The notes below the pieces were generated by a model that was not told where the DNA came from, did no database searches, and was given only the letters and a program-made list of their open reading frames with translations. A stretch of 64,000 bases of DNA from Blastocatellia bacterium. GTDB taxonomy: Bacteria > Acidobacteriota > Blastocatellia > Chloracidobacteriales > Chloracidobacteriaceae. Below, one piece after another: positions 1-64,000 of this stretch. The stretch covers positions 1 to 64,000 of the forward strand of contig JAIBAN010000014.1 of NCBI GenBank assembly GCA_019695185.1, given 5' to 3'. The stretch's first letter is position 1. Each line of letters opens with the position of its first letter. Both the position numbers and the translations under genes were made by a program.

Positions 1-64
1 CCTTTTCAGCCAGTTCCATCGAAACCCGCAATGGGCGGTCGCCGCTCGCGCTGGCTGGTGTTGA

Positions 65-106
65 AACCAATCACTGGGATTGGTTGGATTTTGGGATCAG
101 TCCCAA
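65..106. other. Two adjacent hairpins at window start
   Basis: An 8-bp stem (AACCAATC / GATTGGTT, 5-nt loop, 65-85) is followed by a 6-bp stem (TTGGGA / TCCCAA, 4-nt loop, 91-106). They may terminate a gene that ends before the window or within its first bases. Frame 1 is open from base 1 to a stop near 135, but the product is not recognisable. No poly-T tract follows, so an intrinsic terminator is only possible. Confidence 0.3.
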
Positions 107-154
107 CAATTAATGCATCAGTGCCGATTTTTTAATGATTCAATATGTACCAAG

Positions 155-183
155 TTGACAATTTCACGATGGTTTTGTATTTT
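155..183 (+). promoter_or_regulatory. Candidate sigma70 promoter of the TonB receptor gene
   Basis: A perfect -35 box TTGACA (155-160), a 17-nt spacer and a -10 box TATTTT (178-183) point toward the TonB receptor gene at 428. Transcription would start near 190 and give a leader of about 240 nt. That leader holds two weak hairpins, at 254-276 (CCCAGC / GCTGGG) and 295-318 (TTTTCAG / CTGAAAA). Confidence 0.5.
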
Positions 184-196
184 CTAAATGAAAATG

Positions 197-214
197 GAAT
201 TCAATTTTGAATTC
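197..214. promoter_or_regulatory. Palindromic operator candidate
   Basis: GAATTCAA-TT-TTGAATTC is a perfect 18-bp inverted repeat just downstream of the predicted transcription start. The gene behind it is a siderophore-type receptor followed by a PepSY protein, so an iron-responsive repressor is an attractive binding partner. The sequence is not a clear match to the classical Fur box, so the regulator is unknown. Confidence 0.4.
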
Positions 215-427
215 TAATCAAAGCCAACACCTCAACAACAATCCGTTTTCTTTCCCAGCGCACAAAACTTGCTGGGTTGGGGGGAGTTTTGCCTTTTTCA
301 GTTTATTTGAGCTGAAAACAGACTCAAAGCCCTCATCCGAGAACCAACCAAGCTGGCTACAACCTATTGAAATCAAAAGGGATGCTTGCTAAAAGCCGAG
401 CTTGGAACAATGAGTGGAGAAATCACC

Positions 428-2992
428 ATGCCTGGAACCCTTCGTGATTGCCAAATCTTTTCAAAATGGAGTCATTTCCTCAATTCAACCAGAAGCGGGG
501 GCGCAACAGTACGTCAGGGCTCCCAGTTGCCGGGAAAACTGACTGGAATCCTGCTTATGATTTTGGGGCTGTCCGCAGCAACTTTTGGGCAAGGCCCCCT
601 GTCAATACTTTCCGGCACCATCACTGACCAGTCCGGGGCGGTTGTCAGCGGAGCCCAAATCAAACTCAAGGCAGCAACCGGAACGACACTTGAGACGGTT
701 TCCACCGAGCGAGGCACCTATTCCTTTACCAACTTGGCCAAAGGCACGTATACCGTACTGGTGGAAAGGTCAGGATTTGCCCCTTCCAACCAGCAAGTGC
801 AATTGGAAAGTCAGGCTGGCAGCCTTGATTTCCTGCTTGCACCGGCACCGTTGAGTGATGTGATTACGGTTTCAGATACTGCCACCGCCATCGAATCAAC
901 TTTGAAACTTTCCACCACCCTGCATGAAACACCACGGGCGATAACCATTATCGGGGCGGAGCGGATTCGGGAACAGAATTTCAAATCCGTGGTGGATGCG
1001 TTTGCCTATGTTCCGGGAGTTGCCGTCAACAGTTTCCGGACCGGCGGATATCACTTTTATGCCCGTGGATACCGGATGCTCCCCGAAGAAACACGAGTGG
1101 ACGGATTTGTGGGAATCAATGCCGGAGGACGTTACGGAGCTTCCCTGTTTGGCGTCGAACAGGCGGTTTTGCTGCGCGGCCCAGCCGGATTGCAATACGG
1201 GTCTTCCGGTTCACCGGGCGGGTTCATCAATCTGATTACCAAAAAACCACAGGAACTGCGGACCACCCGGATTGATTTCCAATTCGGCGGCTATGCCGGA
1301 AACGGTCGGGGTTTTGGTGACGGCATGTCAGGAAATGTGGAGATTGATTCAACCGGGGCGCTGCTTTCCAACCAGCGGATTTTATATCGGACGTTGGCCA
1401 AGCTGGAAAATTCCAACTACTTTACCAACCACGTTTTGGACCGCAATCGGTATTTTCAGACAGCCTTGACGTTCAAACTTGACTCACTGGGAAAATATAC
1501 GTTGACCCCGCTGGTCCAATGGACCCGGTTCAACCGGCCAGCCGGAGGGGGAATCGTCATTTCCCCGTCCACTTCGCTTTCCACCAATGACAAAGCCAAC
1601 GGCCCCATCAATCTGAAGGATTTGTCCCCACTGGGTGTCAACCTCTCGGCTGGCGGCGGGATTGACCAGACGCTTCAGGCTGGTTTTGATTTTCGGGCCA
1701 ACCCCACGCTGCGATGGAAAGCCAGCCTGGGTTATCGGTTCATCGGGCTTGACACCTTCATTGACCAGTTCACTCCCCAGGTTTCAACTCCGGCGCAGAT
1801 TGCTCAATTGCTGAAAAATCAAACGGTTGAACGGACTCAAACCAAGAGTGATACGGAGCGGGGCTACCATAATTTCGACTTCACCACGAGTTATGAAGTT
1901 CCAACCAACGGCTGGTGGAAAAACATGGTTCAAGTGGGAGCCTACAGCCGATTGGCCCGGACCAGAGTCACAGTAGCCAATGGTCCCGTGCCAGGCCCTC
2001 AATCCCCCATCAACATTTATACCGGACAGGCGGTCAAACCGTTGGTTTTCAACTACCCGACTTTACGCTATGGAAACCCGACCGATACGACGTTTTGGAA
2101 CACCTATGTCCAAAACCGGACTGCACTTGCCAACAACAAAGTGGTGGTGACCTTTGGTTTGAGCTACGGCCAAAACCACCAGAGCGGCATTGCGGTTCGC
2201 AAAAGTGACCTGATTCCGAATTTCTCCCTGGTGTATAACGTAACCCGCGAACTTTCACTGTACGGCAGTTATGCAACCAGCTTTAACCCGACTGACCCGG
2301 ACGCTGAAGACCTGACAGGCCGGAAAGGCACTTTCGGCCCAATTATTGGCCGGAATTATGAGTTTGGGGCCAAATACGACCTGCCCAGCCGCCGGGCTTC
2401 GATTTCGGCCAGTTACTTTCACAACCGGCTTGACAATTCGTTGGTACAGTCAGGGCCAAATGATTTCAACGCAAACGGGAACCGGTATTTTGTCCAGGCT
2501 GGCGGCAGACGCAGCCGGGGAGTTGAAGTCACTACCGAAGTCCAGCCTTTCCGTGACTTGCGGGTGATTGGGTCGTTCAGTTACCTGGATGCCATCTATG
2601 AAGGCGGCGGCCCGGCCAGTGCTGCCCCGACAACCGCCATTCCTGGGTCAAGAGCGGAAAAATCGCCCCGCTGGTCCTACAGTGTTTGGAACCGCTATGA
2701 CCGTTCGGAAGGCAAGTTCAAGGGATTTGGTGCCGGTCTGGGGATTGTCTGGCAGGATGAACGGCTGGGAGGAAACGGTGCCCGAACCCCTTCGGCTCCG
2801 GACCCGCTGCTCCTGCCGGCTTTTACCAAGGTAGACGCCGCGCTCTATTACCGGTTGAATGAGCGCGTGGATTTTGGGGTGAATTTTGAGAACCTGTTTG
2901 ATAAGGTCATTTTCGTGAGTGGAACCGTGGGTTCCAATCTGGAGATTGCCGCTCCCCGAACCATTACCTTTCGAACCGGGTTTCGCTTTTAA
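428..2992 (+). CDS. TonB-dependent siderophore-type receptor with N-terminal CarboxypepD_reg-like domain
   Basis: Predicted outer-membrane receptor that imports a ferric chelate or similar ligand using TonB energy. After a hydrophobic export segment (LTGILLMILGLSAATFGQ) comes a carboxypeptidase-regulatory-like beta domain (LSGTITDQSGAVVSGAQI), then a plug domain with siderophore-receptor features (ETPRAITIIGAERI, FYARGY, DGFVGI, GPAGLQYGSS). The beta-barrel ends in an aromatic residue (FRTGFRF), as expected for an outer-membrane protein. The ATG at 428 was chosen because GGAG (416-419) lies 8 nt upstream; ATGs at 410 and further upstream lack a good site. The PepSY gene follows 143 nt downstream across a repeat element, which suggests a joint iron-uptake role. 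The ligand cannot be read from the sequence. Confidence 0.88.
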   Translation: MPGTLRDCQIFSKWSHFLNSTRSGGATVRQGSQLPGKLTGILLMILGLSAATFGQGPLSILSGTITDQSGAVVSGAQIKLKAATGTTLETVSTERGTYSFTNLAKGTYTVLVERSGFAPSNQQVQLESQAGSLDFLLAPAPLSDVITVSDTATAIESTLKLSTTLHETPRAITIIGAERIREQNFKSVVDAFAYVPGVAVNSFRTGGYHFYARGYRMLPEETRVDGFVGINAGGRYGASLFGVEQAVLLRGPAGLQYGSSGSPGGFINLITKKPQELRTTRIDFQFGGYAGNGRGFGDGMSGNVEIDSTGALLSNQRILYRTLAKLENSNYFTNHVLDRNRYFQTALTFKLDSLGKYTLTPLVQWTRFNRPAGGGIVISPSTSLSTNDKANGPINLKDLSPLGVNLSAGGGIDQTLQAGFDFRANPTLRWKASLGYRFIGLDTFIDQFTPQVSTPAQIAQLLKNQTVERTQTKSDTERGYHNFDFTTSYEVPTNGWWKNMVQVGAYSRLARTRVTVANGPVPGPQSPINIYTGQAVKPLVFNYPTLRYGNPTDTTFWNTYVQNRTALANNKVVVTFGLSYGQNHQSGIAVRKSDLIPNFSLVYNVTRELSLYGSYATSFNPTDPDAEDLTGRKGTFGPIIGRNYEFGAKYDLPSRRASISASYFHNRLDNSLVQSGPNDFNANGNRYFVQAGGRRSRGVEVTTEVQPFRDLRVIGSFSYLDAIYEGGGPASAAPTTAIPGSRAEKSPRWSYSVWNRYDRSEGKFKGFGAGLGIVWQDERLGGNGARTPSAPDPLLLPAFTKVDAALYYRLNERVDFGVNFENLFDKVIFVSGTVGSNLEIAAPRTITFRTGFRF

Positions 2993-2997
2993 CAACC

Positions 2998-3117
2998 GGG
3001 TTCAGGGTTTGAGGGCTGAAAGTTTTGAGTTATGAGTTTTGAAGCCAAGCTCAAGCCCTCATATTTCTGATATTCGAAAACCCTGACCCCTGAGCCCTGA
3101 ATCCCGAATCCTGAACC
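2998..3117. repeat. Heptamer-based inverted repeat element
   Basis: The spacer between the receptor and the PepSY gene is made of degenerate 7-mers. The left side reads like GGTTCAG/GGTTTGA/GGGCTGA and the right side carries the complement type (CCCTGAC, CCCTGAG, CCCTGAA, TCCCGAA, TCCTGAA). The two ends can pair into a long imperfect hairpin. Confidence 0.65.
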
Positions 3118-3135
3118 AAAGACAAGCAACCAAAC

Positions 3136-4314
3136 ATGAAACTATTCCGGACTGTGATTTTTTGGTGCCACCTGCTGGCCGGCGTGGTGACAGGAGTGAT
3201 TATTCTGGTGATGTCAGTCACCGGAGCACTCTTGGCTTTTGAACCACAAATTATTCAGGCGGCTGAACGAAACGTGCGGACAGTGCAGCCTCCGGCAGGT
3301 GCCGCCCGCCTGAATCCACAGGCATTGTTGACGAACGTGCGCGAAATCCGCCCTGATGCCAAGCCGGCAGGAATCACGGTTCTTTCCGACCCGACCGCCG
3401 CCGTGATGGTTTCTCTTGGGCGTGACGGCGTGCTCTTTGTGAATCCTTACACCGGACAGGTTTTGGGAGAGAGTGCAAAAGGGGTCCGGGATTTCTTTCG
3501 TTTGATGGAAGACTGGCATCGTTGGCTGGGAAAAAGCGGTGAGGGGCGGGATTCCGGGCGAGCGGTCACCGGATTCTGCAATGCAGCTTTTCTGTTGCTG
3601 GCCGTTTCGGGGCTGTATCTCTGGTGGCCCAAGAATTGGACCAGTCAGTACCTGTGGGCGGTCACCGTCATGAATTTCAAACTGAAAGGGCGTGCCCGCG
3701 ACTTCAACTGGCACAACGCCATTGGTTTTTGGTCGGCTCCGGTTTTGATTTTCGTGACCGCCACCGGAATGGTGATGTCTTACCAGTGGGCAAACAACCT
3801 GCTCTATACCCTGACCGGAAGCGAACGGCCCGCACCTCCCCCACAGACAGCCGCTCCGCCGGGGCGGCCCAATGGACCGGCCAAGCCTGAAACGTCCGCG
3901 CCCGCCGGACCGGAACCAAATCTGGAACAACTTTGGGCCAAAGCCGAAAATCAGGCTCCCGGCTGGAAAGTTATCAGTCTGCGGCTGCCGTTAAAGAATG
4001 GTGCCCCCGTGACCTTCACGATTGATGAGGGAAAATCGTGGAATCCGTTTGGTCGCTCCCAATTGACGCTTCAGCCCGGAACGGCTGAAGTGGTCAAGTG
4101 GGAGCCCTATGGCGACTTGAACGCAGGGCGAAAACTCCGGTCCTGGTCCCGCTCGGTTCATACCGGTGAAGCCTTGGGAATTCCAGGCCAATTCCTGGCG
4201 GGGGCTGCCTCACTTGGCGGAGGGTTTCTGGTTTGGACCGGTTTGACCTTGGCTTGGCGGCGTTTCCGGTCTTGGCAGGAAAAACGCCGCACCGGATTAC
4301 AACCCGCCACTTGA
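3136..4314 (+). CDS. PepSY-domain transmembrane protein (iron-uptake associated)
   Basis: Inner-membrane protein of the PepSY-TM family, often found next to ferric-siderophore receptors and thought to act in periplasmic iron reduction or release. Four hydrophobic segments are visible: about residues 8-36 (FWCHLLAGVVTGVIILVMS), 138-165, 195-220 and 350-375. PepSY-like periplasmic parts lie between them. A Pro/Ala-rich linker (about 233-262) interrupts the second periplasmic part. Conserved-looking histidines sit near the membrane (WCHLL, DWHRWLG, WHNAIGF, SVHTGE), as in heme- or iron-handling members. Its last 18 nt overlap the 3' end of ttcA on the opposite strand. The exact reaction is unproven for the family. 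Confidence 0.82.
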   Translation: MKLFRTVIFWCHLLAGVVTGVIILVMSVTGALLAFEPQIIQAAERNVRTVQPPAGAARLNPQALLTNVREIRPDAKPAGITVLSDPTAAVMVSLGRDGVLFVNPYTGQVLGESAKGVRDFFRLMEDWHRWLGKSGEGRDSGRAVTGFCNAAFLLLAVSGLYLWWPKNWTSQYLWAVTVMNFKLKGRARDFNWHNAIGFWSAPVLIFVTATGMVMSYQWANNLLYTLTGSERPAPPPQTAAPPGRPNGPAKPETSAPAGPEPNLEQLWAKAENQAPGWKVISLRLPLKNGAPVTFTIDEGKSWNPFGRSQLTLQPGTAEVVKWEPYGDLNAGRKLRSWSRSVHTGEALGIPGQFLAGAASLGGGFLVWTGLTLAWRRFRSWQEKRRTGLQPAT

Positions 4315-5208
4315 GTTTTGCAAGACCGGCAAGGAAATGGGCCGGTCTTCAAAATCAAAGCTGTGGGCGGCCAGCAGTTCGTGTTCGTTGTGATTGAGTC
4401 CCAAGGCGTCATCCAATTCGGCTTCAACGTCACCGGACTGAGCTTGGAAATTGCGGAAGTTGTAGAGGCTCTTATCCAGCATGTGCGACGGATGAATCCG
4501 CCCCATTGCAGCCATCATGGAGTTTTTGACGCGGGGAATGTCCCGCTCCAGTTCAAGCAGCAGGTTCTTCACCATTTTGCGCTTCAAATTCGGCTGTGAG
4601 CCGCACAAATCACAGGGGATAATGGGAAATTCACGGCGCGCAGCATAATCGGCAATTTGTGATTCCTTGAGATACGCCATCGGACGAATGACCGTATTGC
4701 GCCCGTCATCGCTCCGCAAAATCGGGGGCATAGTTTTAATGGTGCCGATATAAAAGAGATTCAGCAGAAACGTTTCCAGCAAATCGTCAGCGTGATGGCC
4801 CAGCGCGATTTTGTTACATCCATGTTTGACGGCGGTTCCATACAAAATCCCCCGCCGGAGCCGGGCGCAGACTGAACAGGTGGTTTCACCCTCCGGAACC
4901 AATCGTTTGACGGTGGAATAGGTATCTTCCTCAACTATCAAAAACGGAACCCCGATTTCCGTAAAATAACGGGGCAGGACATCTGCCGGAAAATTCGGCT
5001 GCTTTTGGTCCAGGTTCACTGCCAGAATTTCAAATTTAACCGGTGACTTGCGCTGCAAAATCATCAGCAACTCAAGCATCGTGTAGCTGTCCTTGCCTCC
5101 GCTCAGACACACCATCACGCGGTCTCCGGCCTCAATCATGTGAAAATCCTGGATGGCATCCCCCACCCGGCGCAAAAGTATTTTTTGTAGCGTTTCAAAA
5201 CTTTTCAT
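4297..5208 (-). CDS. ttcA: tRNA 2-thiocytidine(32) synthetase TtcA
   Basis: Cytoplasmic PP-loop ATPase that thiolates cytidine 32 of certain tRNAs with an iron-sulfur cofactor. The PP-loop SGGKDS is at residues 36-41. The CxxC pair TCSVCARLRRG (Cys111, Cys114) and the later PCDLCGSQPN motif supply the cluster-binding cysteines typical of TtcA. The conserved LGHHADD and the length of 303 aa also fit. The ATG at 5208 has AAGGA 6 nt upstream. The gene converges with and overlaps the PepSY gene by 18 nt, so the two 3' ends are antisense to each other. Confidence 0.95.
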   Translation of the reverse strand: MKSFETLQKILLRRVGDAIQDFHMIEAGDRVMVCLSGGKDSYTMLELLMILQRKSPVKFEILAVNLDQKQPNFPADVLPRYFTEIGVPFLIVEEDTYSTVKRLVPEGETTCSVCARLRRGILYGTAVKHGCNKIALGHHADDLLETFLLNLFYIGTIKTMPPILRSDDGRNTVIRPMAYLKESQIADYAARREFPIIPCDLCGSQPNLKRKMVKNLLLELERDIPRVKNSMMAAMGRIHPSHMLDKSLYNFRNFQAQSGDVEAELDDALGLNHNEHELLAAHSFDFEDRPISLPVLQNSSGGL

Positions 5209-5716
5209 TAGTTTCCTTCAAACAAGAACCAATCACCACGTGCCAATTGAAACAGGCAGGATTGAGAACCTTGCAGGTCACCTTGCCTCAACCGGTTTCC
5301 TGACTTATGGTGACTTCTGTCAGAACATTGAGATTTCCTCGTGTATAAGGCTAAAATAGCCGGAATTCCAAATTTACGACAAGGGTTTTTCGCCAAAGCC
5401 ATCAAGGAGGCAGTTGCAACCACATCTGTGCTTGCTGAGGTGAACCACTGTGGTTGAGCCCACTCATGGAGTGACAAGGAACCAGTGATAAGATTAAACA
5501 ACAGGAAGCCAATGCTCAGTTTTTCGTTCCTGTCATCTGTCACGTCGGACTTGTTACTTGTACAAGGTATTCTGTCCGCAGCCAACTGCTCCTGCCACCC
5601 AACCAGGGCAAACCGGAACTCTCCAACTTTTGCCTTCCGGGCTGAAGACGGCGAGTTTGCATCGATTGCCGAAGGAGACGGCGAAACCTGCCGTTCCTTC
5701 GGTGACCTGAGCCTAT
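5209..5716. other. 508-nt non-coding gap between ttcA and the histidine kinase gene
   Basis: No convincing gene: a 91-codon plus-strand frame and a 172-codon minus-strand frame have no protein-like features. The gap should hold the divergent promoters. It contains the short palindromes AACCA-CTG-TGGTT and CTTGTACAAG (5557-5566), and the strong hairpin listed separately at 5669-5702. Confidence 0.5.
5669..5702 (+). promoter_or_regulatory. Stable leader hairpin in front of the histidine kinase start
   Basis: A 13-bp stem with one bulged G (CCGAAGGA-G-ACGGC / GCCGT-TCCTTCGG) and a 7-nt loop (GAAACCT) ends 14 nt before the ATG at 5717. No clear Shine-Dalgarno sequence lies between hairpin and start, so translation may be controlled by this structure. 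The role is inferred. Confidence 0.4.
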
Positions 5717-7399
5717 ATGCCGACACCGAATCAGACAGCCTATATTACTGTCATCAATAAGGATAATGTCCCTTGTCAATATGACATTGCGGGCGACATT
5801 TTCACGATTGGGCGCAGCCCTGACAATGACCTGCAAATTAAAGACCTTTTGATTTCACGTAATCATGCGGAAATTGTCCGTACGGCTGACGGACGCTATG
5901 TTTTTCACGACAAAGAGAGCAAATCAGGCAGTTTTATCAACGGTCGGCGGGTAACCGAACAATTTCTCAAATCGGGTGACGAAATTGTCCTTGGCGATGC
6001 CAATGTCGCTAAAATCATGTTTGGATTTATCTCCAAACCCAATCCCAAAAGCCTGCCCAACGTCTTCGCCCAGCCTCCGAGCGAAATCAACATGCAGGTT
6101 CCGACGCTGACCAAACCCACTTCGCGGGAAATGAGTGGAACCACTGTCATCACCGAGCAGGAAACCCGGTTTCTGAATACGGAGCTCATGCAGCAGCCCA
6201 AATATGTCACCGGGCGGACGCTGCAACGCATGACCTCGCTCTATGAAATCACCCACAAGCTGTTACCTGTTCAAACAGTGGAGGAGCTGACCACCATCTG
6301 GCTGGACGCCATTTTCAAAGCCTTGCCCGTCGAGCATGGGGCAATCATTTTGCACAATCAACAGACTGACAAACTGGAAATCGCCCTCCAACGGGACCGG
6401 GCCAATTCCGGCAAATTAACCTCGGTCAGCAAAACCATTGCCGAGCGGACTTTTCACGAAAACATTGCCATTCTGACCAGTGACGCCTCCACCGATGACC
6501 GCTTCGCCACCATGGAAAGCATCATCATTCAGAACATCAAGAGCGTCCTCGCAGCCCCGATTAGTTCGAAACGGCGAGTCTGGGGCGTTTGTTATTTGTA
6601 CAGCCGCACTCAAACTGCACTCTTTGACACCGAAGACCTCGAATTTTTGATGGCCACGGCCCGCGAAGCCGGTCTTGTGATGGAAAACCTTTCTCTGCTG
6701 GACGAATTGCGGGCGACGCAGGAACAACTCATCAAATCGGAAAAACTGGCTGCCATCGGAAAACTGGCGGGCTCCATTTCGCATGAACTGCGCAACCGAC
6801 TGGCCCTGTTGAGCAGTGCAGACCTCATTGAAATGAAGTATGAGGACGACCCGGAGGTCAAACAGTTTGCCGAACTGGTCCGCCAGGGACAACAACGGGC
6901 CTTGGCTCTGGTTGAGGAAATCCGCTCCTTTGCCCGGAACCGGCCCATGAATTTTGACAAAGCCAAACTGCCAATTGTCAAAACCATTGAACGCACCATT
7001 TCCCTGCTCCGCCTTGATTATGGCGTCATGAAACGGACCTTGCAGTTTCAACCCTACGATTCGCCGGAACTGGCTTTCAATGAGGAAAAATTTGAACAGG
7101 TTCTCATGAATCTGATTCGGAACGCTGTGGATGCCACCCCGCAGGGAACCGGTCACGTCCTGGTCACGCTCCATACGGAAAACAACCTGGCGGTGGTCCG
7201 CGTGGCTGACAATGGAACCGGAATGCCGCCCGAAATCCTGTCCCGGATATTTGAACCCTTTTTTACCACCAAAGGCGATGAGGGAACCGGCCTGGGTCTG
7301 GAAATCTGCCGCCGCATTATTGAAGCCCACGGAGGAACCATTACCTGCCAGAGTCAAGTTGGCAGGGGAACCTGTTTTACAATTCGGCTCCCTCTCTAA
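5717..7399 (+). CDS. FHA-GAF sensor histidine kinase
   Basis: Probably a soluble histidine kinase of 560 aa, since no membrane segment is seen. An N-terminal FHA domain (about residues 20-95; [18 protein letters not shown]) would bind phosphothreonine. A GAF domain (about 165-330) and a short coiled stretch lead to the HisKA dimerisation helix with phospho-acceptor His356 in [10 protein letters not shown]. The ATPase domain has the N box (NLIRNAVDA), G1 (DNGTGMP), F box (FEPFFTTK) and G2 (GTGLGLEIC). No response regulator is adjacent. The FHA domain suggests a link to a Ser/Thr kinase, and one is encoded 5.4 kb downstream, but any functional connection is speculation. Confidence 0.92.
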
Positions 7400-7403
7400 A
7401 AAC

Positions 7404-7427
7404 CGGGGTTGAGGGTTAAGGGTTGAG
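7404..7427. repeat. Short heptamer tract
   Basis: Downstream of the kinase stop are three degenerate 7-mers (GGGGTTG, AGGGTTA, AGGGTTG). They resemble the other tandem-repeat spacers of the window but lack an obvious complementary arm. Confidence 0.35.
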
Positions 7428-7499
7428 TTCCAGGTTGCCACCGTGGTTTGAAAAAAGCCTTGAGGCAACCCGTGAAATAAAGAAACCAGAAAGACAGCT

Positions 7500-7973
7500 A
7501 TGGAAATTCAATGCCGTTGGATGACAGATGAAGAAGCTCTGACCGTTTCAGAAATGGTGATTGCATCTTTTGACGCAGCCACAGCCCCGCTTTTTTCAAC
7601 TGAAGCGGTAGAAAAGATTCACCAGTTCGCTCAACCAGAGGCCATCCTGCAACGGAACCAAACAGGACATCGGGTTTTGGTGGCCCAACTCAACCATAGA
7701 ATTGCCGGAATGATTCAGTTTACCGAAAACCACATCCGCATGCTGTTTGTGGCTCCGGACCTGCAACGGGTCGGAATCGGGCGAACCTTGTTACAAAAAG
7801 CTTTTGAATGGTTTGAGTCACAGGAACTCCGGCCTGCGGTGATTACCCTCAACTCAAGCCCCAATGCCGTTGAGGCGTACCGCCGGTTTGGGTTTATCCA
7901 GACCAAACCGGAACAGGATGACCAGGGTATCCGCTACATTCCCATGGAGTTCCCACTCAGTCAGCCCCGCTAA
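7500..7973 (+). CDS. GNAT family N-acetyltransferase
   Basis: Small acetyltransferase (157 aa) that would move an acetyl group from acetyl-CoA to an amine. The acetyl-CoA binding signature is visible as LFVAPDLQRVGIGRTLL, with the Q/RxxGxG/A turn, followed by an amphipathic helix and the C-terminal strand (VITLNSSPNAVEAYRRFGF) typical of GNAT folds. The N-terminal half is diverged, so the substrate is unknown. It lies 100 nt downstream of the histidine kinase gene on the same strand. The start has only a weak ribosome binding site. Confidence 0.82.
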   Translation: MEIQCRWMTDEEALTVSEMVIASFDAATAPLFSTEAVEKIHQFAQPEAILQRNQTGHRVLVAQLNHRIAGMIQFTENHIRMLFVAPDLQRVGIGRTLLQKAFEWFESQELRPAVITLNSSPNAVEAYRRFGFIQTKPEQDDQGIRYIPMEFPLSQPR

Positions 7974-8010
7974 CCATCAACTGACCCAGTTTTGAACAAC
8001 CTGAATAAAA

Positions 8011-9936
8011 TCAGCGGATTTCAAACAGGGTCAAGTCTCCGCTTTGGGCACGAACCTGACACTCGGCTCTGAAAAATTGCCGCAGTCTTTCCGCATCGGC
8101 ACTGTTTTCAAAGGGGGAAAACTCCGGAGCAAAGAGCAGGGGCAGCCGCACAATCAAAAAACGGGCTCCGGTAGCCTGAATGGCCTGCCTGATTTCCTGC
8201 GGTGTCACCTTGGTCTTCGTCAGGTTGATCAGTCTGAAATCTTCAAACACATAATCAGCCACATAGGGACGATTGAGGTAGTAGGTCCGGTTCCCGGCAT
8301 GAACCAGCCAGACGCCATCGGTTGGCCGGCTTTTGGCATGAAGGTAGTCATAAAGCGGGATTTCAGCAAATTTCTCCCGAATATAAGCAGCCTCGGATTG
8401 CCCTCCCGTCACCACCGACCCAATATGGGAAAAGCGACAATGCTGCACGATTTCCCAACCGTTCCAACCTAGACTGACAACGGCAGCCAATCCCAAGGCC
8501 AACCTGACCACCGGCCCCTGAAAGAAAAACCAGCCCCGGCGGGCCAATTGTTCAAAACCGTGAACAATCAAAAGTGTCAGCGGCGGAAAAATAACGATGA
8601 GAAAACGGGCTTGCTGTGAAGACTGTGCCCAAAACAGTGCGTATCCCAGGCAAAAAATTCCCAGGAGTTGAGCCTGCCGATTCCATTGCTTCCACAGGAA
8701 AATGACCGGCAGGGCAGCCAGATAAAAAGGGCCGGTCACCCCGTCGTAACGGTGAATGTCTTCGTACCTTCCCAGCAGGCAGACCCGGAACGGCAAGGTC
8801 AGAAAATCCCACCAGTCTTTCGTTTGGCTGCCATAGGATTTCAGAAAGAAATTCTGGTATTGGTGCCCCCGGTCTGCGTCCCATCCAGGCGAATGTGTCG
8901 GAAATATGTTCAGATAAAATGGAAATAAGGGGTTTCCGGTGCGGACCAGGTTTTGGCACAACCAGGGGAGCACCACCAGCCCAGCCACTCCACTCAGACA
9001 AACCAAATCTTTGCACAAATCCAAGGGGGTTTTTGTCCCGTTCTGACGGATAATGAGGAGGTACAAAAACCCTGCCAACAGAAAGAAAATCAAAGCACTG
9101 TACTTGGTGGCCACGGCAGCCCCCACCATCCAACCTGCCAGCACCAGCCACCGCCGTTCGCAGTTCACGGAAAACTCAAGCAATCCGGTCAAGCCCAAAA
9201 AACCAAAAAATGCCAGCGCGACGTCAACATAAGGCCAGGTAAGTTCCAACCAGAAAACCGGAGTCACCACAAGCATGGTGACCGCCAACCAACATCCTGT
9301 AGGGGAAACCTCAAGTTTCCGGCCCAGGGAAAAAACAGCCACCACCAACCACAAACCAAAAATGCCATGCAAAAGGGCTGGTACCCGGTCACTCCAAGCC
9401 ATCAGGCCCAAGGTATAAAGGGATTCGACACCTTGCGGGAGATAGGAATACACATTGAACGGAAGTTCAACAATTCCGCCGTGAGTCAGGTAAAGTTTCG
9501 GAACCTCCAGGTGATAAACCAACGCATCCTTGGCTACGGGAGGTGCCAACCCAGCCAGAAAAGCACTTCCCAACCCGATACCGGTCATGGCTCTCAGCAG
9601 CTTGTCCCACCAAGTGGGAGCCTCCAACCCCAGCCACAGAACCCGGAGCGCTTTTCGCACTGGAGGACTCCCAACAGCCGCCGCCCCTAAAACCAAACAT
9701 CCATAACCGGTGTACCGATGATAAAGCCCGGCGTGTCCGAGGCCCCAGACTCCGGTCCCCACCAATGAAGCACCAAGCCCCCAGTCAAAACATAAGGTCA
9801 AGAGGGTGGTTTCCAACCGAAACAACTGTTTCCGAACCAGATTTCCTGCCCAAAACATCCCGCCAGCCAGGAGAATGGCGGCAAGTGCATTTGTCAAATG
9901 GGCTAACCAGCAGCATGAAGAAATAAAATCAGGCAT
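8011..9936 (-). CDS. GT39/ArnT-like multispanning glycosyltransferase
   Basis: Integral membrane protein of 641 aa with roughly a dozen hydrophobic segments and a C-terminal soluble part. The arrangement matches the GT-C fold of the ArnT/PMT group, which moves a sugar from a polyprenyl-phosphate carrier to a protein or lipid outside the membrane. The first long periplasmic loop holds an acidic motif region (APPVAKDALVYHLEVPKLYLTHGG) resembling the DEAYY-type loop of the family, here diverged. The C-terminal part has HAGNRTYYLNRPYVADYVFED. Acceptor and sugar cannot be predicted. AGGA lies about 10 nt before the ATG. Confidence 0.72.
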   Translation of the reverse strand: MPDFISSCCWLAHLTNALAAILLAGGMFWAGNLVRKQLFRLETTLLTLCFDWGLGASLVGTGVWGLGHAGLYHRYTGYGCLVLGAAAVGSPPVRKALRVLWLGLEAPTWWDKLLRAMTGIGLGSAFLAGLAPPVAKDALVYHLEVPKLYLTHGGIVELPFNVYSYLPQGVESLYTLGLMAWSDRVPALLHGIFGLWLVVAVFSLGRKLEVSPTGCWLAVTMLVVTPVFWLELTWPYVDVALAFFGFLGLTGLLEFSVNCERRWLVLAGWMVGAAVATKYSALIFFLLAGFLYLLIIRQNGTKTPLDLCKDLVCLSGVAGLVVLPWLCQNLVRTGNPLFPFYLNIFPTHSPGWDADRGHQYQNFFLKSYGSQTKDWWDFLTLPFRVCLLGRYEDIHRYDGVTGPFYLAALPVIFLWKQWNRQAQLLGIFCLGYALFWAQSSQQARFLIVIFPPLTLLIVHGFEQLARRGWFFFQGPVVRLALGLAAVVSLGWNGWEIVQHCRFSHIGSVVTGGQSEAAYIREKFAEIPLYDYLHAKSRPTDGVWLVHAGNRTYYLNRPYVADYVFEDFRLINLTKTKVTPQEIRQAIQATGARFLIVRLPLLFAPEFSPFENSADAERLRQFFRAECQVRAQSGDLTLFEIR

Positions 9937-9958
9937 GGGGGGTGATTCCTGACGATTC

Positions 9959-10642
9959 CTACAGATTCAGCAACACCAGTTTGGATTTCTTCTGTTTTTT
10001 GGGAACATCGCGGCGTAGCCAGTAAAAGGTATGAGGAATAGGGGTTTGGGCAATGTCTTCGGGGGTTGTGTGTTTTTCCGCGACATCGGGTGCAAAATCA
10101 ATGTCAATTTTGGAAAAGAGGTGTTGCACGAAAGCAGAACAGAACAACGAACGGTCCCGGTTGAGCAATTTGACCGTTCGTTCCCGTGAACCAATGTGAT
10201 GCAGTGCCAGGAACGTCCCAAATATTTCCCGGAGTGAATACTGGGTATTGACCGCCATCAGGTCGAGCCCGGCACAAATGAGTTGATGGACTTGTGCTTC
10301 TGTCAGGTTGAAATCCATGACCGCCAGCGTGTCAAACTCACTGGCATCATAGTATTTTGAAATCCGGTTTTCCTGAACCCCCAATCGGATATTGCGGCTT
10401 TGAATATCGAGGTCGGATTCCATCACCCAATGTTGGCCGTCCTGCCGGCGGCCTTGAAAGAAAAAGGCATGTCCCCAATCGCTCCAGGTGCGGTCCGGGC
10501 GTTGCCGCCGTTGGGCTCGCCGGATGGCTTTATCAACCAATGTCGGCCCGCCTGCCAGCCCTACACAACCCGGCTTGGCATAAGTTTCCAAAAACTCTGC
10601 ATTTGACAGGTCTTTCACAATCACAACTTGTGGTTTTTCCAT
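9959..10642 (-). CDS. YiiX/YaeF-type permuted papain-like amidase or protease
   Basis: Probable member of the circularly permuted NlpC/P60-like group (YaeF/YiiX). In these the catalytic histidine precedes the cysteine. Here the histidine is in DWGHAFFF and the cysteine in SLFCSAFVQHLF, followed by the TPEDIAQTP motif that resembles the family's 'tPdDl' signature. No signal peptide is seen. The frame stays open to 10717 (TTG). The ATG at 10642 was preferred because the upstream codons overlap the likely selW promoter, but ATGs at 10681 and 10711 remain possible. It is transcribed divergently from selW and its substrate is unknown. Confidence 0.6.
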   Translation of the reverse strand: MEKPQVVIVKDLSNAEFLETYAKPGCVGLAGGPTLVDKAIRRAQRRQRPDRTWSDWGHAFFFQGRRQDGQHWVMESDLDIQSRNIRLGVQENRISKYYDASEFDTLAVMDFNLTEAQVHQLICAGLDLMAVNTQYSLREIFGTFLALHHIGSRERTVKLLNRDRSLFCSAFVQHLFSKIDIDFAPDVAEKHTTPEDIAQTPIPHTFYWLRRDVPKKQKKSKLVLLNL

Positions 10643-10665
10643 AATGTTCGGTTTTCCAGAAGGAA

Positions 10666-10693
10666 TTGCACCTTCTTCCATTTCGGTTACAAT
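10666..10693 (+). promoter_or_regulatory. Candidate promoter of the selW-like gene
   Basis: TTGCAC (10666-10671), a 16-nt spacer and TACAAT (10688-10693) fit a sigma70 promoter. It would start transcription about 30 nt before the ATG at 10731. Confidence 0.4.
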
Positions 10694-10730
10694 GCCCGCA
10701 ACTGTTTTCATTTCCAAAGGAGCTTTAAGT

Positions 10731-11042
10731 ATGAAACTGAAGATCGAATACTGCGGTGCTTGAGGGTATTACCCGCGTGCTGTCAGGTTGGCAGAAGAAC
10801 TCAAGTCAAAGTATCAAGCAAATTCCGAACTGGTCAAACTTTCCGGCGGTATCTTTGAAATCTACCGCGATGATCAACTGATTTTCTCCAAGCGTGCGCT
10901 GGGGCGCTTTCCCAATGATGGCGAAATTGCCCGACTGCTCGACGCAGTTGCTTCCGGCATTCCTCTGGCCCAAGCCCAAGCCGAAATTTCCGCCCCCAAA
11001 CCATCCGGTGGATTTTTGTCACGGCTGTTGAACCGCTCCTGA
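10731..11042 (+). CDS. selW: SelW-family (Rdx) selenoprotein with in-frame UGA selenocysteine
   Basis: Small thioredoxin-fold redox protein of 103 aa. From the ATG at 10731 the frame reads MKLKIEYCGA, then TGA (10761-10763), then GYYPRAVRLAEELKSKY without interruption to the stop at 11042. This puts selenocysteine at residue 11 in a CxxU motif that aligns with the YCGAU start of SelW proteins. The rest (IFEIYRDDQLIFSKRALGRFPNDGEI) matches the family's FEV..G..I.SK and GRFP features. AAAGGAG lies 8 nt before the ATG, which supports this start rather than an internal TTG at 10788. A SECIS-like hairpin follows the UGA, and selD is present at 23.9 kb. Ordinary gene callers would report only an 84-codon fragment. 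Function in cells is unclear for the family, probably thiol redox. Confidence 0.9.
10780..10794 (+). ncRNA. Bacterial SECIS-like hairpin
   Basis: CTGTC-AGGTT-GGCAG forms a 5-bp stem (one G-U pair) with a 5-nt loop. The loop begins 22 nt after the UGA and has G at its second position. This fits the known bacterial SECIS rules: a small apical loop with G among the first two bases, 16-37 nt from the UGA. It lies inside the coding region, as expected for bacteria. Confidence 0.7.
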
Positions 11043-11139
11043 CCGGGACTGAGGGCTGTGGTTTTCACATTGGGTTCTGAAAGCACCCATCCAAATGGAG
11101 TGGGTTCCACTCAGTCCTCAGCCCTCAGCCCTCGGTCCT
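11043..11139. repeat. Heptamer inverted-repeat element between selW and the kinase gene
   Basis: The left end has GGACTG-AGGGCTG. The right end has CAGTCCT, CAGCCCT, CAGCCCT, CGGTCCT (11112-11139) running up to the stop codon of the kinase gene. The ends are complementary and the element fills the whole convergent spacer, so it may act as a two-way terminator. Confidence 0.6.
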
Positions 11140-13142
11140 TATCGCATGGCTCCCTTTAACTGGCGTTCAGCATTTTTTGCTTCCTGGCGGGCCTGAATAA
11201 AGGCTGCCTGGTCACGGGCGGCCTGTTCTTTTTCCCGTTGCCCGCGCGTGTTTTCATTCTCCCCGGCATTATATTCCTTACTGGAGAGTGCATCATCCAG
11301 GCTCCGCAGGGACAGATTATACCGGTCCATGGCAGCAACGAGGTTATCGTACCGGTTGCGGAGCTGTTCGTGCGGGGTTTTCAACTCGTCACTTGGATCG
11401 GTTATTTCCAGGTCGTGGTTGGCATTGGCCACCGAAGCCCGCGACAAATCAATCTGGTTGCGGGCGGAACGCAGTTGTTCAATCGAACCAAACCCCCCGG
11501 TCGGAACATTGTCAGCCGCGTAATTCACTCTTTCCGTGACGTGTTCAACTGTATCCCGATAGGCTTGTGTCACCTTCGTTTTGGTAACCGGGGTGGACTC
11601 CGTGGTGGTGGTTGGTGTTCCCCCCACCTGAGCCCGGTTCTTACTGATATATACCACCCCCACCGCCCCAAAAACCGCCACACAGGTAATAATCATGATA
11701 ATCAAGGGCCAGTTTTTCTTGGGTGCCTGATAGGGTTTGGGCGGAAACGCATAGCTTCCGGGAGGAGGCGCAACGGCTGTTTTCATCCCAACCGAAGATT
11801 GACTGGTGGGATAAGCTGAATGCTGCGTGACTGCCAGTTCGTGCTCATCATAGGCAGCCTGAGTGTGTCCCAGTCCGGGATAGGCCCCGCTGGGCCGGGC
11901 CATTGGCCGCATGGAAACCCGTATATCCTTGCGTTCCCCCGGCTGACAGGAAAAGCTCATGGTCCAGGATTCAAATCCGGCTTTTCTAACGGATACTTTA
12001 TGATTGCCGCCGGAAAGGTCGGTAATCATCATTGAGCCAGTTTCATCAACCGACCCACGCGGCCAGTCGTTGACCTTTACTTCGGCAGAGGGTGGTGCCC
12101 CGGAAATCAAGAGGGTTACTTTACCGCCCATCACGGTTTCTTTCATTCCAATCCCCACCGGATTGGATACCGTATAAGGAACCTCAGCCAAAAGTCCGGG
12201 AAGGGCATTGGCAACCGCCTGACGGAATTGAGCATGAAACTCTAAAGCCGAGCTTTGCCGGTCATCGGGACGCTTGGCCAGGGCGCGCAAAACCACGGCT
12301 TCGACTTCCTTGGGGATATCCTCTTTGAACTTGGTTAAGGGCGGTGGGCTGGTGGCCAGATGAAGGCGAACGATTTCCCCGACGGTTTTTCCCCGGAACG
12401 GTAAATTTCCGGTCAGCATCTGAAACGTCATGATGCCCAGGCTATACAGGTCCGACCGGCCATCAATCAAAACCCCAGGGCTGAATTGTTCGGGCGAAGC
12501 GTAAATAGGTGTGCCCATGGCCTGACTGACCTTACCTGCCCCCTCGGCAATACTTTTGGCAATCCCAAAATCCAAAACCTTGATCGTTTCATGGCCGTCA
12601 TTTCCAGGCAGCACTGCAATATTGGCCGGTTTCAAATCACGATGAATGATTTGGTGGCTGTGGGCGGCATGCAGTGCGTTACAGATTTGCTCCAGCAGAT
12701 GCTCCGACCGCCGCAGACTGAAAACCGATTCCTTGGCCAGTTCGTCTTCCAGCGTCGGGCATTCCAACAACTCCATGACCATAAAAGCCATACCGTCGTT
12801 GGTTAAGTCGGCGTCAGTGACATTGACAATGTTGGGATGTGAGAGTCCGCCGGCAATGGTTGCCTCCCGCCGAAATGACTCAATAACAGTGGGGTCCTGG
12901 GCACAGAGGTCAGGTTTTAACAGCTTGAAAGCCATCTGGCGGTTGATACCGGTATGGGTTACCAAGTAAACCGCCCCCATTCCGCCTATGCCAAGTAATG
13001 CCTCAACCCGGTATTTTCCGTTGATGATGGTTCCGGTCAAACGGTAGGGGTCCCGCATTGTCAAGCGTACCCCATGTTCCGGGCACCGGGTCAGATGGTC
13101 ATGATACCCCTTTTCTGGCGGACAACTTGGACAATAGCGCAT
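11139..13142 (-). CDS. Membrane-anchored Ser/Thr protein kinase with zinc-ribbon-like N terminus and PEGA-like domain
   Basis: Hanks-type kinase. A short N-terminal Cys/His cluster (Cys4, Cys7, Cys20, His23) could bind zinc. The kinase domain follows: GIGGMGAVY glycine loop, Lys73 in MAFKLL, HRDLKPAN catalytic loop, DFGIAKS metal site and GTPIYASPEQ activation segment. After it come a PEGA-like beta domain (VTLLISGAPPSAEVKVND...GNHKVSVRKAGFE), a low-complexity linker, one transmembrane helix (WPLIIMIITCVAVFGAVGVVY) and an external helical, charged tail. The ATG at 13142 has GGAG 6 nt upstream; the frame is open from a TTG at 13187. The tail would lie in the periplasm and might sense the envelope; ligands are unknown. 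Confidence 0.93.
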   Translation of the reverse strand: MRYCPSCPPEKGYHDHLTRCPEHGVRLTMRDPYRLTGTIINGKYRVEALLGIGGMGAVYLVTHTGINRQMAFKLLKPDLCAQDPTVIESFRREATIAGGLSHPNIVNVTDADLTNDGMAFMVMELLECPTLEDELAKESVFSLRRSEHLLEQICNALHAAHSHQIIHRDLKPANIAVLPGNDGHETIKVLDFGIAKSIAEGAGKVSQAMGTPIYASPEQFSPGVLIDGRSDLYSLGIMTFQMLTGNLPFRGKTVGEIVRLHLATSPPPLTKFKEDIPKEVEAVVLRALAKRPDDRQSSALEFHAQFRQAVANALPGLLAEVPYTVSNPVGIGMKETVMGGKVTLLISGAPPSAEVKVNDWPRGSVDETGSMMITDLSGGNHKVSVRKAGFESWTMSFSCQPGERKDIRVSMRPMARPSGAYPGLGHTQAAYDEHELAVTQHSAYPTSQSSVGMKTAVAPPPGSYAFPPKPYQAPKKNWPLIIMIITCVAVFGAVGVVYISKNRAQVGGTPTTTTESTPVTKTKVTQAYRDTVEHVTERVNYAADNVPTGGFGSIEQLRSARNQIDLSRASVANANHDLEITDPSDELKTPHEQLRNRYDNLVAAMDRYNLSLRSLDDALSSKEYNAGENENTRGQREKEQAARDQAAFIQARQEAKNAERQLKGAMR

Positions 13143-13275
13143 AGCCAACTCCGTCGGGCTCCGGGTCTCCGGTCCAGGATTTTTCAAAATCAGAACTCAA
13201 AACTCAACAAACAGCCATCTGGCACTGGTTTTCAGCTCTGCCTTCTGTTTGTTGCCCTGGGTCCTCCACTCTGAT

Positions 13276-14625
13276 TTAGAGCTGAAACCGGTAAATTTTC
13301 GAGACTTTCAAGTCTGTGAATTGCACTTCTTTGACACCCAATGTCCGCAGGACCTGAAGGTTTGAATCCCGACTGATACTCATCCCCTTAAACATGGATT
13401 CTGCGACCTTTTGGTCCATTGAGTCGTGGGAGATCCGGATCACATCCTTTTTCTCACCAATTAATTCGACATGCCCGCCGACTTGGCCAAACGCCTTGTC
13501 GACCGTCTCGGCCAGTTTTTTGCGCACTTCATTAATATCAATGGATTCAATGGAATTGGTCCGCCATACAATTCCCTCCCCGCGAACCCGTGCCTCGTCC
13601 CGTGCGGCGATGATTTCCCCTTTACGACCAAAATTCCATTCATAATCCACATCGGCAATGCCTTTTTGGATGATTTGCAAATTCAGGAGGCTGCCGTCGG
13701 GCAGGAAAGCATAGACCAATACATTGCCATCCTTGTCCCGGTGTTTCCGGACCCGGTTCAGTTCATCCAGCGAAAAACGCAGTTTCTTGCCCTTCACCAG
13801 TTTTTCAACTTCAAGACGGGCTGGTTCACCGCTTTTTCCGGGCTGATTGCGGATCCCAATCAGCGCCAGACTTCCCAGGTCAGGCACTTTGATGACACCA
13901 CAGGATTCAATCTGGTAATTATTATAACTGGCTGCCGGTTCAATCGTCGGCAACGGGTCATCGTCGGATTTGGCTGCCAACGTATCATTGGTGATGACCT
14001 TGGGGTCCTTTTTCTCATTTGGATTGGACGCTGCCACCGCCGTACTTGATTCGGCTTCCAACACAAAGGAGGGTTCCTCGTATGTCTTGCCTTCCCGGTT
14101 GGCTATATCCTCCGGGGATTCGGTCACCTGGCTCCATACGCCCCGTTTATCCCTGCGGGCTTGGTACTGGTCGGCCAGCATGTCATTGCGGACACTGTTG
14201 TAATGAGCCGAATAAACATAAGCCCCGCCTTTCCGAATCACTTCACGGTTTAACATGACCCGTTCCGGCAGCAAATAAACATATGCCAGTAACCGCCCAT
14301 ACTTGTCTCGATTTTTGTAAGGGTAATATTGGCTTTCGAAGGTGATTTCGAAACTCCTCCCGGCCAGGATGGACTCAAGAATCTTCCGCGACTCTTCAGC
14401 ATAAACCTGTCCTGCCTGATCACCATGTTTGAGTTTGGGTGCCACCACGCCAATTAACCGAATAATCCGGCCATCCTGAACCATAAAGGTATCCCCTTCC
14501 AGCACCCGTTTGGCTGTGGTGATGGTTTGGGCGTTTCCGGTTCCTGTCAGCCAGGCACAGAACACCACCAGGAAAGTACAATATTTGAAGACTCGTAAAA
14601 ACAAATGATGGTCACGGTGGTCCAT
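13276..14625 (-). CDS. Secreted protein with two staphylococcal-nuclease-like domains
   Basis: About 449 aa with a signal peptide (YCTFLVVFCAWLTGTGNA). The first SNase-like OB domain reads VLEGDTFMVQDGRIIRLIGV and DKYGRLLAYVYL. A second, more diverged copy (KHRDKDGNVLVYAFLPDGSLLN, GIVWRT) follows a linker of about 70 residues, and a short unknown tail (EVQFTDLKVSKIY) ends the protein. In the first copy the catalytic arginines seem present (RLIG, YGR), but the glutamate of the usual aPE motif is a lysine (VAPKLKHG). Nuclease activity is therefore doubtful. The ATG at 14625 has GAGGAG about 7 nt upstream; an ATG at 14640 falls inside that site. Confidence 0.78.
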   Translation of the reverse strand: MDHRDHHLFLRVFKYCTFLVVFCAWLTGTGNAQTITTAKRVLEGDTFMVQDGRIIRLIGVVAPKLKHGDQAGQVYAEESRKILESILAGRSFEITFESQYYPYKNRDKYGRLLAYVYLLPERVMLNREVIRKGGAYVYSAHYNSVRNDMLADQYQARRDKRGVWSQVTESPEDIANREGKTYEEPSFVLEAESSTAVAASNPNEKKDPKVITNDTLAAKSDDDPLPTIEPAASYNNYQIESCGVIKVPDLGSLALIGIRNQPGKSGEPARLEVEKLVKGKKLRFSLDELNRVRKHRDKDGNVLVYAFLPDGSLLNLQIIQKGIADVDYEWNFGRKGEIIAARDEARVRGEGIVWRTNSIESIDINEVRKKLAETVDKAFGQVGGHVELIGEKKDVIRISHDSMDQKVAESMFKGMSISRDSNLQVLRTLGVKEVQFTDLKVSKIYRFQL

Positions 14626-14784
14626 ACAACTACTCCTCATTGGGGGTCAAAAGAATGTGGGAAATGCTTGGATAAGCTAGGGAGCCTTAATGGCTTTGGT
14701 GTCCGGCACCAGCGCTGCACTTCACGAAAAAGTAGCACATTTGTGGTTTTTGGAAAACCGGGAGGAAAAATTATAGGAAGGAGT

Positions 14785-14869
14785 GAGGCTTGGGAGGCTT
14801 GGGAGGCTTGGGAGGCTTGGGAGTCAGGGAAACGTGGTCACCTTGTCATCTTGTCACCTTGTCACCCTG
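14785..14869. repeat. Two different short tandem repeats side by side
   Basis: Four perfect copies of the 9-mer GAGGCTTGG (14785-14820) are followed by four octamers (TCACCTTG, TCATCTTG, TCACCTTG, TCACCCTG; 14838-14869). They lie in the 290-nt spacer between the nuclease-like and esterase genes. No complementary arm is visible. Confidence 0.75.
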
Positions 14870-14917
14870 GCAGGTTTTCGCCCCCCAGCTCCCAAGACCT
14901 TATTGGCTTCTTTTCAT

Positions 14918-15670
14918 TTAGCTTGGGCCGTATTCGCTAAACAGGCGGGGAATATAAATTTTGAGCATGGACCGCCAGGTTGGCCAGTCATGGTCAATGT
15001 CATGGCCCCACATATCCAACGTGCAGGGGATTCCCTTGCTGCGCAGCAATCCAGCCAAGTCCCTTGAACGTTCCGGTGCTTCATAGGCACCCTGTCCGGT
15101 CGTGATATAGAGTTTCGACCGGTGTCGCAACAAGGGCAGATAGTAATCATCACTCAGGTGCTTGAGGTATTCCATCGGGTTGTTGAAATACACATCATCG
15201 TTGTGGAATCCATCACAATAGCCCCGAATGTCATACGAACCCGACATGGCAATCATGGTATCAAAAATGTCGGGGTGCTTGAGTGCAGTATTGGCCGCAT
15301 GGAATGCGCCAAAACTGGCTCCGGTGGTGGCAATGCCGATGCCGTGGAAGTTGCAGTCGTGTTCGATGAACGGTGCCACTTCGTACCGGATATATCTGTC
15401 ATATTGCGCCTGCCGGCTGGCGCGCTGGGCCGGATGCAATTTGTCATTCATCCAGCTTTGCCGGTTGATGCTGTCAATGGAATAGATTTTCACGATTCCG
15501 GCGTTGATGAAATCCTCCAACACATCCATGACCAGGAACCGTTCATATTCCTCAAAGTCAGCGGCAGCAGTGGGAAACATCAACAAGGGTTTTCCATAAT
15601 ACCCATAAACGGCCAAGGGCATTTCCTGCCCAAGATGCGGGCTGTACCAGCGATGTACTTGTTTGCGCAC
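14918..15670 (-). CDS. Esterase-family alpha/beta hydrolase (esterase D/antigen 85 type)
   Basis: Cytoplasmic hydrolase of 250 aa in the putative-esterase (PF00756-like) group. The nucleophile serine lies in TTGASFGAFHAANT, and a histidine near the end (WGHDIDHDWPTW) fits the triad. No signal peptide is seen. GTG at 15670 is the start because GGAGG sits 7 nt upstream. Related proteins act on acyl thioesters or sugar esters; the substrate here is unknown. Confidence 0.78.
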   Translation of the reverse strand: MRKQVHRWYSPHLGQEMPLAVYGYYGKPLLMFPTAAADFEEYERFLVMDVLEDFINAGIVKIYSIDSINRQSWMNDKLHPAQRASRQAQYDRYIRYEVAPFIEHDCNFHGIGIATTGASFGAFHAANTALKHPDIFDTMIAMSGSYDIRGYCDGFHNDDVYFNNPMEYLKHLSDDYYLPLLRHRSKLYITTGQGAYEAPERSRDLAGLLRSKGIPCTLDMWGHDIDHDWPTWRSMLKIYIPRLFSEYGPS

Positions 15671-15970
15671 AGCAATTCCTCCTGTGGGGCGTCGTAAAAA
15701 TTGACGATCAAAACATTTAATTGGAGTATGATGACGACTCAGCCGGTGGAGCGTTGGCCGAGTTGAGATGTCATAGGATTAAGACACCGACACCTTACCA
15801 TTGCCCCGCCCACACGTCCAGCGACTCCTTGACTGGTTCACCCGGAAAATTTCCAGTTCGGTTCAGCAAGAATCCGGATTTATGCAGGTCCCTGCCGGCA
15901 ACCCGCCATCAGTGCCGCAACAAGGGCTGGAGCCGAGGCTTTCCCTGGGGCTTCGGCTTTTGCTTCAGGT
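15671..15970. other. 300-nt spacer between the esterase gene and proA
   Basis: Besides the ribosome binding site of the esterase gene (15678-15682, minus strand), no gene, hairpin or repeat that could be supported was found. Confidence 0.4.
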
Positions 15971-17257
15971 TTATTGCCGGATTTGACCTTCACCCAGCAC
16001 CACAAATTTTTGGGTGGTCAGTTCTTCGATCCCCATTGGGCCATAGGAATGCAACTTGGTGGTGCTGATCCCGATTTCCGCCCCCAAACCAAGCTGATGA
16101 CCGTCTGCAAACCGGGTTGAGGCATTGACCAGCACCACTGAAGAATTGACCTCCCGCAAAAACCGCATGGCTTGTTGGTGGTCCTGCGTCACAATCGCCT
16201 CAGTATGATTCGAGCCGTAGCGTTGGATGTGCCGGACCGCTTCCTCAAAGGAATCCACCACCTGGACCGCCAAAATATAATCAAGGAATTCCTGGCCGTA
16301 GTCTCCTGGTTCCGCCCGTTTGACCTGGGCCGTTTCCAGTCCTTTTTCCCGTAATAAACCCCAACTTCGGTCACAACACCGCAACTCGACTCCTGCCTTG
16401 AGTAACCCTTCCGCCATGGAAACCCAGCAGGTTTGGAGCGCCTGGTGATGAATCAGCAAGGTTTCGGTGGCATTACACACGCTTGGGCGTTGTGCTTTTC
16501 CATTGACAATCACACTGGTTGCCATTTCGGAGTCGGCGCTGGCATCGACAAAGGTATGGCAAATGCCCTGGTAATGTTTGATGACGGGAATCCGCGAATG
16601 CTCCGCGACAAACCGAATCAACCCTTCCCCGCCCCGTGGAATGATGAGGTCTATTTCATCCTCCAGTTTCAACATCTCGGTCAGGACCGCCCGGTCTGTC
16701 AAAGGAACCACGGTCACCATTTCACGCGGCAGGTGCTGTGCTTCCAGGACTTCGGCAATCAGGTTTCCCAGCGCCATATTTGTCTCGTGGGCTTCGGAGC
16801 CACCACGCAACAGGCAGGCATTTCCCGCCTTGAGACATAACCCGGCAGCATCGGTGGTTACATTTGGCCGGGACTCATAAATAATGCCAATCACACCTAA
16901 TGGAATCCGCATTCGCCCCACCATCATGCCATTGGGCCGGCGGGCCATGCGGTTGATTTCCCCGACCGGGTCCGGCAATTGGGCAACTTCGCGCAAGGAA
17001 AGCGCCATTTGGTCCAGCACCGTATCTTTCAAACGGAGCCGTTCCAGCATGGGGCCACTCAATCCGTTTTCCTCCGCTCGGTTGACATCCCCCTGGTTGG
17101 CTTGTTGGAGGGCCTCCCGGTTTTGTTCCAACGCCTCTGCCAATCGGGTGAGCAGGTTCTGTTTGGCTCCACTGCTTAATTGTGCCGCTTGAATGGAAGC
17201 CGCCCGGACTTTGCGGGCCAGTTCGACAATGGACGTTCCAGCAACTTGAGTTTGCAT
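15971..17257 (-). CDS. proA: Gamma-glutamyl phosphate reductase ProA
   Basis: NADPH-dependent reductase of the aldehyde-dehydrogenase fold. It makes glutamate-5-semialdehyde from gamma-glutamyl phosphate in proline synthesis. Typical ProA stretches are present: GVIGIIYESRPNVTTDAAGL, LLRGGSEA, DLIIPRGGEGLI, VIKHYQGICHTFVD (active-site cysteine) and NASTRFADGHQLGLGAEIGI. The ATG at 17257 has AGGA 8 nt upstream and is preferred to the GTG at 17275. It starts 20 nt after the stop of the RHH-like gene, so parA, the partner and proA look like one operon. proB is not in the window. Confidence 0.95.
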   Translation of the reverse strand: MQTQVAGTSIVELARKVRAASIQAAQLSSGAKQNLLTRLAEALEQNREALQQANQGDVNRAEENGLSGPMLERLRLKDTVLDQMALSLREVAQLPDPVGEINRMARRPNGMMVGRMRIPLGVIGIIYESRPNVTTDAAGLCLKAGNACLLRGGSEAHETNMALGNLIAEVLEAQHLPREMVTVVPLTDRAVLTEMLKLEDEIDLIIPRGGEGLIRFVAEHSRIPVIKHYQGICHTFVDASADSEMATSVIVNGKAQRPSVCNATETLLIHHQALQTCWVSMAEGLLKAGVELRCCDRSWGLLREKGLETAQVKRAEPGDYGQEFLDYILAVQVVDSFEEAVRHIQRYGSNHTEAIVTQDHQQAMRFLREVNSSVVLVNASTRFADGHQLGLGAEIGISTTKLHSYGPMGIEELTTQKFVVLGEGQIRQ

Positions 17258-17277
17258 AATTCGGTTCCTGAACACAT

Positions 17278-17679
17278 TTACTCTTTGGATTGTTTCATGG
17301 TGACACTGTGGGCATACACTGGTCTTCCGCCCCGGTCCCCGGTCTTTCGCTCAAAGGTAACCTCTATCAAGCCAGCCTCCTCGGCCTTGAGCAAACACTC
17401 CAGCGCCGCCCGAAACACTGCCGACAAATCCCGGCACCCGCGCAGGTAACCAAATTCCTGAGCCGCCAACATATCCCCGTCACTGAGCACAATGGTTCGG
17501 GGTCCCAGGGTGGCCAATTGGATTGCCTTTTGAGGTTTTTGCGTATTTGCGTTTTCACTTTTTTGCGTTTCCGGCTCTTTATCCGGTTGAGCCAGCACCG
17601 GCTGCGTTAAGGCCCGCAGAGCGGCTTTGGTGGAATCCGGTGCAAAGGGGTTTGACATGGGAGTTTTAGGACGCGACAT
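17278..17679 (-). CDS. Small RHH-like DNA-binding protein, partner of ParA
   Basis: 133-aa protein whose start overlaps the end of parA by 14 nt, which suggests translational coupling. The first half is low complexity. The second half (RTIVLSDGDMLAAQEFGYLRG then LSAVFRAALECLLKAEEAG) has the strand-helix-helix pattern of ribbon-helix-helix proteins, followed by a basic tail (FERKTGDRGGRPVY). Small RHH proteins (ParG, omega) are the known centromere binders of type Ib ParA ATPases, so a partition role is plausible. Codons for about residues 38-49 are an octamer repeat (17535-17566) of the kind found in nearby spacers. The fold is my reading of the pattern and needs structure prediction. Confidence 0.6.
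   Translation of the reverse strand: MSRPKTPMSNPFAPDSTKAALRALTQPVLAQPDKEPETQKSENANTQKPQKAIQLATLGPRTIVLSDGDMLAAQEFGYLRGCRDLSAVFRAALECLLKAEEAGLIEVTFERKTGDRGGRPVYAHSVTMKQSKE
17535..17566 (-). repeat. Octamer repeat array inside the ParA partner gene
   Basis: Read on the minus strand: GCAAAAAA, GTGAAAAC, GCAAATAC, GCAAAAAC, four adjacent octamers in the linker codons of the RHH-like gene. The same unit type occurs at 18431-18478, 20193-20248 and 23811-23842. Confidence 0.7.
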
Positions 17680-18409
17680 GATGGACCTCCTCCAACAGTC
17701 TGGCATAATCCTCCGCCCCGCGTGACCGGGGTGAATATTCAAAGATGGACTGACTGACACCGGGAGCTTCCGACAGTTTCACGTCAATTCGGATGGGGGT
17801 GGTCAGCCGGTCAGCAAACTGTTCTTGCAACATGGTCATGATTTGGGCGGTTTTGCGATTTCGCCCATCGAAAAAAGTGGGAATCACGTGCCGAATTTCC
17901 ACCCGTGTTTCCAGTTCTTCCGCTATGGTCGCAATTTCGTTGACCAATTGCGCTACGCCCAACAACGCAAAATATTCCATACTGACCGGAATCCAGGCTT
18001 CATCCGCATAGAGCAGGATGTTTGAATGCAGGGTGGAAAAGTTGGGGGCACAGTCCAGGATGACAAAATCATAATCCGTGACCGATTCCAGTTTTCGCTT
18101 CAGCACGTTGACCGGGTTTTTCTGCTGCAACAAAAATACCGGTATCGCTGAAAGGGCCAGGTTTGAGGAAATCACATCCAGGTTTTCCCGGATTGACTGC
18201 TTTGCCTGTTTCCAGGTGAGGTCCCCCCGTAACACTTCAAACAACCCTGGAACCGATTCGGCCCCGAGGTGCGCGGTGGTATTCCCTTGGGCATCGCAAT
18301 CTATGAGCAGTACCCGTTTTCCGTTTTTTGCCAGACCTGCCGCCACATTGACCGCAGTCGTGCTTTTTCCGGTTCCCCCTTTGGAACACATAACGCTCAC
18401 TTTGCGCAT
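17666..18409 (-). CDS. ParA/Soj-family partition ATPase
   Basis: Deviant Walker A ATPase of about 247 aa that would dimerise on DNA with ATP to position a cargo. The deviant motif is KGGTGKST. Walker A' follows (VLLIDCDAQGN) and the Walker B-type strand is DFVILDCAPN. There is no N-terminal HTH domain, as in type Ib ParA proteins. The second ATG (18409) was chosen because AAAGGAG lies 9 nt upstream of it and directly abuts the first ATG at 18418. The next gene encodes an RHH-like protein. Cargo could be DNA or a protein complex; there is no sign of a plasmid here. Confidence 0.88.
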   Translation of the reverse strand: MRKVSVMCSKGGTGKSTTAVNVAAGLAKNGKRVLLIDCDAQGNTTAHLGAESVPGLFEVLRGDLTWKQAKQSIRENLDVISSNLALSAIPVFLLQQKNPVNVLKRKLESVTDYDFVILDCAPNFSTLHSNILLYADEAWIPVSMEYFALLGVAQLVNEIATIAEELETRVEIRHVIPTFFDGRNRKTAQIMTMLQEQFADRLTTPIRIDVKLSEAPGVSQSIFEYSPRSRGAEDYARLLEEVHHVAS

Positions 18410-18430
18410 TGTGCCCATCTCCTTTTTTGT

Positions 18431-18478
18431 GTGGTAACGTGAATAAGTAAAAACGTAAAAACTTTTTTACGTTTCTGC
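18431..18478. repeat. Octamer repeat array in the parA leader, with a palindrome
   Basis: Six octamers in register: GTGGTAAC, GTGAATAA, GTAAAAAC, GTAAAAAC, TTTTTTAC, GTTTCTGC. Within them, AAACGTAAAAA-CT-TTTTTACGTTT (18451-18474) is a perfect 11-bp inverted repeat. The array lies between the candidate promoter and the start of parA, where ParA/RHH cassettes usually carry their centromere or operator. Confidence 0.65.
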
Positions 18479-18495
18479 CTTAAAGGTTTTTTCCA

Positions 18496-18524
18496 CATTA
18501 ACGTTGAAACCCAGCAAGGGTCAA
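18496..18524 (-). promoter_or_regulatory. Candidate promoter of the parA operon
   Basis: On the minus strand, TTGACC (18524-18519), a 17-nt spacer and TTAATG (18501-18496) fit a sigma70 promoter. The octamer array follows directly downstream. Confidence 0.4.
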
Positions 18525-18648
18525 GCAAGGGATGGCCACAAAGAAAAAAGGCAGGTCAGCCCACGGTGTTGCACCAGTGCCTGCCTGCCTTTCCGCATCA
18601 GGGTGAAACGCAAGGTGGCGGCTTCCCCCCGCCGTCCTCAGCCCTTGC

Positions 18649-20049
18649 TTACTTTCCCATCCAGGCTTCGATTTCTTCGACGGTTTTGGGTGTGCCAGCC
18701 GTCAGGTTATGGTTGCCATCGGCGGTGACCAGAATATCGTCTTCAATCCGAATACCAATTCCAAGGTATTGCGCGGGGACGTTTTCCAGGGTTGGCTGGA
18801 AGTACAATCCCGGTTCCACCGTCACGACCATTCCAGGCTCAAAAATCCGGGAAGCATAATTCCCTTCAGATTCCTCGACCATGTAGGGACTGGCGTCATG
18901 CACATCGCTTCCCAACCAGTGGCCGGCCCGATGCATGTAGAATTTTTCAAAGGTTCGTTCCTCCACATTTTTCTCAACCGAACCTTCCAGCAATCCCAGG
19001 TCAATCAAACCTTCAATCAGCACATCCCGCGCCGTGACATGATAATCCAGGAAGCGGTTGCCTGGTTTTACCTTTTCAATCGCCGCCAGTTGGGAGCGCA
19101 ACACAACCTCATAAATGTGCTTTTGCGGTTCGGTGAACTTACCGTTGACCGGATAAGTCCGCGTGATGTCCGAAGCATAGTATCCATACTCCGACCCGGC
19201 ATCCACCAGTAACAAGTCCCCGTCCTGCATCAACCGGTCATTGGTGTTGTAATGGAGAATGGTGGCATTGGCTCCTGAACCGACAATACTGGTATAGGAA
19301 GAGCCGAACGCACCCCGGCGACGAAAGGTATATTCAATCACCGCCTCGATTTCAAATTCATATTTGCCCGGCGCAGCCGCCCGCATGGCCTCGCAATGAG
19401 CTTCCACAGCGATGTCTGCCGCGCGGCGCATCCGCTCAACTTCATCCTCATCTTTGCGCAGGCGCATCTCACCCAACAGCCAATTGGTGTCCCGCAGGGT
19501 ATCCGGCCAGTAGCCATTCCGGTGGCGGGACCATTTGGCGTTTTTCAGGGCCCCCAAAATCTGCTGATTGAAATGTTCATCCCGGCTGAAGCGGTAGTAC
19601 AGGGTTTTGGATTTGTTCAGGTAATCACCGATTTTGGCCGGGAACTCTCCAATGGTATAGGCCGCATCCGCTCCAAATTTGGTGGCTGCCCCTTCAACCC
19701 CGGCCCGGATTCCATCCCAGGTTTCCCGTTCCGGGTCCCTGGGGCGAACAAACATCACAAACTTATGGTCAGGGTGGTCATTGGTCAACACCACCACTGA
19801 ATCCGGTTCATCAAATCCGGTCAGGTAATACACATCACTATCCGGACGGTACCGGTAATTCAAGTCGTGGGTCCGGTGGGCTTCCGAAGGGCTGTACACC
19901 ACCAGGGTATTGCACCCGATTGTGTCCAAAACCCGCTGGCGGCGTGCTCGATAAACCTCTGGGTTGAATGCGGGCGGTGCGTAGACACCTCCTTCAAATC
20001 TTTTGGAGGCGGGTGCCGCCTGGCTTGCTGTTGGTTGCGTTGCGGTCAT
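18649..20049 (-). CDS. pepP: Xaa-Pro aminopeptidase (aminopeptidase P)
   Basis: Cytoplasmic metallopeptidase (466 aa) that removes N-terminal residues preceding proline. The N-terminal AMP_N domain (YRARRQRVLDTIG, DVYYLTGFDEPDSV) is followed by the pita-bread catalytic domain. The metal ligands are visible: DAGSEYGYYASDITRTYPV (two aspartates), HRAGHWLGSDVHD (histidine), TVEPGLYF and GIRIEDDILVT (two glutamates). AAGGAAA lies shortly before the ATG. It stands alone between two repeat-bearing spacers. Confidence 0.94.
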   Translation of the reverse strand: MTATQPTASQAAPASKRFEGGVYAPPAFNPEVYRARRQRVLDTIGCNTLVVYSPSEAHRTHDLNYRYRPDSDVYYLTGFDEPDSVVVLTNDHPDHKFVMFVRPRDPERETWDGIRAGVEGAATKFGADAAYTIGEFPAKIGDYLNKSKTLYYRFSRDEHFNQQILGALKNAKWSRHRNGYWPDTLRDTNWLLGEMRLRKDEDEVERMRRAADIAVEAHCEAMRAAAPGKYEFEIEAVIEYTFRRRGAFGSSYTSIVGSGANATILHYNTNDRLMQDGDLLLVDAGSEYGYYASDITRTYPVNGKFTEPQKHIYEVVLRSQLAAIEKVKPGNRFLDYHVTARDVLIEGLIDLGLLEGSVEKNVEERTFEKFYMHRAGHWLGSDVHDASPYMVEESEGNYASRIFEPGMVVTVEPGLYFQPTLENVPAQYLGIGIRIEDDILVTADGNHNLTAGTPKTVEEIEAWMGK

Positions 20050-20192
20050 AGGGTTTCCTTTCCTTGCATTTGGCCGGGGCTGACTGGTGAAAGGCCATTT
20101 CGCATCCGGGTCGATTTCACCTTTTCCGGAAGTTCAATGCAACCCACAGCCTTAAATTAATAATGTGAAGCAGTTCTTAAAAATTCAAAAAA

Positions 20193-20248
20193 GTAAAAAC
20201 GCAAAAACCTATCTACTCTAAAACGCAAATACAGGTACACGTAAAAAC
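20193..20248. repeat. Octamer repeat array downstream of the CNB gene
   Basis: Seven consecutive octamers in register, all ending in AC: GTAAAAAC, GCAAAAAC, CTATCTAC, TCTAAAAC, GCAAATAC, AGGTACAC, GTAAAAAC. The array stops one base short of the stop codon of the CNB gene at 20250. Confidence 0.7.
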
Positions 20249-20249
20249 G

Positions 20250-20915
20250 TTAGCCCAACCGCTTGGTCTTGACGGTCTGCTCATCAAGAAATTCCTGTAC
20301 AGCGACACCACCGTCATCCTTGTTCATCAAATCCAGCACATGGCTGGCTAATTGGATGGTTTGGGCGGTTTGGTAGTTTTTCAAAAATTCGTCACAGAGC
20401 ATCCGGGTGCTGTTCCGGACATGAAACAGAAGCCGGAAAAAATCGATAAACCGGGTTTGGTGATGGAGGTCGGAAGCCTCAATTTGGCGAATCAGTTTGG
20501 CCAGAATCCGGGAGGCATCCAGGAAAAAAGGTTCAAACAGCGCGGGGACGCTTGGTTCATTCCGCAATAAGAAAAGATTGACGACCGATGTCGCCAGAAT
20601 GGTGTTCAGCACCATCCGGGGCAGGGAAAAGTCATTGGTTTGAAGAGCCAGGGCAATCATTTCAGAGGGTTCATATTCTTCCACCACGGTCTGTTCCTCA
20701 AGGGCATAGACATCCGTGGTTCGGGTTTCATGTCGCCCAATCAGTTGGAAAATGGCGGTTTCGCCTAGCACCATGCGGGGTTGGAAAACAAAGAGGGAGA
20801 CCCCCCGCTGTTCGGTCGAGATTCCTAAACTGCCTTTCCGAACCACAAAAAAAGTGGTTGCGGGTTGTCCTTTTTCAATCAGGATTTCATCTTTTTCAAG
20901 TACACGTTCTTCCAT
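20250..20915 (-). CDS. Cyclic-nucleotide-binding-domain protein without HTH
   Basis: 221 aa. The N-terminal half is a CNB/cupin-like domain (EKDEILIEKGQPATTFFVVRKGSLGI, then VLGETAIFQLIGRHETRTTDVYAL) with the GE..L/I...RTA-type phosphate cassette region, here GETAIFQLIGRHETRT. The C-terminal half is helical (RMVLNTILATSVVNLF, FLDASRILAKLIRQIEASDLHHQTRFIDFFRLLFHV) and shows no helix-turn-helix, so it is probably not a Crp-type transcription factor. AGGTG sits 6 nt before the ATG. The role may be in a protein-protein signalling complex; the ligand is unknown. Confidence 0.75.
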   Translation of the reverse strand: MEERVLEKDEILIEKGQPATTFFVVRKGSLGISTEQRGVSLFVFQPRMVLGETAIFQLIGRHETRTTDVYALEEQTVVEEYEPSEMIALALQTNDFSLPRMVLNTILATSVVNLFLLRNEPSVPALFEPFFLDASRILAKLIRQIEASDLHHQTRFIDFFRLLFHVRNSTRMLCDEFLKNYQTAQTIQLASHVLDLMNKDDGGVAVQEFLDEQTVKTKRLG

Positions 20916-21085
20916 GGTTCACCTGTGAGGGGTATGTGTGTTGAACGGTTTTGGTGATGGGGTTCGGGTTCCTGCCGAAGCCTGTTTGATTGCGCTTCCA
21001 AATGCAAGGATTTTTTTTGAAAAGCCGGAAGGTAGTGAATGAACCGAACGGGCAGGCGAACATGGGGGATGGCTGCGGACGGCCC

Positions 21086-21156
21086 CGACGGACACCAACG
21101 CACGCAAAGGAACAGGAAATTCATTCCAATTCCTTTGCGTGCGTTGGTGTCCGTCG
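21086..21156. repeat. Perfect 27-bp inverted repeat
   Basis: The arms at 21086-21112 and 21130-21156 are exact reverse complements, separated by a 17-nt loop. The structure starts 13 nt past the stop codon of the metalloprotease gene (minus strand) and lies 170 nt upstream of the CNB gene. It could be a terminator or processing signal, although no T tract follows. No second copy was noticed in the window. Confidence 0.85.
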
Positions 21157-21168
21157 AGGCTGAACCGA

Positions 21169-23784
21169 CTAATTTCCTTTCACTTTCAGATTTTCGTCAC
21201 TGTCATCCTGCCCCAGATTGCCAGCCGCATCACGGGCCCGCACCCGAATCCGCCCGGTTTTGGAACCGGTTTGATTGGCTGGGACGGCAAAGACGAAAGA
21301 TTGGGCGCTGCCGGGCAAACCGTTGGCGACCACGGTTGGGAAAGACGCACCGCCATCCAACGAAAGAAGGATGTCATGCGATACGATTCCAACATTATCA
21401 GAAGACTGCCAGGTAATCTGGAAACTCTTGCCAGCCTTGAGTTTATCGGCTTTTGTGTTAGGCGAAAGCACTTTTACCTGCGGGGCGGTCGAGTCTCTGG
21501 TAACAATCGAAAAGTTCCCGTCACTGGTGTCCAGTCCGGAGTTTCCGGCTGCATCACGGGCCGTCACCCGGATTCTGGCCGTGGTACTTTGCAACGTAGC
21601 GGGTGAGTTGAAGGCAAATGAAAAGGTGGTGTTGGAAAGCCCGGTGGCCACACTGGTGGGAAAACTGTTGCCGCCATCCGTAGACAGGGCAATGTCCTGG
21701 GAAGCCAATGTTCCATTGTCAGTAGCCGTCCAGGTTATCTGGATGGTCGCACCCGAATTAAAACTCTCCCCTCCGTTGGGTGCCGTCACCTTGACGGTGG
21801 GGGGAGTTGTGTCAGACGGATTGGCATTGGTGCTGGCTTCATTGGAAGGACCGCTTTCCCCGGCAGCATAGACCGCCGTCACCACATAATAATAAATGGT
21901 CCTTCCGTCAGAAGGCGGAACAGTATCGGCAAAGGTCACCACCGGAGCCTCAATAAAGGCGATCCGATTGGCTGTGGTGACAGCCACCGACGGACTGGTT
22001 GACCGATACAGATTGTAACTTTGCACCTTGGGAGTGGGATTTCCTGTTGGTGTGCTGGTGACGGTCAGGGTATATTGGCCATCCTGAGCAGGTGTTGGTG
22101 GTCCCGGCTCAAACGTCGAAACAGCTATCAGATAGCTGCCGGCCCCCAATTCGACGGTGGTGGTTTCAGGGTTTTCATCCGAAGCCCCATCATCATCCAG
22201 GATTGTCAGGGCAGTCTCGTTTTTCAACAACCAGACATCCAAATCTGCTGTGCCGGGGCTGTAACTTAACTTGATGGAAACTTTGGAAGTCTGGGTTAGA
22301 GTCAGGCGGTACACATCCTCAAAATCATCCTTCGAACCATCCGCCAGTGTCAGCACATATTCCCCGGCATCGCTGGCCTGCGCGGTCCCAGTGATCACCG
22401 CGTTGGACGGAATCGCCTGAGCTGTCGCAAAACCGTTGTTGGGTTCAACCTCGGTCAGATTCTGCTGCGCCTGTTCCACTTGGCCTGTTCCCGCCGGGGG
22501 TTGCCATTTGACATCCACTCTGGTTCCGGTGCGGACAGCCGTCAGATTTTGCGGAGGTGGCAAGGAGCTTCCCTGGGCCTCGTCCAAGACTTCCAAGGCA
22601 GTGGGGCGCAAGGTATACCCAATCGAAGTCAATACTTTCAAATCGTTGGGGGTAATCGCCTGCCGGAACCCGCGTGGCAAAGCCGGGTCCATGACTCCCA
22701 GATAGCGTTTGGCAGGTTCCACGTCCGTCCGGAGGGCATCGTCCTTCCAATGGCTCGCCTGACGGCCATCCCCACCGCTGGTTCCGGTTGAAACCGGCAA
22801 TTCTTTTTCCTTTTTTCGGCCCAGGGTATAAACCTGTTCACCTCCCTGCGAACGCACTCTTTCCGCGCCGGTAAAATCCTTTTTGGCCTTTTTGGGCCGG
22901 AAACGAAACAAATCCCAGGTGGTCAACCGCAAGGTCGTGGTGCTGGTGTTGTCAACCTGGGAGATAAAACCGAGAGCATGGCCAATTTCATGGACCGCAA
23001 CCCCGTCAAAATCAGTCTGGTTGATGCCAATTCCGTCCGCTGGGTCAAAATCGAAATCAAAGGCTGAATTGAACCCGATTGAAGGAAGGGACCCAAGCTG
23101 GATTTCCGCATCCGGGTCCGCCGCCGGCGGCAACAATCCCAAAGCCCTGAAATTGATTGAGGTTCCCTGGACATCCATCACCGGCCCCAAGTCGGTTTTG
23201 ACGGAATCCGTGGGCAACCGGTCCAGCGCAGCCCGCAGGTCAGGGTCCATTGTGCGGTTGACCAGTGCCGTCCGGGCTTTGGTGTACCCTCCGGCTCCCA
23301 ACACCACCTGTTGGCTGGAAGTTGACCCCAATACATTGGGGGAATAGGGTGTGCCAAAACGGGTGGGTCCAAAATCCACCCTGATTTGGACTGAAATTGG
23401 AGTTTGAATGAGTGATTCCCAAGTGGCCGCCGCCCGCAGGAAAGCATCTGATGCTCGTTTATCCGCAATCAACTGGTCAGTTGCCAACAAGGTTATTTTG
23501 AACCCATCGGCCTGCCTGGCCAGGGGGGTCAACGCCCTTAGCCTGACCGGCTGTGATACTTGGTCAAAGCGGGTGGTTAATTCGGGGGACGCTTCCAGGC
23601 AACGAACGCCGCTTTCATCCGCCCAGAGAACATGGTCGACAGCCTCCACCGCCTGTGGAACCGGGTCCCCGCTTTTGGCCTGAGCCTGGACCGGCGGGAT
23701 TTCCGTTTCCAGTGAACGGGGCAGCCAGCTCCATTCCCCTGCCAAGAGACACAACGAAATGCCAAGCAAGAGTAAACGCCTCAT
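21169..23784 (-). CDS. Secreted zinc metalloprotease with PPC and Ig-like repeats
   Basis: About 871 aa. The chosen ATG (23784) has AAGGA upstream and opens a signal peptide (MRRLLLLGISLCLLAGEWSW); the frame itself is open to 23895. The catalytic zinc site is VHEIGHALGFISQVD (HExxHxxG). After the protease domain come a fibronectin-like stretch (PPPQNLTAVRTGTRVDVKWQ), a pre-peptidase C-terminal (PPC) domain (EVEPNNGFATAQAIP...YLIAVSTFEPG), a second fibronectin-like stretch, and two Ig-like repeats starting TVKVTAPNGGESF and QVKVLSPNTK. It is probably exported to degrade extracellular protein. selD lies directly upstream on the same strand. Confidence 0.87.
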   Translation of the reverse strand: MRRLLLLGISLCLLAGEWSWLPRSLETEIPPVQAQAKSGDPVPQAVEAVDHVLWADESGVRCLEASPELTTRFDQVSQPVRLRALTPLARQADGFKITLLATDQLIADKRASDAFLRAAATWESLIQTPISVQIRVDFGPTRFGTPYSPNVLGSTSSQQVVLGAGGYTKARTALVNRTMDPDLRAALDRLPTDSVKTDLGPVMDVQGTSINFRALGLLPPAADPDAEIQLGSLPSIGFNSAFDFDFDPADGIGINQTDFDGVAVHEIGHALGFISQVDNTSTTTLRLTTWDLFRFRPKKAKKDFTGAERVRSQGGEQVYTLGRKKEKELPVSTGTSGGDGRQASHWKDDALRTDVEPAKRYLGVMDPALPRGFRQAITPNDLKVLTSIGYTLRPTALEVLDEAQGSSLPPPQNLTAVRTGTRVDVKWQPPAGTGQVEQAQQNLTEVEPNNGFATAQAIPSNAVITGTAQASDAGEYVLTLADGSKDDFEDVYRLTLTQTSKVSIKLSYSPGTADLDVWLLKNETALTILDDDGASDENPETTTVELGAGSYLIAVSTFEPGPPTPAQDGQYTLTVTSTPTGNPTPKVQSYNLYRSTSPSVAVTTANRIAFIEAPVVTFADTVPPSDGRTIYYYVVTAVYAAGESGPSNEASTNANPSDTTPPTVKVTAPNGGESFNSGATIQITWTATDNGTLASQDIALSTDGGNSFPTSVATGLSNTTFSFAFNSPATLQSTTARIRVTARDAAGNSGLDTSDGNFSIVTRDSTAPQVKVLSPNTKADKLKAGKSFQITWQSSDNVGIVSHDILLSLDGGASFPTVVANGLPGSAQSFVFAVPANQTGSKTGRIRVRARDAAGNLGQDDSDENLKVKGN

Positions 23785-23810
23785 AAACAAATCCTTTTTT
23801 GCACAAAAAG

Positions 23811-23842
23811 CTAAAAACGTAAAAGAGTTAAAACGTAGAAAC
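23811..23842. repeat. Octamer repeat array between selD and the metalloprotease gene
   Basis: Four octamers in register: CTAAAAAC, GTAAAAGA, GTTAAAAC, GTAGAAAC. They are the same unit type as in the parA leader and fill the spacer upstream of the metalloprotease start. Confidence 0.65.
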
Positions 23843-23854
23843 GTTTTTGGATTT

Positions 23855-24907
23855 CTAACCAATTTTATTCTGAACCACTGCAATCCGCCCGGCATTGCCA
23901 GCAGTTACTTGACCAACCACGGACCACGCCGGGGTTTCGCGTTCTTTGAGCCCTGCCACCAGCCGTTCAAGATTCTCAGCCGAAACAACCATCAATAAAC
24001 CGCCGGAGGTTTGGGCATCGCACAGCACCAATTGGGTTTCGGTATCAATGGCGGCATCATAGGCAACCCAGTCAGCCAGAAATCTCCGGTTGGCATGGGT
24101 GCCCCCAGGGGCAATTCCTTCCCGCACGTATTCCCATGCTTCGGATACGACCGGAACCTCTCCCGCCCAAACAGTAGCCGAGCAATGGCTGGCCATTAAA
24201 ATATTCCGTAAATGGCCAAGGAACCCAAAACCGGTAATGTCGGTGGCAGCCTGAACCCCCACTTCCACCATGGCTTCACAAGCCGAGGCGTTCAACGTCG
24301 TCATCAGGTTGATGGCTTTTCGTATGGCTGCATGCGGGTCGCGCCGTTGTTTGGCTGCGGTCGTCAGAATTCCAATTCCCAACGGTTTGGAAAGGACCAG
24401 ATAATCACCCGCCTGGGCCCCGGCGTTTGAAATGATATGCTGCGGGTGAACGATTCCGGTGACAGCCAATCCATAAATCGGTTCATCGCTTTTAATGGTA
24501 TGGCCGCCCACCAGATCAATTCCGGCTCGCCGGGCGGTTTCCGCCCCGCCGCGCAAAATCTCGCCCAGTACCTCAGGTTCCAGCTTGTCATCCGGAAACC
24601 CCACCAGGTTAAGGGCAGTCAACGGTTTGCCGCCCATGGCATACACATCGCTGAGGGCATTGGCCGCCGCCACGGCTCCAAAATCATAGGGTTCATCCAC
24701 CACCGGGGTGAAAAAATCGGTGGTCAAAACCAGAGCGATTTCATCATTCAGTTGATAGACAGCAGCATCATCCGCCGTGGCGCTGCCAACCAGTACGTTG
24801 GGGTCGGTAATCGCGGGCAGATGCTTGAGGAGCGAAAACAAATAACCAGGCGGTTGTTTGGCGGCACATCCGGCGCGTTTGGCAAGTTGGGTCAATTGAA
24901 CGGTCAT
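23855..24907 (-). CDS. selD: Selenide, water dikinase SelD
   Basis: ATP-dependent enzyme making selenophosphate, the selenium donor for selenocysteine tRNA and 2-selenouridine. The active-site motif is RAGCAAKQPP: the catalytic position is an ordinary cysteine, the second cysteine of the E. coli-type GCGCK is replaced by alanine, and the lysine is kept. Other family blocks are TADDAAVYQLN, TTDFFTPVVDEPYDFG, ANALSDVYAMGG, GGHTIKSDEPIYGLAVTG, TDITGFGFLGHL and CDAQTSGGLL. Length (350 aa) is normal. Its presence supports reading the UGA in the SelW-like gene as selenocysteine. selA, selB and selC are not in the window. Confidence 0.95.
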   Translation of the reverse strand: MTVQLTQLAKRAGCAAKQPPGYLFSLLKHLPAITDPNVLVGSATADDAAVYQLNDEIALVLTTDFFTPVVDEPYDFGAVAAANALSDVYAMGGKPLTALNLVGFPDDKLEPEVLGEILRGGAETARRAGIDLVGGHTIKSDEPIYGLAVTGIVHPQHIISNAGAQAGDYLVLSKPLGIGILTTAAKQRRDPHAAIRKAINLMTTLNASACEAMVEVGVQAATDITGFGFLGHLRNILMASHCSATVWAGEVPVVSEAWEYVREGIAPGGTHANRRFLADWVAYDAAIDTETQLVLCDAQTSGGLLMVVSAENLERLVAGLKERETPAWSVVGQVTAGNAGRIAVVQNKIG

Positions 24908-25305
24908 GTCGGGACAGGATTCCTTTATGAGATTGATGGCCGCATCTTAAACCAATCAAACCGGCTCCGTCAGTGCGACTTCCAGGAAAAACCCTCGGAG
25001 TGTAAGGCTTTCACCCTCCGTTTCGGCAGGGAAACCAAAAAACGAAGGAGGTGCAATCGTTGTCGTCCGCGTTTCCACGATTCCGCACAAGCATATTGGG
25101 TCTTCGGGTTCCTGAGGTTCCATTTTCCCCAGCCCGGATACCGCAGGGAGCAAAAAGCAGGAATGACATGACTGAATCACCACAAAATGGCTATACTGTC
25201 GCCACCCCAAAAGTGCTCGCAGCCGTCCTTATTCCATCACAACGGGTCACCCGGCATTTTTTTGTCACCCAACAACCATAACTTTCTTTGCACAGGTCAC
25301 ACACC
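24908..25305. other. 400-nt divergent spacer between selD and hemH
   Basis: The upstream regions of both genes lie here. A minus-strand frame of 84 codons (24956-25210) has no recognisable features and no good start, so it is not called. A weak hairpin, GGAGTG / CACCCTCC near 24997-25019, is present. I looked for a tRNA-Sec-like cloverleaf and saw none. Confidence 0.4.
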
Positions 25306-26361
25306 ATGTCACCTTCAATCAGGCAAGTGGCTTCCTCACATCAGCGCCTTGGCGTTCTTTTGGTCAATCTCGGAGGCCCCGAAAAAATCGAGGATGTTTA
25401 TCCGTTTTTGTTTAATTTGTTTTCCGACCCCGAAATCATTCAGCTTCCCTTTTCTTTTTTGCAAAAACCGGTGGCGTGGCTGATTGCCACCACTCGCCGG
25501 AAAAAATCGGAAGGCTACTATCGCAAGATTGGTAACGGTTCCCCGCAACGAGCCTTGACCGAAAAACAGGCCGCTGCCTTGCAAGCTGAATTACAGCGGC
25601 AAGGATTGGAAGCCAAAGTGTATGTCGGCATGGTGTGTTGGCATCCATTGTTTGAAGACGTGCTGGACCAAATGGCCGCTGACGGCATTACCCACCTCCT
25701 GATTTTGCCACTGTTTCCGCAGTTTTCCATGACCACCACCGGGTCGGCGGCGAAAAAACTGATTCGGTTGATGCGGGAACGGGGTGGCATGCGTTCCATG
25801 AAACGCAGCTACATCACCCGGTATGAAACCCAGCCGGACTATATTGACGCACTGGCCGACCTCACCATCGCCAAAATGAAGGAGTTTCCCGACCAAACCC
25901 CCGGAGCAACCTTACTGCTTTTCAGCGCCCACAGCATCCCCCAGAAATATGTGGACCGGGGCGACCCCTACCTCCGCCAAACCCAGGTCACCGTGCAGGC
26001 CGTAGTTGACCGTATCGGAGCCCTGACCGGTCACAAGCCCCGGTTTTTCCTTTCCTTTCAAAGCAAAGTGGGTCCGGTCAAATGGTTGGAACCTTCGACT
26101 GAAAGCACGCTCCACCGACTGGCTGAGGAAAAAGAGCAACAGGTTTTGGCCATTCCCATCAGTTTTGTTTCCGAGCATATCGAAACCTTGTACGAAATGG
26201 ACATCCTGTATCAGGAACTGGCGCAAACCATCGGGTTGGCCGATTTCCGCCGGGTGCCCGCCCTCAACTGCCATCCCCGGTTCATTTCCGGACTGGCTGA
26301 ACTGGTTCTGAAGCGGATGGCACGTGCCCACCGAACCCAGGTGGCAGGAGGCCGGCAATAG
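25306..26361 (+). CDS. hemH: Ferrochelatase HemH
   Basis: Inserts ferrous iron into protoporphyrin IX, or into coproporphyrin III in the alternative route. Family signatures are LGVLLVNLGGPEKIEDVYPFL at the N terminus, LLLFSAHSIPQKYVDRGDPY with catalytic His209, and SFQSKVGPVKWLEPST. The ATG at 25306 is preferred to the TTG at 25288; no strong ribosome binding site is visible. hemG follows 304 nt downstream, so the two last steps of heme synthesis are adjacent. A flavin-dependent protoporphyrinogen oxidase next door favours the classical protoporphyrin route, but this was not tested. Confidence 0.95.
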   Translation: MSPSIRQVASSHQRLGVLLVNLGGPEKIEDVYPFLFNLFSDPEIIQLPFSFLQKPVAWLIATTRRKKSEGYYRKIGNGSPQRALTEKQAAALQAELQRQGLEAKVYVGMVCWHPLFEDVLDQMAADGITHLLILPLFPQFSMTTTGSAAKKLIRLMRERGGMRSMKRSYITRYETQPDYIDALADLTIAKMKEFPDQTPGATLLLFSAHSIPQKYVDRGDPYLRQTQVTVQAVVDRIGALTGHKPRFFLSFQSKVGPVKWLEPSTESTLHRLAEEKEQQVLAIPISFVSEHIETLYEMDILYQELAQTIGLADFRRVPALNCHPRFISGLAELVLKRMARAHRTQVAGGRQ

Positions 26362-26366
26362 CCCGG

Positions 26367-26532
26367 TTGCAATTTCCGATTGCCCGCCAAGGTGAAGTGA
26401 GCCAACCGGATTGGTTTTGGATTTCGGGGGCGTCGAAGTAAGCAGGCGGCAAGCACTGGTGGCGGAAATTCTGCCAAAGGGATTGGGGCCGGAAAATTCC
26501 CTGGCAGGTTCCGAAAAAATCGGAAATTGCAA
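26367..26532. repeat. Inverted repeat flanking the hemH-hemG spacer
   Basis: A 15-nt arm TTGCAATTTCCGATT at 26367-26381, 5 nt after the hemH stop, is the exact reverse complement of AATCGGAAATTGCAA at 26518-26532. The arms are 136 nt apart. A/T-rich heptamer-like copies (GGAAATT, GCAAATT) continue to about 26570. Otherwise the 300-nt spacer holds no gene. Confidence 0.7.
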
Positions 26533-26665
26533 ATTGCCTAACGCAAATGAAAAATTGGAAATTTCGGGAAAAATCTATCTTTTGGTTGAAATTTGGCACA
26601 GCCTGCGGGGATAATTCGACAATTCCTTTTTCAATCAAAAAGAACAGATTTCGGACAGGGGTGTT

Positions 26666-28132
26666 ATGGATATGCAAGACGTGATTGTTGTCGGAGGTGG
26701 CCTTTCAGGTTTGGTGTGCGCGTATTACTTGAAACGCATGGGCAGAAACGTCTTGCTGGTAGAACAAGGACGGCGGGTGGGCGGAGTCATGAAATCCACC
26801 TCACAAGGCGGTTTTTTGTTTGAAAGCGGCCCCAACAGTTTTCAGAACACCACTGACTTGCAGGAATTGTTTGATTACCTGGAACTCACCCCGTTACTCG
26901 TCACGGCTGACCATAAAGCCCCTCGCTACGTTTACTACAAAGGAAAATTACAGGCGGTTCCCATGAATCCCGGAGCCTTTATCAGTTCCGGGTTGTTAAG
27001 TCTATGGGGCAAACTGCGGCTGTTTGGCGAGATGTTTGTGGCCCCTCTGCCTCCGGGCCAGGAACAATCCATTGAGCAGTTCATTACCCGCCGGTTTGGC
27101 AAGGAAATCCATGATGTGCTGGTCGGGCCTTTTGTTTCCGGTGTATATGCCGGAAATTCCGCCGAGTTGAGTGCCATGGCGGCCTCACCTTTTTCCAAAC
27201 TGGCGGATATGGAAGCCGAACATGGCAGCATTTTGCGGGGCCAGATTTTCGGCAGGAAAAAGAAACCGACGGAACGGGAAACAAAAGCCAAAAGCCTGCC
27301 CCGGCTATGTTCCTTTCTGGGGGGCCTGGAAACCCTGCCCCGGACCTTGCAGAAAGCCCTCGTCAACGAATTGCTGCTTGATTGCCGCATCCACAGCATC
27401 GAGTTTCACAATCACGCCCCTCAATCACATTACACGCTGGAAGTCGAATTTGCCGGCGACGTGCAACCGATTCACGGCGCTGCGCTGGTGGTCGCAACCC
27501 CGGCCTATACTGCCGCCCGGCTGCTCGGCCCGCTTTCGGAACGGATGGCTGGCCTGCTTGAAAAAATTCCGTATCCACCCCTGGCGTCCGTAGCCCTCGC
27601 CTACGAGGAGAAGCAAATCGGGGCGCACCTTCCCAAGCCATTGGAAGGATTCGGATTCCTGGTGCCACGCACGGAAGGGGTTCGAACTCTCGGCAGTGTC
27701 TGGAATTCTGCGCTCTTTCCCGAACGGGCTCCGCGTGGCTGGGTGACCCTTACCAGTTTTATCGGAGGCAGCACCGACCCGGATATTCTCAAACTTTCCA
27801 ATGATGAAATCGTGCAAACGGTTCATTCCGATTTGCAGAAAATCATGGGGATTTCAGGCTCCCCTAAAGTCCTCAATGTCAACCGCTGGGAAAGGGTGAT
27901 TCCGCAATACACCCTGGGATTTCCGGAACGCCGCTCGGAAATCGAAGCTCTCACGAATCGCTATCCGGGACTTTTCCTGGCCGGAAACTATCTGCATGGG
28001 ATTTCCATTGGCGATTGCGTTACCTGGTCGCGCACAGTGGCCGAACAGGCGGAGGATTACCTGTTGAAAACCATGCCGCCCTCGACCGGCATCACGCCTT
28101 CCACCCGGACCGGCTCGGATTTACTGTTGTAG
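26666..28132 (+). CDS. hemG: Protoporphyrinogen oxidase (FAD-dependent, HemG/HemY type)
   Basis: 488-aa flavoprotein that oxidises protoporphyrinogen IX or coproporphyrinogen III. The dinucleotide fold begins at residue 6 (VIVVGGGLSGLVCAYYL), followed by the substrate-pocket features GGVMKSTSQGGFLFESGPNSF and EQFITRRFGKEIHDVLVGPFVSGVYAG, and the C-terminal FAD motif GLFLAGNYLHGISIGDCV. AGGGG lies just before the ATG. Together with hemH it completes heme synthesis. The C-terminal tail (about 20 residues, TMPPSTGITPSTRTGSDLLL) is not conserved. Confidence 0.94.
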   Translation: MDMQDVIVVGGGLSGLVCAYYLKRMGRNVLLVEQGRRVGGVMKSTSQGGFLFESGPNSFQNTTDLQELFDYLELTPLLVTADHKAPRYVYYKGKLQAVPMNPGAFISSGLLSLWGKLRLFGEMFVAPLPPGQEQSIEQFITRRFGKEIHDVLVGPFVSGVYAGNSAELSAMAASPFSKLADMEAEHGSILRGQIFGRKKKPTERETKAKSLPRLCSFLGGLETLPRTLQKALVNELLLDCRIHSIEFHNHAPQSHYTLEVEFAGDVQPIHGAALVVATPAYTAARLLGPLSERMAGLLEKIPYPPLASVALAYEEKQIGAHLPKPLEGFGFLVPRTEGVRTLGSVWNSALFPERAPRGWVTLTSFIGGSTDPDILKLSNDEIVQTVHSDLQKIMGISGSPKVLNVNRWERVIPQYTLGFPERRSEIEALTNRYPGLFLAGNYLHGISIGDCVTWSRTVAEQAEDYLLKTMPPSTGITPSTRTGSDLLL

Positions 28133-28588
28133 GACGGCGGACGGCGGACTGGGCTTGACACGTGTCCTGTGACATCATCGTTGGGTGACATGTTCCGCTT
28201 TCCACTCGCAGTCCGCACTTGGTGCCGTAAAGAATTGTTAAAACCGGGAAATACCTTTCTACCTGCTGCCAATAACCCCGGCCCTCAGTCCTCAGTCCTC
28301 AGCCCTCAGCTCTGCCCTCAAGCCGTAAAGAATTGTTAAAACAGGGAACGTCCTCTTGTTCACTACGTTTCGTCTGCTTTAATTCCTACGAAACCGGGAT
28401 TTGTTCCACCCTCAACTGATGCAGGAAGTCAAACCGAAACATATCCCTCGCATTTACACATTGATTTATCCTGAAGTTGATCTTTTCAAACCGGATTGTT
28501 GCGTATTCCCAGTCAAGGAAACCTTTCTGGCGCAAGGCACAACGCAGGTTCAGAAAACTCAAACCAAACTGATTTCTTGGAGGCGGTT
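28133..28588. other. 456-nt repeat-rich spacer after hemG
   Basis: It contains two direct repeats (28224-28250 and 28322-28348, 27 nt with one mismatch), four heptamers CCCTCAG/TCCTCAG (28282-28309), and a GGCGGAC-type heptamer start right after the hemG stop. No gene is supported. Confidence 0.55.
28224..28348. repeat. 27-nt direct repeat pair
   Basis: GCCGTAAAGAATTGTTAAAA plus seven more bases occurs twice (28224-28250, 28322-28348) with one mismatch. The heptamer tract lies between the copies. The copies may mark the ends of a duplicated or inserted stretch. Confidence 0.75.
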
Positions 28589-29752
28589 GTGAAATCATCC
28601 TTTCTCACCTTTTGCACATGTACTTTCCTTGTGGGCAGTGGTCTGTCCGTCCTGGCCGGGCAGGCCGCTCCCCCAACAGCCCCGGCCCAGGCTCCCGCTG
28701 CAACTCGCATCCTGGGTGATGTGACCTCGTTTAATCCAGTCAAACGGCAACTCGTCATTAAAATGCAAACCGGCGATGTAACCGTGCAGGTGGATGACTC
28801 GGTGGTTTGCAAACGGGTCGCACCAGATGCCAAAAATCTGGACGGAGCTGAAGTCATTAAATTGGGGGACATTCGACCGGGGGACCGGGTTTGGGCCCGC
28901 TCAACCACGGCAGTAGCCGATGCTCCCAACACATTTCAGGCCAAGCAACTGGTTTTGATGAGCGCGACCTCGATTGCCGAACGGAATCAGCGGGAACGAG
29001 AAGCCTGGCAACGACGTGGATTGCAAGGCGAAATCACTGCCATCCGGGCCGACAACAGCGAATTTACCGTCAAGTTGCGGGATAACTCGACCATCACGTT
29101 GGCTTTGGGGGCCAGGGCCGACATTCGTCGTTATCCACTGGGTTCGGTTGATTTTACTGCGGCCAAGGCAGTTTCCGCTGCCGACATCAAAGTGGGTGAC
29201 ACGGTTTTCGGACGCGGCGAGCGGAGCGCTGACAACACCAAGTTCACCGCCGAGTCTTTGGTTTTGGGTGAAATCCCGCGCCCGACGTTCGGGGCGATTG
29301 CATCCGTCAACCTGGACAAAAAAGAAATCACCATCAAACAACGTGACCGTGAAATTGTCGTTCAGGTCACCGCCGACACCATGCTGCGGATGGTTCCCGA
29401 AGATGCCTTCACTCAAACCGCACCAGGGCAGCCGGGACCGGGCGGGCCTCCCCCTGGTGCAGGTCGCCCCGAAGGCGCGGGTCCGGGTGGTCCGGGTGGT
29501 CCCGGCGGTCCGGGCGGGCAACGCCGGATGATGTTTGGTGCCGAGGGCTGGATGGAACGCATCAAAAAAGCCCCTGAATTGAAATTGACCGATTTCAAAG
29601 CCGGTGAGTTCATTGTGGCCAACGGCCCCAAATCCGAAGATGGTAAATCCATCAAAGCCCTGTTCGTGATGCGGGTGCCGGTCCCCAATTTTGGTGGCAA
29701 TGGGCCCAGCATCAATGGCGGCGGCTTTGGTGATACGAATCCTCAACAATAA
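28589..29752 (+). CDS. Secreted DUF5666-like protein with Gly/Pro-rich insert
   Basis: 387 aa starting at GTG 28589, with GGAGG 5-6 nt upstream; the longer frame begins at a TTG without a site. A signal peptide (SSFLTFCTCTFLVGSGLSVLAGQA) is followed by three related beta domains with the pattern G.V....N..FTVKL.D...I.L...A...R and ..I..GD.V..RG, as in DUF5666 proteins. A Gly/Pro-rich segment (GQPGPGGPPPGAGRPEG, then GGPGG repeats) precedes the last part. It lies 93 nt upstream of a TonB-type receptor and may be co-transcribed with it. Molecular function is unknown; probably periplasmic or surface located. Confidence 0.68.
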   Translation: MKSSFLTFCTCTFLVGSGLSVLAGQAAPPTAPAQAPAATRILGDVTSFNPVKRQLVIKMQTGDVTVQVDDSVVCKRVAPDAKNLDGAEVIKLGDIRPGDRVWARSTTAVADAPNTFQAKQLVLMSATSIAERNQREREAWQRRGLQGEITAIRADNSEFTVKLRDNSTITLALGARADIRRYPLGSVDFTAAKAVSAADIKVGDTVFGRGERSADNTKFTAESLVLGEIPRPTFGAIASVNLDKKEITIKQRDREIVVQVTADTMLRMVPEDAFTQTAPGQPGPGGPPPGAGRPEGAGPGGPGGPGGPGGQRRMMFGAEGWMERIKKAPELKLTDFKAGEFIVANGPKSEDGKSIKALFVMRVPVPNFGGNGPSINGGGFGDTNPQQ

Positions 29753-29845
29753 TAAAACAGCAACGGCATGGGGCAGGGCAGTCCTCTGGCTGAAACCAAC
29801 AAAGCCAAGTGGTCGGCCATGCCCCTTTCTTCTTGCAGAGGTTCT

Positions 29846-32803
29846 ATGAAACACACTTTACAGAATTGGTTACGGTTGGCCCTGGGGTGCGCCCTGGTGG
29901 TTTGTCTGGCTGCCGTTACCGCTCAAGCACAACAAAACCGGCGCAATGTGGCACTGCGCGGACAGGTTCTGGACGAATCCGGAGCCGGGCTCGCCGGAGC
30001 CGAAGTCACAGCCATTGATGGCGGCGGCAAGGAAACTCAGGTGATTGCCTCGGAAAAAGGGGACTTCGAGTTCCGGGTGTTGCCCGAAGGTGATTACATC
30101 CTCAAGGTGGCGGTGCCGGGGTTTGCCAACTACCAAAGCCAAACCGTCAAAATCGGAGGAGGGCCAGTCGCCCCGCTGGTTATTAAAATGTCAGTGGGAA
30201 ATGTGGTCGAACAGGTGACGGTGGATGCCAGTTCTCCCTTGACCCTTTCCAACGAAAACAACGCCAGTGCTTTGACCTTCAAAGGAAAAGACCTTGAGGC
30301 TCTGCCCGACGACCCGGACGAACTTGCCAGCGCCTTGCAGGAACTGGCCGGCCCCGGTGCCGGTCCCAACGGAGCCCAGCTTTTTGTTGATGGGTTCAAC
30401 GGCGTGCGCCTGCCACCGAAAAGCTCAATTCGGGAAATCCGGATTAACTCCAACCCTTTTGCCGCCGAATATGACCGGATTGGGTTTGGCCGAATCGAAA
30501 TCCTCACCAAACCCGGCATTGACCAGCTTCACGGAGAAAGTTTCTTCAATTTCAATGACGAAAGTTTGAACGCCCGCAATGCGTTTGCCCCTTTTCGGGG
30601 TCCGCTTCAGGTGCGCCGGTATGGCGGGAACCTGACGGGCACACTGATTCCTAAAAAGGCCTCATTTTTTGTTGATTTCGAACGTCGTGAAACGGATGAA
30701 AACACCTCAGTCAATGCCACTATCCTTGATAGTAACCTGGTGGCCCTGCCCTTTTCCGCAGTGGTTTTGACCCCACAACGGCTGACCACGTTTTCGCCCC
30801 GGTTCGATTTTCAACTGAGTGAACGAACCACCCTCGTGACCCGGTACAGTTTTTCCGACATTTCCAACCAAAATCAGGGTGTCGGCAATTTCTCCCTGGC
30901 TTCGCGGGCATCTGACACAACCAGTCGGTCCAACGTTCTGAATCTGACCTTGACCACCATCGTCAACCCCAAAATCGTCAATGAAGCCCGGCTGCAATTG
31001 ACCCGCCAAACGTCCCTGACCGAAGGAGACAACAGCACGCCTTCGCTCAATGTCCTGGGGGCCTTTAACGGCGGCGGCGCGCAGGTCGGCATCAATAGCC
31101 GCACCGAACAACGGCTGGAATTTCAGGACTACCTTTCCATTGCGCATGGCAACCATAGTTTCAAAGCTGGCCTGCGGCTGCGCGGAACCAGAGTTGCCGA
31201 CAGCAATACCGGAAACTTCGGAGGGTCTTACACCTTTGCCGGCGATGTCGAACGTAATCCTGTGACAGGTCTTCCCAGCGGCGGCCCCATCACCAGCCTG
31301 GAGCAACTGCGCCGCACTTTGCTGGGATTGCCCGGCTATCGGCCTTCCCAATTCACGCTGAACGCCGGTGACCCTTTTACCTCGGTCAACCAGTTTGACG
31401 TGGGAACGTTTTTCCAGGATGAATGGCGGGTCCGGCAGAATTTTACGCTTTCCATCGGACTCCGGCACGAAGCCCAGACAAACCTGGGTGCGAAATACAA
31501 TTTTGCGCCCCGGCTGGGATTTGCCTGGTCACCACGCCGGGCTTCATCCAATAACAGTTCGGGCAGTGGCAATTCATCCACCGTGATTCGGGGAGGCTTT
31601 GGAATTTTCTACGACCGGTTTGACGACAGTTATACCCTGACCTCCCGCCGCTTTGACGGCAACCGGGTGATTAACTACTTTGCCATCAATCCGGGGTTTT
31701 TTCCGACCATCCCGAACCCGTCCCAATTGAATTCCCAGACCCCGATTCGCCGGACCATTGCCCCGGAACTCCAGGCCCCCTACCAATTGCAGGCAGCCAT
31801 CGGAATTGAACGCCAATTGCCTTTCAAACTGGTGGGAAATGTCAACTATGTCTGGTCACGGGGGGTGCATCTTCTCCGGACGCGCAACGTCAACGCCCCG
31901 CTGCCGGGAACCTTTACCGGAGTGCCGGGTTCGGGCGTACGCCCCTTGGGAAATATCGGAGACATTTATCAATATGAATCAACCGGAATTTCCAATATGC
32001 ACCAGATTCGGGTGGGATTAAGCCGAAGACTGGCCCAGGGCTTTACCGTCTTTTCCAACTACACCTGGACGAAAGCCGACAGCGACACGGACAACGCCGG
32101 AACCTTTCCGCAAAACAGTTTTGATCTGGCGGGCGAATATGGCCGGAGCCTGCTCCAAACCACCCATCAGTTTTTCATCGGCGGACAGGCTTCGTTACCG
32201 TTGGGGTTGCGGTTGAGCCCGTTTATTGTTTTACGTTCGGGACGCCCCTTTAATATCACCACCGGACGTGACACCAATGGGGATACAGTGTTTACCGAAC
32301 GTCCCGCGTTTGCCGAAGCAGGCGCTCCGGGCAGCATCACCACAGCTTTTGGTACGTTCAATCCCAATCCCAAACCGGGTGAAACCATCATTCCGCGCAA
32401 TTACGGCGAGGGTCCCGGTTTTGCCTCAGTGAATCTGGCCGTCAGCCGGACCTTCGGATTTGGGACCAAATCCAAGGGTGATGCAAATGTTGCAGCCGGT
32501 GGCTCCACCCAAATGATGTCTGGCGGATTTGGCGGTGGTGGTGGTCCCCGTGGCGGCGGTGGCGGTGGCGGTGGTCCCCGTGGTGGAGGTGGCGGATTTG
32601 GCGGCGGCGGGCGGGGTGGTTTTGGTGATGCGACTGCCAGCGACAGCCGGTTCAATCTGACGCTCACCGTCCGGGTCAATAACCTCTTTAACCATACCAA
32701 CCTGGGAGGGTTTACGGGACAATTGACCTCGCCGATTTTTGGCCTTGCCAATACGGCAGCCGAAGCACGCCGCATCGAAGGGCAACTGCGATTCCGGTTT
32801 TAG
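29846..32803 (+). CDS. Oar-like TonB-dependent receptor with CarboxypepD_reg domain and glycine-rich loop
   Basis: 985-aa outer-membrane protein. Start ATG 29846 has AGAGG upstream and opens a signal peptide (LRLALGCALVVCLAAVTAQA). A carboxypeptidase-regulatory-like domain (LRGQVLDESGAGLAGAEVTAIDGG) is followed by a plug (LFVDGFNGVRLPPKSSIREI, NPFAAEYDRIGFGRIEILTK) and a large barrel with many aromatic strand motifs. The last strand ends in LRFRF. Near the C terminus a poly-Gly/Arg segment (GGFGGGGGPRGGGG...) of about 45 residues sits before the last strands, probably as an exposed loop. Such receptors are expanded in Acidobacteriota; the ligand is unknown. Confidence 0.85.
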   Translation: MKHTLQNWLRLALGCALVVCLAAVTAQAQQNRRNVALRGQVLDESGAGLAGAEVTAIDGGGKETQVIASEKGDFEFRVLPEGDYILKVAVPGFANYQSQTVKIGGGPVAPLVIKMSVGNVVEQVTVDASSPLTLSNENNASALTFKGKDLEALPDDPDELASALQELAGPGAGPNGAQLFVDGFNGVRLPPKSSIREIRINSNPFAAEYDRIGFGRIEILTKPGIDQLHGESFFNFNDESLNARNAFAPFRGPLQVRRYGGNLTGTLIPKKASFFVDFERRETDENTSVNATILDSNLVALPFSAVVLTPQRLTTFSPRFDFQLSERTTLVTRYSFSDISNQNQGVGNFSLASRASDTTSRSNVLNLTLTTIVNPKIVNEARLQLTRQTSLTEGDNSTPSLNVLGAFNGGGAQVGINSRTEQRLEFQDYLSIAHGNHSFKAGLRLRGTRVADSNTGNFGGSYTFAGDVERNPVTGLPSGGPITSLEQLRRTLLGLPGYRPSQFTLNAGDPFTSVNQFDVGTFFQDEWRVRQNFTLSIGLRHEAQTNLGAKYNFAPRLGFAWSPRRASSNNSSGSGNSSTVIRGGFGIFYDRFDDSYTLTSRRFDGNRVINYFAINPGFFPTIPNPSQLNSQTPIRRTIAPELQAPYQLQAAIGIERQLPFKLVGNVNYVWSRGVHLLRTRNVNAPLPGTFTGVPGSGVRPLGNIGDIYQYESTGISNMHQIRVGLSRRLAQGFTVFSNYTWTKADSDTDNAGTFPQNSFDLAGEYGRSLLQTTHQFFIGGQASLPLGLRLSPFIVLRSGRPFNITTGRDTNGDTVFTERPAFAEAGAPGSITTAFGTFNPNPKPGETIIPRNYGEGPGFASVNLAVSRTFGFGTKSKGDANVAAGGSTQMMSGGFGGGGGPRGGGGGGGGPRGGGGGFGGGGRGGFGDATASDSRFNLTLTVRVNNLFNHTNLGGFTGQLTSPIFGLANTAAEARRIEGQLRFRF

Positions 32804-32807
32804 TTTT

Positions 32808-32952
32808 GAGTTCCACCTTCAGGCGGAGTTTGGAAAAAAGCCCTCAAGCGGGCGGAGGCAATCACGTCAGGAACAAGTCACTGATTTCCTTTTTCTCTTC
32901 CAAACCACCGCCTGAAGGCGGAACTCAAAACTGCCGCCTGAAGGCGGAACTC
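32808..32952. repeat. REP-like palindromic repeats, three copies
   Basis: GAGTTCCACCTTCAGGCGG (32808-32826) and two inverted copies CCGCCTGAAGGCGGAACTC (32908-32926, 32934-32952). Each copy has an internal stem CCGCC/GGCGG, and the first pairs with the later ones. Near-identical units occur at 47363-47462. Confidence 0.75.
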
Positions 32953-33056
32953 GGAACGGTGCTCTTGTCAAACCTGCCTTTTTTCTGCTACCAAGGCCAT
33001 GTTCAGCCCGGCTGTACAATTTTTACCAAGCCGCTGGTCCCGGCCCATATCGCCCC

Positions 33057-33545
33057 ATGGAAAAGAACTCCTACCCTGTTACTCCAGCCGTTCGCTTTTT
33101 GCGGGAGAAAAAAGTCCTGTTTGCCCCACATCAATATGAGTATGTTGAACGTGGCGGCACCAAACATTCCGCTGAGTCGCTGGGAGTTTCTGAACATTCC
33201 GTCATCAAAACCCTGGTTTTGGAAACCGAGGCCAAAAAACCGCTGCTGGTACTCATGCACGGGGATGCCGAGGTTTCAACCAAGCAACTGGCCCGTTTGA
33301 TAGGGGCCAAGTCCGTGACGCCCTGCACCCCCGAAACAGCAACCAAACATACCGGTTATCTGGTGGGGGGAACCAGCCCGTTTGGGACCAGACAGTCACT
33401 CCCGGTGTACGCCGAAGCCACTATTTTTCAACTTGATCCAATTTATATCAATGGCGGGAAGCGCGGCTTTCTGGTTTCGCTGGCACCAGCGGAATTGAAA
33501 CGGGTGCTCCCCGTGACCGAAGTTTCCGTTGCCATCTACAACTAA
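33057..33545 (+). CDS. ybaK: YbaK/EbsC-type aminoacyl-tRNA deacylase
   Basis: 162-aa cytoplasmic protein that hydrolyses mischarged tRNA, typically Cys-tRNA(Pro). Family features are FLREKKVLFAPHQYEY at the N terminus, the lysine in SVIKTLVLE, AEVSTKQLARLIGAKSV, and GYLVGGTSPFGTRQSLPVY near the end. Length matches the family. An overlapping frame starting at 32806 is a shadow. The SDR gene follows 40 nt downstream. Confidence 0.9.
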   Translation: MEKNSYPVTPAVRFLREKKVLFAPHQYEYVERGGTKHSAESLGVSEHSVIKTLVLETEAKKPLLVLMHGDAEVSTKQLARLIGAKSVTPCTPETATKHTGYLVGGTSPFGTRQSLPVYAEATIFQLDPIYINGGKRGFLVSLAPAELKRVLPVTEVSVAIYN

Positions 33546-33585
33546 AATTTTTTTCAAACCACAGCACTGGAAGTATCGTCCAACA

Positions 33586-34359
33586 ATGAATCGTTTACGC
33601 AATAAAATTGCCGTCATCACCGGAGCAAGCGCCGGAATTGGAAAAGAAAGCGCTCTGGCGTTTGCAGCAGAAGGCACGCATCTGGCTTTGGGAGCCCGCC
33701 GTACCGACCGCCTGGAACACATCGCCCAGGAAATCAGGGAAACCTTTCAAGTTCGGGTTTTTACTCATTTTGTGGATGTCTGTCAGACCGAGAGCGTTGA
33801 GGCGTTTATCACCGCCGTCCGGCAGGAATTCAACCGGATTGACATCCTACTCAACAATTCCGGTCTGGCTTTGGGGGTTTCAACCGTAGCGGAAGGTCGG
33901 GACGAAGACTGGTCCACCATGCTTGACACCAATGTCATGGGGGTCTTGCGGGTGACCCGTCCGGTGGTACGGCTCATGATGGAACAACCTGAGGGCGGCC
34001 ACATCATCAACCTGGGCTCCCTGGCCGGACATGTGGCCTATCCCGGAGGAAGCGTCTATTGTGCTTCCAAACATGCCTTAAAAGCCATCACCGAAACCGT
34101 CCGACAGGAGGTCCACGGACTTCCGATTCGGGTCACCTCGATTGACCCAGGACTGGTTGAAACGGAATTCAGTGTGGTCCGGTTTGCCGGAAACAGTGAC
34201 CGGGCCGCCAAGGTGTATGAAGGAATGAACCCGTTGACGGGCCGCGATATTGCCGAGTGCATTGTGTTTGCTGCCTCACGTCCGCCCCATGTCAACATTG
34301 ACAAGATTCTAATCAACCCGACCGATCAGGCGGTGTTGAAAGTACATCGGCGCACCTAA
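33586..34359 (+). CDS. SDR-family NAD(P)-dependent oxidoreductase (YdfG-like)
   Basis: 257-aa classical short-chain dehydrogenase. The coenzyme motif is TGASAGIG near residue 12, the NNSG motif follows about residue 88, and the active site has YCASKHAL (YxxxK) with the upstream serine in NLGSLAG. The order of blocks and the C-terminal MNPLTGRDIAECIVFAASRPPHVNIDKILINPTDQA resemble YdfG-type 3-hydroxy acid dehydrogenases. ATG 33586 was chosen since the SDR fold begins five residues later. Substrate unproven. Confidence 0.9.
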   Translation: MNRLRNKIAVITGASAGIGKESALAFAAEGTHLALGARRTDRLEHIAQEIRETFQVRVFTHFVDVCQTESVEAFITAVRQEFNRIDILLNNSGLALGVSTVAEGRDEDWSTMLDTNVMGVLRVTRPVVRLMMEQPEGGHIINLGSLAGHVAYPGGSVYCASKHALKAITETVRQEVHGLPIRVTSIDPGLVETEFSVVRFAGNSDRAAKVYEGMNPLTGRDIAECIVFAASRPPHVNIDKILINPTDQAVLKVHRRT

Positions 34360-34465
34360 CCAGTTTTGCCTTTTGGATTTTGTGTTTTGAGTTGGTCACC
34401 ATAAGGTGTTTTTCACTTATCGGTATTTTCTCAAAACCTCAATTTTCCATAGCTTTGCAAGCTAC

Positions 34466-34494
34466 TTGCTTAGAAAATACTTTAGCACTATACT
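34466..34494 (+). promoter_or_regulatory. Candidate promoter of the subtilisin-like protease gene
   Basis: TTGCTT (34466-34471), a 17-nt spacer and TATACT (34489-34494) fit sigma70. A small palindrome GCAAG-CTA-CTTGC (34457-34469) overlaps the -35 box and might be an operator. The start codon is 88 nt further on. Confidence 0.45.
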
Positions 34495-34581
34495 GCGACC
34501 CTCTGCACAAAACCTGCCAGGTCGCAACACATCCATTCATTCCAGGCGGTCTCGTTTTCAGTTCAACGAGGTATCTCTTCC

Positions 34582-37500
34582 ATGCATTCATTTGGCCGTT
34601 TTCCGTTCTTTCTGCCAGCCCGTACTGGCCGTCGCCCACTGTTAGCACTGATTTGCTTTTCCCTCCTGCTGATTGGCGTCTGGGCAATCACATCCGAACG
34701 TTCGGCACGAGCCGCGTTACACCCGCGTGCGCCCCAAAGTGACGGGTCTGGATTCCCGGCCTGGACAGGTTCCAATCAGAGTGCCCCGGAGTTTGTGCCG
34801 GGTCGCCTATTGGTTCGGGTGGCTCAGCCGGCGGCAAGTACTGAACTGCGCCTCGCCACCAAATTTCAGGGTCAGCAGGTGGACCGGATTCGGCAGGCAC
34901 TCGCCGAGTTAAAGTCCGGAACGGTACAGGTTCGGCCACTCTACCAGGACCTGGCTCGCCAACTGGAAAATGGAATGACCCTGGAAAGCATCAGCCAGCA
35001 GGAATCTGCCGCATTTCCCATTCAGGCTGCCCGTACTTCCAGCCTGCCTCCCGCCAGACAGGTGGAAACGCTGGCGGTGTTGGCATCCACCTACCTCGTC
35101 ACCGTCAATCCCGAAGCCAGCATTACCGAGCTTTGCACCCGGATTAACACGAGCGGGCGCGGATTAACCGCTGAACCTGACTGGAAGGCCTACACGTTTG
35201 CCGATCTTCCCAACGACCCTTTTTTGTCAACCCAGGGAACCTGGAAACAGCCTTACCAGGATATGTGGGGCCTCAAAGCCATCAACACTCCTGAAGCCTG
35301 GAACACCACCACCGGCAAAAATACGGTCATCGCCATTGTTGACACCGGCATTGACTATACCCACCCGGATTTAACCGCCAATCTTTGGAAAAATCCCAAA
35401 GAAATTCCCAATAACGGCGTGGATGATGACGGGAACGGTTTTGTTGATGACACGATGGGATGGGATTTTGCCGGGCGTTCCTTTGAAGACCCCAACGACA
35501 GTGATGCGGACCCGCGGGATGGAGTGGGTCACGGCACCCATGTGGCCGGCATCGCCGGGGCGGTCGGCAACAACAAGCTGGGAGTGATCGGAGTTGCCTA
35601 TCAGGCAAAGCTCATGGCGGTCAAAGTGTTTCCCGACGAATCAAGCTTTACCCCCACTTCCGATATTATTGCAGGAATTGAATACGCAGCCAAAAACGGA
35701 GCCGATGTCATCAACCTCTCACTTGGTTCCAACCGGTCGCAGGCAATGTCCGACGTTATTAACTTCGCTGACTCACGGGGCTGCGTGGTGGTTGCATCCG
35801 CCGGGAATTCCAATACCACAACCGAAGGGGTCACTCCGGCAGAACTCAGTACCGTCCTCACCGTGGGGGCCATTGCCCCGAATCTGGAGCGGTCTTACTT
35901 TTCCAATTACGGCCCCAAACTGGATGTGGTGGCCCCCGGCAGCGATGTGTTGTCCTGTTTGGCATCAAACAGTATTTTTGCAATTACCCCCCAGGCCCAA
36001 AGCAAAATTGTCACGGCGGCGGATGGAACCAAATATTTACGGTTGGACGGAACCAGCATGGCCAGCCCGCATGTGTCGGGGGTGGTTGCCCTGGTTCGTT
36101 CCAAATTCCCCTTTTACTCAAATGAACAAATCCGGCAGGTCCTGAAAGTGGGGACCGAGCAGTATTCCATTGACCTCACCAATCGTTTCACCGACCAAAC
36201 CGGATATGGCCGCATCAATGCTGATTTAGCCGTTCGGCAATCGGAACGCGGCCAGCCTTTAATTGTCCGGATTACTTCGCCCCTGCCGTATCTTCAGCTT
36301 TTCAACACGCAAAAACTTTCGATCTCAGGCACCGTTATGGGATCGGACCTGGTTTCCTACAGCCTCTTTGTCGGAGAAGGTGCCAGCCCCAAAAGCTGGA
36401 CCCAGATTTCCACCGGAACTGCCAGCGCCGCCAATCGGGAATTAGGGGCCTGGACCCTGCCTGCCGGAGTTGAAGACGGCGTGTATACCATTCGGCTGGC
36501 AGCAACCAATCGGTCAGGCAACATTTACCTCGATCAGGCCCCGGTTTTGGTCATCACCGACAAGGACCTGGCTGCCGGTTGGCCGATTTCCTTCGGCGGG
36601 GCGACCCTGGGCAGTCCGGCGGTGGCAGACCTGGATGGCGATGGAAAAATGGAAGTCGTGGTAGCTGGTCAGAGTACGTTTGAAGATGGCCGAATCTTTA
36701 TTTTCAAAGCGGATGGAACCCCGTACAGTTCCGCCTGGCCGAAGCCAGTCAATGTTTTGGTCCAGAGTTCTCCGGCCCTGGGCGACCTTGACGGGGATGG
36801 GAAACTTGACATTGTTGTCCTGGGTTTCCAACCAGGACCTATGGTTTATGCCTATCGGGCCACCGGTGAACGGATTTCCGGATTTCCGGTCAAGCTCAAC
36901 AACTTCATTACCGTCAGCCCTTTCCCTTTAACCACACCCACCATCGCAGATATTGACCGAGACGGACGTCCGGAAGTGCTGGTTATGGGGGGCGGGTTCA
37001 CTATTCAGGATCCGCCGCAGTTGGTTGCCCTCACAGGCAATGGACAACTCAAGTGGGCAGCCCCCCTACCTCCAATTCCACTTTACAAATCGAACGAAGT
37101 CATTGGGTTGGGAGGCTGTACCCCAATGGTGGGCGACATCACCGGCGACAGTGCTCCGGAAATACTGACCGCCTATACGATTCAGCAAACCAATACCGCT
37201 TCTTACTTTACAACGTATTTTGCTTTCGACAACCGGGGGAATTTATTGCCTGGATGGCCGGTCACCGTTGGTCCGAATGACTCGGAAAATGGGTTAAGCG
37301 GAACGGGAGCGCTGGCCGACCTGGATGGCGACGGGAAATCGGAATTGATTGTGTCACGGGATCCTAAGGGAGACGCTCTCAATCCACAGATTTTCGCCTT
37401 CAAAGGAAACGGCAAGCCGTTGGCTGGCTGGCCCCAAACCACTACCAGTCAAGCACACGTCGTGGCTCCCCCCGCCGTAGGGGATTTGGATGGAGATGGC

Positions 37501-37950
37501 AAACCCGAGGTGGTGTTCCGAACCTCTCAGCAAATCCTGGCTTATCATGCGAATGGAACGCTCGTGAACGGATTTCCGGCTGTGGCCGCTTCCATCTACT
37601 CGTATTCACCACCGGTCATCGGTGATGTGGATGGAGATGCCAAGCCTGAGATTTTGTTTACCGGCTCCAGCCTCACCCCGTTTTCTGACAATTTTTATTT
37701 CCTGTATGCCTTTCACGCGGACGGCAAACCCTTGACGGACTGGCCGAAACGGATTCTGGCTCCGGTCAACGCATTTTTTATCTGGTCCAGTTTTTCCCTT
37801 TGTGACCTGGATGGCGATGGCAAAGTCGAAGCTGTCTTTCCTGCCCTTGAGAAAATCTATACCTATAAATTTTCCGGGCCATACAGAAAAGAAAACATTC
37901 CCTGGGGAACCTACCAACAAAACAATCAGCGGACCGGGGCCCTGAAATAG
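34582..37950 (+). CDS. Secreted subtilisin-like (S8) protease with FG-GAP/VCBS repeats
   Basis: 1122-aa exported serine protease. Signal peptide (RPLLALICFSLLLIGVWAI), then a prodomain-like stretch to about residue 215. The S8 domain has Asp254 (IAIVDTGIDYTHPDL), His317 (GHGTHVAGIAG) and Ser492 (GTSMASPHVSG). After a small beta domain, at least six FG-GAP-like repeats with calcium loops of the type LDGDGKMEV, LDGDGKLDI, IDRDGRPEV, LDGDGKSEL, LDGDGKPEV, VDGDAKPEI form a probable beta-propeller up to the C terminus. It probably digests extracellular protein, with the propeller binding substrate or surface. GAGG lies 9 nt before the ATG. Confidence 0.93.
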   Translation: MHSFGRFPFFLPARTGRRPLLALICFSLLLIGVWAITSERSARAALHPRAPQSDGSGFPAWTGSNQSAPEFVPGRLLVRVAQPAASTELRLATKFQGQQVDRIRQALAELKSGTVQVRPLYQDLARQLENGMTLESISQQESAAFPIQAARTSSLPPARQVETLAVLASTYLVTVNPEASITELCTRINTSGRGLTAEPDWKAYTFADLPNDPFLSTQGTWKQPYQDMWGLKAINTPEAWNTTTGKNTVIAIVDTGIDYTHPDLTANLWKNPKEIPNNGVDDDGNGFVDDTMGWDFAGRSFEDPNDSDADPRDGVGHGTHVAGIAGAVGNNKLGVIGVAYQAKLMAVKVFPDESSFTPTSDIIAGIEYAAKNGADVINLSLGSNRSQAMSDVINFADSRGCVVVASAGNSNTTTEGVTPAELSTVLTVGAIAPNLERSYFSNYGPKLDVVAPGSDVLSCLASNSIFAITPQAQSKIVTAADGTKYLRLDGTSMASPHVSGVVALVRSKFPFYSNEQIRQVLKVGTEQYSIDLTNRFTDQTGYGRINADLAVRQSERGQPLIVRITSPLPYLQLFNTQKLSISGTVMGSDLVSYSLFVGEGASPKSWTQISTGTASAANRELGAWTLPAGVEDGVYTIRLAATNRSGNIYLDQAPVLVITDKDLAAGWPISFGGATLGSPAVADLDGDGKMEVVVAGQSTFEDGRIFIFKADGTPYSSAWPKPVNVLVQSSPALGDLDGDGKLDIVVLGFQPGPMVYAYRATGERISGFPVKLNNFITVSPFPLTTPTIADIDRDGRPEVLVMGGGFTIQDPPQLVALTGNGQLKWAAPLPPIPLYKSNEVIGLGGCTPMVGDITGDSAPEILTAYTIQQTNTASYFTTYFAFDNRGNLLPGWPVTVGPNDSENGLSGTGALADLDGDGKSELIVSRDPKGDALNPQIFAFKGNGKPLAGWPQTTTSQAHVVAPPAVGDLDGDGKPEVVFRTSQQILAYHANGTLVNGFPAVAASIYSYSPPVIGDVDGDAKPEILFTGSSLTPFSDNFYFLYAFHADGKPLTDWPKRILAPVNAFFIWSSFSLCDLDGDGKVEAVFPALEKIYTYKFSGPYRKENIPWGTYQQNNQRTGALK

Positions 37951-37956
37951 CTTAAT

Positions 37957-38090
37957 TTTTGAGTTTTGAGTTTTGAGTTTTGAGTTGAAGAAGATTTGAG
38001 GAAAAAGCTGCTTTAGGTTTTTGAGCTTTTTCCACTCAAAATTCAAAACCCAAAACCCAAAACCCAAAACTCAAAACTCAAAACTCAAAA
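37957..38090. repeat. 134-bp hairpin of heptamers with nested inverted repeat
   Basis: Four perfect TTTTGAG units (37957-37984) and eight CTCAAAA/CCCAAAA/TTCAAAA units (38035-38090) form the outer arms. Inside lies a perfect 10-bp inverted repeat GGAAAAAGCT / AGCTTTTTCC (38000-38009 and 38024-38033). The element fills the spacer between the S8 and S53 genes. Confidence 0.85.
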
Positions 38091-38106
38091 TCGAACTGGA
38101 CGCATT

Positions 38107-40941
38107 ATGTTCATCCTGAGACGTTTACTGATACTTTGTGGTGCCCTGTTATTTCTTTCCTGGCAGGGTTTCGGCGGTGAGAAACCGGAAACAGCACTTA
38201 CCTTTACGGTGCAATTAAAATTTAGGGATGAAGCCGGGTTGCGGGCTTTGGTGGCTGACCGCAACAACCCGCAATCACCAAATTATCACCGCTGGTTGAC
38301 AGAACAGGAGTTCGAAAGGCGCTTCGCACCGGCTGAGGCTTCACGGTCGCAGGTTGAATCATGGTTGACCAAACAGGGGTTTGAAATTGTCAACCGTCAT
38401 AATCATGGAAGGCTGCTGGTTTGTCGTACCTCACAAACCAATCTCAAGCGCAATCTCAGGCAGGACGGAACACAGGGCAGCAGCTTCAATACGACAGCCA
38501 TTTCCGCTGCGGTTCCGGTTGGGCTGCCCCAGGAACTGACCAGTTTGGTGGCCGCAGTTGAGGGGCTGGAACCATTGTCGCGTGCGTCCGGTACGCAAAA
38601 GGTACCAGCAGGCAGCCTGCAAAAGACGCTCGACCCCAAACTTGGAAGTTGTTCGTTTGAGGATTTGATCTATCCGCAGGATTTCCTCAAACTTTATGGG
38701 TTTACTGATGCCCATGCCTCCGGCCTGACCGGCAGGGGGCAAAAAATCGGCGTCATTATTCCGGGGGCTTTTTCTTCCTCCGACTATGACATGTTCAGAG
38801 CCTCCTATAACCTCCCGCAGAGTCCGGTTGAGCAAGTCAATCTACCCGGAACCTCTGTTTCCACTGTCTTTCCCGACCCGATGGGGGGACTTGAATACCT
38901 TTCCGTTGCGGCTCCGGGAGCCATCCTCAAAGTTTTACAGGTTCCTGCCGACGGGTTTGGCACCATCTCAGGTACAAACTTTGTGACCGCCATGGCATTT
39001 GCCGCCGACAACTTCAAAGACTGTAATGTGTTGTTCGGAGATTTCGGCCAATGTGAAAGCACGCTCACGTCCGCCACGTTTACCACGGTGGAAAATCTTT
39101 TACTTCAATCCGCCGCCCAGGGTAAAACCTGGGTTTTTCCCACGGGCGAGCGCGGAGTGGATGCCTGTCAAAGTGGCCGGGCCGCTGTCTTATACCCGGC
39201 CTCAAGCCCTTTGGTGACGGCAGTTGGTGGAACCGACCTGATTGTCACCCGTGATTCCGACTCCCGCATTACGGGGTATATTGGGGAAACAGCCTGGAAC
39301 AATTCCGAGGGTTCAGGCGGAGGAGGTGCCAGCACCGCCTTTGCAATGCCGGAATACCAGAAAAAGCTTGACTTGAATTTGGGGGTCAAACGGCTGGTTC
39401 CGGATGTTTCAATGCATGCAGCCGGCAATCTGGTGATTGTGTATAACAACACCAAAACCTGCTTTACCGGAACCAGTGTGCCGACGGCTGCCTGGGCCGG
39501 ACTGTTCTCACTGATTAACCAATCTGTGGGAGGCGAAGGACTGGGTCAGGCCAATGTTGCGCTCTATACCCTGGGAACCAACCAAACCAGCGAAACCGGC
39601 CCCACGATATTTAATGATGTCCTGACTGGGAACAACTTTGTGAACAACATCAGCGGCAACATCACCGGTCCAGGCTATGATGCAGTCACGGGTTGGGGCT
39701 CCGGCAGAGTGGTTCCGCTCATCCAGAATTTTCTTTCGGGCCTCCCCCGGCCAGGGGTTAATCTGACCGCCACCAGTGTGGATTTTGGAACGCTTGGCGT
39801 GGGCAAGAAAAGTGACAAAAAAACGATCACCATTCAAAGTGTCGGCAATCTGGCGCTGCAAGTCCGTTCCTTGAAATTGGATGCCGCAGCCTTGGCTGCC
39901 GGGTTTGCAATTGAACCCTGCCCTGACACAGTTGCCTGTGCCCCGCCTTTTTCCATTGAGCCGCGCGAGTCGGCAGACATTCAGGTAAGCTGGACTCCGA
40001 CCAAAGCGGAAGTCCAAACCGGCACATTGACCATTACCACCAATGCTCCCGGACGAAGTGACCTAACCGTTCCCTTGACCGGTAAAGGTTCTGATGACGC
40101 GATTCCGCCACGTGTCACCGTCCTTTCCCAGTTCGGCAATAATTCGTTTTCCCCCGGTGAAAAAGTCATGATCAAGTGGTCGTCTTCGGATGACCGTGGA
40201 GTTGTCAGCCATACTATCGAGTTTTCGCGCAACAACGGCGGGACCTATGACACCGTAATTGCCACGGGAATCTCTGGCCAGGCGACGTTCTATGAATGGG
40301 TGATTCCGGATTCAATTGCCACCAACCAAGGCAAAATACGGGTTGCAGCCTTGGATGAGGCCCGTAACATTGGTTCTGATACCTCCAGCGGAATCATTTC
40401 CATTCTGGATAAAACCCCTCCTTCAGTTACGTTTTTACCGCTGCCCTTCGAATCGTTCCAAATCGGAGAAACCGTCACCTTTACCTGGAGTGCATCGGAC
40501 AGTTCCGGTATTGCCGCACAGGAACTTGCCTTGAAAGCCGGAACCAATGTGATCACCATTGCGACCCTTGATAGCGTCCAACGCAGTTTTACCTGGGACA
40601 CCTCCCAAATTGATGCTGGACCCAATCTCCAACTGGTTCTGACAGTGCGTGACTCGGCTGGAAATGCAGCCGTGGCCAATAGCGCGTCCTTCGCGGCCCG
40701 GCCCAAACTGGCCCAGATTGTAACCGCTGCCAAATCGGCGACTCTGACCGGACTTGGATTCCGCAAAGATGTAACCAACGTGCTGGTGAATGGACTGGCT
40801 CTGGACCGAAATGTCATTACCGTGGATTCAGCCACCTCAATTACCCTGAAAGGGAAACCCAAGAAACTGCGGATTACCCCCGGAAGCAGTATTTCAGTTC
40901 AGGTCAACGGGGTTGAATCAAACGAGATCACGTTTCGTTGA
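38107..40941 (+). CDS. Sedolisin-like (S53) secreted protein, active site apparently degenerate
   Basis: 944 aa with signal peptide (LLILCGALLFLSWQGFGG), a pro-kumamolisin activation domain (LTFTVQLKFRDEAGLRALV, NYHRWLTEQEFERRF), the sedolisin domain, an Abnormal-spindle-like beta domain (VDFGTLGVGKKSDKKTI) and Ig-like repeats. The catalytic serine is kept (Ser457 in GTSVPTAAWAG) and so is the calcium-site region (GYDAVTGWGSG). By my alignment to the E..LD.....APGA block the catalytic Glu/Asp are Asp257 and Gly261. The oxyanion aspartate of the usual GDSG is glutamate (TGERG). It may be a non-catalytic homologue. The DUF2064 gene starts 5 nt after its stop. Confidence 0.8.
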   Translation: MFILRRLLILCGALLFLSWQGFGGEKPETALTFTVQLKFRDEAGLRALVADRNNPQSPNYHRWLTEQEFERRFAPAEASRSQVESWLTKQGFEIVNRHNHGRLLVCRTSQTNLKRNLRQDGTQGSSFNTTAISAAVPVGLPQELTSLVAAVEGLEPLSRASGTQKVPAGSLQKTLDPKLGSCSFEDLIYPQDFLKLYGFTDAHASGLTGRGQKIGVIIPGAFSSSDYDMFRASYNLPQSPVEQVNLPGTSVSTVFPDPMGGLEYLSVAAPGAILKVLQVPADGFGTISGTNFVTAMAFAADNFKDCNVLFGDFGQCESTLTSATFTTVENLLLQSAAQGKTWVFPTGERGVDACQSGRAAVLYPASSPLVTAVGGTDLIVTRDSDSRITGYIGETAWNNSEGSGGGGASTAFAMPEYQKKLDLNLGVKRLVPDVSMHAAGNLVIVYNNTKTCFTGTSVPTAAWAGLFSLINQSVGGEGLGQANVALYTLGTNQTSETGPTIFNDVLTGNNFVNNISGNITGPGYDAVTGWGSGRVVPLIQNFLSGLPRPGVNLTATSVDFGTLGVGKKSDKKTITIQSVGNLALQVRSLKLDAAALAAGFAIEPCPDTVACAPPFSIEPRESADIQVSWTPTKAEVQTGTLTITTNAPGRSDLTVPLTGKGSDDAIPPRVTVLSQFGNNSFSPGEKVMIKWSSSDDRGVVSHTIEFSRNNGGTYDTVIATGISGQATFYEWVIPDSIATNQGKIRVAALDEARNIGSDTSSGIISILDKTPPSVTFLPLPFESFQIGETVTFTWSASDSSGIAAQELALKAGTNVITIATLDSVQRSFTWDTSQIDAGPNLQLVLTVRDSAGNAAVANSASFAARPKLAQIVTAAKSATLTGLGFRKDVTNVLVNGLALDRNVITVDSATSITLKGKPKKLRITPGSSISVQVNGVESNEITFR

Positions 40942-40946
40942 AAGCC

Positions 40947-41723
40947 ATGAACGAAACCACTCAATTGCTTCTGTTTACCCGCAGCCCGTTTGAGTCCGGA
41001 ATTAAAACCCGGTTGGCGGAATGTTGCAGTGAGGCAGACCGAAAGGGTCTCTTGCATGCCTTTGTCTGGGACACGCTGGAATCCCTGCGGAACTCGCAAC
41101 TCACGGACGACCATGCCATCCGGGTACTGACTGCATCCAACTGGCAACCAGACCCGCCCAGTGAACCATCGTCATTCCCCTTGCCAAGCTGGTTGGGACC
41201 GGCAGCTCTGAAGCTTCAGGCAGATGGGAACCTGGGGGAACGCCAAGTGGCAGGCATTCTGACAGCAGTACAAGACGGCTTCAGCCGAATCATCATCGTA
41301 GGCAGCGATAGCCCGACACTTAGCCCGCGCCACCTGCACCTTGCAGCCGAACGGTTGGCCCAGGCGGAACTGGTGGTCGGGCCGGCTGATGATGGAGGCT
41401 ATTACCTCTTGGGGTTGAATCTCCGGCGCATCCAAGCCGGCGAGGGCGATCCGGAAACAAATCTCCGGCATTTATTTTTACACATCCACTGGAGCACCGA
41501 TACGGTCTGCCAGAAACTGACTGCCAATGCCCAGGTGCTGGGTTGGCAGGCGCGGTTTCTGCCGGAACTGTATGATGTTGACACCTGCCGGGATTTGCAG
41601 CGACTGGCGCAGGACCTTCGGATTGCCCCTGGTACAGCCCCTCAAACAGCAGCCTTTTTGGAAAACCTGAGAGGCCCAAAGAAAGTACCGACAGCCCCCC
41701 GTCGCTTCAACCGGTGTCACTAA
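40947..41723 (+). CDS. DUF2064 (TIGR04282-like) glycosyltransferase
   Basis: 258-aa nucleotidyl/glycosyltransferase-fold protein. Signature blocks are LLLFTRSPFESGIKTRLAEC at the N terminus, IIIVGSDSPTLSPRHL, and LVVGPADDGGYYLLGL. Members often sit in arsenosugar gene sets or beside radical SAM genes; here a radical SAM gene lies 1.5 kb downstream, but it is not obviously ArsS. The ATG at 40947 is preferred to an overlapping TTG. The 5-nt gap to the previous stop implies co-transcription with the S53-like gene. Confidence 0.83.
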   Translation: MNETTQLLLFTRSPFESGIKTRLAECCSEADRKGLLHAFVWDTLESLRNSQLTDDHAIRVLTASNWQPDPPSEPSSFPLPSWLGPAALKLQADGNLGERQVAGILTAVQDGFSRIIIVGSDSPTLSPRHLHLAAERLAQAELVVGPADDGGYYLLGLNLRRIQAGEGDPETNLRHLFLHIHWSTDTVCQKLTANAQVLGWQARFLPELYDVDTCRDLQRLAQDLRIAPGTAPQTAAFLENLRGPKKVPTAPRRFNRCH

Positions 41724-41757
41724 GCGGCTGCAATTTTCCCCACTCGCCTACAAAAGA

Positions 41758-41786
41758 TTGACAGTCTGTCAGTTCCGCGCTATTGA
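41758..41786 (+). promoter_or_regulatory. Candidate promoter with overlapping palindrome
   Basis: A perfect TTGACA (41758-41763), a 17-nt spacer and TATTGA (41781-41786) precede the ATP-grasp gene. TGACAG-T-CTGTCA (41759-41771) is a palindrome covering the -35 box, a likely operator. Confidence 0.5.
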
Positions 41787-41845
41787 CAACCAACCTCAGC
41801 TTTTCAATTCACCCTACTACGATTCAGACCACACAGGAGCCGGCA

Positions 41846-43060
41846 ATGTCACAACAACGACCGCTTACCATTCTCTGTCTGGCCAGCTATGAAAAAGGTC
41901 AGGAATTCATGCGGGAATGCAAACGGCAGGGATGCCGTGTTGTTCTCGTCACCTCGGAAAGCATTGCCAATGCCAATTGGCCGCGCGAAAGCATTGATGA
42001 TTTTTTCCTCATGCCTGACGTGCAAAACAAATGGAATCGGAATGATGTCATTTACGGGGTCAGTTTTTTGGCTCGCCACCAGGTTTTTGACCGGATTGTG
42101 GCCCTGGACGACTTTGATGTCGAAACGGCAGCCGCCCTCCGCGAACACCTGCGCATTCCCGGCATGGGCGACACCACCGCCCGCTATTTCAGAGACAAAC
42201 TGGCGATGCGGGTTAAAGCCAAGGACGGAGGCATTCGCGTTCCGGAGTTTGTCCACGTGCTGAACCATGAGAAACTCAAGGAATTTATGAGCCGGGTTCC
42301 GCCCCCGTGGGTTGTCAAACCCCGCTTTGAGGCTTCTGCCGTCGGTATCAAAAAAATCTCTTCACCCGACGAACTGTGGCCGATTTTGGACAAACTGGGA
42401 GACCGGCAGTCCTTCCACGTCATGGAACAGTTTATCGCCGGGGACGTCTTTCACGTGGATTCATTGATTACCGACAAGGAAGTGGTCTTTTCGATTGCCT
42501 CCAAGTATGGCCATCCGCCGATGACGGTCGCCCATGGCGGCGGAGTTTTCACCAGCCAGACCATGGTGCGCGGGTCGGAGGACGAACAGCGCCTCCTCCA
42601 GGCCAACCGGGATGTGATGCGAGGCCTGGGAATGGTTCGGGGCGTTTCCCATACGGAATTCATTAAAGGCCGGGATGATGGGGAATTCTATTTCCTGGAA
42701 ACGGCTTCACGGGTTGGCGGAGCCAACATTGTGGAACTGGTCGAAGCCGCCACCGGATTCAATCTGTGGGCGGAATGGGCCAAAATTGAAATCACTCAGG
42801 GAACCGACGATTACCAGGTTCCGGACCACCATGAATACAATGCAGGACTCCTGATTTCGCTGGCCAAACAGGAACATCCAGACCTGAAAGCTTACAATGA
42901 CCCGGAAATCTGGTGGCGTCTTTCCAAACAGTACCACGTCGGCTTGATTGTCCGCAGTGACGACCCGAACCGGGTTTCACATTTACTGGATGAATACAGT
43001 CGCCGGGTGCAACAGGACTTTCTGGCTGTGGCCCCGTTGCCGGAACGCCCGGTCTGCTAA
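41846..43060 (+). CDS. ATP-grasp ligase-like protein
   Basis: 404-aa cytoplasmic enzyme with an ATP-grasp fold: it would activate a carboxylate with ATP and join it to an amine or thiol. Visible blocks are the N-terminal Rossmann-like part (LTILCLASYEKGQEFMREC), the lysine strand WVVKPRFEASAVGIKKI, the linker MEQFIAGDVFHVDSL, and the metal-binding end FYFLETASRVGGANIVELV (E..N-type pattern). AGGAG lies about 7 nt before ATG 41846. The substrate is unknown; neighbouring DUF2064 and radical SAM genes hint at small-molecule or peptide modification, which is inference only. Confidence 0.8.
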   Translation: MSQQRPLTILCLASYEKGQEFMRECKRQGCRVVLVTSESIANANWPRESIDDFFLMPDVQNKWNRNDVIYGVSFLARHQVFDRIVALDDFDVETAAALREHLRIPGMGDTTARYFRDKLAMRVKAKDGGIRVPEFVHVLNHEKLKEFMSRVPPPWVVKPRFEASAVGIKKISSPDELWPILDKLGDRQSFHVMEQFIAGDVFHVDSLITDKEVVFSIASKYGHPPMTVAHGGGVFTSQTMVRGSEDEQRLLQANRDVMRGLGMVRGVSHTEFIKGRDDGEFYFLETASRVGGANIVELVEAATGFNLWAEWAKIEITQGTDDYQVPDHHEYNAGLLISLAKQEHPDLKAYNDPEIWWRLSKQYHVGLIVRSDDPNRVSHLLDEYSRRVQQDFLAVAPLPERPVC

Positions 43061-43070
43061 ATCCGTTGTC

Positions 43071-43198
43071 CATTTGCGATTTGCCATTTGCGAAATGGAA
43101 ATCGGTTGATTTTCCTGTTTGGGATTTTCAAACCAAGTCGAGCCTTCCTCTCAAAAACATATTGCTGACCTCAGGTGGCAAATCGCAAATCGCAAATG
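43071..43198. repeat. Heptamer inverted-repeat element between ATP-grasp and radical SAM genes
   Basis: CATTTGC, GATTTGC, CATTTGC (43071-43091) pair with GCAAATC, GCAAATC, GCAAATG (43178-43198). The right arm ends 4 nt before the start codon of the radical SAM gene, so the hairpin could affect its translation. Confidence 0.75.
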
Positions 43199-43202
43199 AC
43201 CA

Positions 43203-44126
43203 ATGAAATCCTTCATGCCAAACCAGCCCTGGCCGCCAGTCCCTGAATTTGCTTCGGGAGGATGGCAGGCAACACCCGAACCAGCCGAAGGTGTTATTAC
43301 CTGGAACATCAACACCACCTGCAATTACCGGTGTGGCTACTGCACCCAGCGGTTTCTGGACAACCGGACCCGCTGGGCTCAGGACACCGCCGCCTTTTTG
43401 CAGGCATTTGCCAGGCTGCCGGGGAAATGGGAAATCAAACTCTCAGGCGGGGAACCCTTTCTGCACCCAACCCTGCTGGAAATTGTCAGCGGTCTGGCCA
43501 GGATGGGGCATTTCGTCAGTGTTGTAACCAACTTCTCAGCATCGGAAGAACGGCTGCTGGATTTCCTCCAGGCCGCCAGCCGCCAGCTTCGGGTTTTTTC
43601 CGCCAGCCTGCACCTGGAATACATTGACACTGAAGCCAAACTGGAACAATTCATGGCCAAAGGGCTATTTGTCCAAAACCAACTGCCCCCCGGAGGGTCT
43701 TTCAACGTCACCTGTGTGGCCACCCAGACAGTCCTGCCCCAACTGGCCGGGTTGCAGCAACGTTTTGCCGAAGCGGGGCTTCGATTGAAGGTCCAGCCTG
43801 AAAAACAGGGGCGGGATGTGATTTCCTACACTGCGGAGGAAGCAACTCAATTGACGATGCTCGGCGGCCATAATGGCTTGGGTACGATTTCCCATCATTT
43901 CGCCAACCGGCCCTGCTGGGCCGGGGCCAAATCTTTCACCCTGGATGACCTGGGAAATGCCTGGCGCTGCTATCCGGCCCGCCGGTATCGGGCCCAATAT
44001 CTGGGCAATTTTTTGACTGATTCCTTTCAACTTGCCCAAGGTCCCTCCCCCTGCCTGTATCAATATTGCAATTGCACCGTTCCCATTGAGCGGAACATGA
44101 TGCCCCGCCACCGGGCTGAGGATTGA
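43203..44126 (+). CDS. Radical SAM protein with C-terminal cysteine cluster
   Basis: 307-aa radical SAM enzyme. The 4Fe-4S/SAM motif is CNYRCGYC (CxxxCxxC) near residue 40, followed by KLSGGEPFLHP. The last 80 residues contain further cysteines (RPCWAG, WRCYP, SPCLYQYCNC) that may hold an auxiliary cluster, as in SPASM/Twitch proteins. It follows the ATP-grasp gene on the same strand with a hairpin element between. No short precursor peptide gene was seen nearby. The start has no clear ribosome binding site; ATG 43215 is an alternative. Reaction unknown. Confidence 0.85.
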   Translation: MKSFMPNQPWPPVPEFASGGWQATPEPAEGVITWNINTTCNYRCGYCTQRFLDNRTRWAQDTAAFLQAFARLPGKWEIKLSGGEPFLHPTLLEIVSGLARMGHFVSVVTNFSASEERLLDFLQAASRQLRVFSASLHLEYIDTEAKLEQFMAKGLFVQNQLPPGGSFNVTCVATQTVLPQLAGLQQRFAEAGLRLKVQPEKQGRDVISYTAEEATQLTMLGGHNGLGTISHHFANRPCWAGAKSFTLDDLGNAWRCYPARRYRAQYLGNFLTDSFQLAQGPSPCLYQYCNCTVPIERNMMPRHRAED

Positions 44127-44163
44127 GGTCCGGGCAGGCGCACAAGCAACCAAGGATGACCTT

Positions 44164-44691
44164 ATGCGATACACGACTTTTCGAAATTTAGCTATTGTGA
44201 CCGGTCTGGCTCTCGTCATGGGAAGCTGTGGGGCCTGTTTTTATCTTTTTAATCGGAGCGAGAGCAAAAACCCGCCGCCAACCAGTACCCCGGTGGCGCA
44301 ATCGGGGACCAGTTCCAGTTCCTCCTCCAGTTCTTCCTCCAGTTCCACCCCTCAATCATTTTCAGGCGGAACCTCCGGACTGACGGTCGGAGCAGATGGC
44401 CTGCGCCCAATGGACAAACAGATTTTGGAATTTTTGGCCAAGCCCGGTTCCGGTGATAAGGTCAAAGATGCCTTTCCCCGTGAAAGGTATAAAGTGAGTA
44501 TCTATCGGGATGGCAGCGACCCTAATTGGTCCCGGATTAAGATTGATTACAACCGGAATGAAAAATGGGACGAAAAATGGACCCTTGAAGCCGGACAGCC
44601 CGCCAAACGGCAGGTCGCTTCCAAAGATGATGAGCAATATGATGTGGAGTATCGCTGGCGGGGAGGGAAGTGGGAGCCAAAAACCAAGTAA
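44164..44691 (+). CDS. Small exported protein with poly-serine linker
   Basis: 175 aa. A short N-terminal hydrophobic helix (LAIVTGLALVMGSCGACFYLF) could be a membrane anchor or a lipoprotein signal (LVMGSC). A run of about 12 serines follows, then a compact domain (MDKQILEFLAKPGSGDKVKDAF...IKIDYNRNEKWDEKW...VEYRWRGGKWEP) rich in charge and aromatic residues. AAGGA lies before the ATG. I do not recognise the family. It is probably periplasmic and attached to the inner or outer membrane. Confidence 0.72.
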   Translation: MRYTTFRNLAIVTGLALVMGSCGACFYLFNRSESKNPPPTSTPVAQSGTSSSSSSSSSSSSTPQSFSGGTSGLTVGADGLRPMDKQILEFLAKPGSGDKVKDAFPRERYKVSIYRDGSDPNWSRIKIDYNRNEKWDEKWTLEAGQPAKRQVASKDDEQYDVEYRWRGGKWEPKTK

Positions 44692-44700
44692 AAAGCGGCT

Positions 44701-44764
44701 GGTAAATGGTAAATGGTTTGAATCACCTCGAAACCGCCATTTACCATTTACCATTTACCATTTA
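44701..44764. repeat. Heptamer hairpin overlapping a stop codon
   Basis: Two GGTAAAT units (44701-44714) pair with four CCATTTA units (44737-44764). The last unit contains the TAA stop (44762-44764, minus strand) of the glycosyltransferase gene. The element separates two convergent genes and may be a bidirectional terminator. Confidence 0.75.
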
Positions 44765-45934
44765 CAAACTGATGATTTCGGGTTCAGCCGGAGCTGGTTT
44801 AATCAGTGACGAAATCTCTTGGACAATACGCTGGGTGGCATCGGGCCGGCCCAGTCCGGCAGCCGCCTGTTTCATGGCAATATATTCATCAGGTGAGGCC
44901 AGCAGACGCTGCAAAATCGGCACAATATCGTTGACGCGGCGGAGCATGATGCCTGCCTGATGTTCTTCCAGCAGGTCACCGGTTCCGGCTTCCTGCGGCA
45001 TGGGCGGGGTGATTCCATCCGCAATAATCGGCAGGTGCGAAGCCAGTGCCTCAAAGGTCGTCAGCCCCCCCAGTTTTGAAACCATCAGGCTGGAAGCACT
45101 CATCAACTGGTCCATCCGGTCAGTATATCCAATGACTTTGACCGGGAATTTGGACCGTTTGGCCACCTGTTGGGCGTCCTTCTCAAGCTGCTGGTTGCGA
45201 CCAGCCAGAAAAATCAATTGCAGGTCCAGGTCGGCTTCGACCAGTGAGGAGTAAATTTTGGGGATATTGCCTCCCCCCACCCAACCGGCATTGACAAACA
45301 GGGTGAATTTTTCCGGGTCCAGCCCCAGTTCCAGTCGGGCAATCGCCGGGTCCCGTTCGCTGACATCCTGGAACTTGGGATGAATCGGCATTCCGCAAAT
45401 GCGGATTTGATCTTCAGAAATGCCAAGCGAAAGCATTTCCTCTTTGGCTTTCTGGTGCGCCACAATGTAGAGGTTCACCTGGTCCCCACGCCAACCGCTC
45501 CATGAATTGCCGCACGGGTCGGTCACCACTGTCACCAACGGGATTTTACCGGTCAGTTTCAGTTCTTCCAAAATCCGCCCGATACAATATTGAATCATTG
45601 GGTGGACCGAAACGATGACGTTGGGGCAATGCCGGTCAATCAGTTGGGTAAAATATTTGTTGGCGTGTTTATAAACAATTGGCCAGCGGTCGGGATGAAA
45701 CCGGTTGATGAACCAGTGATAGTGACGAACATACTTTTGTTGGTTTTTCAGCAGAAAATTATACAAACCGGCCATGCGGCGGGTCAGAGAATGGCTTTCT
45801 TCCAAAGCATGGGCAATGTGGACCAACGAGGCCACTCCACCAGCCACCTTTCCCACGCCTGCTTCGATGGCGCGGGCGGCACTGGTATGACCTCCGCCGG
45901 TATCCGAGGTCAGAATCAAAATTTTATTTGGCAC
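44762..45934 (-). CDS. MGDG-synthase/GT28-type glycosyltransferase
   Basis: 390-aa GT-B glycosyltransferase. The N-terminal domain starts KILILTSDTGGGHTSAARAIEAG, the diagnostic block of monogalactosyl/diglucosyl-diacylglycerol synthases. The C-terminal nucleotide-binding part has FVNAGWVGGGNIPKI, VIGYTDRMDQLMSASSLMVSKLGGLTTFEAL and PQEAGTGDLLEEHQAGI. It would attach a sugar from a UDP donor to diacylglycerol or a lipid-linked acceptor at the inner membrane. GTG start at 45934, with AGGAG about 12 nt upstream. Confidence 0.85.
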   Translation of the reverse strand: MPNKILILTSDTGGGHTSAARAIEAGVGKVAGGVASLVHIAHALEESHSLTRRMAGLYNFLLKNQQKYVRHYHWFINRFHPDRWPIVYKHANKYFTQLIDRHCPNVIVSVHPMIQYCIGRILEELKLTGKIPLVTVVTDPCGNSWSGWRGDQVNLYIVAHQKAKEEMLSLGISEDQIRICGMPIHPKFQDVSERDPAIARLELGLDPEKFTLFVNAGWVGGGNIPKIYSSLVEADLDLQLIFLAGRNQQLEKDAQQVAKRSKFPVKVIGYTDRMDQLMSASSLMVSKLGGLTTFEALASHLPIIADGITPPMPQEAGTGDLLEEHQAGIMLRRVNDIVPILQRLLASPDEYIAMKQAAAGLGRPDATQRIVQEISSLIKPAPAEPEIISL

Positions 45935-46056
45935 AGTATGAAGATTCTCCTGAAAAGAAGTCGGAGGATGAGGACAGGCAACTATACGAAACCCTTTGGA
46001 AAAAACAAAGCAAAACAGGAAAAACTAGCGCTTGGGGATCAGGCTTTCCTGTTTTT

Positions 46057-46968
46057 TCACAACCAAACCCCTTGGACTTCAAATTTTGGTGCGGTGCCCA
46101 CCCGCTTTTGCAAGGTTTCGAAGTCTTTGACATAAACCGTGTTGCCCAGGGAAGGGTTCTTTCCCGGAAGCTCGACCAGGGTGCGGGACCAGGGTTGATA
46201 GGTACATGGGCGAAAACCGCGACCACAGAGGTTCCGATGCAGAGCTTCTTCATCAAAACCATACCGGCCTCCGCTGCCGTTCAACTCCATAATCAAAGCC
46301 AACAGTTTGGGATGCGCCAAAGTTTCTGCGGCCCCCCGTATCACCTCGGTTTCAAATCCTTCAACGTCAATTTTGATGAGCGTTGGCCCTTCGCCTCCTA
46401 AAACAACGTCAAGTGCTTGAATATCCACCTGGATGGTTTTCAGACTTGTATCAGATTCGGGAATCACGTGGTTGACCGTATCCAGTTCCGCCGAAAACCG
46501 GAGGGTTCCAGGCTCCCCCCCGATTCCCAGATTGCAGGTCTGAACCCGGTTTTCCAAATGGTTCAATCGGATATTGTCAACCAGATGGGCAAAGGTTGAG
46601 GGCACCGGTTCCACTGCAACACACCGGGTCCCGACAGCTCCGGCGGCCAAAACGGAGTAGGTCCCCACATTTGCCCCAATATCCACGAACAGGTCTTCAG
46701 GGCGCAACGCATGCAAAACCAGGCTCATGTCCTCAAATTCGTGCAACCCGGCATAAATATTCCCGGTGGCCCCGGCCATGCCCGGTTGCACCAACAGGCG
46801 GGTCTGATTGACAAAAGGAACCACGGCTCCGCCAGGAAGCAGACGGCTCCCGATTTGCCAACCAAAATAGCGGCGCAGGGCCCTGCCTTTTTGTGACTGG
46901 TTCAGCGGCGCATTCAGAATATAGGACAACGTTCCAAACAATTGCCGGGCTTTGCCAAAGAAACTCAT
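46057..46968 (-). CDS. FkbM-family SAM-dependent methyltransferase
   Basis: 303-aa O-methyltransferase-like protein. SAM-binding motif VDIGANVGTYSVLAA near residue 95, then CVAVEPVPSTFAHLVDNIRLN and the FkbM block TLIKIDVEGFETEVIRGA. Such enzymes often modify sugars or polyketides. Its ATG overlaps the ridA stop by 4 nt (ATGA), so the two genes are translationally coupled. The substrate may be a surface glycan or lipid, given the glycosyltransferase gene downstream; this is inference. Confidence 0.88.
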   Translation of the reverse strand: MSFFGKARQLFGTLSYILNAPLNQSQKGRALRRYFGWQIGSRLLPGGAVVPFVNQTRLLVQPGMAGATGNIYAGLHEFEDMSLVLHALRPEDLFVDIGANVGTYSVLAAGAVGTRCVAVEPVPSTFAHLVDNIRLNHLENRVQTCNLGIGGEPGTLRFSAELDTVNHVIPESDTSLKTIQVDIQALDVVLGGEGPTLIKIDVEGFETEVIRGAAETLAHPKLLALIMELNGSGGRYGFDEEALHRNLCGRGFRPCTYQPWSRTLVELPGKNPSLGNTVYVKDFETLQKRVGTAPKFEVQGVWL

Positions 46969-47348
46969 GGTTTGTAGGCTACAACCTCGATTTCCACCCG
47001 AACGTCACGAGGCAGACGGGCCACTTCAACCGTGGAACGGGCCGGCGGGTTCTGGCTGAAAAACCGGCCATAGACTTCATTCATGGCCTGGAATTCCCCC
47101 ATATCTTTCAGAAAAACTGTCGTTTTAACCACATTGGCAAGCGTGCAACCGGCGGCTTCCAAAACGGCGGTGAGGTTGTTGAGCACCTGCTCGGTCTGAA
47201 CGGCAATGTCCCCTGCGACAATCTGCATGGTCGCAGGGTCGAGGGCAATTTGACCGGCGGTGAACAGAAAGGGACCAGCCTGCACGGCCTGGACATAAGG
47301 GCCGATTGCCTGGGGGGCGTTTTCACTGTGGATGGTTGTGCGTGACAT
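46965..47348 (-). CDS. ridA: RidA-family reactive intermediate deaminase
   Basis: 127-aa protein of the YjgF/YER057c/UK114 group, which hydrolyses enamine/imine by-products of PLP enzymes. Typical blocks are IGPYVQAVQAGPFLFTAGQIALDP, EQVLNNLTAVLEAAG and PARSTVEVARLPRDVRVEIEVVA, with the carboxylate-binding arginine in PARSTVEV. ATG 47348 begins the conserved region; the frame stays open upstream through REP-like repeats. It overlaps fkbM by 4 nt. Confidence 0.93.
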   Translation of the reverse strand: MSRTTIHSENAPQAIGPYVQAVQAGPFLFTAGQIALDPATMQIVAGDIAVQTEQVLNNLTAVLEAAGCTLANVVKTTVFLKDMGEFQAMNEVYGRFFSQNPPARSTVEVARLPRDVRVEIEVVAYKP

Positions 47349-47362
47349 ATTTCTTCCGTTTG

Positions 47363-47462
47363 GAGTTCCGCCTTGAGGCGGCTGTTTCGGAGTTCCGCCT
47401 GAGGCGGCTTCTTGAAAAAATGCTGAACTCACACAAAATTCAGCCCCCTCAAGGCGGAACTC
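47363..47462. repeat. REP-like palindromic repeats upstream of ridA
   Basis: GAGTTCCGCCTTGAGGCGGC (47363-47382), GAGTTCCGCCTGAGGCGGC (47390-47408) and the inverted CCTCAAGGCGGAACTC (47447-47462). This is the same family as at 32808-32952. It fills the spacer between pyrG and ridA. Confidence 0.75.
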
Positions 47463-47467
47463 TAAAC

Positions 47468-49168
<1,701 letters not shown>

Positions 49169-49345
49169 TCAAGCCTCCGAAACAGCGTCCAGCTCCAGTT
49201 CGGCTGCTGTAACCCAAACTATCGGCTGTCGGCTAAAAAATTATGCAACGTTTTTTGAATTCGAGCGTCTTAAAATTCCAAGAACCCGGTTCAGATTCCT
49301 GAACTTGTCAAACCATCAAAAAAACAAGCAAATAAAGTCGTGAAT

Positions 49346-49522
49346 ATGAAAGATCGTGTTATTTTGCGGGATGAAACCGCTGTTCTCGTCGAATCGCTCT
49401 TGGCCTCTTTACAATCCTGTTCCGATTTGGAAATTCGCAAAGAGCTCTCACAAAAACTTGTTCAAACCCTCGAAGAGCTGGAATCGCTTATCGAAAAAAC
49501 CGCTCCCATGCTCGTCCACTGA
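49346..49522 (+). CDS. Small helical hypothetical protein
   Basis: 58 aa from ATG 49346 (60 if the GTG at 49340 is used). The sequence (MKDRVILRDETAVLVESLLASLQSCSDLEIRKELSQKL...) is amphipathic and helical with heptad-like leucines, and the codon choice looks like that of real genes nearby. It is transcribed away from pyrG and ends directly before a heptamer repeat element. No ribosome binding site is clear, so the call is tentative. No family recognised. Confidence 0.42.
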   Translation: MKDRVILRDETAVLVESLLASLQSCSDLEIRKELSQKLVQTLEELESLIEKTAPMLVH

Positions 49523-49524
49523 AA

Positions 49525-49617
49525 AATTGAGAATTGAGAATCGTCACATGAGGTTTCCAACTGTTTTCTGTCAGCCGTCGGAATTCAAATCAGGTTCTCA
49601 ATTCTCAATTCTCAATT
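49525..49617. repeat. Heptamer hairpin that encodes the end of kdsB
   Basis: Two AATTGAG units (49525-49538) pair with three CTCAATT units (49597-49617). The right arm, read on the minus strand, supplies the codons for the last residues (RIEN) and the TGA stop (49605-49607) of kdsB. Confidence 0.75.
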
Positions 49618-50405
49618 CTTAACAGATTTCGCACCTTTTCCGCGTCTTCAGGAGTGTCCACTCCCGGTGCGGAATGTTCCACCGGTACAACCTTAATCCG
49701 GTGGCCATAATACAATGCCCGCAATTGTTCCAACGATTCCATTTTTTCCAGCGGAACCGGTGGCAACTGCGCCAGTTTCAAAAGCAGTTCCCGCCGATAT
49801 ACATACAGCCCGGTATGTTTGAACCATAACGGAACCTGCTGTGGCTGCCACTCCGCCAATGATTGGGGGTCACGTACAAAGGGAATCACCGAACGGGAGA
49901 AATACAAGGCAAACCCTGCCTGGTCGCACACCACTTTGACAATATTGGGATTGGCCGCCATTTCCGCTGCCGGAAGCGGCTCGCAGGTAGTGGACATTTC
50001 CACCGCCGGATTTTCCAATAACGGAGCAATCGCCGCATCAATCGTGGATGGAGCAATGAGCGGCTCGTCGCCTTGCAGGTTGACAATAATTTCCTCGGAA
50101 AGCCGGGCGGCAACCTCAGCCAGCCTATCGGTTCCGGTCGCATGGTTGGGGTCGGTCAACACCACTTCGCCGCCAAAATTCCGAACTGCTTTGACAATAC
50201 GGTCGTCGTCCGTGGCCACAATCACCCGCTGCACATGCGTCGCCTGCCGGGCGCGCTCATACACCCTGTGAATCATGGTTTGGCCGCACAAATCCACCAG
50301 CGGCTTGCCGGGAAAACGACTGGACGCATACCGGGCCGGAATCAGTGCGACAACAGCAGGTTTTGCAAGGGTTTTGATTGTGAGGTGAGTATCCGTGTGT
50401 TCCAC
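49605..50405 (-). CDS. kdsB: 3-deoxy-manno-octulosonate cytidylyltransferase KdsB
   Basis: Activates Kdo as CMP-Kdo for lipopolysaccharide core synthesis, so the cell should have an LPS outer membrane. Blocks: VVALIPARYASSRFPGKPLVDLCGQTMIHRVYERA, RVIVATDDDRIVKAVRNFGGEVVLTDPNHATGTDRLAEVA, IIVNLQGDEPLI and LYVYRRELLLKLAQLPPVPLEKMESLEQLRALYYGHRIKVV. About 18 residues precede the usual start of the family, so GTG 50405 may be too far upstream. The C terminus runs into a repeat element. Confidence 0.96.
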   Translation of the reverse strand: MEHTDTHLTIKTLAKPAVVALIPARYASSRFPGKPLVDLCGQTMIHRVYERARQATHVQRVIVATDDDRIVKAVRNFGGEVVLTDPNHATGTDRLAEVAARLSEEIIVNLQGDEPLIAPSTIDAAIAPLLENPAVEMSTTCEPLPAAEMAANPNIVKVVCDQAGFALYFSRSVIPFVRDPQSLAEWQPQQVPLWFKHTGLYVYRRELLLKLAQLPPVPLEKMESLEQLRALYYGHRIKVVPVEHSAPGVDTPEDAEKVRNLLRIEN

Positions 50406-50549
50406 GGGGTTACACCTTAGCCCAGCTTCTGTCAGAAAAGCAACAGTCAGCCAATCACAAAGCAGGGCTTCCCCAACCAGTCACAAACCCGTATACTTGA
50501 TCCCCCTTTCTGATTTTCGCCCAGAATATCCCCACAAGGAGCCTCTTCC

Positions 50550-51518
50550 ATGAACCCGTTTCGGCGTCCTGGCGGTTTTTTTGAAATTGCACCCTATAGC
50601 GAAATTTTTGACGGCAGCCCGCTTGGGCAGGAGCGTTCGCGGCTGTGGAGGACCTATTTGCATGACGGACGTGGCTTTCTGGAGGTGCTCCATCTGTGGG
50701 CTGAATATCCTGCCTTTCGGGCCTTGGTTGAGCAAACCCGTTTGCCCAATCGCTTACAATCCATTTCCGGTGCCTGGCGGATTTGGGCAGCCCAAGCGCC
50801 AACCGAAGCCAGTGCCTTCATCAACGCCCAATCAAGTCACGTCTGGTCAACACTGGAGGCAACCGCCAAAACCACATTCCTGGCATTGACCCACGCCACT
50901 GCCAATGTCGGGTTGCTTGCGGAAGTTCAGACCATGACCCAGATTCGTGGAAACCTGATGGGTTCCGGCGCTCCGTTCCGGATGTATTGCCTGCTTGATA
51001 CAGGTGCTCCGGCAGCAATCCAGAAAGTTTTCGGCAAATCCAGCAAAATCTGGAATTATTTTTACGAGCCCAATCACCCAATTTGCTATCGCCAGTCCCA
51101 TACGGCTCCGGCCCTGGAAATATCCACCAGAGAGCAATCCACTAGCCTCAAGCGCCAGGACGGCACCATCCGGGGCTGGGAAGCCGACCTGTTGATTGAT
51201 TACCGGGATGCGGCCTTTGCCCATATTTCACCGGATAATTTTGACATTACCGCCCTTTCGGGCAGCCAGGGGCATTACGATTTGCATGCTCAACGTTTTG
51301 GCGGCACCATCCCCGGCCTGATTCAATTCCGCCCGCTCCTTGGACTGACGCAACCGTCCATCGGCGCGACCGAAGAGGAATTCAACACCTTCAATGACAG
51401 CGGACTCAACATCCTCCCCGAAGCAATTCAGGAAGGGGAACCGCCGCCAATGCTGACAACGCTGCCATTGCGTGACCAGACCGAACCACCCACCGATATC
51501 TTGGACATCATCGAGTAA
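50550..51518 (+). CDS. Hypothetical protein of unknown family
   Basis: 322 aa, no signal peptide and no membrane segment. The middle part is rich in Trp, His and Ala and has mixed alpha/beta character (HLWAEYPAFRALVEQTRLP, SSHVWSTLEATAKTTFLALTHATANVGL). The last 45 residues are acidic and proline-rich (EEEFNTFNDSGLNILPEAIQEGEPPP, EPPTDILDIIE) and look disordered. AAGGAG lies about 11 nt before the ATG. A terminator hairpin follows the stop. I do not recognise it. Confidence 0.7.
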   Translation: MNPFRRPGGFFEIAPYSEIFDGSPLGQERSRLWRTYLHDGRGFLEVLHLWAEYPAFRALVEQTRLPNRLQSISGAWRIWAAQAPTEASAFINAQSSHVWSTLEATAKTTFLALTHATANVGLLAEVQTMTQIRGNLMGSGAPFRMYCLLDTGAPAAIQKVFGKSSKIWNYFYEPNHPICYRQSHTAPALEISTREQSTSLKRQDGTIRGWEADLLIDYRDAAFAHISPDNFDITALSGSQGHYDLHAQRFGGTIPGLIQFRPLLGLTQPSIGATEEEFNTFNDSGLNILPEAIQEGEPPPMLTTLPLRDQTEPPTDILDIIE

Positions 51519-51543
51519 CGCTCCTTGTGGCGAAATAAAACAA

Positions 51544-51575
51544 AAACGGCGCGGGAAGAATCTCCCACGCCGTTT
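51544..51575. terminator. Bidirectional terminator hairpin
   Basis: AAACGGCG-C-GGGA, loop AGAATC, TCCC-A-CGCCGTTT forms a 12-bp stem with one mismatch. A runs on the left and T runs on the right fit termination for both convergent genes. Confidence 0.7.
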
Positions 51576-51657
51576 CAGTTCTCTCACACAGGTTTATTAG
51601 TTTTGAATCACAAGAAGCAAAGGACCTTTGAACAGATTTGCCAGCCATTGGCTTGGT

Positions 51658-52248
51658 TCAGTAGCGGCGACGCCAGGGACCGTTTTGGTTGTTGCCATTG
51701 TTGGTATTGCGGCCATACCGGTCATCATAGCGGCCATTCCGGTTATACCGGTCATCGTTGCGGCCATTGCGGTCATAGCGGTCATCATAACGGCCATTGC
51801 GGTCATAGCGGTCATCGTAACGGCCATTGCGGCCATAGGCATTGCCATTGTTGCAACTGTCGTCACGGTAATACCCCCACTCGCGGGCATAGCTGTAATA
51901 GTTGGCATACCCATTTTGGTAACCGTCACGATAGGCATCACGAAAGCCTTTTTTGTAGTTGTCATCGTGAACCCAAGCCGGTTGGAAACCAACCAGACCA
52001 TATTCATAAGCCTGGGTACGATAATTGGAGCGCAGTCCTTGAACACCGTCTTTGACGCCGTGTTTGAGGCCCATGTCGTAGCCGGTTTGGCGGCCTTGTT
52101 GACGAACCCAATCTTCGGTCGGACGGCCATAGCGCGTATCGTTAAAAATTTGGGCCGAGGCCGGAGTGGAAGTAAAGAAGATAAATCCCATCATAAACAC
52201 GCCGCCGAGCAATGCGGTCATCCCCAGTTTTTGCAGTGTGCTTTTCAT
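51658..52248 (-). CDS. Secreted protein with Asn/Gly/Arg/Tyr/Asp tandem decapeptides
   Basis: 196 aa. ATG 52248 has GGAGG 8 nt upstream and opens a signal peptide (MKSTLQKLGMTALLGGVFMMGFIFFTSTPASAQ). The central part has G/Y-rich segments (GYDMGLKHGVKDGVQGL, YKKGFRDAYRDGYQNGYANYY) like small surface or biofilm-associated proteins. The C-terminal third repeats a ten-residue unit of the type NGRYDDRYDR about five times before a basic end (WRRRY). The repeat is also visible at DNA level (about 30 nt). Function is unknown. Confidence 0.82.
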   Translation of the reverse strand: MKSTLQKLGMTALLGGVFMMGFIFFTSTPASAQIFNDTRYGRPTEDWVRQQGRQTGYDMGLKHGVKDGVQGLRSNYRTQAYEYGLVGFQPAWVHDDNYKKGFRDAYRDGYQNGYANYYSYAREWGYYRDDSCNNGNAYGRNGRYDDRYDRNGRYDDRYDRNGRNDDRYNRNGRYDDRYGRNTNNGNNQNGPWRRRY

Positions 52249-52328
52249 ATTTGTCGCCTCCAAAAAAATTGTGAAGTTAATAGGACCGCGAGTTGGCTGC
52301 GGTGTGTTCCGTTGTTACGCACAATGCT

Positions 52329-52357
52329 AGTACAAACACTGTGCCAAAGGGTGTCAA
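52329..52357 (-). promoter_or_regulatory. Promoter of the decapeptide-repeat gene
   Basis: Minus strand: perfect TTGACA (52357-52352), a 17-nt spacer and TGTACT (52334-52329). Transcription would start about 70 nt before ATG 52248. Confidence 0.55.
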
Positions 52358-52430
52358 GGCTCTGATTAAAAATGCTAAACAGTTGAAATAAAGGATTTTA
52401 TACAAAACCATCGGCATTCAGCGAAGAGAT

Positions 52431-52464
52431 TTTGGTTTGTCACTGTGGTTGCCCACAAACCAAA
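52431..52464. repeat. Inverted repeat upstream of mqnC
   Basis: TTTGGTTTG (52431-52439) and CAAACCAAA (52456-52464) form a 9-bp perfect inverted repeat with a 16-nt loop. A second copy of CACAAACCAAA follows near 52476-52486. It could be a regulatory site for mqnC or part of the repeat-rich spacers. Confidence 0.5.
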
Positions 52465-52539
52465 GGGTAGACCCACACAAACCAAATGGTGTAGTTTTCC
52501 GCCTTCCCCAAACACTTTGTCAGGAAAGTTTGAAGTTGT

Positions 52540-53628
52540 ATGTCTGAAACAAGCCAAATGCTGGAAAATATTTTAGCGGGCGCACATCCCGGCCACGAAA
52601 CATGGTCACAGTTGCTGCACCAGGCTCCGCTGGCCGAACTGCTGGCAGCAGCGGACCGCTTTCGCGCCCGATTACATCCGGACCAGGTGGTCACCTATGT
52701 CATTGACCGGAATGTCAATTACTCAAACGTCTGCACCTCGGTTTGCACCTTTTGCGCCTTTTACCGCCCGCCCGGTCATGAAGAAGGGTACGTCAACAGC
52801 TTCGAAACCATGTATCAAAAAGTCGAGGAAATGATTGAACTCGGCGGCAGCGGAGTCTTGATGCAAGGCGGTCTGCATCCGGATTTGCCATTGGAATGGT
52901 ACGAAGACCTGTTACGGGAACTGAAAACCCGTTACGGTATTCATCTGCACTGTTTTTCCCCACCGGAGATTCTGAATTTCGCCCGGATTTCCAATCTTTC
53001 CTACGAACAGGTGCTTACCCGCCTGAAAGCTGCCGGACTGGATTCCATTCCGGGCGGAGGCGGGGAAATTCTGGTGGACGAAATCCGCAAACGCCGCCGG
53101 ACCCAATGCACCGGCCAGGAATGGCTCGATGTGATGGAAGCCGCTCACAATCTGCACATCCCGACCACGGCCACGATGATGTATGGCATGGGCGAAACCG
53201 AAGCCCATCGCTGGGAACACTTGCGGATGCTGCGTGAGTTGCAGTCCCGCACCAATGGATTTATTTCCTTCATCCCCTGGACGCTCCAACCGGATTTTGT
53301 GCCGATTGGAAAGGTGTTTCCGGACCGACTGTCACCCGAAGAGTATTTGCGTTGGTTTGCCCTCTCGCGGCTTTATCTGGACAATATTCCGAATATGCAG
53401 GTTTCCTGGCTGACCCAGGGGTTTGACGTGGCCCGGCAGGCACTTCACGGCGGAGCCAACGACATGGGCAGCATCATGATTGAGGAAAATGTGGTATCGG
53501 CTGCCGGAGCCAAATATAAGGCGACCGAAGACACCTTGTTGGGCGTCATCCGGGCCGAGGGATTTATTCCGTGCAAACGGAACGCAGCCTACCGCCGCAT
53601 TGAACAACCGGAACTGGTTGCTGTGTAG
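52540..53628 (+). CDS. mqnC: Cyclic dehypoxanthinyl futalosine synthase MqnC
   Basis: 362-aa radical SAM enzyme of the futalosine route to menaquinone; it cyclises dehypoxanthine futalosine. The cluster motif is [12 protein letters not shown] (CxxxCxxC) near residue 67, followed by [72 protein letters not shown] and [35 protein letters not shown]. The GGGGEIL and NDMGS features separate it from the related F420 enzyme CofH. Other mqn genes are not in the window. Confidence 0.94.
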
Positions 53629-53928
53629 TTTTTCCACAAAGAACCAAAAGAGCCACGAAGAAGAAAAAGCAGAGTTTCTTGGTGGTTCTTTTGTTTTTCG
53701 GTGGATAAAAACCTGATTCCGTCAAGCCAAACCTCTTTTGTCTTGTTGTTTCCGGCAAATAAATTTAATCTTTTCCAACCAAGCACTATCCAGTATTACA
53801 GCCCATTTTTCGCTTAACACACATAACTCTTCTTTGCATGGAGTGCTTCCTTTTCGGTTGATTTCTTACAAGCCGGTGACAGTCTGAAACTCCATGCCTT
53901 GGATTTACCCCAAAGAAGGAGAACCCCA
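53629..53928. other. 300-nt spacer upstream of the large receptor gene
   Basis: Besides the terminator-like repeat at 53645-53693, a leader hairpin is possible from GCATGGAGT (53836-53844) with ACTCCATGC (53889-53897), a perfect 9-bp pair ending about 18 nt before the ribosome binding site AAGGAG. No gene is supported. Confidence 0.45.
53645..53693 (+). terminator. Imperfect 18-bp hairpin with T tract after mqnC
   Basis: CAAAAGAGCCACGAAGAA (53645-53662) pairs with TTCTTGGTGGTTCTTTTG (53676-53693) with two imperfect positions and is followed by TTTTT. It resembles the 'CACGAAGA'-type repeats common in environmental genomes and could terminate mqnC. Confidence 0.55.
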
Positions 53929-56900
53929 ATGATTGCATCACGGTTTGGCGCAACAGCACTGGCCGCCTGCCTGGTTTTGCAGGGCAGTCTGGCAACCACT
54001 GTTTCGGCCTTTGCAGCACCTCCGCCAAAGTATTTTATGCAAACCACAACCGGCACCCTGCTCGGTATTGTGATTGACCAGCAAAGTAATGGAATCCTCA
54101 ACGGCATTGTAAAATTCGTGAATACAGCCAACGGGTTGGCTCGCACGGCCCGCACGGATGCGACCGGAACCTACCGGTTTGATTTGGTCCCGCCGGGAAT
54201 TTACGACATCACAGCCTCGGCTGAAGGGTTTCAACCGAATGCGATTTTGAGCTATGTGGTCGAAGTCAACCGGGAAAAACTGGTGAAGCCACCGCCCATC
54301 AAACTGCTGCCGGTCACTGCACCGCCAGCACCCACAACCACCACACCAGGAGCCACGCCCAGCAATCCAACCCAGGGTGTGCAGGCCAACGCTGCTGACA
54401 TTGCCTTGCGGGGCAGTGCCACGGCTGAATTCATCACCGCTTTGCCACTTTCCGGAATTCGCAGCTTTGACACGTTTGCCCTGCTGATACCCGGTGTGGC
54501 TCCGGCCCCGGCGACCTATGGTGCAAACGGCCCCGGCATCGGTATCGGGGTGGGCACCGCCGGACAGTTTTCCGTCAACGGCAACCGCGCCCGCGCCAAC
54601 AACTTCACGATTGACGGCTCGGACAACAACGACCAGGACGTGGGCGTGCGGCGGCAAGGCTTCACCTCTGCCATTCCCCAAACCGTTGAAAGCATCACTG
54701 AATTTCAAATGACCACACTGCTCGCCGACGCTGAAGCCGGACGCAACAACGGCGGGCAGGTCAACGTCGTCTCGAAATCCGGAGCGAACCTGTTTCACGG
54801 CGGCGTGCAGGATTTCCTGACCGGAAAAGCCCTGGTTGCCCGTGATTTCTTTGACTATGACCGGGGACCTGCGGGAGGGGAAAACTCTTTCACCCGCAAC
54901 CAGTTCGGCGGGTCGCTTTCGGGTCCAATCATCAAAGACAAACTCCACTTCTTCAGTGCCTTTGAACAACAGAACATCAATGCGGCGCGGGAAAACCATT
55001 TTGCCGTGCCCTCCGTCGCCGAGCGAACCCAGGCGCTAAAATTTGCTCTGGCGAATCGGGTCAATGTGTCACCCGATAACCCTCAAGGCGAAGGAGTTAA
55101 ATTGGGGCGTGAGGTACTTGGCCTCTTTCCATTACCGAACTTTTCAGGTGGTCCCTTTGGCGACAACACTTTCACTTCGGTACTTCCGGGATCGTCCAGA
55201 GGCACGCTTTTTTCCGCAAAACTGGACTATCAGTTCAAGCTATTTGGAAAGGATTCCAACCTTTTCACCCGTTACAACCTGACAGATGACAAAACCCGAA
55301 TTCCTGCCGTTGCCAATGCGATAAATTCCTCAATTGAAGCACTGACACGCACACAAAATCTGGCATTTGAACTGGATACACAGGTGTCGGGCCGTGATTA
55401 CAACCAGCTTCGGATTTCATCTGGACGGACAGCACTTGGTTTCAATGAAGTGCCAGGAAGTCCTTTTGTTTTCCAATCACAGCCTGGTAAAAGTGACCGA
55501 ACCGGTGATGGCAGGCCTGATGGTGAAACTGGCTTGGTTGGACGGTTGGTGATTGCTCCTTTCAGCCCTATTGGAGTTGATCCGTTTACCTTCCCGCAGG
55601 GCCGAGCCAACAACACATTCCAATATGCCGACACGTTCATCATGACCCGTGGTCGGAACACCCTGAAATTTGGAGCCGATTTGCGGCGGGTCCAGTTCAA
55701 CAGCTTTTTGGACCGGAATTACCGGACACAAATTGTTTTTGGACCAGGGGTTTCTTTGCCACCTAATGGAGGTTTTTCGATTAAGAATGGAGTTGATTTG
55801 GCAACAGCCGGGTTACCTTCAGACATTCTCCAGGCCCTGGCTCTCACCCCTGACAGCACCTTGGGATTGCGGTTTTGGGAAATGAACTTCTTTGCTCACA
55901 ACAGTCTCAAACTCCACCCCAGGGTTTCACTTGAAGCCGGTATCCGCTACGAACGCAATACCGTTCCAACCGATGTCAACAATCGAATTGAAAACGCTCT
56001 AAAGCTCAAGAAAAGTGATTTTCCTTTTGCGCCCCAGGATGTGGAGTTTGTTCAACCCTTTTTTGATACTCTGGATGCCCAAAATCAAGTTCTGGGCGGG
56101 CGAACCAAAATCTACGATGGCGATGGAAACAACTTTGCCCCAAGGGTAGGTGTAGCCTGGGACATTTTCGGAGATGGAAAAACTTCCTTGCGCGGCGGGT
56201 ACGGAGTATTTTATGACCCGATCATTGGAAATGTAGTCAGCCAATCACGTAATGTCTTTCCAACCTTCCTCCCCACTAACTTTGGGGTTGGTGTTACTGG
56301 CGATGGATTGCTTTTAGGAAACCCAGCTTTCATTACACTGGGTGCCCCGGTCAGAGCCCGTTTGATTGCACCAGGAACCCTCAATACACTCGGTTTTGGT
56401 TTGAACGACTTTGCTTCCAATTTTGGGCAATTTGTGACTGCCAATGGCTTCCATATTGGCTTTACTTTGCCTCAAAAGAATTTCAGACAAGCCTATGTAC
56501 ATCAGTTCTCATTGGCTTTTGAGAAGGCTCTGCTTGACAAGTATGTCCTTGGAATCAGCTATGTCGGCACCTTGGGGCGTAAGTTGATTCGGTTCACAAC
56601 CCCAAATGGCGGATCATTTTCTCCTTTGGCTGTTTTGGGAACCGGAAATAATCGAGCAGTCGTCCGAACTTTGTTTGGGTCAGATCCCAAAGGGTTGGGG
56701 GGTGTCCGCCCAATTCCGCAACTTGGGGCCACTACTATTTTCGAAGGCGCAGCGGAGTCCAACTACCACTCACTTCAGGCATCGCTTACCCGGCGCTTTA
56801 CTTCAGGTCTGGGATTTCAGATGGCTTATACCTACAGCCACGCGATTGACGACGTATCGGATGTGTTTGATACAGCAGGGGGTTATGCTTTGGCACAAGA

Positions 56901-57498
56901 TGAACTGGGCGGGGCAGCCGGCCAGCGCAACGAACGAGGCAACGCCGCTTTTGACGTACGGCACCGCTTTACGACCGGATGGCAGTATGACTTGCCATTC
57001 TGGAAGGAAAACAAAATCCTGGGTGGATATACACTTTCAGGCATTGTCACCTTGCAAACAGGGCAGCCTTATACGGTCAACAGTGCTCTCGACATCAACG
57101 TGGATGGGAACTTAACCGACCGTTTGAACTCCACTCAAGGATTAATTTTTTCAGATAGTGGGAGAACCCGAATCACCCTTGCCCCTGGTACGGATCCATT
57201 CTCATTGCTGGCCTTTAACCGGGCAGCCCCCAACCCGTTCCGGGCCCCGCTCAATGGCAGTGTCGGACGTAACACCTTCCGCGCCGCCGGGATTGCCTCG
57301 GTGGATTTGGCGCTCAACAAACAGTTCAGATTCACGGACACACAAGCGTTCAGCGTCCGGATGGAAGTCTTTAACCTCTTTAACCGGACCCATTTCGGCA
57401 TTCCGGTCCGGGTGCTCGAAGCTCCGGGCTTTGGTTCCTCGGTCAACACGACCGTTTCTCCGCGCACGGTGCAGTTTGCGCTGAAATACACCTTTTAG
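53929..57498 (+). CDS. Large Oar-like TonB-dependent receptor with CarboxypepD_reg domain
   Basis: 1189-aa outer-membrane protein. ATG 53929 has AAGGAG 8 nt upstream and opens a signal peptide (GATALAACLVLQGSLATTVSAFA). Order: carboxypeptidase-regulatory-like domain (LLGIVIDQQSNGILNGIVKFVNTANGLA), a Pro/Thr-rich linker, plug (FSVNGNRARANNFTIDGSDNNDQDVG, GGQVNVVSKSGANLFHGG) and a long barrel ending LKYTF. The FTIDGSDNNDQ block is typical of the Oar group. It is monocistronic by appearance. Ligand unknown, possibly large oligomers given the extended loops. Confidence 0.88.
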   Translation: MIASRFGATALAACLVLQGSLATTVSAFAAPPPKYFMQTTTGTLLGIVIDQQSNGILNGIVKFVNTANGLARTARTDATGTYRFDLVPPGIYDITASAEGFQPNAILSYVVEVNREKLVKPPPIKLLPVTAPPAPTTTTPGATPSNPTQGVQANAADIALRGSATAEFITALPLSGIRSFDTFALLIPGVAPAPATYGANGPGIGIGVGTAGQFSVNGNRARANNFTIDGSDNNDQDVGVRRQGFTSAIPQTVESITEFQMTTLLADAEAGRNNGGQVNVVSKSGANLFHGGVQDFLTGKALVARDFFDYDRGPAGGENSFTRNQFGGSLSGPIIKDKLHFFSAFEQQNINAARENHFAVPSVAERTQALKFALANRVNVSPDNPQGEGVKLGREVLGLFPLPNFSGGPFGDNTFTSVLPGSSRGTLFSAKLDYQFKLFGKDSNLFTRYNLTDDKTRIPAVANAINSSIEALTRTQNLAFELDTQVSGRDYNQLRISSGRTALGFNEVPGSPFVFQSQPGKSDRTGDGRPDGETGLVGRLVIAPFSPIGVDPFTFPQGRANNTFQYADTFIMTRGRNTLKFGADLRRVQFNSFLDRNYRTQIVFGPGVSLPPNGGFSIKNGVDLATAGLPSDILQALALTPDSTLGLRFWEMNFFAHNSLKLHPRVSLEAGIRYERNTVPTDVNNRIENALKLKKSDFPFAPQDVEFVQPFFDTLDAQNQVLGGRTKIYDGDGNNFAPRVGVAWDIFGDGKTSLRGGYGVFYDPIIGNVVSQSRNVFPTFLPTNFGVGVTGDGLLLGNPAFITLGAPVRARLIAPGTLNTLGFGLNDFASNFGQFVTANGFHIGFTLPQKNFRQAYVHQFSLAFEKALLDKYVLGISYVGTLGRKLIRFTTPNGGSFSPLAVLGTGNNRAVVRTLFGSDPKGLGGVRPIPQLGATTIFEGAAESNYHSLQASLTRRFTSGLGFQMAYTYSHAIDDVSDVFDTAGGYALAQDELGGAAGQRNERGNAAFDVRHRFTTGWQYDLPFWKENKILGGYTLSGIVTLQTGQPYTVNSALDINVDGNLTDRLNSTQGLIFSDSGRTRITLAPGTDPFSLLAFNRAAPNPFRAPLNGSVGRNTFRAAGIASVDLALNKQFRFTDTQAFSVRMEVFNLFNRTHFGIPVRVLEAPGFGSSVNTTVSPRTVQFALKYTF

Positions 57499-57500
57499 GG

Positions 57501-57609
57501 AGGACTGAGGACTGAGGACTGAGGACTGACTTCAAATCATCAATGCAGGTCAACAGCCAATTGTGCCTGTCGTGAAAAACTCAGTCCCCAGTTCTCAGCC
57601 CTCAGTCCT
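57501..57609. repeat. Heptamer inverted-repeat element
   Basis: Four perfect AGGACTG units (57501-57528) directly after the receptor stop pair with CAGTCCC, CAGTTCT, CAGCCCT, CAGTCCT (57582-57609). The right arm ends 7 nt before the ATG of the ankyrin gene. Confidence 0.8.
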
Positions 57610-57616
57610 AAAAAGT

Positions 57617-58576
57617 ATGCACGTTGTATCGCAGACCCCACCCACCCGTTGTGAAATCTGCCATCAGGCGGATTGTTTTGACCCAGCCACCAATTTCTGT
57701 TCGCGTTGCGCCAGCATCCCGGCTTCCGTCCTGCGTGGAGCACGTTCCTTTCCGGTCAGTGCCAAGGAAATACGCCGCCGCTGCCGTACGGCTCTGCGCT
57801 TTGGCAGGGAACTCCTGCTCCCATTGGCAGCCTGGGCGTTGTTTCCCATGTGGCCCTCCACGATTTTGTGGGCTTTGGTGGTCGTTCGTATGGCGTGGCT
57901 GTCGGCAAAGGGTATTTCCCGTTTGGCCCGGCGGAGCCGATTGGTGTTTGGACTTTCTCTGGCGGCTTTGTCCTGCGGGATGCTGCTCACGGTTGTGGGA
58001 TTTCATCATCTGCTGAATTTTCAACTGCTCGAAGCGACCAGACGAGGTGATGTTTTGTCTGTGAAGGTGGCTCTTTGGTGTGGGGCTGACATCAATGCCG
58101 GACATTACTACGGTATTGTACCCTGGCTGCAACTTCGCCATGCACGACCGGATGAGGATTGGGGTCTTTGGATTGAACCCAACGATGCAACAGCCATGCA
58201 GCAGGTCTACGGCGGACGGACTTCCTTAATGATAGCAGTCGAAACCGGAGACGCCCGGTTGATTGGCTTATTCATTGAAAAACATGCCAACCTCGAAGCC
58301 AAAGATTTTTATGGGCGGACGGCCCTCATGAAAGCGATTGGCCGGAATCGCCCGGACCTTGCCACCATGCTCCTCAACAATGGTGCGGATGTGAACGCCC
58401 AATCCCCCCAGGGTAAAACCGCGCTCATGATTGCCGCCATGCAAGGCAATCAGGAACTGGTAAATTTCCTTTTGCGCTATGGGGCAAACCCAAGTCTGAG
58501 GGACAATGAGGGAAAGGACTATCAATTGCTTTCCCGTGCTTCGGTTGGCATGAACCCAAGCGGCAACCATCGCTGA
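57617..58576 (+). CDS. Ankyrin-repeat membrane protein with N-terminal Cys cluster
   Basis: 319 aa. The N terminus has a small zinc-finger-like cluster (CEICHQADCFDPATNFCSRC). Two to three hydrophobic segments follow (LLLPLAAWALFPMWPSTILWALVVV, LVFGLSLAALSCGMLLTVVGF). The C-terminal half has four ankyrin-like units (GRTSLMIAVETGDARLIGLFIEKHANLEA, GRTALMKAIGRNRPDLATMLLNNGADVNA, GKTALMIAAMQGNQELVNFLLRYGANPSL). The ATG follows a repeat arm and has no evident ribosome binding site. It probably mediates protein contacts at the inner membrane. The CHAT gene follows 60 nt downstream. Confidence 0.8.
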   Translation: MHVVSQTPPTRCEICHQADCFDPATNFCSRCASIPASVLRGARSFPVSAKEIRRRCRTALRFGRELLLPLAAWALFPMWPSTILWALVVVRMAWLSAKGISRLARRSRLVFGLSLAALSCGMLLTVVGFHHLLNFQLLEATRRGDVLSVKVALWCGADINAGHYYGIVPWLQLRHARPDEDWGLWIEPNDATAMQQVYGGRTSLMIAVETGDARLIGLFIEKHANLEAKDFYGRTALMKAIGRNRPDLATMLLNNGADVNAQSPQGKTALMIAAMQGNQELVNFLLRYGANPSLRDNEGKDYQLLSRASVGMNPSGNHR

Positions 58577-58637
58577 CTTTTATGTGCCCTCCAGAACTTC
58601 CATTTCCTTAACCGACAATCAAGTGAATTACATTTCT

Positions 58638-61600
58638 ATGTCCCCTCTTCCAAAGTGTTGGCTAAAACTTCACCATCAACCCGGTTTATTTTTTTTGATA
58701 CTTTCTTGTGTGGGGTTGTCCCCGGTTTTTTCCAGGACTGCCTGCCCCCCCTCAACCGTTCTTGCCAAAACCAGGAACCAAGCCACTGCCCCAAGTCAAC
58801 CACTGGTACTGGAGTTGGATAAACCGGTTGAACGAGAGTTGAAGGGTAGGGAGACTCAAACCTTCGCGGTTGTCCTCAAGTCAGGCCAGTATGTTCATTT
58901 TAAACTGGAAGAAAATGGCATCAATGCAGGGCTGAGACTCATTTTTCCAAGTTCAGGCCCAACCAGAGAATTTGACACCTTCGAATCGGTTAAGGGAGGC
59001 GAGAATGTATACCTTCTGGTTGAAACCGAAGGTGTCTATCAAGTTGAAGTATTCTCCAGTTTTCCGGCTGAGTTTACTGGTCGCTACCGATTAGTGGGGG
59101 AGTCCCGAACACCATCAAAGGCTGACTTGCAATTAGCCGCTGCCCGGAAACTGGGGGATGAAGGCTATGACCTGATGAACCTTCAAACAAAAGAAGGGAG
59201 CTTTCAGGCCATCGAAAAATTTTTAGCTGCACAGGTCCTGTTTCATGAAAACGGGGACAAACATCTGGCAGGATGGTTTCTTAACATGGCGGGATTCGTT
59301 CATTCCAGTTCGCTGGGTGATCGGCAAAAGGGAATGGATTTATACCAAAAAGGGTTGGCTGAGGCGCGCTCCATCAATGATGATTACATTGAGGCCATGT
59401 CGTTGCACAATCTTGGCTCGACGATTATGAACCTGGGAAACCCTCGAAAGGGCCTGGAGTTTTTTCAAGATGCAAACCGGATACGAAGAAAAATCAGGGA
59501 CCTTGCCGGAGAAATATTAAGTATACAGGCCATAGGGCGAACCTATAACCTCCTCGGCGAGCATGAAAAGTCTATTGAATACCACAAACAAACACTGGAG
59601 TTTGGCCACAACCAAAAAGAGTATGAGATCGAAGTCAATTCACTCCTGAATTTGGGGTTGACCCATAACCTGCTGGGGGCCAATCAAAAAGCGCTGGAAT
59701 ATTACCAACAGGCTCTCCACTTGGCCCAAACCAAACCGGACAAGTTGTCGGAAGGAAAAGTATTGAACAATATCGGCGGTATTTACCTCCTTTTGGGTCA
59801 TTATGAGTCAGCTATCGAATACTTTTCCAAAGCACAAAAAATCTGGCAGCCTATCGGCAATCGGTCGTTGTTTGCCAATTCACTGGATAATCTCGGCAAC
59901 TGCTATCTGGGCCTGCAAAACCCGGTGAAGGGCTTGGAATATTTCACCCAATCTCTTGAAATCCGTCAGTCACTGCGTGACCAAATAGGAATGGCCACCA
60001 CCTTGAAGAAAATCGGGCATGTCTTTTTTATGAAGAAAGATTTTGCCAAGGCTGGCGAATACTATAAGAAGGGGTTGGCTTTGGACCGAGAGGTCGGTAA
60101 TCGGCAGGAAGAGGCTAACGCTTTGGTCAGCCTGGGCAATATCGAATTGGAAACCGAACATTTTGAGGCTGCTACTGACCTTTACGAAAAAGCCTTGTCA
60201 ATTCAAAAAGAATTAAACGACCGGGTTCGGCAAACCGTCACTTATTATTCCTTAGCCAAAACCGCGGTGTCGCAGCGGGACTTCCGAAAGGCTCAAGAAT
60301 CCATTGAAAATGCCTTGCGGTTGGCTGAAAACGTTCGCTCCCAAGTGGCTGTTACTGAACTTCGTACTACTTATTTTGCCCAATATCGGCAGTATTACGA
60401 CCTCTACATCAACATCCTCATGGAGTTGCACAAACGGGAGCCAACAGCTTCATTTGCTGCGGAAGCATTAGCCATCAGCGAACAGGCACGTGCCCGGACC
60501 TTGGTGGAACTGCTTTCGGAAGCCCGGTCAGACTATCGTCAGGGTGTGCAGTCCGATCTGATTGAACGGGAAACCAGCCTCCGTAATCGAGTAAATGCAA
60601 AGGCTGACTTGATGTTGAGATTGAAGGCCACCAACGGAAACCCGACCCAAGTTGAGGAATTTGAAAAGGAGATCACCACACTCACCAGGGAACTGGAACA
60701 AACTCGTGCTGAAATCCGTCAAAAGAGTCCACGGTATGCAACCCTCACCCAGCCACAGCCTTTAACTGTTTCTGAAATTCAAAAATTGCTTGACCCTGAC
60801 ACAATTCTGCTTGAGTACGCTCTGGGCGAAAAACAAAGCTACCTTTGGGCTGTCACCGATCAAGCACTGACCAGCTATCAATTGCCTGAAATTTCGAAGA
60901 TTGAAGCGCAGGCACGGAAAGTCTATGAATGTTTGACCCTCCCTAACACAATCGAACCGCAACCAAGGCAGTCTGTTGCCCAACGCAATCAGGAAGATGA
61001 AGCAGCCGAGGCAGCCTACCGGGCGGCGGCGGCCCAATTGAGCGAAACCATACTTGGCCCGGTTGCCGATAAGTTGGGGAAGAAACGTTTGATTGTCATC
61101 GGTGACGGAGCTTTGCAATATATCCCATTCGGGGCATTACCTAAACCGCAGAATTCAGGGAAGGAGAATCCTCACAACCTCAATGTAAAAAACAAACCGG
61201 AGATGAACTTCCTTGTGCTGGAGCATGAAATTGTCAATTTGCCTTCAGCTTCCACCTTGGTAGTTCAGCGAAGGGAATTCGCTGGGAGAAAACCAGCAGA
61301 AAAACAACTCGCGATTTTGGCAGATCCGGTTTTCCAATCAAATGACCCACGACTGGCAACTGCTGCCAGCAATAAAGCCGCCACTCCCAAAGGTAGTAGC
61401 AACCGTTCCACCCCAAACAAGGCCGGAAGCCCTGCCTCCGAATGGCCTGACAGGATTGATTTAACAGAAACAAAACTCCGCCAATCAGCTCAGGAAACGC
61501 GGCTTTCCGGAACTGAAATCGGGCTCCCGCGGTTGGTTTTTTCGCGCCGGGAAGCACAAGCCATTGCCTCCCTCTTTCCCACGAACCAGACTAAATCAGC

Positions 61601-62102
61601 TTTGGATTGGGCGGCAAACCGCAAACTGGTGACGGCTGATGACGTTTCCCAATATAGAATCATTCACTTTGCCACCCATGGCCTGCTGAACAGCCAACAC
61701 CCGGAACTTTCGGGGCTGGTCCTGTCATTGGTGGATGAACGAGGGGACCCACAAAACGGATTTGTATTGATGACAGATGTGTTTGATTTGAAACTGTCAG
61801 CAGATTTGGTTGTTCTTTCGGCCTGTCAAACAGGATTGGGTAAAGAAATTCGCGGAGAAGGGTTACAGGGGCTGGCACGCGGATTTATGTATGCCGGTGC
61901 AGAACGGGTGGTCGTCAGCCTCTGGAATGTCAACGACCGGGCAACGGCGGAACTCATGAGCCGGTTTTACCAAAACATGCTCACCGGAAAACAACGTCCG
62001 GCAGCAGCTTTGCGGGCTGCCCAGGTGGAAATGTTACACAGCAACCGCTGGAAATCACCGTTTTACTGGGCACCTTTTGTTTTGCAGGGCGAGTGGCGGT
62101 AA
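58638..62102 (+). CDS. Exported TPR-CHAT caspase-like protein
   Basis: 1154 aa. After a signal-type hydrophobic segment (GLFFLILSCVGLSPVF) comes a PPC-like beta domain (VERELKGRETQTFAVVLKSGQYVHF), about ten TPR units (typical: SLLNLGLTHNLLGANQKALEYYQQALHLA), a charged coiled region and a C-terminal CHAT domain. The caspase-like dyad appears as His1014 (IIHFATHGLL) and Cys1063 (VLSACQTGLGKEIRGEG), followed by GFMYAGAERVVVSLWNVND. CHAT proteases such as separase or TPR-CHAT are known effectors; here the export signal suggests the cell envelope. GTG 58584 is an alternative start. A terminator follows. Confidence 0.9.
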   Translation: MSPLPKCWLKLHHQPGLFFLILSCVGLSPVFSRTACPPSTVLAKTRNQATAPSQPLVLELDKPVERELKGRETQTFAVVLKSGQYVHFKLEENGINAGLRLIFPSSGPTREFDTFESVKGGENVYLLVETEGVYQVEVFSSFPAEFTGRYRLVGESRTPSKADLQLAAARKLGDEGYDLMNLQTKEGSFQAIEKFLAAQVLFHENGDKHLAGWFLNMAGFVHSSSLGDRQKGMDLYQKGLAEARSINDDYIEAMSLHNLGSTIMNLGNPRKGLEFFQDANRIRRKIRDLAGEILSIQAIGRTYNLLGEHEKSIEYHKQTLEFGHNQKEYEIEVNSLLNLGLTHNLLGANQKALEYYQQALHLAQTKPDKLSEGKVLNNIGGIYLLLGHYESAIEYFSKAQKIWQPIGNRSLFANSLDNLGNCYLGLQNPVKGLEYFTQSLEIRQSLRDQIGMATTLKKIGHVFFMKKDFAKAGEYYKKGLALDREVGNRQEEANALVSLGNIELETEHFEAATDLYEKALSIQKELNDRVRQTVTYYSLAKTAVSQRDFRKAQESIENALRLAENVRSQVAVTELRTTYFAQYRQYYDLYINILMELHKREPTASFAAEALAISEQARARTLVELLSEARSDYRQGVQSDLIERETSLRNRVNAKADLMLRLKATNGNPTQVEEFEKEITTLTRELEQTRAEIRQKSPRYATLTQPQPLTVSEIQKLLDPDTILLEYALGEKQSYLWAVTDQALTSYQLPEISKIEAQARKVYECLTLPNTIEPQPRQSVAQRNQEDEAAEAAYRAAAAQLSETILGPVADKLGKKRLIVIGDGALQYIPFGALPKPQNSGKENPHNLNVKNKPEMNFLVLEHEIVNLPSASTLVVQRREFAGRKPAEKQLAILADPVFQSNDPRLATAASNKAATPKGSSNRSTPNKAGSPASEWPDRIDLTETKLRQSAQETRLSGTEIGLPRLVFSRREAQAIASLFPTNQTKSALDWAANRKLVTADDVSQYRIIHFATHGLLNSQHPELSGLVLSLVDERGDPQNGFVLMTDVFDLKLSADLVVLSACQTGLGKEIRGEGLQGLARGFMYAGAERVVVSLWNVNDRATAELMSRFYQNMLTGKQRPAAALRAAQVEMLHSNRWKSPFYWAPFVLQGEWR

Positions 62103-62121
62103 GCCAATTGAGCAGAAAAAG

Positions 62122-62147
62122 AGCCCGGACCCGATTGGCCGGGCTCC
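62122..62147. terminator. Bidirectional terminator hairpin
   Basis: GAGCCCGG (62122-62129) and CCGGGCTC (62140-62147) form a perfect 8-bp GC-rich stem with a 10-nt loop between the convergent CHAT and vWA genes. An A run precedes it. Confidence 0.7.
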
Positions 62148-62155
62148 AGACTTTG

Positions 62156-64000
62156 TTATTGGGGTTGCTTTTCTTCGACTCTCGCCTGTTTTTCCTGCCA
62201 CAATTTCTGCGCCTGTCTGGCCATTTCAAGAAATTCACCCCGCAGGCCCTGGGGGTCATATCCGCGACCGGCTTCGGCCAGTTTCAAAACTGTATCCAGG
62301 TTGGCCGAACCGGCTTGTTTTGACTCCCGCAGGAGCATGCCAAACTCGGCGACCGCAGCGGCAAATTTGAAATCAGCGGATGCAGATGCAAAGGTCTTGC
62401 CATTATCGGTGACGGGAATTTCCAAAAGCTGGCTTTTACGCTCAGAGGGTTGTTTGTACCGGAGCTTGAGAGTCAGCAGTTCCGGACTGACTTTGGCGTG
62501 TTTCGGGGACGATTCCTTTTGGTATTTCAGCTTGTCCACCTTGGGAAGTTCTATTTTGACACCTGCCGGAACCACTTCATACAGGGCGGTGACCCGGTGT
62601 CCGGCTCCAATGTCACCGGCGTCCTTGGCGTCGTCGTTGAAATCCTCTGCTGCCAGCATGCGGTTTTCATAGCCAATCAGGCGATAGGCCGTTACCTGTG
62701 CCGGATTGAATTCGATTTGAATTTTGACATCCTTGGCAATGGTCTGAAGCGTCCCGCTCATCTGCTCGACCAAAACCTTGCGGGCTTCCTTTAACCGGTC
62801 AATGTAGGCGTAATTGCCATTGCCCTTGTCAGCCAGTTTTTCCATGGTCGAATCCTTGTAATTGCCCATGCCAAAACCCAGCACCGTCAGAAACACACCG
62901 GTTTTGGCTTTCTTCTCAATTAACCGGGTCAAGGCACCCTGGTCGGTGATGCCGACGTTGAAGTCACCATCCGTCGCCAGAATCACCCGGTTGATTCCCC
63001 CTTTGACAAAATGTTCCTGTGCCTGCTGGTAGGCCAGTTCAATTCCTTCCGCGCCATTGGTTGAGCCCCCCGGAGAAAGGTCCTCGATGGCTTTCAAAAT
63101 CACTTCCTGCCTGTCACCGGTTGTGGGGGGAAGCACCAAACCCGAAGCCCCCGCATAGACGACAATCGAAACCCGGTCCCGGGCGTCCAACTGCTCAACC
63201 AGTAACCGGAGGGACTCCTTGACCAGCGGCAGCTTGTTTTCCTCGTCCATTGAACCCGAAACATCCAGCAAAAACACCAGATTACTGGGCGGTCGTTTGG
63301 AAATTTGAATCTCCTTTCCCCGCAAACCGACCCGGACCAACCGGTGTTCAGTCTTCCAGGGACACTCGGCGACTTCGACACTGGCGGAAAAAGCCTCGTG
63401 GGGTTTGGGTTCGGGATAGTCGTAAGTGAAATAATTCATCATTTCCTCTATCCGGACCGCATCCGCCGGGGGCAGTGTGTTGTTGCTTATAAATCGGCGC
63501 AGATTGCTGTAGGAAGCCGTATCCACATCAATCGAAAAGGTTGAAAGTGGGTTGACTTTGGCCGCCAGAAAGGGATTTTCCTCAATCCGGTCGTAACTTT
63601 CCGTATTCATCGGAGGGTTTGCGGCCTGCACCCGTGCCAACTGAGCGGACTTGGTTTTTCGTTTTCGCGGTTTGCCTGCTATGAGCACCCCCGAACTGGC
63701 ACGTTGGCCGATTACTATGGTCCGGTTTGAAACCGCTTCCCCCAAAACCTCCACAACATCGGTGGCACTGCCAGGGTACAGTTTGGATGTCTGTTGAAAG
63801 ATTTGTCCAGGTTCGACTTTTACCCCTTCCATCACCAGTTTTTGAAACCCTGGCGCGTCAACCGCGATTTGGTAACTTCCGGGTGGAAGGTTGGGGAAAG
63901 TATAATTTCCATTTTGGTCGGTGGTGGCAGACCGCTGGACTCCGGTAGCCTCATTTTTTACCGTGACGGTGGCACCGGCAATCACAGCTCCGGTCGTATC
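62156..64000 (-). CDS. von Willebrand factor A protein with CarboxypepD_reg domain (YfbK-like), N terminus cut by window
   Basis: At least 614 aa; the frame is still open at base 64000, so the true start lies outside. The visible part begins inside a carboxypeptidase-regulatory-like domain (IAGATVTVKNEATGVQRSATTDQNGNYTF), then a YfbK-type N-terminal block (NPLSTFSIDVDTASYSNLRRFI), the vWA domain with MIDAS motif VFLLDVSGSMDEENK and GSTNGAEGIELAY, and a DUF3520-like C-terminal part. The tail is charged (WQEKQARVEEKQPQ). It is probably exported and binds a partner through metal. Function in this family is poorly known. Confidence 0.88.
   Translation of the reverse strand, partial: DTTGAVIAGATVTVKNEATGVQRSATTDQNGNYTFPNLPPGSYQIAVDAPGFQKLVMEGVKVEPGQIFQQTSKLYPGSATDVVEVLGEAVSNRTIVIGQRASSGVLIAGKPRKRKTKSAQLARVQAANPPMNTESYDRIEENPFLAAKVNPLSTFSIDVDTASYSNLRRFISNNTLPPADAVRIEEMMNYFTYDYPEPKPHEAFSASVEVAECPWKTEHRLVRVGLRGKEIQISKRPPSNLVFLLDVSGSMDEENKLPLVKESLRLLVEQLDARDRVSIVVYAGASGLVLPPTTGDRQEVILKAIEDLSPGGSTNGAEGIELAYQQAQEHFVKGGINRVILATDGDFNVGITDQGALTRLIEKKAKTGVFLTVLGFGMGNYKDSTMEKLADKGNGNYAYIDRLKEARKVLVEQMSGTLQTIAKDVKIQIEFNPAQVTAYRLIGYENRMLAAEDFNDDAKDAGDIGAGHRVTALYEVVPAGVKIELPKVDKLKYQKESSPKHAKVSPELLTLKLRYKQPSERKSQLLEIPVTDNGKTFASASADFKFAAAVAEFGMLLRESKQAGSANLDTVLKLAEAGRGYDPQGLRGEFLEMARQAQKLWQEKQARVEEKQPQ

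Follow-up and report, generated by a model that had tools for sequence, protein, structure and literature searches.

A predicted SelW-like selenoprotein gene with an in-frame UGA in a Blastocatellia bacterium

Introduction

The abundance of SelW-like selenoproteins in marine bacteria was reported in 2005-2008, when they ranked first in abundance among the families of the Sargasso Sea set (PMC1088965) and proved to be one of the most widespread families in GOS (PMC2398784). They are also known from completed bacterial genomes; a 2006 survey lists Acidobacteria with three selenoprotein families, SelW not being named for Acidobacteria in the part of the text consulted (PMC1794560). In Campylobacter jejuni, Ribo-seq and proteomics have demonstrated full-length SelW (PMC11955535). 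The SelW genes of Epsilonproteobacteria carry the same type of hairpin as the one described below, with an invariant loop G and covariation (PMC4607533).

Here, we analyzed a window of 64,000 nucleotides (the whole stretch of DNA under study, positions 1 to 64,000 of contig JAIBAN010000014.1) from a Blastocatellia bacterium, in which an original prediction had placed a SelW-like selenoprotein with an in-frame UGA. We conclude that the locus is almost certainly a bacterial SelW-like selenoprotein gene whose UGA at 10761-10763 is decoded as selenocysteine (Sec). The prediction is borne out by the family match, the decoding machinery, the conserved TGA, selection downstream of it and a covarying bacterial SECIS (bSECIS) hairpin.

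Results

The reading frame and its product

The features at the start of the gene are as follows.

10731..11042, + strand: gene for a predicted SelW-like selenoprotein of the Rdx family; 103 residues, the 11th being Sec; terminated by its own TGA at 11040-11042
10716..10722, + strand: Shine-Dalgarno-like AAAGGAG, 8 nt 5' of the ATG, read directly from the sequence
10752..10763, + strand: redox motif CGAU (CxxU), from the codon of Cys8 to that of Sec11; each of these two positions is always Cys or Sec
10761..10763, + strand: UGA predicted to be read as Sec, with TGA at the same codon in relatives

The frame is interrupted only once, by the TGA that falls at the U of CxxU, as had been predicted; the CGAU motif occupies residues 8-11. 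With this TGA read as Sec, the frame starts MKLKIEYCGA-U-GYYPRAVRLAEELK and the complete 103-residue product is MKLKIEYCGAUGYYPRAVRLAEELKSKYQANSELVKLSGGIFEIYRDDQLIFSKRALGRFPNDGEIARLLDAVASGIPLAQAQAEISAPKPSGGFLSRLLNRS. The ribosome binding site, which had been called good, is indeed present before the ATG. Without recoding, a mechanical listing of open reading frames gives only an 84-residue frame that begins at a TTG at 10788. A functional product could in principle start at this listed TTG, with the upstream codons untranslated, but such a product would be missing both strand 1 and the CxxU pair, features that all aligned relatives keep, and the good ribosome binding site sits before the ATG at 10731. 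We regard a TTG start as extremely improbable.

Scanning the window for other CxxU, UxxC or CU/UC read-throughs gave no other conserved-looking protein candidate, as judged by eye. Of the TGA read-throughs in the window that fit such a motif, the gene at 10731 alone is known to match a family.

Family and fold

The read-through protein matches Pfam Rdx PF10262 (E 1.4e-18; 67.2 bits against a cut-off of 22.6), NCBIfam TIGR02174 CXXU_selWTH (56.6 against 34.2 bits) and NCBIfam NF041051 SelT/SelW/SelH (89.3 against 88 bits). The proposed alignment to SelW/Rdx families thus holds above all three curated cut-offs, and the sequence places the predicted product in the Rdx/SelW family. A profile built from the homologues matches the SelW-related structures 3dex, 2fa8, 2obk, 2oka, 2ojl and 2p0g, as well as C17orf37/MIEN1 (2ljk) and mouse SelW (2npb). 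A scan of genome contigs with the single protein returned one distant relative only, a Syntrophus MAG.

A single-sequence AlphaFold model (pLDDT 68, moderate confidence) has the element order E-H-E-E-E-H expected for the family, and in the PDB it matches SelW-related proteins best. In this model, of moderate confidence, CxxU follows the first strand of a thioredoxin-like beta-alpha-beta-beta-beta-alpha fold, as in the family. The product is probably a small thiol/selenol oxidoreductase.

The UGA is conserved and the codons after it are under selection

Twelve of the 147 relatives have the protein, and exactly one TGA is present in 12 of the 13 matches; the remaining match (L024) has CxxC instead. 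Across the phylum, an Rdx match was found in 115 of 396 genomes, with one TGA in most of the matches listed. Eight of the best phylum matches (L033-L040) form a CxxC subgroup that lacks the stop, and nearly all the other listed matches have one TGA, except for a few partial matches. In 32 distinct Sec-type sequences, from many genera, the TGA is the last position of C-x-x-U. Ten phylum genomes (G147, G189, G208, G313, G338, G361, G367, G382, G438 and G444) have two Rdx matches each, mostly both with one TGA, and may hold a second, more divergent Sec-type paralogue.

We examined selection on the 92 codons after the TGA in three family-level relatives that represent three genera, the window genome, L019 and L020. 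Pairwise differences at codon positions 1/2/3 were 33/20/53, 37/28/55 and 42/28/59, and Nei-Gojobori dN/dS was 0.16, 0.29 and 0.25 in the three pairs; these ratios are rough, as dS is near saturation. Their direction is clear, and the pattern of substitution indicates that the region after the TGA is kept as coding sequence under purifying selection. The UGA stands where homologues have Sec or Cys and is followed by maintained coding sequence, as in selenoprotein genes. An ordinary stop in related strains, followed by unconserved codons, would have argued against the original prediction; instead, the TGA is kept and dN/dS lies at 0.16-0.29.

These data bear on whether the gene is a pseudogene, a Cys-type Rdx gene in which the TGA arose by nonsense mutation or sequencing error and in which translation stops after 10 residues. 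The phylum does contain a Cys-type subgroup. However, the TGA recurs at the same codon in the 32 sequences, the codons downstream of it are under purifying selection, and the hairpin described below is conserved beyond what the protein requires. The comparative data make an ordinary stop very unlikely, and we give it only a minimal chance.

The SECIS hairpin

A candidate hairpin lies directly downstream of the UGA.

10780..10794, + strand: predicted bacterial SECIS hairpin, stem 10780-10785/10789-10794, loop GGU at 10786-10788, first G invariant

The hairpin, CUGUCA-GGU-UGGCAG, is separated from the UGA by a 16-nt spacer, so that its first base is the 17th after the UGA, and its loop opens with G. 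Both its place just past the UGA and the G of its small apical loop are those expected of a bSECIS in a bacterial selenoprotein gene. Taken alone, the hairpin is no more stable than shuffles of the same composition (z = -0.14, +0.15 and -1.15 for the different stretches that were folded). The probability of six pairs arising by chance given this protein is 0.046, and an Rfam search up to E 5 found no SECIS family match here. Because its folding energy does not set the single sequence apart, the support for the predicted hairpin is comparative, and convincing only through the homologues.

Among 27 indel-free homologues, 92% of the cells are paired. Changes on both sides were seen in three of the six pairs (C-G to U-A at two and G-C to U-G at one). 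None of 500 shuffles reached the observed number of paired cells or the covariation score, and sliding the partners brought pairing down to 27-55%. Because the hairpin sits inside coding sequence, we also used a synonymous-codon null, drawn 2000 times under each protein; in 32 sequences, 175 of 192 pairs were observed, whereas the null averaged 129 and never exceeded 148. All 32 Sec-type sequences have G as the first base of the loop. This G appears to restrict the encoded residue to R, S, G or W, because Ser at this codon is always AGT and never TCN. Five homologues (L025, L026, L028, L029 and L030) have one extra codon between Sec and the hairpin, giving a 19-nt rather than a 16-nt spacer, and their hairpin moves with it, pairing when shifted by 3 nt. 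CxxC homologues, a separate subgroup, form only 2-4 of the six pairs. The SECIS-like hairpin with a G-bearing loop thus stood up in its position and its loop G, and it covaries among homologues, but the strength that had been implied for the lone hairpin did not stand up.

Sec machinery in the genome

We examined the assembly (8.33 Mb, 222 contigs, 99.7% complete) for the Sec machinery. One component is in the window.

23855..24907, - strand: selD, selenide,water dikinase (Cys form, GCAAK), TIGR00476, 385 bits

The gene, whose active-site residue is Cys, lies about 12.8 kb from the selenoprotein gene, in agreement with the 13 kb first given. Elsewhere in the assembly, outside the window contig, are selA (E 4.8e-164) and selB (E 2.5e-115), and another contig carries a tRNA-Sec above the gathering score, which ARAGORN calls tRNA-SeC with anticodon tca. 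With selA, selB and selC all found, their absence, which would have told against the prediction, does not arise, and the complete set of selA, selB, selC and selD is that of a bacterial selenoprotein genome. Since selA is nearly universal in the relatives (above the cut-off in 134/147), its presence here was expected and is weakly informative. SelA homologues can moreover occur without Sec decoding, as stated in a study of Epsilonproteobacteria (PMC4607533), and it is therefore the joint presence of selB and selC that counts.

Near-cognate misreading of the UGA, or its decoding as a different amino acid such as Trp or Cys, is an alternative. Low-rate UGA read-through occurs in many bacteria, but against this alternative stand the full Sec machinery in the genome and a covarying hairpin that has an invariant loop G and the position typical of bacterial SECIS elements. 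We consider this alternative extremely improbable. From this combination of genes and signals we infer that this organism inserts Sec. SelD, whose gene lies in the window, would make selenophosphate, and SelA would convert seryl-tRNA-Sec to selenocysteyl-tRNA. SelB would then carry the selenocysteyl-tRNA and bind the hairpin at 10780-10794, allowing the ribosome to read the UGA at 10761-10763 as Sec and to continue to the stop at 11040. The product would take the thioredoxin-like fold of an Rdx domain and carry CxxU as its redox pair.

The window genome's family also includes a small-genome genus (G002 and G004-G009, several in two contigs) in which selA is kept and a SelW match is found in 0/7 genomes. 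Because selA is kept while SelW is absent in all seven, SelW has been lost or was never held in this genus, while part of the Sec machinery remains.

Neighbourhood and window repeats

A minus-strand ORF at 9962-10642, divergent from the selenoprotein gene, matched nothing in Pfam or NCBIfam at E 0.001. In G003 the same divergent gene adjoins upstream, so part of the neighbourhood is conserved.

Also present in the window are short tandem arrays of 7-base units, at least eight of them, at 11110-11133, 28283-28320, 37957-37986, 38034-38090, 43178-43197, 44737-44765, 49595-49619 and 57500-57529. Their units are CTCAGCC, CCTCAGT, TTTTGAG, ACTCAAA, GCAAATC, CCATTTA, TTCTCAA and GAGGACT, and the CCTCAGT/CTCAGCC type is common to three of the arrays. 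They resemble heptanucleotide repeats of the kind known from cyanobacteria. Adjoining 9-bp (GAGGCTTGG) and 8-bp (GTCACCTT) tandem arrays lie at 14785-14876, between ORFs 13276-14640 and 14918-15670.

A C-terminal extension

The only local peculiarity of the gene is its 3' end.

10962..11039, + strand: C-terminal extension past the Rdx domain, ends GGFLxRLL, common to three genera of the family

The tail has about 25-30 residues in the three family-level members (the window genome, L019 and L020), ends in GGFLxRLL or similar, and is absent from the other Sec-type homologues that were translated to their stops. It is modelled with low confidence by single-sequence AlphaFold. Gained in this family, a conserved tail of short helices with a GGFLxRLL end might conceivably let the redox domain dock at a membrane or on a protein partner and so define a clade-specific SelW variant, although we find this rather doubtful.

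Discussion

This selenoprotein gene is a clean and well-supported case in which a frame-based gene caller would leave an 84-residue fragment. Sec-type SelW is widespread in this phylum, as the Rdx matches in the sampled genomes, mostly with TGA, indicate. A literature search for Chloracidobacterium and selenocysteine returned nothing relevant, and the SelW-like selenoprotein literature that we searched held no specific description of the clade of the window member. The gene is useful for annotation and leaves the understanding of the SelW family and of Sec decoding unchanged. The degree of surprise first attached to it was overstated, given that the SelW-like family is a classic one among bacterial selenoproteins (PMC1088965, PMC1794560, PMC2398784). 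Apart from this and the strength implied for the lone hairpin, the original prediction held at each point that could be checked.

How does the gene compare with known SelW systems? Like the bacterial SelW-like selenoproteins of the Sargasso Sea, GOS, Geobacter, Desulfotalea and others (PMC1088965, PMC2398784, PMC1794560), it combines CxxU, an Rdx/SelW domain and a small apical SECIS with a loop G; unlike them, the window member is extended at its C terminus by about 25 residues. The SelW gene of Campylobacter jejuni (CJnc60 transcript, PMC11955535) likewise has an in-frame UGA and was previously unannotated, and the window protein matches the NCBI model NF041051 (SelTWH_Campy) above its cut-off. 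However, C. jejuni belongs to another phylum and its protein has 80-81 residues, without the extension. Epsilonproteobacterial SelW genes, also from another phylum and missed in annotation, share a hairpin of 5-6 bp just past the UGA with an invariant loop guanosine and covariation (PMC4607533). The Rdx structures PDB 2fa8, 3dex, 2obk, 2oka and 2p0g and mouse SelW (2npb), compared by sequence and fold only, are of the same family by profile and have the same fold. Because SelW-like selenoproteins and this type of SECIS have already been described, the gene adds one member, correctly predicted yet ordinary, to a long-known and widespread bacterial selenoprotein family.
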